DNA from: Polaromonas sp.
Lineage (GTDB): Bacteria > Pseudomonadota > Gammaproteobacteria > Burkholderiales > Burkholderiaceae
Length of the DNA: 13,327 bases
Assembly (NCBI GenBank): GCA_013823505.1
Contig: PNMH01000089.1
Coordinates: 1-13,327 of the forward strand
Direction: 5' to 3'
Shown here: positions 1-13,327 of the stretch, in pieces
Position numbering within the stretch: the first letter of the stretch is position 1
Layout of the letters: the number at the start of each line of letters is the position of its first letter
Translations under genes and position numbers: made by a program
Notes under the pieces: model-generated
Database searches by the model: none
Told to the model about the DNA's origin: nothing
The model's input: the letters and a program-made list of their open reading frames with translations, nothing else

Positions 1-75
1 GCGCCCGATCACACCGTTGGAGGCGCGCGCGAAGATGAGGTGAAGTCGGGGGCTGGGCTGGACGGTTTCAGGCAT
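1..75 (-). CDS. folA: Dihydrofolate reductase, N-terminal 25 codons only (cut by window edge)
   Basis: The product would reduce dihydrofolate to tetrahydrofolate with NADPH in the cytoplasm. Only the first 25 codons lie in the window, ending at base 1. They read from an ATG at 73-75 and give a short leader followed by LIFARASNGVIGR at residues 13-25, which is the first beta strand and the start of the Met20-loop region of DHFR (compare LIAALAVDRVIG in E. coli FolA). The start lies 4 bases after the stop of the EamA permease gene and the gene follows thyA in the same string; thyA-folA neighbourhood is common in bacteria and supports the call. No clear Shine-Dalgarno is visible, so translation may depend on coupling. 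The rest of the protein and its catalytic Asp cannot be checked. Confidence 0.88.
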   Translation of the reverse strand, partial: MPETVQPSPRLHLIFARASNGVIGR

Positions 76-79
76 GCCG

Positions 80-973
80 CTATTGTGCCGCCGGCCTTGG
101 CGAGCGAGGTGGCAGCAGCACGCTGGCGATCGCCATCATCACGAAGCCGATAGCCACCCAGTCCTGCCAGTGCGGCACTTCGCCGACGATCAGGGTTGCG
201 CTCAGTGTGCCCACCAGTGGGATGGCCATGATGCTCATGGCGCTGGTGGCGGGCGGCAGGTCGCGCGCCATGCCGAACCAGATCAGCTGCGCGATGCCGT
301 AGTTGATGAACACGCCATACACCAGGCTGATCCACATGGGAGTGGAGAACGTGGACGGCGTGGGCAGCGGCTCCAGCGCCAGCGCCAGTGCCCACACCAC
401 CGCGCTGCCCAGCAGCAGCATCCACACGGTCACCACCATGGGTGAGAGCGTGAAGTGCGCTTGTCGAAACATGAGGGTGCCCAGGCCCCAGAAAAAGGCC
501 GCGCCCAGCATCCACACAATGCCCACCGGTCGCCCGCTCAGGCTTTGTAGCTCGTGCCACAGCAGCAGGCCGATGGCGATGCCCGCGCACACCACCGCCA
601 CCCGCACGCGCGGGGTGATGCGTTCACCGAAGAAGGCCGCACCGATCAGCACGGTGAAGATCGGCATGGTGAAACCGAGGATGGCGGCACGGCCCGAGGC
701 CAGCTCTTTCACGCCGAAGATGGACAGCGTGTGCCAGCCCAGCACGTTGGGCAAACCCAGCCAGGCGATGGTGGCCCATTCGGAACTGGCTGGCCACATG
801 CGCTCCCCGCGCCGAGCCACAAAGGCAAACAGCCACAGGCCGCCCAGCAGCATGGTGATGGCGCGAAAGTACAGCGGCGAGAGCTCCTGCAGCGAGAGCT
901 TCATCATGGGCCAGTTCACGCCCCACATGAGCGTGAGCGCGAGCAGCGCCCACAGTTGGCGGCGGTTGATCAC
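80..973 (-). CDS. EamA/DMT-superfamily permease, 10 TM
   Basis: Predicted inner-membrane transporter of the drug/metabolite (DMT) superfamily, 297 residues, the usual length. It consists almost entirely of hydrophobic segments arranged as two EamA halves. The first half runs from about residue 7 to 140, beginning LLALTLMWGVNWPMMK. The second runs from about 150 to 290, beginning with a conserved-looking GAAFFWGLGTLMFRQA. The late segment SATLIVGEVPHWQDWVAIGFVMMA is typical of the last two helices. The reading frame opens with GTG (971-973), not ATG; this start gives the expected short cytoplasmic N-terminus before helix 1. It sits 18 bases after thyA and 4 bases before folA, so it is probably co-transcribed with both. 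The substrate cannot be read from the sequence; DMT proteins export amino acids, nucleosides or other metabolites. Confidence 0.88.
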   Translation of the reverse strand: MINRRQLWALLALTLMWGVNWPMMKLSLQELSPLYFRAITMLLGGLWLFAFVARRGERMWPASSEWATIAWLGLPNVLGWHTLSIFGVKELASGRAAILGFTMPIFTVLIGAAFFGERITPRVRVAVVCAGIAIGLLLWHELQSLSGRPVGIVWMLGAAFFWGLGTLMFRQAHFTLSPMVVTVWMLLLGSAVVWALALALEPLPTPSTFSTPMWISLVYGVFINYGIAQLIWFGMARDLPPATSAMSIMAIPLVGTLSATLIVGEVPHWQDWVAIGFVMMAIASVLLPPRSPRPAAQ

Positions 974-991
974 AGCAATGTCAAGCCGCTG

Positions 992-1822
992 TCAAACGGC
1001 AACAGGGGCTTTGATCGCCGCGTGGTGTTCGTAGCCCTGTATCTCGAAGTCGTCGAGCTCATAGTCAAAGATGCTGGCCGGGCGACGTTTGATGTGCAGC
1101 GTCGGATAGGCCATGGGCGCGCGCGAGAGCTGCAGCTGCACCTGCTCATGATGGTTGCTGTAGATGTGGCAGTCGCCACCGGTCCAGATGAAGTCGCCCA
1201 CGTCCAGGTCGCACTGCTGCGCGAGCATGTGGGTGAGCAGCGCGTAGCTGGCGATGTTGAAGGGCACGCCGAGGAAGATGTCGGCGCTGCGCTGGTAGAG
1301 CTGGCAGCTGAGCTTGCCGCGCCCACCCGGCCCGGTGGCGGGCGCCACATAGAACTGGAAGAACGCGTGGCAGGGCATGAGCGCCATTTTGTTGAGGTCG
1401 GCCACGTTCCACGCGCTCACGATGATGCGGCGCGAATCCGGGTTGGTCTTGAGCTGCTTGACCACCTCGGCGATCTGGTCGATGTGGCCACCATCGGGGG
1501 TGGGCCAGCTGCGCCACTGCACACCGTACACCGGGCCGAGGTCACCGTCGTCTCGCGCCCACTCGTCCCAGATGGTGCAGCCACGTTCCTGCAGCCATTT
1601 CACGTTGCTGTCGCCACGCAGGAACCACAGCAGCTCCACGATGATGGCTTTGGTGAACACCTTCTTGGTGGTGACCAGCGGGAAACCCTCGTTCAGGTCA
1701 AAGCGCATCTGGTGGCCAAACACGCTGGTGGTGCCGGTGCCGGTGCGGTCTGTCTTTTGAACGCCCGTGGTGAACACGTGGCGCATGAAGTCTTCGTATT
1801 GGGAACGGATGGGACGGGTCAT
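992..1822 (-). CDS. thyA: Thymidylate synthase
   Basis: Converts dUMP and methylene-tetrahydrofolate to dTMP and dihydrofolate in the cytoplasm. It has 276 residues against 264 in E. coli and is full length. The N-terminal [18 protein letters not shown] (residues 26-43) contains the phosphate-binding Arg. The nucleophile is Cys151 in the motif [14 protein letters not shown]. The dUMP-binding stretch [21 protein letters not shown] follows at 173-193, then HIYSNHHEQ, and the protein ends in KAPVAV, like the conserved C-terminal tail that closes over the active site. A small insertion [10 protein letters not shown] at 161-170 explains much of the extra length. Its ATG overlaps the stop of the lytic transglycosylase gene (ATGA, 1819-1822), so it is probably translationally coupled to it. 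The dihydrofolate it produces is the substrate of FolA, encoded two genes downstream. Confidence 0.97.
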
Positions 1823-2724
1823 GGATTGCGCAGGGGCAGGGCCCGTGAGGGGGTGGTGATGCGGGCGTCGAACGGGTGTTGTTGCAGCGAGAACACCTGC
1901 TGGATGCGTTTGATGTAGCCCTGGGTCTCGGGGTAGGGCGGCACGCCGCGGTAGCGGTCTACCGTGCCTTCACCGGCGTTGTAGGCGGCCAGCACCAGGG
2001 GCACATCGCCCCTGAAATAGGCCAGCAGCCACTGCAGGTACGAGAGGCCTCCGCGGATGTTCTGCTCGGCGTCGAACGGCTTGCGCACGCTGAAGCGTTG
2101 CGCCGTCTCGGGGATGAGCTGCATCAGGCCTTGAGCATTCTTGTCGGACAGGGCGTTGACGTTGAAATTGGACTCGGCGCGGATCACCGCAAACGCCAGA
2201 CCGGGCTGGATGCCGAACTGCGGCGCGAGCTTGTAGACGATCTTCATGATGCGCCGCTCTTCGGGGGTGTCCACCAGATCCTGGTAGCGCGTGGCCAGCG
2301 CCGTGACCTCGGCCGCCTGCTGAGCTTCGTTGGCTTTTTGCAGCTCGGTGCGTTCGGCTTGTTGCACGCACTCGGGCTTGTCCGCCGGCGTGGACAGGCG
2401 GTTGAACATGGCCTCGGCGTGCGTGTCGCCCAGCAGCGCAGCGCGCGCAAACCAGTGGGCTGCATAGCCGTCGTTGCGCTCCACACCCCGGCCATTCGCG
2501 TACAGCCAGCCCAGGTTGTAGGCCGACACCGCATCGCCCGCCAGTGCCGCCTGGCAATACAGCCGGATGGCGGCTTCGGTGTCGCGCTTCACGCCTTCGC
2601 CGTGCTCCAGGCCCTGCGCCTGTTCGCGCCAGGCCTGGCGCTGTGCAGCGTCCACCGCGTGCACTTGCCCCGTGGCGGTGAGCGCCAGCGCCAGCAGACA
2701 GCGGAGCAAGGGTCGGGAGATCAT
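1819..2724 (-). CDS. Secreted lytic transglycosylase with Sel1-like repeats and SLT domain
   Basis: A periplasmic murein-cleaving enzyme of the soluble lytic transglycosylase type, which cuts the MurNAc-GlcNAc bond to leave a 1,6-anhydro end. It has 301 residues. Residues 1-23 form a signal peptide (Arg, then [10 protein letters not shown], likely cleavage after VHA). Residues about 45-110 carry two Sel1/TPR-like repeats ([21 protein letters not shown] and [20 protein letters not shown]). The SLT domain spans about 160-280. The catalytic Glu is E184 in [10 protein letters not shown], followed by [11 protein letters not shown] (198-208), AAYNAGEG (246-253) and [11 protein letters not shown] (264-274), all hallmark SLT motifs. 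The start ATG overlaps the stop of the FAD oxidase gene by 4 bases, and its own stop overlaps the thyA start. The Sel1 region may bind a partner protein; that is inference. It is not one of the named MltA-F types as far as I can tell. Confidence 0.92.
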
Positions 2725-4157
2725 GGTGTGAGGACGCGGCCGGGATTCAGGAGGTTGAGCGGATCCAGCGCCTGCTTGATGGCCCGCATCAGACCCAGGG
2801 CAACCGGGTCCTTGTAGTGGGGCAGGTGGTCCGCCTTGAGGCTGCCCACGCCGTGCTCGGCGCTGATCGAACCATGGTAGCGCGCCACCGCGTCGAAGAC
2901 CAGCGTGTTCACGCGCGTTTCCTGCTCGAACAGGAATTTCTTTGCATCGCCGCCTTCGGGCGCCTGCACGTTGTAGTGCAGGTTGCCGTCGCCCAGGTGG
3001 CCGAAATTCACCAGCCGCACCCCGGGGATCTCGCGCTGCAGCAAGGCGTCGGTCTCGGCGCAGAAGGCCGGGATGTGCGAGACCGGGATGCTGATGTCGT
3101 GTTTGATGTTCAGGCCTTCTTCGGCCTGCGCCAGCGGAATGCTCTCGCGGATGTGCCAGAGCGCGTGCGCCTGCGCCAGGCTCTCGGCCACCACCGCGTC
3201 GGTCACCAGGCCCTGCTCGAAAGCGGTTTCCAGCAGGCGCTCGAACTGCGCACGCGCGTGTTCTTCGGATTCGCTGTCGCTGTTTTCGAGGAGAACGCAG
3301 TAGGGCGTGTCTTGCCAGAGCGGTACCCGCAACTGCTGCATGTGTTTGTCAACCAGGCTGAGCGCGAACTGGCCCATGACTTCAAACCCGGTGAGGCCTG
3401 CGCCCAGGTGCTGGTGAGCAAGACCCAGCAGGGCCACCGCAGCGTCCAGCGTGGGCAGTGCGGCCCAGGCGGTGAGCTGCGCGGCGGGCAAGGGGTACAG
3501 CTTGAGCGTGGCGGCGGTGATGACACCCAGCGTGCCTTCGCTGCCGATGAACAGGTCGCGCAGGTCGTAGCCGGTGTTGTCCTTGCGCAGACCCGTGAGC
3601 CCCTGCCACACCTCGCCTTGCCCAGTCACCACCTCCAGGCCCAGGCAGAGGTCGCGCGCGTTGCCGTAGCGCACCACCTGCGTGCCGCCGGCGTTGGTGG
3701 CCAGGTTGCCGCCGATGCTGCAGCTGCCCTCGGCCGCCAGGCTCAGGGGAAACAAGAAGCCGGCTTTCTCGGCCGTGTCCTGCAAGGTTTGCAGGATGCA
3801 GCCGGCCTCCACCGTCATGGTGAGGTTGGCCGGATCAATGGCGCGCACGGCGTTCAGCCGCATCAGGCTCAGCACCACCTGCGTGCCCGAGGCGTCGGGC
3901 ACCGAGCCCACCACCAGGCCGGTGTTGCCGCCTTGCGGCACCAGCGAAACGCGGGCCTGGACGCAGGCGCGCACCACCGCAGCCACTTCGGCGGTGCTGC
4001 CGGGTCGCACCACAGCCAATGCCCGGCCGTGCGCGCGTTTGCGCCAGTCCTGCTCCCAGGCCGAAAGGTCGGTGGCCGGGTCGTCGTGGGTCAGCACGTG
4101 CGCAGCGCCCACGGTCTGGCGCAGTTGCGCCAGCAGGTCGGCGTGTGGCGCCTTCAT
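2721..4157 (-). CDS. FAD-linked oxidase / 2-hydroxyacid dehydrogenase (GlcD, D2HGDH or D-lactate dehydrogenase type)
   Basis: An FAD-dependent enzyme of the vanillyl-alcohol-oxidase superfamily, 478 residues. The FAD-binding_4 domain covers about 40-220, with PQGGNTGLVVGSVP at 74-87, SIGGNLATNAGG at 147-158 and DLFIGSEGTLGVIT at 201-214. The FAD-oxidase C-terminal domain covers about 230-475, with NFGHLGDGNLHYN at 384-396 and the signature SAEHGVGSLK at 432-441. The family oxidises D-2-hydroxy acids (glycolate, D-lactate, D-2-hydroxyglutarate), passing electrons to the respiratory chain or an electron-transfer flavoprotein; the exact substrate is not decidable here. The frame is open much further upstream (to 4976), but the ATG at 4155-4157 is chosen because similarity begins there and it overlaps the DUF2069 stop as ATGA. 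The downstream end overlaps the transglycosylase start in the same way. No GlcE/GlcF partner subunits are adjacent, which argues for a stand-alone enzyme. Confidence 0.9.
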   Translation of the reverse strand: MKAPHADLLAQLRQTVGAAHVLTHDDPATDLSAWEQDWRKRAHGRALAVVRPGSTAEVAAVVRACVQARVSLVPQGGNTGLVVGSVPDASGTQVVLSLMRLNAVRAIDPANLTMTVEAGCILQTLQDTAEKAGFLFPLSLAAEGSCSIGGNLATNAGGTQVVRYGNARDLCLGLEVVTGQGEVWQGLTGLRKDNTGYDLRDLFIGSEGTLGVITAATLKLYPLPAAQLTAWAALPTLDAAVALLGLAHQHLGAGLTGFEVMGQFALSLVDKHMQQLRVPLWQDTPYCVLLENSDSESEEHARAQFERLLETAFEQGLVTDAVVAESLAQAHALWHIRESIPLAQAEEGLNIKHDISIPVSHIPAFCAETDALLQREIPGVRLVNFGHLGDGNLHYNVQAPEGGDAKKFLFEQETRVNTLVFDAVARYHGSISAEHGVGSLKADHLPHYKDPVALGLMRAIKQALDPLNLLNPGRVLTP

Positions 4158-4642
4158 GGTTGGGCCGGTGAGGCTGGCGCCGTGCCCTGTGCCGCGGCGG
4201 TGTTGCTGGCCACGTCGGCCGCCACCGCCTCTTTGCCGGCCGCGCGCAGGCGAATGCGCACGTGCAGCGCACAAGCGACAAACAAGGCCACGCACAGCAG
4301 CGTCTGGATCAGGGCCAGCCAGACCGACGGGCCGGTGTCGCTGGTGGCGCGCACCACGCCTTCGGTGAAGTACAGCCAAACGATCAGGCTCACCCAGCGG
4401 TAGGTGTACATGCGGTTTTTCAGCAGGCCGGCCAGCGGAATGGTCAGCGGCAGCACCTTGAGCACCAGCCACGAGCCACCCTCGCGCAGCGGGGCCAGCC
4501 ACATCTCCCACAGGAAACCGAGCACGATCAGGCCCAGCAGGCTGCCCACGGCCAGCCAGCGCGTGGCGTTGACGGCGCGTGCCGAATCTCCCGGGTTGGG
4601 GAGGAGGGCATCGGGGCTGGGGGAGGAGGAGGTATCGGGCAT
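4154..4642 (-). CDS. DUF2069 family inner-membrane protein
   Basis: A small membrane protein of unknown function, 162 residues, first gene of the leftward string. Residues 1-25 are a Ser/Pro-rich hydrophilic leader. Four hydrophobic segments follow: about 29-47 (LAVGSLLGLIVLGFLWEMW), 56-74 (GSWLVLKVLPLTIPLAGLL), 84-97 (VSLIVWLYFTEGVV) and 105-127 (SVWLALIQTLLCVALFVACALHV). The stretch LKVLPLTIPLAGLLKNRMYTYRW plus LYFTEGVVRA is what I recognise as the DUF2069 signature. The tail is Ala-rich and probably disordered. No function is established for the family. The gene is divergent from the YihY-type gene with only 35 bases between the two starts. The run of GGAGGAG seen on the plus strand here is only the Ser/Pro codons of the leader. 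The leader itself could be shorter if a later start is used. Confidence 0.82.
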   Translation of the reverse strand: MPDTSSSPSPDALLPNPGDSARAVNATRWLAVGSLLGLIVLGFLWEMWLAPLREGGSWLVLKVLPLTIPLAGLLKNRMYTYRWVSLIVWLYFTEGVVRATSDTGPSVWLALIQTLLCVALFVACALHVRIRLRAAGKEAVAADVASNTAAAQGTAPASPAQP

Positions 4643-4677
4643 GGCGGGGGAGAAAGAGCAGGTGGCATGATACCGGG

Positions 4678-5964
4678 ATGACCTTCCAAGAGAGAGCGCG
4701 TGCCCTGGAAACCCTCGCTCGCGCGCTGTGGCGCGACGCCCTGAACTTTCCCTGGGCCAACACCGCCATCACCCTGCGCGAACGCTTTCGCGAGGACCGC
4801 CTGGGCATCACCGCCAGCAGCCTGACCTTCACCACCACCATCTCCCTGGTGCCCCTGTTCACGGTGGCACTGGCTGTGTTCAGCGCCTTCCCGATGTTCG
4901 ACCGCCTGCAGGTGACGCTGCAGCGCTGGCTGGTGCAGAGCCTGGTGCCGCCCGACATCGCCAAGCAGGTGTTCACTTACCTCAACCAGTTCGCCGGCAA
5001 GGCCGGGCAGATCGGCTGGGCTGGTGCGCTGGTGCTGCTGGTCACCGCGCTGGCCCTGATCCTCACCATCGACCGCAAGCTCAACGACATCTGGCGCGTG
5101 CGCCAGCCGCGTTCGTTCACCCAGCGGGTGCTGGTGTATTGGGCGGTGCTCACGCTCGGCCCGCTGCTGCTGGCCGGCAGCCTGACCGTGACCACCTACG
5201 CCGTCACCGCGTCGCGAGGGGTGGTGTCGGGTCTGCCGGGTGGTGTGCGCTTTTTGCTGGATACGGTGCAGTTCGCGCTGCTCACGGGCGGTATTGCTGC
5301 GCTTTACCGCTACGTGCCCAACACGCGGGTGCGCTGGAGCCACGCGCTCATTGGCGGCATTTTCGTGGCCACCGGCCTGGAGGTGGCCAAGAAACTGCTG
5401 GCCTGGTACCTCGCGCAGGTGCCCACGTATTCCGTGGTGTACGGCACCTTTGCCACGGTGCCGATCCTGCTGGTGTGGTTTTACGTGGCCTGGGTGATCG
5501 TTCTGTTGGGCGCGGTGGTGTCGGCCTACCTGCCCAGCCTGCTCTCGGGCATTGCACGGCGCGGAGACTCACCGGGCTGGAGCTTTCAGCTGGCGCTGGA
5601 GGTGCTGGAGCAGTTGCACACCGCGCGCGACACCGCCCCCAAGGGCCTGAGCCTGGAGTCCCTGGCCCAGGTGCTGCGGGTGGATGCGCTGCAGCTGGAA
5701 GAGCCGGTGGCCGCGCTGGTCGCGCTGGACTGGCTGGGCCGGCTGGACGAGGACGGAGAGCGTTATGTGCTGCTGGTCGACCCCACCCTCACGCCCATGG
5801 CGCCCATGGTGGAGCGCCTGTTGCTGGCACGCCAGCCCAACACCGCGCGTTTCTGGTCGGAAAGCCAGTGGGCCGGTATCACGCTGGCCCAGGCCCTGGT
5901 GGCCACGCCTGCGGTGCCGGCCGCGCAAGAAATGCTTGAAGGGCCTTCGGTCGCCTCGGGCTGA
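4678..5964 (+). CDS. YihY/UPF0761 (BrkB-like) inner-membrane protein
   Basis: An integral membrane protein of the YihY family, 428 residues, function not established (older labels 'ribonuclease BN' or 'BrkB' are not reliable). The signature LGITASSLTFTTTISLVPLF is at residues 42-61. Six membrane segments are visible, at about 46-73, 114-132, 152-177, 194-213, 224-246 and 258-286. The sixth contains the family-typical VPILLVWFYVAWVIVLLGAVVSA. A soluble C-terminal region (about 300-428) resembles the winged-helix-like tail of the longer betaproteobacterial members (SLESLAQVLRVDALQLEEPVAALVALDWLGRLDEDGERYVL). The ATG at 4678 is preferred over an upstream one at 4579, which would add an Arg/Trp/Gly-rich extension inside the divergent gene. 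The ribosome site is weak (AGGTGG at 4660-4665, 12 bases away). It ends 7 bases from the end of the convergent P450 gene; CGCCTC/GAGGCG (5952-5968) can fold over its stop codon. Confidence 0.9.
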   Translation: MTFQERARALETLARALWRDALNFPWANTAITLRERFREDRLGITASSLTFTTTISLVPLFTVALAVFSAFPMFDRLQVTLQRWLVQSLVPPDIAKQVFTYLNQFAGKAGQIGWAGALVLLVTALALILTIDRKLNDIWRVRQPRSFTQRVLVYWAVLTLGPLLLAGSLTVTTYAVTASRGVVSGLPGGVRFLLDTVQFALLTGGIAALYRYVPNTRVRWSHALIGGIFVATGLEVAKKLLAWYLAQVPTYSVVYGTFATVPILLVWFYVAWVIVLLGAVVSAYLPSLLSGIARRGDSPGWSFQLALEVLEQLHTARDTAPKGLSLESLAQVLRVDALQLEEPVAALVALDWLGRLDEDGERYVLLVDPTLTPMAPMVERLLLARQPNTARFWSESQWAGITLAQALVATPAVPAAQEMLEGPSVASG

Positions 5965-5971
5965 GGCGCGC

Positions 5972-7255
5972 TCAGTTCACCGCAAACGGCGCGTGCAGGA
6001 AGCCCCGAAACCGTGCCCGGCCACCGCGCACCGGTGCCTCCGTCAATTTGAAGTCCGGAAAGCGCTGCAGAAAACGCCCGATGGCGATGCGGCCCTCCAG
6101 CCGAGCCAGGCTCAAGCCCGCGCACTGGTGGATGCCGAAACCGAAGGCCAGGTGTTTGTTGTTCTCGCGCGCGAGGTTCATCACCTCGGGGTCGGTGAAC
6201 TGCGCGGGGTCCCGGTTGGCCGCGCCGATGCACAGGGTCACCAGGGTGCCGGCAGGCAGGTCCACACCGCCCACCTGCGTGTCTTTCAATGCGCGGCGAT
6301 TGCCCAGCTGATTCGACGATTCGAAGCGAAGGAACTCGTCGACTGCGCGGCTGAGCACCACGTCCTGCGCCGCCGCTTCGCCCTGGGTTTGCTCGAGCGC
6401 AGCGTGTAGAAACTGGCGAGCCTGCGGGTGCTCCTGCAGCGCGATGAGGCCATTGCCGATCAGGTTGGTGGTGGTCTCGTGCCCAGCATTGAGCAGGAAG
6501 ATGCAGTTCTGCAGCAGCTCCACTTCGCTCAACTGCTCGCCACCTGCTTCACCCTGGATCAGCCGCGTGAGCACGTCGCGCTCCGGGTCGCCTGGGCTCC
6601 GGCGGCGTTGCGCCACCAGCGTGCGCAAATAGGCCAGCATGTCGGTCACGGCCTGGTTGCCCAGGGCCTGTTGTGGCGGCGTGAGCGTGGGTTCCAGCGC
6701 CCCCAGGATCGCGAGCGACCAGGCGCGCAGCGGGCCGCGGTCCTCGTGCGGCACATCCAGCAGGTTGCCAATGATCTCCACTGGTATGGCCGAAGCGAAG
6801 TCTTCGATCAAGTCGCCACCGCCGCGTGCGGCCAGCGAGTCCAGCAGGCTGTCGACCAGCGCGATCAGGCCCGGTTCCATGTCGGCAATCGCCCGTCGCG
6901 TGAGCGCACCCATGATGAGCCGGCGCACGCGGGTGTGCAGTGGAGGGTCGTTGAACACCAGGCTGGTGGTGTGGTGCTCGAACAGCGCAGAGCCCACACC
7001 GTATTTGGGCGCGAACTCGACCTGTTTGTCGGAGCTGAAGGTCTGCGCATCGCGGTACACCGCCATCAGGTCGGCACAGCGTGTCAGGAACACCGAGCCG
7101 TCGGGCATGCGGCGCACCGGTTCGTGCTCGCGCAGTGCGGCGTACACCGGGTAGGGGTTGGCCAGAAAGTCGGGTGTGAGCGCGCGCAGGTCGAAAGACG
7201 TGGCGATCTCGCGACCCCGGGTCGGCGTCATGGGCGGTGTGATGTTGAAGGGCAT
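5972..7255 (-). CDS. Cytochrome P450
   Basis: A soluble bacterial haem monooxygenase, 427 residues from the chosen ATG. All P450 landmarks are present: the C-helix-type DPPLHTRVRRLI at 103-114, the I-helix oxygen-activation motif AGHETTTN at 257-264, the K-helix ExxR as E307-R310 (EFLR), the region QLGNRRAL around 316-323, and the haem-ligand loop FGFGIHQCAG at 371-380 with Cys378 as the thiolate ligand. Bacterial P450s of this class take electrons from a ferredoxin and ferredoxin reductase; neither is encoded nearby. The substrate is unknown. The frame stays open to 7480, but that extension would run over the divergent small gene at 7331 and is Arg/Gly-rich. An ATG at 7231 is another possible start (419 residues). 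No strong ribosome site is seen before any candidate, so the start is uncertain by a few residues. Confidence 0.92.
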   Translation of the reverse strand: MPFNITPPMTPTRGREIATSFDLRALTPDFLANPYPVYAALREHEPVRRMPDGSVFLTRCADLMAVYRDAQTFSSDKQVEFAPKYGVGSALFEHHTTSLVFNDPPLHTRVRRLIMGALTRRAIADMEPGLIALVDSLLDSLAARGGGDLIEDFASAIPVEIIGNLLDVPHEDRGPLRAWSLAILGALEPTLTPPQQALGNQAVTDMLAYLRTLVAQRRRSPGDPERDVLTRLIQGEAGGEQLSEVELLQNCIFLLNAGHETTTNLIGNGLIALQEHPQARQFLHAALEQTQGEAAAQDVVLSRAVDEFLRFESSNQLGNRRALKDTQVGGVDLPAGTLVTLCIGAANRDPAQFTDPEVMNLARENNKHLAFGFGIHQCAGLSLARLEGRIAIGRFLQRFPDFKLTEAPVRGGRARFRGFLHAPFAVN

Positions 7256-7318
7256 GGTCAAAGCGGTGTGGGGGCGGCGTAGCATGAATGCCAGCGCTGA
7301 TGGTGGCGTTGTTGAACC

Positions 7319-7324
7319 AAGGAG
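7319..7324 (+). promoter_or_regulatory. Shine-Dalgarno of the small cysteine-rich gene
   Basis: AAGGAG lies 6 bases before the ATG at 7331. It is one of the best ribosome-binding sites in the window and is the main reason for accepting this short gene and for preferring the 7331 start over the in-frame ATG at 7343. Confidence 0.7.
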
Positions 7325-7330
7325 AACTTC

Positions 7331-7564
7331 ATGGCTTCCTGCATGTCTCGACTTTCCGTGTGGGCGCTGGCGCTCCCGTTCCTCGCGGCGCCTGCCCTGG
7401 CGCAAAACATCATGTCCGCCCCGGCCTGCCAATGTTCGGCGCCCACGCTGGTCGTTACCGGGGGCGCGAGTGTCGTGCACTGTGTGTGCGGCGCCATGTC
7501 CTGCGTGATCACCGTGCCATCCGCTTCCAGCAAGGACACCAGCCAGTTGCAGTGCGTGAAGTGA
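7331..7564 (+). CDS. Small secreted cysteine-rich protein, unrecognised
   Basis: A predicted 77-residue exported protein that I do not recognise. Residues 1-24 look like a Sec signal peptide: Arg7, a hydrophobic core LSVWALALPFLAAPALA, and a likely cut after ALA-24. The mature part of about 53 residues has six cysteines at positions 33, 35, 51, 53, 58 and 75, that is, two CxC pairs 15 residues apart plus two single cysteines. An even number in an exported protein suggests three disulfides or a metal or haem-independent redox site; this is inference. There is no CxxCH haem motif. It ends in QLQCVK. The ribosome site is strong. The gene is divergent from the P450 gene (75 bases between starts) and converges on the alpha/beta hydrolase gene with a 12-base gap. 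It could still be a chance frame, but a strong ribosome site plus a textbook signal peptide make that unlikely. Confidence 0.7.
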   Translation: MASCMSRLSVWALALPFLAAPALAQNIMSAPACQCSAPTLVVTGGASVVHCVCGAMSCVITVPSASSKDTSQLQCVK

Positions 7565-7576
7565 CCTGCTGCTGAT

Positions 7577-8395
7577 TCAGGTGGCGAGGAAGCTGCGCAT
7601 CGCCACCAGGGTTTCTTCGGGCGCTTCGGTCATCTGGTGGTGACCCACAGGCACGCTGGCAACCAGCACGCGCAAGCCCTTCGCCCTGGCGGCGGTGATC
7701 AAGCCCTGCGCAGCTTTGGGCTGCGTCATCTGGTCCTGCCCACCCAGCAGGAAGAGCACCGGGCAGGTGAGCTGCGCCACGGCCGATTCACCGCCGGCGT
7801 AGCTGTCGCAGGCCACGAAGCCGCGGTGAAACACATTGACCTGGGTGTTGCTGCGCAGCACCCGGCGACCCAGCGCCATGCTCGCGCCATAGACCCAGGT
7901 GCCCGGGCCGAGCGCGGAGGGTGGCGCGGCCAGCGTGCTGCGTGAAAACACGTTGACCATCTTGAGCGCCTTCTCGGGCTCGTTGAGCGAGGCCTCGATC
8001 AGTGCGGGCGACACCTTCATGGGGTAGGCCGTGCCCACCAGCACCAGGTGGCTCACTCGGTCTTTCAGGCGCGCGGCCGCTTCCAGCGCAATGAGGGAAC
8101 CCCAGCTGTGGCCGACCAGCGCGGCTTTCTGCACGCCGGCTGCGTCGAGCAGGGCGGCCACGAAACCGGCCGCGGCATCCACGGAAGCCGGCGCCTCGCC
8201 TTCGCTCTTGCAGTGGCCTGGCAGGTCCACCGCGAGCACGTTCCAGCCGTGGTGGGCGAGGTAGCGGCTCTGCAGGATCCAGACGCTGTGGTCGTTGAGC
8301 ACGCCGTGGATGAAGACCACGGTGGGTTTGGCGGCGTCGAAGGGCTTCCCGCCGGTGTAGCAGTAGGTGTTGGCGCCATTCACTTGCAGGTACAT
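7577..8395 (-). CDS. Alpha/beta hydrolase
   Basis: A cytoplasmic serine hydrolase of the alpha/beta-fold family, 272 residues, no signal peptide. The oxyanion-hole motif HG is at 30-31 (VVFIHGVLNDHSVW). The nucleophile elbow GHSWGS at 95-100 gives Ser97; the likely acid is Asp221 in LGGQDQMTQP; the likely base is His252 in VPVGHHQM. The DLPGHCKSEG loop at 57-66 is typical of esterase, epoxide-hydrolase and haloperoxidase-like members. The cap region lies between about 125 and 200. The substrate is not predictable. It begins 2 bases after the stop of the O-acetylhomoserine sulfhydrylase gene, so the two are almost certainly co-transcribed. It is shorter than homoserine O-acetyltransferase MetX, also an alpha/beta-fold enzyme, and I do not think it is MetX. 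Confidence 0.9.
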   Translation of the reverse strand: MYLQVNGANTYCYTGGKPFDAAKPTVVFIHGVLNDHSVWILQSRYLAHHGWNVLAVDLPGHCKSEGEAPASVDAAAGFVAALLDAAGVQKAALVGHSWGSLIALEAAARLKDRVSHLVLVGTAYPMKVSPALIEASLNEPEKALKMVNVFSRSTLAAPPSALGPGTWVYGASMALGRRVLRSNTQVNVFHRGFVACDSYAGGESAVAQLTCPVLFLLGGQDQMTQPKAAQGLITAARAKGLRVLVASVPVGHHQMTEAPEETLVAMRSFLAT

Positions 8396-8397
8396 GG

Positions 8398-9708
8398 TCA
8401 GACTCCCGCCTTTTCTGCGGCCTTCAAGGCGCGCTTCAAGTCGTCGATCAGGTCGTCGGCGTCCTCCAGTCCGATCGAGAGGCGGATCGTGCCCGGCCCG
8501 ATGCCGCCTGCTGCCAGCGCTTCGTCGCTCATGCGGAAGTGGGTGGTGCTCGCCGGGTGGATCACCAGCGAGCGGCAGTCGCCCACGTTCGCCAGGTGGC
8601 TGAAGATCTTGAGCGCTTCGATGAAGGCCTTGCCTTGTTCGCGGCTGCCTTTGATGTCGAAGCTGAACACCGAGCCTGCGCCCTTGGCGCCGAAGCGCAG
8701 CAGCTTCTCGGCGAGGGCGTGGCTGGGGTGGGTCTCCAGCAGCGGGTGGCCCACACGACTCACCAGCGGGTGGCTGGCCAGGAACTGCACCACCTTTTCG
8801 GTGTTGCCCATGTGGCGGTCCATGCGCAGCGAGAGCGTTTCGATGCCTTGCAGGATCAGCCAGGCGCTGTGCGGCGAGAGGCAGGCACCGAAGTCGCGCA
8901 GGCCTTCGCGGCGGGCGCGCAGCAGAAAGGCGCCCACCGTGCTTTCTTCGCTGAACACCATGTTGTGAAAGCCCGCGTAGGCCTCGGTCAGCTCAGGGAA
9001 GCGCCCCGACTTTTCCCAGTCAAAGCTGCCTGCGTCCACCACCACGCCACCGATCACGGTGCCGTGGCCGCTGAGAAACTTGGTGGCCGAGTGGTAGACC
9101 AGATCGGCGCCGAGCTCGAAGGGCTTGATGAGGTAGGGCGTGGTCAGCGTCGAATCCACCAGCAACGGCACACCGGCTTCGTGCGCGATCTGCGAGACGG
9201 TGGGGATGTCCAGCACGTCCAGGCCGGGGTTGCCCACGGTCTCGCCAAAAAAGAGTTTGGTGTTCGGTCGCACGGCAGCGCGCCAGCCGTCGATGTCGCC
9301 CGGCTTCACAAACGTGGTCTCGATGCCGAAGCGGCGCACCGTGTAGTGCAGCAGGTTCTGGCTGCCCCCGTAGAGCGCGGTGCTGGCGACGATGTGCGAA
9401 CCCGCGCCCATGAGCGTGGCCACGCTCAGGTGAAGCGCGGCCTGGCCGCTGGCGGTGGCAATGGCGCCAATGCCACCTTCGAGCGCGGCCATGCGCTGCT
9501 CGAACACCGCGTTGGTCGGGTTGCTGATGCGGCTGTACACGTGGCCGGCGCGCTCCAGGTTGAACAGGGCAGCGGCGTGGTCGCTGGATTCGAAGACGAA
9601 GGAGGTGGTGAGGTGGATCGGCACGGCGCGCGCGCCGGTGGCGGGGTCGGGCGCGGCGCCCGCGTGCAGCGCGAGCGTGTCGAAGCCTGGGTCTGAGTAA
9701 CCGGACAT
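8398..9708 (-). CDS. metY: O-acetylhomoserine sulfhydrylase (PLP-dependent)
   Basis: A Cys/Met-metabolism PLP enzyme, 436 residues. It makes homocysteine (or methionine) from O-acetylhomoserine and sulfide (or methanethiol) in the cytoplasm. The Schiff-base lysine is Lys210 in SATKFLSGHGTVIGG; upstream are YSRISNPTNAVFEQR (58-72), ASGQAALHL (86-94) and the PLP-contacting LLVDSTLTTPYLIKP (182-196). The C-terminal part has VGDCRSLVIHPASTTH (375-390) and IRLSIGLED. The length and the 227-249 insertion suit the O-acetylhomoserine type rather than the roughly 400-residue O-succinylhomoserine type (MetZ) or cystathionine gamma-synthase, though these are close relatives. The start at 9708 is fixed by an AGGAGA ribosome site about 7 bases upstream; the frame stays open to 10134 but that extension lies antisense to the CBS gene. 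It shares a 129-base divergent region with that gene. Confidence 0.92.
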   Translation of the reverse strand: MSGYSDPGFDTLALHAGAAPDPATGARAVPIHLTTSFVFESSDHAAALFNLERAGHVYSRISNPTNAVFEQRMAALEGGIGAIATASGQAALHLSVATLMGAGSHIVASTALYGGSQNLLHYTVRRFGIETTFVKPGDIDGWRAAVRPNTKLFFGETVGNPGLDVLDIPTVSQIAHEAGVPLLVDSTLTTPYLIKPFELGADLVYHSATKFLSGHGTVIGGVVVDAGSFDWEKSGRFPELTEAYAGFHNMVFSEESTVGAFLLRARREGLRDFGACLSPHSAWLILQGIETLSLRMDRHMGNTEKVVQFLASHPLVSRVGHPLLETHPSHALAEKLLRFGAKGAGSVFSFDIKGSREQGKAFIEALKIFSHLANVGDCRSLVIHPASTTHFRMSDEALAAGGIGPGTIRLSIGLEDADDLIDDLKRALKAAEKAGV

Positions 9709-9837
9709 GCGGAGGTCTCCTGGGTGTGCCGGTGTCGCGGCACGGGGCTGACGCGCACTGGTTTTGAGCGGTATTGTGGGGGTATATTGCGGGCATGCCA
9801 GCCCTGCTGGAGACACCACCACAACAGGAGACCAGCC
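9709..9837. promoter_or_regulatory. Divergent control region between metY and the CBS-pair gene
   Basis: It must hold promoters for both genes and is more AT-rich around 9762-9790 than its surroundings. For the plus strand, CTGACG (9748-9753) with TATTGT (9772-9777), 18 bases apart, is one possible -35/-10 pair; TATATT (9783-9788) is another -10-like box. Two small hairpins are visible: GTGCCG/CGGCAC (9726-9731 with 9738-9743), just upstream of the metY ribosome site, and CCAGC/GCTGG (9798-9802 with 9806-9810), before the CBS-gene ribosome site. I see no SAM riboswitch architecture. The promoter assignments are weak. Confidence 0.35.
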
Positions 9838-10305
9838 ATGAAAGTCAGCGACATCCTTCGCGTCAAGGGCGGCACGCTCTACACCACCCACCCCATGGAA
9901 ACGCTGCAGCGCGCGGTGGAGACCATGTCCCAGTTCGACATCGGTTCGCTGGCGGTGATGGAGCACGGCGAGCTGGTCGGCATGCTGACCTTCCGCGAGA
10001 TCATCCACACCCTGGCACGCAACGGTGGCGCGCTGGGCGAAAAGACGGTGCGTACCGTCATGGACGACCACCCCATGAGCTGCACGCCCGAGACCGAGCT
10101 GGAGCAGGTGCGACCCATGATGCTGGAGCGGCACACCCGCTACATGCCGGTGATGGACAACAAGATGCTCATGGGCGTGATCAGCTTCTACGACGTGGCC
10201 AAGGCCGTGGTGGACAGCCAGAACTTCGAGAACCAGATGCTCAAGGCCTACATCCGCGACTGGCCAGCGGAAGACGAAGCGCAGCCAGCCGCCCCGGCCC
10301 GCTGA
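9838..10305 (+). CDS. CBS-pair domain protein
   Basis: A small cytoplasmic protein of 155 residues made of little more than two CBS domains (about residues 6-62 and 72-128), which in this fold pair to form an adenine-nucleotide-binding module. The first contains TLQRAVETMSQFDIGSLAVMEHGELVGMLTFREIIH. The second contains TVMDDHPMSCTPETELEQVRPMMLERHTRYMPVMDNKMLMGVISFYDVAKAVV. Stand-alone CBS proteins are often mislabelled as IMP dehydrogenase; no catalytic domain is present. The likely role is sensing AMP, ATP or S-adenosyl ligands for an unknown partner. The start is chosen at 9838 because AGGAG (9826-9830) stands 7 bases before it and the first residues MKVSDIL match the usual N-terminus; upstream in-frame codons to 9724 have no such support. 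A bidirectional terminator begins 9 bases after the stop. Confidence 0.9.
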   Translation: MKVSDILRVKGGTLYTTHPMETLQRAVETMSQFDIGSLAVMEHGELVGMLTFREIIHTLARNGGALGEKTVRTVMDDHPMSCTPETELEQVRPMMLERHTRYMPVMDNKMLMGVISFYDVAKAVVDSQNFENQMLKAYIRDWPAEDEAQPAAPAR

Positions 10306-10313
10306 GCTGAACA

Positions 10314-10360
10314 GCCCCCATGAAAAACGCCCCGCAAGCCGGGGCTTTTTTCATGGGGGC
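10314..10360. terminator. Bidirectional intrinsic terminator with extended outer stem
   Basis: A near-perfect inverted repeat between two convergent genes. The inner stem is GCCCCG (10329-10334) with CGGGGC (10340-10345) around a 5-base loop CAAGC. It is flanked by an A run on the left (10323-10327) and a T run on the right (10346-10351), so each strand has a GC stem followed by a U tract. Outside this, GCCCCCATG (10314-10322) and CATGGGGGC (10352-10360) also pair, so 14 outer plus 6 inner base pairs form with a single mismatch (10328 against 10346). It serves the CBS gene (stop at 10305) on the plus strand and phaZ (stop at 10371) on the minus strand. Confidence 0.9.
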
Positions 10361-10370
10361 CGCTGCAGAC

Positions 10371-11582
<1,212 letters not shown>

Positions 11583-11671
11583 GTTGGCATCCTGAAACAA
11601 CGTGTCGCTTTGCAGGCAAGGAACGCGCCAGCCAGCGCTGCACCGCCCCGGTGCGCACGGTGACACTTTTG

Positions 11672-11686
11672 TGGCACAGCCCTTGC
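11672..11686 (+). promoter_or_regulatory. Putative sigma-54 (RpoN) promoter of the GST gene
   Basis: TGGCAC, 5 bases, TTGC matches the -24/-12 consensus (TGGCACG-N4-TTGC) except at the G after TGGCAC. The invariant GG is at 11673-11674 and the invariant GC at 11685-11686, with exactly 10 bases between them, and T follows. Transcription would start near 11698, giving a leader of about 30 bases with the GST ribosome site GAGGAG at 11718-11723. Activator sites would have to lie inside or near the 5' end of phaZ. No obvious sigma-70 promoter competes in this 146-base gap. Confidence 0.5.
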
Positions 11687-11728
11687 TGAGAGGAAGCGTC
11701 CACGACGCAGGGTCTACGAGGAGCAGGC

Positions 11729-12385
11729 ATGGCCACAACGGTACTCACGATCAGCAGCAAGAACTACGGTGCCTGGGCCCTGCGCGGCTGGCTCATGGCG
11801 CGCCTGGCCAAGCTGGAGTTCACCGAAAAGATCATCTCCCCCGACGATCCGGCCATGAAAGCCGAAATGCTGTTGCTCTCGGCCTCCATGCGGGTGCCGG
11901 CGCTGGAGCATGAGGGCATCCATGTGTGGGACACGCTGGCGATAGGCGAATACCTCAACGAAATCAAGCCTAAGGCAGGCTTGTTACCAGCCGACCGTGC
12001 GGCGCGTGCGCATTGCCGCGCGATCTGCGGCGAGATGCATTCGGGCTTCAGCGCCATGCGTTCGTCGTTGCCAATGAACATCAAGGCCCACTTCCCAAAT
12101 TTCAAACTCTGGTCGCGCGCGCGCACCGACATCGACCGCATCGAGGCGATATGGACGGAGTGTCTGGAAACCTATGGCGGGCCGTACCTGTTCGGTGCGA
12201 AGCCCTGCATGGCGGACGCGATGTTCGCGCCGGTGGTGACGCGTTTCATCACCTACGGGGTGGCGATCGACGAGGCGTGTGTGGCGTATTGCGACACCAT
12301 CATGGCGCTGCCGGCAATGAAGGAGTGGGTGGCGGCTGCGGAGGCTGAGCCGGATGACATTGATGAGCTGGATGCGGAGTTCTGA
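11729..12385 (+). CDS. Glutathione S-transferase family protein
   Basis: A cytoplasmic GST-fold protein of 218 residues, full length. The N-terminal thioredoxin-like domain (about 1-83) begins with a beta strand ending in ISSKNYGAWALRGWLM, where Ser9 or Ser10 would be the candidate activating hydroxyl. The cis-proline motif is MRVPALEHEG (54-63, Pro57), and the glutathione gamma-glutamyl contact that is usually Glu/Gln-Ser appears as Asp68-Thr69 in VWDTLAIGEYL. The all-alpha C-terminal domain (about 90-205) contains PYLFGAKPCMADAMFAPVVTRFITYGV (152-178), the usual core helix and N-capping region of this subgroup. The tail is acidic (DDIDELDAEF). The physiological substrate is unknown. The ribosome site is GAGGAG, 5 bases before the ATG. 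The upstream sigma-54-like site suggests conditional expression. Element A of the hairpin repeats starts 38 bases after its stop. Confidence 0.92.
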   Translation: MATTVLTISSKNYGAWALRGWLMARLAKLEFTEKIISPDDPAMKAEMLLLSASMRVPALEHEGIHVWDTLAIGEYLNEIKPKAGLLPADRAARAHCRAICGEMHSGFSAMRSSLPMNIKAHFPNFKLWSRARTDIDRIEAIWTECLETYGGPYLFGAKPCMADAMFAPVVTRFITYGVAIDEACVAYCDTIMALPAMKEWVAAAEAEPDDIDELDAEF

Positions 12386-12423
12386 GGTGTTTTCTTTCGT
12401 GGCGTTTCTCGGCTGAACCTCGC

Positions 12424-12523
12424 GGGATCGGGCACCTGGGCGCTCTGCTCCGCGAATGTCCCCCGGGGCCTGCGGCCCCTCCTCCTTTATTTCGCTGCGC
12501 AGAACGCCCAGGCGCCCGATCCC
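12424..12523 (+). repeat. Hairpin repeat element, copy A
   Basis: A roughly 100-base element able to fold almost completely. Arms 12424-12456 and 12491-12523 pair at 29 of 33 positions. The apex carries its own hairpin, GGGGCC-TGC-GGCCCC (12465-12479), followed by a pyrimidine stretch TCCTCCTTTATTTC. The central 53 bases (12448-12500) recur, inverted, in copy B with 2 differences. The outer arms (12424-12447 and 12500-12523) do not match those of copy B except loosely. It lies just downstream of the GST gene and is oriented so that GST transcription enters the core in the same sense as cupin transcription enters copy B. It may be a multicopy REP-like element or a structured 3' end; neither is proven from one window. 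Confidence 0.85.
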
Positions 12524-12570
12524 CAACAGCGGGTTGGTTCGTCACTGCAGGCATGCCCGCACGCGGGCGA

Positions 12571-12668
12571 GGCCCAGGAGGATGGGTGCGCGGCGCAGCG
12601 AAATAAAGGGGGAGGGGCCGCAGGCCCCGGAGGACATTCGCGGAGCCGCGTACCCATCCTCCCGGGCC
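12571..12668 (-). repeat. Hairpin repeat element, copy B (inverted)
   Basis: The second copy lies on the opposite strand. Arms 12571-12602 and 12637-12668 pair at 28 of 32 positions. The core 12593-12645 is the reverse complement of the copy A core with 2 mismatches, and the apical hairpin GGGGCC-GCA-GGCCCC (12614-12628) is conserved. The closing arms (12571-12592 with 12647-12668) are built on GGAGGATGGGT and its complement, different from copy A. The short sequences GGGTTGGT (12531-12538) and ACCAACCC (12670-12677) form a further small inverted repeat around this copy. Between the copies (12524-12570) there is only a minor hairpin GCCCG/CGGGC (12555-12568). The rest of the 318-base gap between GST and the cupin gene shows no coding sequence I would accept. 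Confidence 0.85.
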
Positions 12669-12703
12669 CACCAACCCAGCAGGCCAGAACTCCCCGACTC
12701 CAA

Positions 12704-13126
12704 TCAACCCCAAGGCGCAGGCTTTGGAATCTCACAAACCGGCTCAACATCCACCGTCTTGAAATCCGCCGGCGACACGATCTCCAGGTACTCCATGTCC
12801 GGTGAATAGTCGAACAGGTAGTGGCGAATCCCCGGGCGCTGGTGCACACAGTCCCCGGCCTCCACCAGCGTTACTTGGTCTTCGTACATGAACTTGGCCC
12901 AGCCCTTGATCATGATCACGATCTGGAAGTCTGCCTCGTGCCGGTGCCAGCCCGTGCCCTCTTCGGGCGGCAGGTTGGCCTTCACCAGGTGCGCGATCAC
13001 CTTGCCGTGGGTCGCGGCGGCGATGCCGAGATCGCGGTAGAGGAAAAAATCCCGCAGACCACCCGAAGCCCAGGGGTTGTCGGTGCCTTTGACGTGCGAG
13101 AACAGGGTGCTGGTGCGATCGAGCAT
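12704..13126 (-). CDS. Small single-domain cupin protein
   Basis: A predicted cytoplasmic cupin of 140 residues, one conserved beta-barrel domain. Motif 1 is GTGWHRHEADFQIVIMIKG (57-75): it keeps His61 and His63, but the position that is normally the metal-binding Glu is Gln68 (spacing from the His pair and to Gly75 fits exactly). Motif 2 is GDCVHQRPGIRH (91-102) with His102 as the third His. A metal site with 3-His plus Gln, or 3-His only, is therefore possible. The order ...WHRHE...MIKGWAKFMYED...LVEAGD is typical of small cupins of unknown role; the substrate is not predictable. The start at 13126 is fixed by AAGGAG (complement of 13133-13138) 6 bases upstream. The frame stays open to 13255 without support. 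It is divergent from aroC and converges with GST across the hairpin elements. Confidence 0.87.
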   Translation of the reverse strand: MLDRTSTLFSHVKGTDNPWASGGLRDFFLYRDLGIAAATHGKVIAHLVKANLPPEEGTGWHRHEADFQIVIMIKGWAKFMYEDQVTLVEAGDCVHQRPGIRHYLFDYSPDMEYLEIVSPADFKTVDVEPVCEIPKPAPWG

Positions 13127-13162
13127 GGTGTGCTCCTTTCTGGGGCTGCACAGCAACGATTT

Positions 13163-13175
13163 GCTGCACTGCAGC
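13163..13175. promoter_or_regulatory. Palindrome in the cupin-aroC divergent region, possible operator
   Basis: GCTGCA-C-TGCAGC is a perfect 13-base dyad, extended imperfectly as TTG...CAA. It lies 37 bases upstream of the cupin start, where a repressor or LysR-type activator site could act. A 14-base near-repeat, CAGCGCAAAGCACG (13172-13185) and CAGCGCAAGGCACG (13226-13239), follows in direct orientation with one mismatch. No regulator gene is in view; the role is a guess. Confidence 0.3.
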
Positions 13176-13277
13176 GCAAAGCACGAAATGTTCCTGTTGA
13201 CCGCTGGCCCTTGCGTCCCGTTTTCCAGCGCAAGGCACGCACCAGACTGGCCCACCGGTGCACCAGCGTGCCTCAGG

Positions 13278-13283
13278 GATAAT
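13278..13283 (+). promoter_or_regulatory. Candidate -10 box of aroC
   Basis: GATAAT is a good -10 hexamer only 7 bases before the aroC ATG. If used, the transcript would start at or within a base or two of the start codon. No convincing -35 hexamer lies 16-18 bases upstream. The overlapping AGGGA (13275-13279) could instead be a weak, distant ribosome site. Confidence 0.35.
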
Positions 13284-13290
13284 CCAGCGC

Positions 13291-13327
13291 ATGAGCGGCA
13301 ACACCTTCGGCACCCTGTTTTGCGTCA
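13291..13327 (+). CDS. aroC: Chorismate synthase, first 12 codons (cut by window edge)
   Basis: The product would convert 5-enolpyruvylshikimate-3-phosphate to chorismate, the last step of the shikimate pathway, using reduced FMN. Only MSGNTFGTLFCV is visible. This is the highly conserved N-terminus of AroC in betaproteobacteria (compare [20 protein letters not shown] in E. coli), and recognition rests on it alone. The ATG at 13291 is the only sensible start. The gene is divergent from the cupin gene with 164 bases between the starts. Confidence 0.88.
   Translation, partial: MSGNTFGTLFCV

What the first reader, a model, noticed from the sequence alone, without database searches (positions are those of the whole stretch)
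12424..12668. Two hairpin elements with a shared 53-base core and different, self-complementary stems
Copies A (12424-12523) and B (12571-12668, inverted) share a core at 51 of 53 positions, yet the arms that close each hairpin are nearly unrelated between copies and still pair within each copy (29/33 and 28/32). Divergent arms that keep pairing are the mark of selection on structure, or of a copying process that regenerates the arm. Each core also has its own small hairpin (GGGGCC...GGCCCC) and a conserved TTTATTTCGCTGCGC end. At about 100 bases it is larger than a classic REP unit. I know of no named family for it; it may be an undescribed multicopy palindromic element of this bacterial group, possibly moved by a REP-type transposase encoded elsewhere.
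Basis: partly seen in the sequence, partly recalled or inferred. Interest (0 to 1): 0.8.

Follow-up and report, generated by a model that had tools for sequence, protein, structure and literature searches.

The report
Paired hairpin repeats behind bacterial genes
Many bacteria of one environmental group carry a repeat made of two facing hairpins, placed just behind genes, whose stems change in letters but keep pairing; it looks like a mobile, possibly gene-ending element, and we found no name for it.

Summary
Units A (12424-12523, folded on the minus strand) and B (12570-12669, plus strand) belong to a multicopy family in Burkholderiales: 70 of 150 family genomes, and 0 to 124 exact cores per genome in 31 genomes of one genus. 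Each unit has a 25-bp outer stem of free sequence, a conserved internal loop and a variable tip. In a 62-row alignment all 25 stem pairs covary; over 181 units pairing drops at pair 26. Odd stem pairs are G.U on one strand (136) rather than A.C (17); that strand folds better in 61 of 62 units. The two "mismatches" between the cores of A and B are a compensating A.G/G.A swap seen across the family. Units sit mostly as head-to-head X-Y pairs just behind genes, X nearest the upstream gene (26 of 29), hardly ever between divergent genes. I read it as a non-autonomous BIME/REPIN-like mobile element, recognised as a folded single strand, serving or tolerated at gene ends. It lacks the REP tag and shows no RAYT link. 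The mobilising enzyme is unknown.

The parts
12424..12523 (-). Unit A (X-type, low-margin label): 25-nt arms 12424-12448 and 12499-12523, core 12449-12498
   Evidence: fold z -9.0 on the minus strand; aligned in A1; label
12570..12669 (+). Unit B (Y-type, low-margin label): 25-nt arms 12570-12594 and 12645-12669, core 12595-12644 (outermost pair is A.C)
12524..12569 (.). 46-nt linker between the two head-to-head units
   Evidence: 78 of 90 pairs have linkers of 37-49 nt
12462..12483 (-). Tip hairpin of A with the covarying loop positions at its ends (sense A at 12483, sense G at 12462)
12610..12631 (+). Tip hairpin of B with the swapped loop positions (G at 12610, A at 12631)
11729..12385 (+). 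Upstream gene, glutathione S-transferase-like (name recalled, not searched); ends 38 nt before unit A
   Evidence: ORF; gene caller; orthologous DNA
12704..13156 (-). Convergent neighbour, cupin-like (name recalled, not searched); ends 34 nt after unit B

Best explanation
The window holds one copy of a dispersed non-coding element of roughly 240-265 bp: two different hairpin units (X and Y) facing away from each other across a short linker. Shown: it is multicopy; exact-core counts swing from 0 to 124 within a genus; copies in one genome share their arms; stems are held at 25 bp and covary; one strand of each unit is favoured to fold. Inferred: it spreads as a non-autonomous element, in the manner of BIMEs or REPINs, when an unknown trans-acting enzyme recognises each unit as a folded single strand. 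The internal loop would be the contact and the fixed 25-bp stem the ruler between that contact and the place of cutting at the stem base. Also inferred: copies persist just behind genes, where they may stand in for ordinary terminators and end or protect transcripts. I think DNA more likely than RNA as the folded strand, because the favoured strand follows the unit's own core and not the neighbouring gene: X and Y have opposite sense relative to the upstream transcript, yet both keep the same G.U rule.
For: Multicopy and dynamic: (8 of 31 genomes have 0 exact cores, 10 have 20 or more; reversed-pattern control 0 in all 31). Dispersal: 40 pairs of one genome share arms, similar linkers and ends while flanks differ, with a sharp X-side end at CGCCCTGAAC. 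Presence, absence and remains at four orthologous junctions; at one convergent junction the pair lies Y-X in G228 and X-Y in four other genomes. Structure: 96.0% of cells paired against 65.9% shuffled and 36-43% slid; 545 double-change cells against 144. Pair 25 is Watson-Crick in 144 of 181, pair 26 in 41 of 181. Units of two further families keep 24-25 bp and fall to chance outside. Strand rule: 136 G.U to 17 A.C; X 222:13, Y 181:23; in 68 of the 92 model matches: f21 28:6, f13 30:7, f1 88:4. Sense strand more stable in 61 of 62 units, median 9.4 kcal/mol, loop included. Loop pair 41:71 in 346 units: A-G 275, G-A 42, C-G 18, A-A 10, G-G 1; in 90 non-redundant ones 70, 7, 11, 2, 0. Placement.
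Against: No enzyme or autonomous copy was found, though only PF01797 and three widely spaced pairs were looked at. No consistent target-site duplication. No match of the G228 element in 50,697 phage records and no exact match of two core patterns in IMG/VR. Empty sites are not base-perfect, so insertion and replacement cannot be told apart. Five of 68 non-redundant units had arms that do not pair (chimeric or cut). Ten of the 17 A.C cells lie at pair 25, where the strand rule is reversed. Placement behind genes with X first could come from function rather than insertion. The sense-strand preference does not tell DNA from RNA.
Confidence: 0.5

Rival explanations
1. An RNA element: the pair is a transcript-end structure (terminator, Rho loading site or RNase III-processed 3' hairpin) kept by selection. 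The 25-bp stem fits what RNase III needs (recalled), and a transcript from either side meets a pyrimidine-rich core first and a purine-rich core second.
For: Of 81 groups without gene overlap 23 are convergent, 57 tandem, 1 divergent, against 17/146/81 for gaps without the element. X is nearest the upstream gene in 26 of 29 and 31 of 36 tandem pairs. At one junction two genomes without the element have a classic terminator instead. Terminator-like hairpins are rarer at convergent ends that carry the element (9 of 60 against 16 of 46, p 0.02), not significantly at tandem ends (4 of 83 against 19 of 170, p 0.11) or overall (13 of 143 against 35 of 216, p 0.058).
Against: In the transcript of the upstream gene X is read on the poorly folding strand, yet X keeps the G.U rule as strictly as Y. 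Exact-core counts from 0 to 124 within a genus are odd for a needed RNA part. By eye, no U-tract follows the outer stems.
Confidence: 0.3
2. A MITE of a DDE transposon: X and Y are long terminal inverted repeats, the enzyme binds double-stranded ends, and the hairpins are secondary.
For: In Variovorax-like copies the outer ends are inverted repeats GTTCAGGGCGC / GCGCCCTGAAC, with a linker between the units.
Against: No consistent target duplication in 39 copies. By eye the outer ends differ between taxa while the stem length does not. Double-stranded binding does not explain covarying stems, the G.U rule or the loop swap.
Confidence: 0.1
3. A plain inverted duplication whose arms are kept complementary by intramolecular correction (template switching), without function.
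For: Long imperfect palindromes can be corrected to perfect ones (recalled).
Against: Correction would remove G.U pairs, yet G.U at stem pair 7 (X 50, Y 44 of 90) and 13 (X 43, Y 34 of 90) is common in both unit types. It gives no strand rule, no 25-bp limit in three families and no conserved loop.
Confidence: 0.03

Closest known systems
REP / BIME elements (GTAG- and CGTC-tagged; PMC3733652: abstract and sections 14 and 15 read)
   Same: Multicopy palindromes, mostly behind genes between tandem or convergent ORFs, often as facing dimers of two different units
   Different: Unit about 100 nt instead of 20-40; no conserved GTAG/CGTC tag; the conserved part is inside the hairpin and the long stem is free in sequence. 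Six Burkholderiales genera looked for (Variovorax, Acidovorax, Comamonas, Delftia, Burkholderia, Polaromonas) are not in that paper's main text
REPINs with RAYT transposases (PMC3116915 and PMC2817692: passages read)
   Same: Inverted doublet as the unit of spread, compensating changes, ordered tandem arrays (compare L179), single units as likely relics
   Different: REPIN doublets close into one long hairpin around the spacer; here each unit is its own hairpin. No RAYT link seen
Integron attC sites (recalled)
   Same: Structure kept while sequence drifts, recognised as a folded strand
   Different: No cassette array seen; variable and conserved parts are placed the other way round. No integrase was searched for
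MITEs such as RU-1/ERIC or Correia (recalled; PMC2759123 seen only in a search listing)
   Same: Short, non-coding, dispersed, with inverted ends in some taxa
   Different: No target duplication seen; two separate covarying hairpins

Membership tests
REP/BIME (tagged REP) | 20-40 bp palindrome | tested here: not met
   Units of about 92-117 nt with 25-bp stems
REP/BIME (tagged REP) | Unpaired GTAG or CGTC tag at one end | tested here: not met
   No such tag in the flank profiles of 40 copies nor, by eye, in 68 further units; GTAG occurs only as an occasional variant of the core's inner GCAG
REP/BIME (tagged REP) | Extragenic, behind genes, often dimers | tested here: met
   in G228 I count 43 pairs among the 100 exact cores listed (105 in all)
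REP/REPIN with RAYT | Cognate RAYT in the genome, flanked by the repeat | tested here: not met
   53/70 against 59/80 genomes, Fisher p 0.85; G021 with 21 matches has none; in one genus 29 of 31 genomes have exactly one, among them all 8 with no exact core; 0 of 22 fetched PF01797 loci carry a unit
MITE (DDE) | Terminal inverted repeats | tested here: inconclusive
   Present in Variovorax-like copies, not seen in other genera
MITE (DDE) | Target-site duplication | tested here: not met
   39 copies, 25 offsets by 4 lengths: 3 of 100 combinations above z 2.5 (2.6-2.7), with only 20-28% matching letters
Rfam families | Match at gathering score | tested here: not met
   Window 11500-13327: four miRNA-model and one lncRNA-model match, all far below their gathering scores; loci L264, L177, L025: none
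Intrinsic terminator | GC hairpin followed by a U-tract | tested here: inconclusive
   The tip hairpin is followed on the antisense strand by TCCTCCTTTATTT, a weak tract (sequence); group statistics are modest

The most novel reading that the evidence does not exclude
A distinct superfamily of mobile paired hairpins with a dedicated non-RAYT enzyme that reads a structured purine-rich internal loop (GGNGGA...GGNGGA, possibly a quadruplex-like fold) on one folded strand and cuts 25 bp away. The element works as a portable gene-end cassette that replaces terminators, with a fixed direction relative to the gene.
Probability: 0.3. Interest if true: 0.85.

Novelty: new variant of a known kind. Interest (0 to 1): 0.62.

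Why it matters
It would add to the known REP kinds a hairpin repeat with a different plan: fixed stem length, free stem sequence and a conserved inner loop, found in three families of Burkholderiales. Genomes of one genus with 0 and with more than 100 exact cores make the questions of how it moves, and whether it ends transcripts, directly testable in environmental strains. The strand rule offers a way to separate DNA-level from RNA-level selection in such repeats.

Tried and rejected
RAYT/IS200 transposase as mover: no co-occurrence and no adjacency. Autonomous copy between widely spaced units: L171 (650 nt apart) holds an ordinary membrane-protein-like gene (ORF list, name by eye); L172 and L173 were judged by eye only, no clear gene. 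Target duplication: none consistent. Phage or virus carriage: none with the queries used. Plasmids: three Variovorax megaplasmid records, which carry no gene annotation in the stretches held. Divergent promoter in the linker: by eye only, nothing convincing. Quadruplex in the internal loop: considered from the nearly invariant GG doublets, but the shortage of A-A fits a 41:71 pair better; left open. Literature: six core strings are in no held paper; the listings of searches showed no description. Subscription papers and repeat databases were not searched.

Rows dropped and limits: units with tip parts over 31 nt (7 of 181) were left out before the non-redundant set of 68, and six of those 68 before A1 (five with arms that do not pair: L011, L050, L057, L111, L141; one near-duplicate). 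The 181-unit counts include all of these. One search used 68 of the 92 matches, and at least one of them (L380) repeats a locus already in A1 (L116). One search used only loci with one clean pair and dropped 3 low-margin labels. In one search reverse-oriented loci were not parsed (15 forward loci with both genes were). In one search six of 20 loci were compared, and many loci lacked one flank. Counts are capped (27 and 10 scored candidates per genome) and those are exact matches, so they are lower bounds. Gene context rests on a home-made codon-usage gene caller. Species sets are not phylogenetically independent. I am not sure that the DNA energy set loaded, so that figure is not used.

Full report
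What is there. The stretch 12424-12669 lies between two convergent genes that stop at 12385 and 12704. It holds two hairpins, A (sense on the minus strand) and B (sense on the plus strand), that fold far better than shuffled sequence. The two differences between the 53-base cores face each other in the folded unit.

A family. With up to 2 mismatches the core start occurs 22 times in the nearest held genome. With a covariance model, 70 of 150 genomes of the family and 18 of 399 of the order match; of the 18, seven are in the same family, nine in one genus of family f13 and two in family f21. In 31 genomes of one genus, taken to be Variovorax from likeness to named records, exact cores number 0 to 124 per genome. 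Eight genomes have none (one of them only 62% complete), ten have 20 or more, and the reversed-pattern control is 0 everywhere.

Anatomy. Over 181 units and stem pairs 1-25 (4525 cells) I add up: 397 G.U, 46 A.C, 194 other mismatches and the rest Watson-Crick; the weakest pairs are 7 (84 Watson-Crick, 96 G.U) and 16 (97, with 39 mismatches). Pairs 26 to 30 are Watson-Crick in 41, 37, 73, 24 and 30 of 181. In the 62-row alignment, made by MAFFT and not fitted to the structure, 96.0% of cells pair, all 25 outer pairs have double changes, and slid controls fall to 36-43%. Five units with non-pairing arms had been left out of it. Units of f13 and f21, found with the model, show the same 24-25 bp arms and near-chance pairing outside. 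Inside come a 3x3 loop, a 5-bp stem, an asymmetric loop (about ATAAAGGNGGA / GGNGGACA) and a tip hairpin of free length. Loop positions 41 and 71 covary: A-G 275, G-A 42, C-G 18, A-A 10, G-G 1 of 346 units, and 70, 7, 11, 2, 0 of 90 non-redundant ones. Independence would give about 43 A-A and 37 G-G in the 346 (my arithmetic from those counts).

One strand is favoured. Odd pairs in the stems are G.U on the strand that reads GCAGCGAAATAAAGG: 136 to 17, with 53 rows for, 2 against and 7 ties. By position 19 are for and 1 against; the one against is pair 25, which holds 10 of the 17 A.C. The sense strand of the whole unit is the more stable in 61 of 62. The rule holds alike for X and Y and in units mostly not used to find it. 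X and Y are inverted, so relative to any one transcript only one of them is in its good strand. This is my main reason to prefer a DNA-level or unit-level process over selection on the neighbour's mRNA. It is an inference.

Pairs, direction and place. Among loci fetched by then 90 distinct head-to-head pairs were collected, 11 with uncertain X/Y labels, including the window's. Single units also occur. Of 83 groups, 81 do not overlap a predicted gene: 57 lie between tandem, 23 between convergent and 1 between divergent genes. Gaps without the element count 146, 17 and 81. X is nearest the upstream gene in 31 of 36 tandem pairs. In 40 pairs of one genome, chosen as 40 of its 43 pairs listed, it is so in 26 of 29 tandem cases; 9 of the 40 were convergent, none divergent and one unclassified. 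The two sets may share species.

Movement. The 40 copies of genome G228 share arms and ends but not flanks, so arms are inherited by copies. The X-side end is sharp at CGCCCTGAAC; on the Y side weak likeness runs on for about 15 bases. No consistent target duplication was seen. At the window's own junction, of 15 forward loci with both genes, three have the pair (L193, L195, L205), two truncated remains (L197, L202) and ten none. At a thiolase-like junction (name by eye) the pair is present in G228, G219 and G212, absent in G238 and G123, and reduced to outer ends in G233. At a third junction G228, G226 and G238 have the pair, G222 has a pair next to other downstream DNA, G212 and G219 have one unit, G227 and G229 instead have a classic bidirectional terminator, and G221 has none. 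At a fourth, the pair lies in one order in G228 and in the other in G212, G219, G226 and G238, while G123 and G218 have a different repeat. This fits repeated gain, loss or replacement, but flanks are too diverged to prove clean insertion.

Mechanism and limits. Known REP mobility is ascribed to RAYTs (PMC2817692, PMC3116915, passages). Here Y1 transposase genes neither track nor adjoin the element in what was examined, and no autonomous version was found in three widely spaced pairs. Terminator replacement is supported by single junctions and by a modest statistic (convergent p 0.02, tandem p 0.11, all p 0.058). I therefore put about half the weight on a non-autonomous mobile element recognised as a folded strand, and about a third on a primarily RNA-level gene-end element. 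The two are compatible.

Known or new. No Rfam family, no phage record, no exact viral-contig match and no held paper with the core letters. It works like a BIME or REPIN but fails their tag, size and enzyme tests, hence new variant of a known kind.

Noticed in passing
L429, L431, L211 and others (16 of 448 loci): A second dispersed repeat containing GGNCCGGCNAAGCCGGTTCC lies, in some relatives, at the same gene-end junctions where others carry the paired hairpins.
   Followed up: partly
L179:920-1508: Two X-Y pairs repeated head to tail with a 336-base period, like ordered BIME/REPIN arrays.
   Followed up: no
L011, L050, L141: Chimeric units whose two arms come from X and Y respectively, so that the stem no longer pairs; recombination between cores or assembly error.
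   Followed up: no
L046: A unit on a contig labelled Stagnimonas (a MAG): transfer or a mis-binned contig.
   Followed up: no
sense strand of many units, e.g. window 12481-12488, minus strand: The conserved loop reads AAAGGAGG, a Shine-Dalgarno-like string, and its complement resembles the anti-Shine-Dalgarno end of 16S rRNA (recalled).
   Followed up: no
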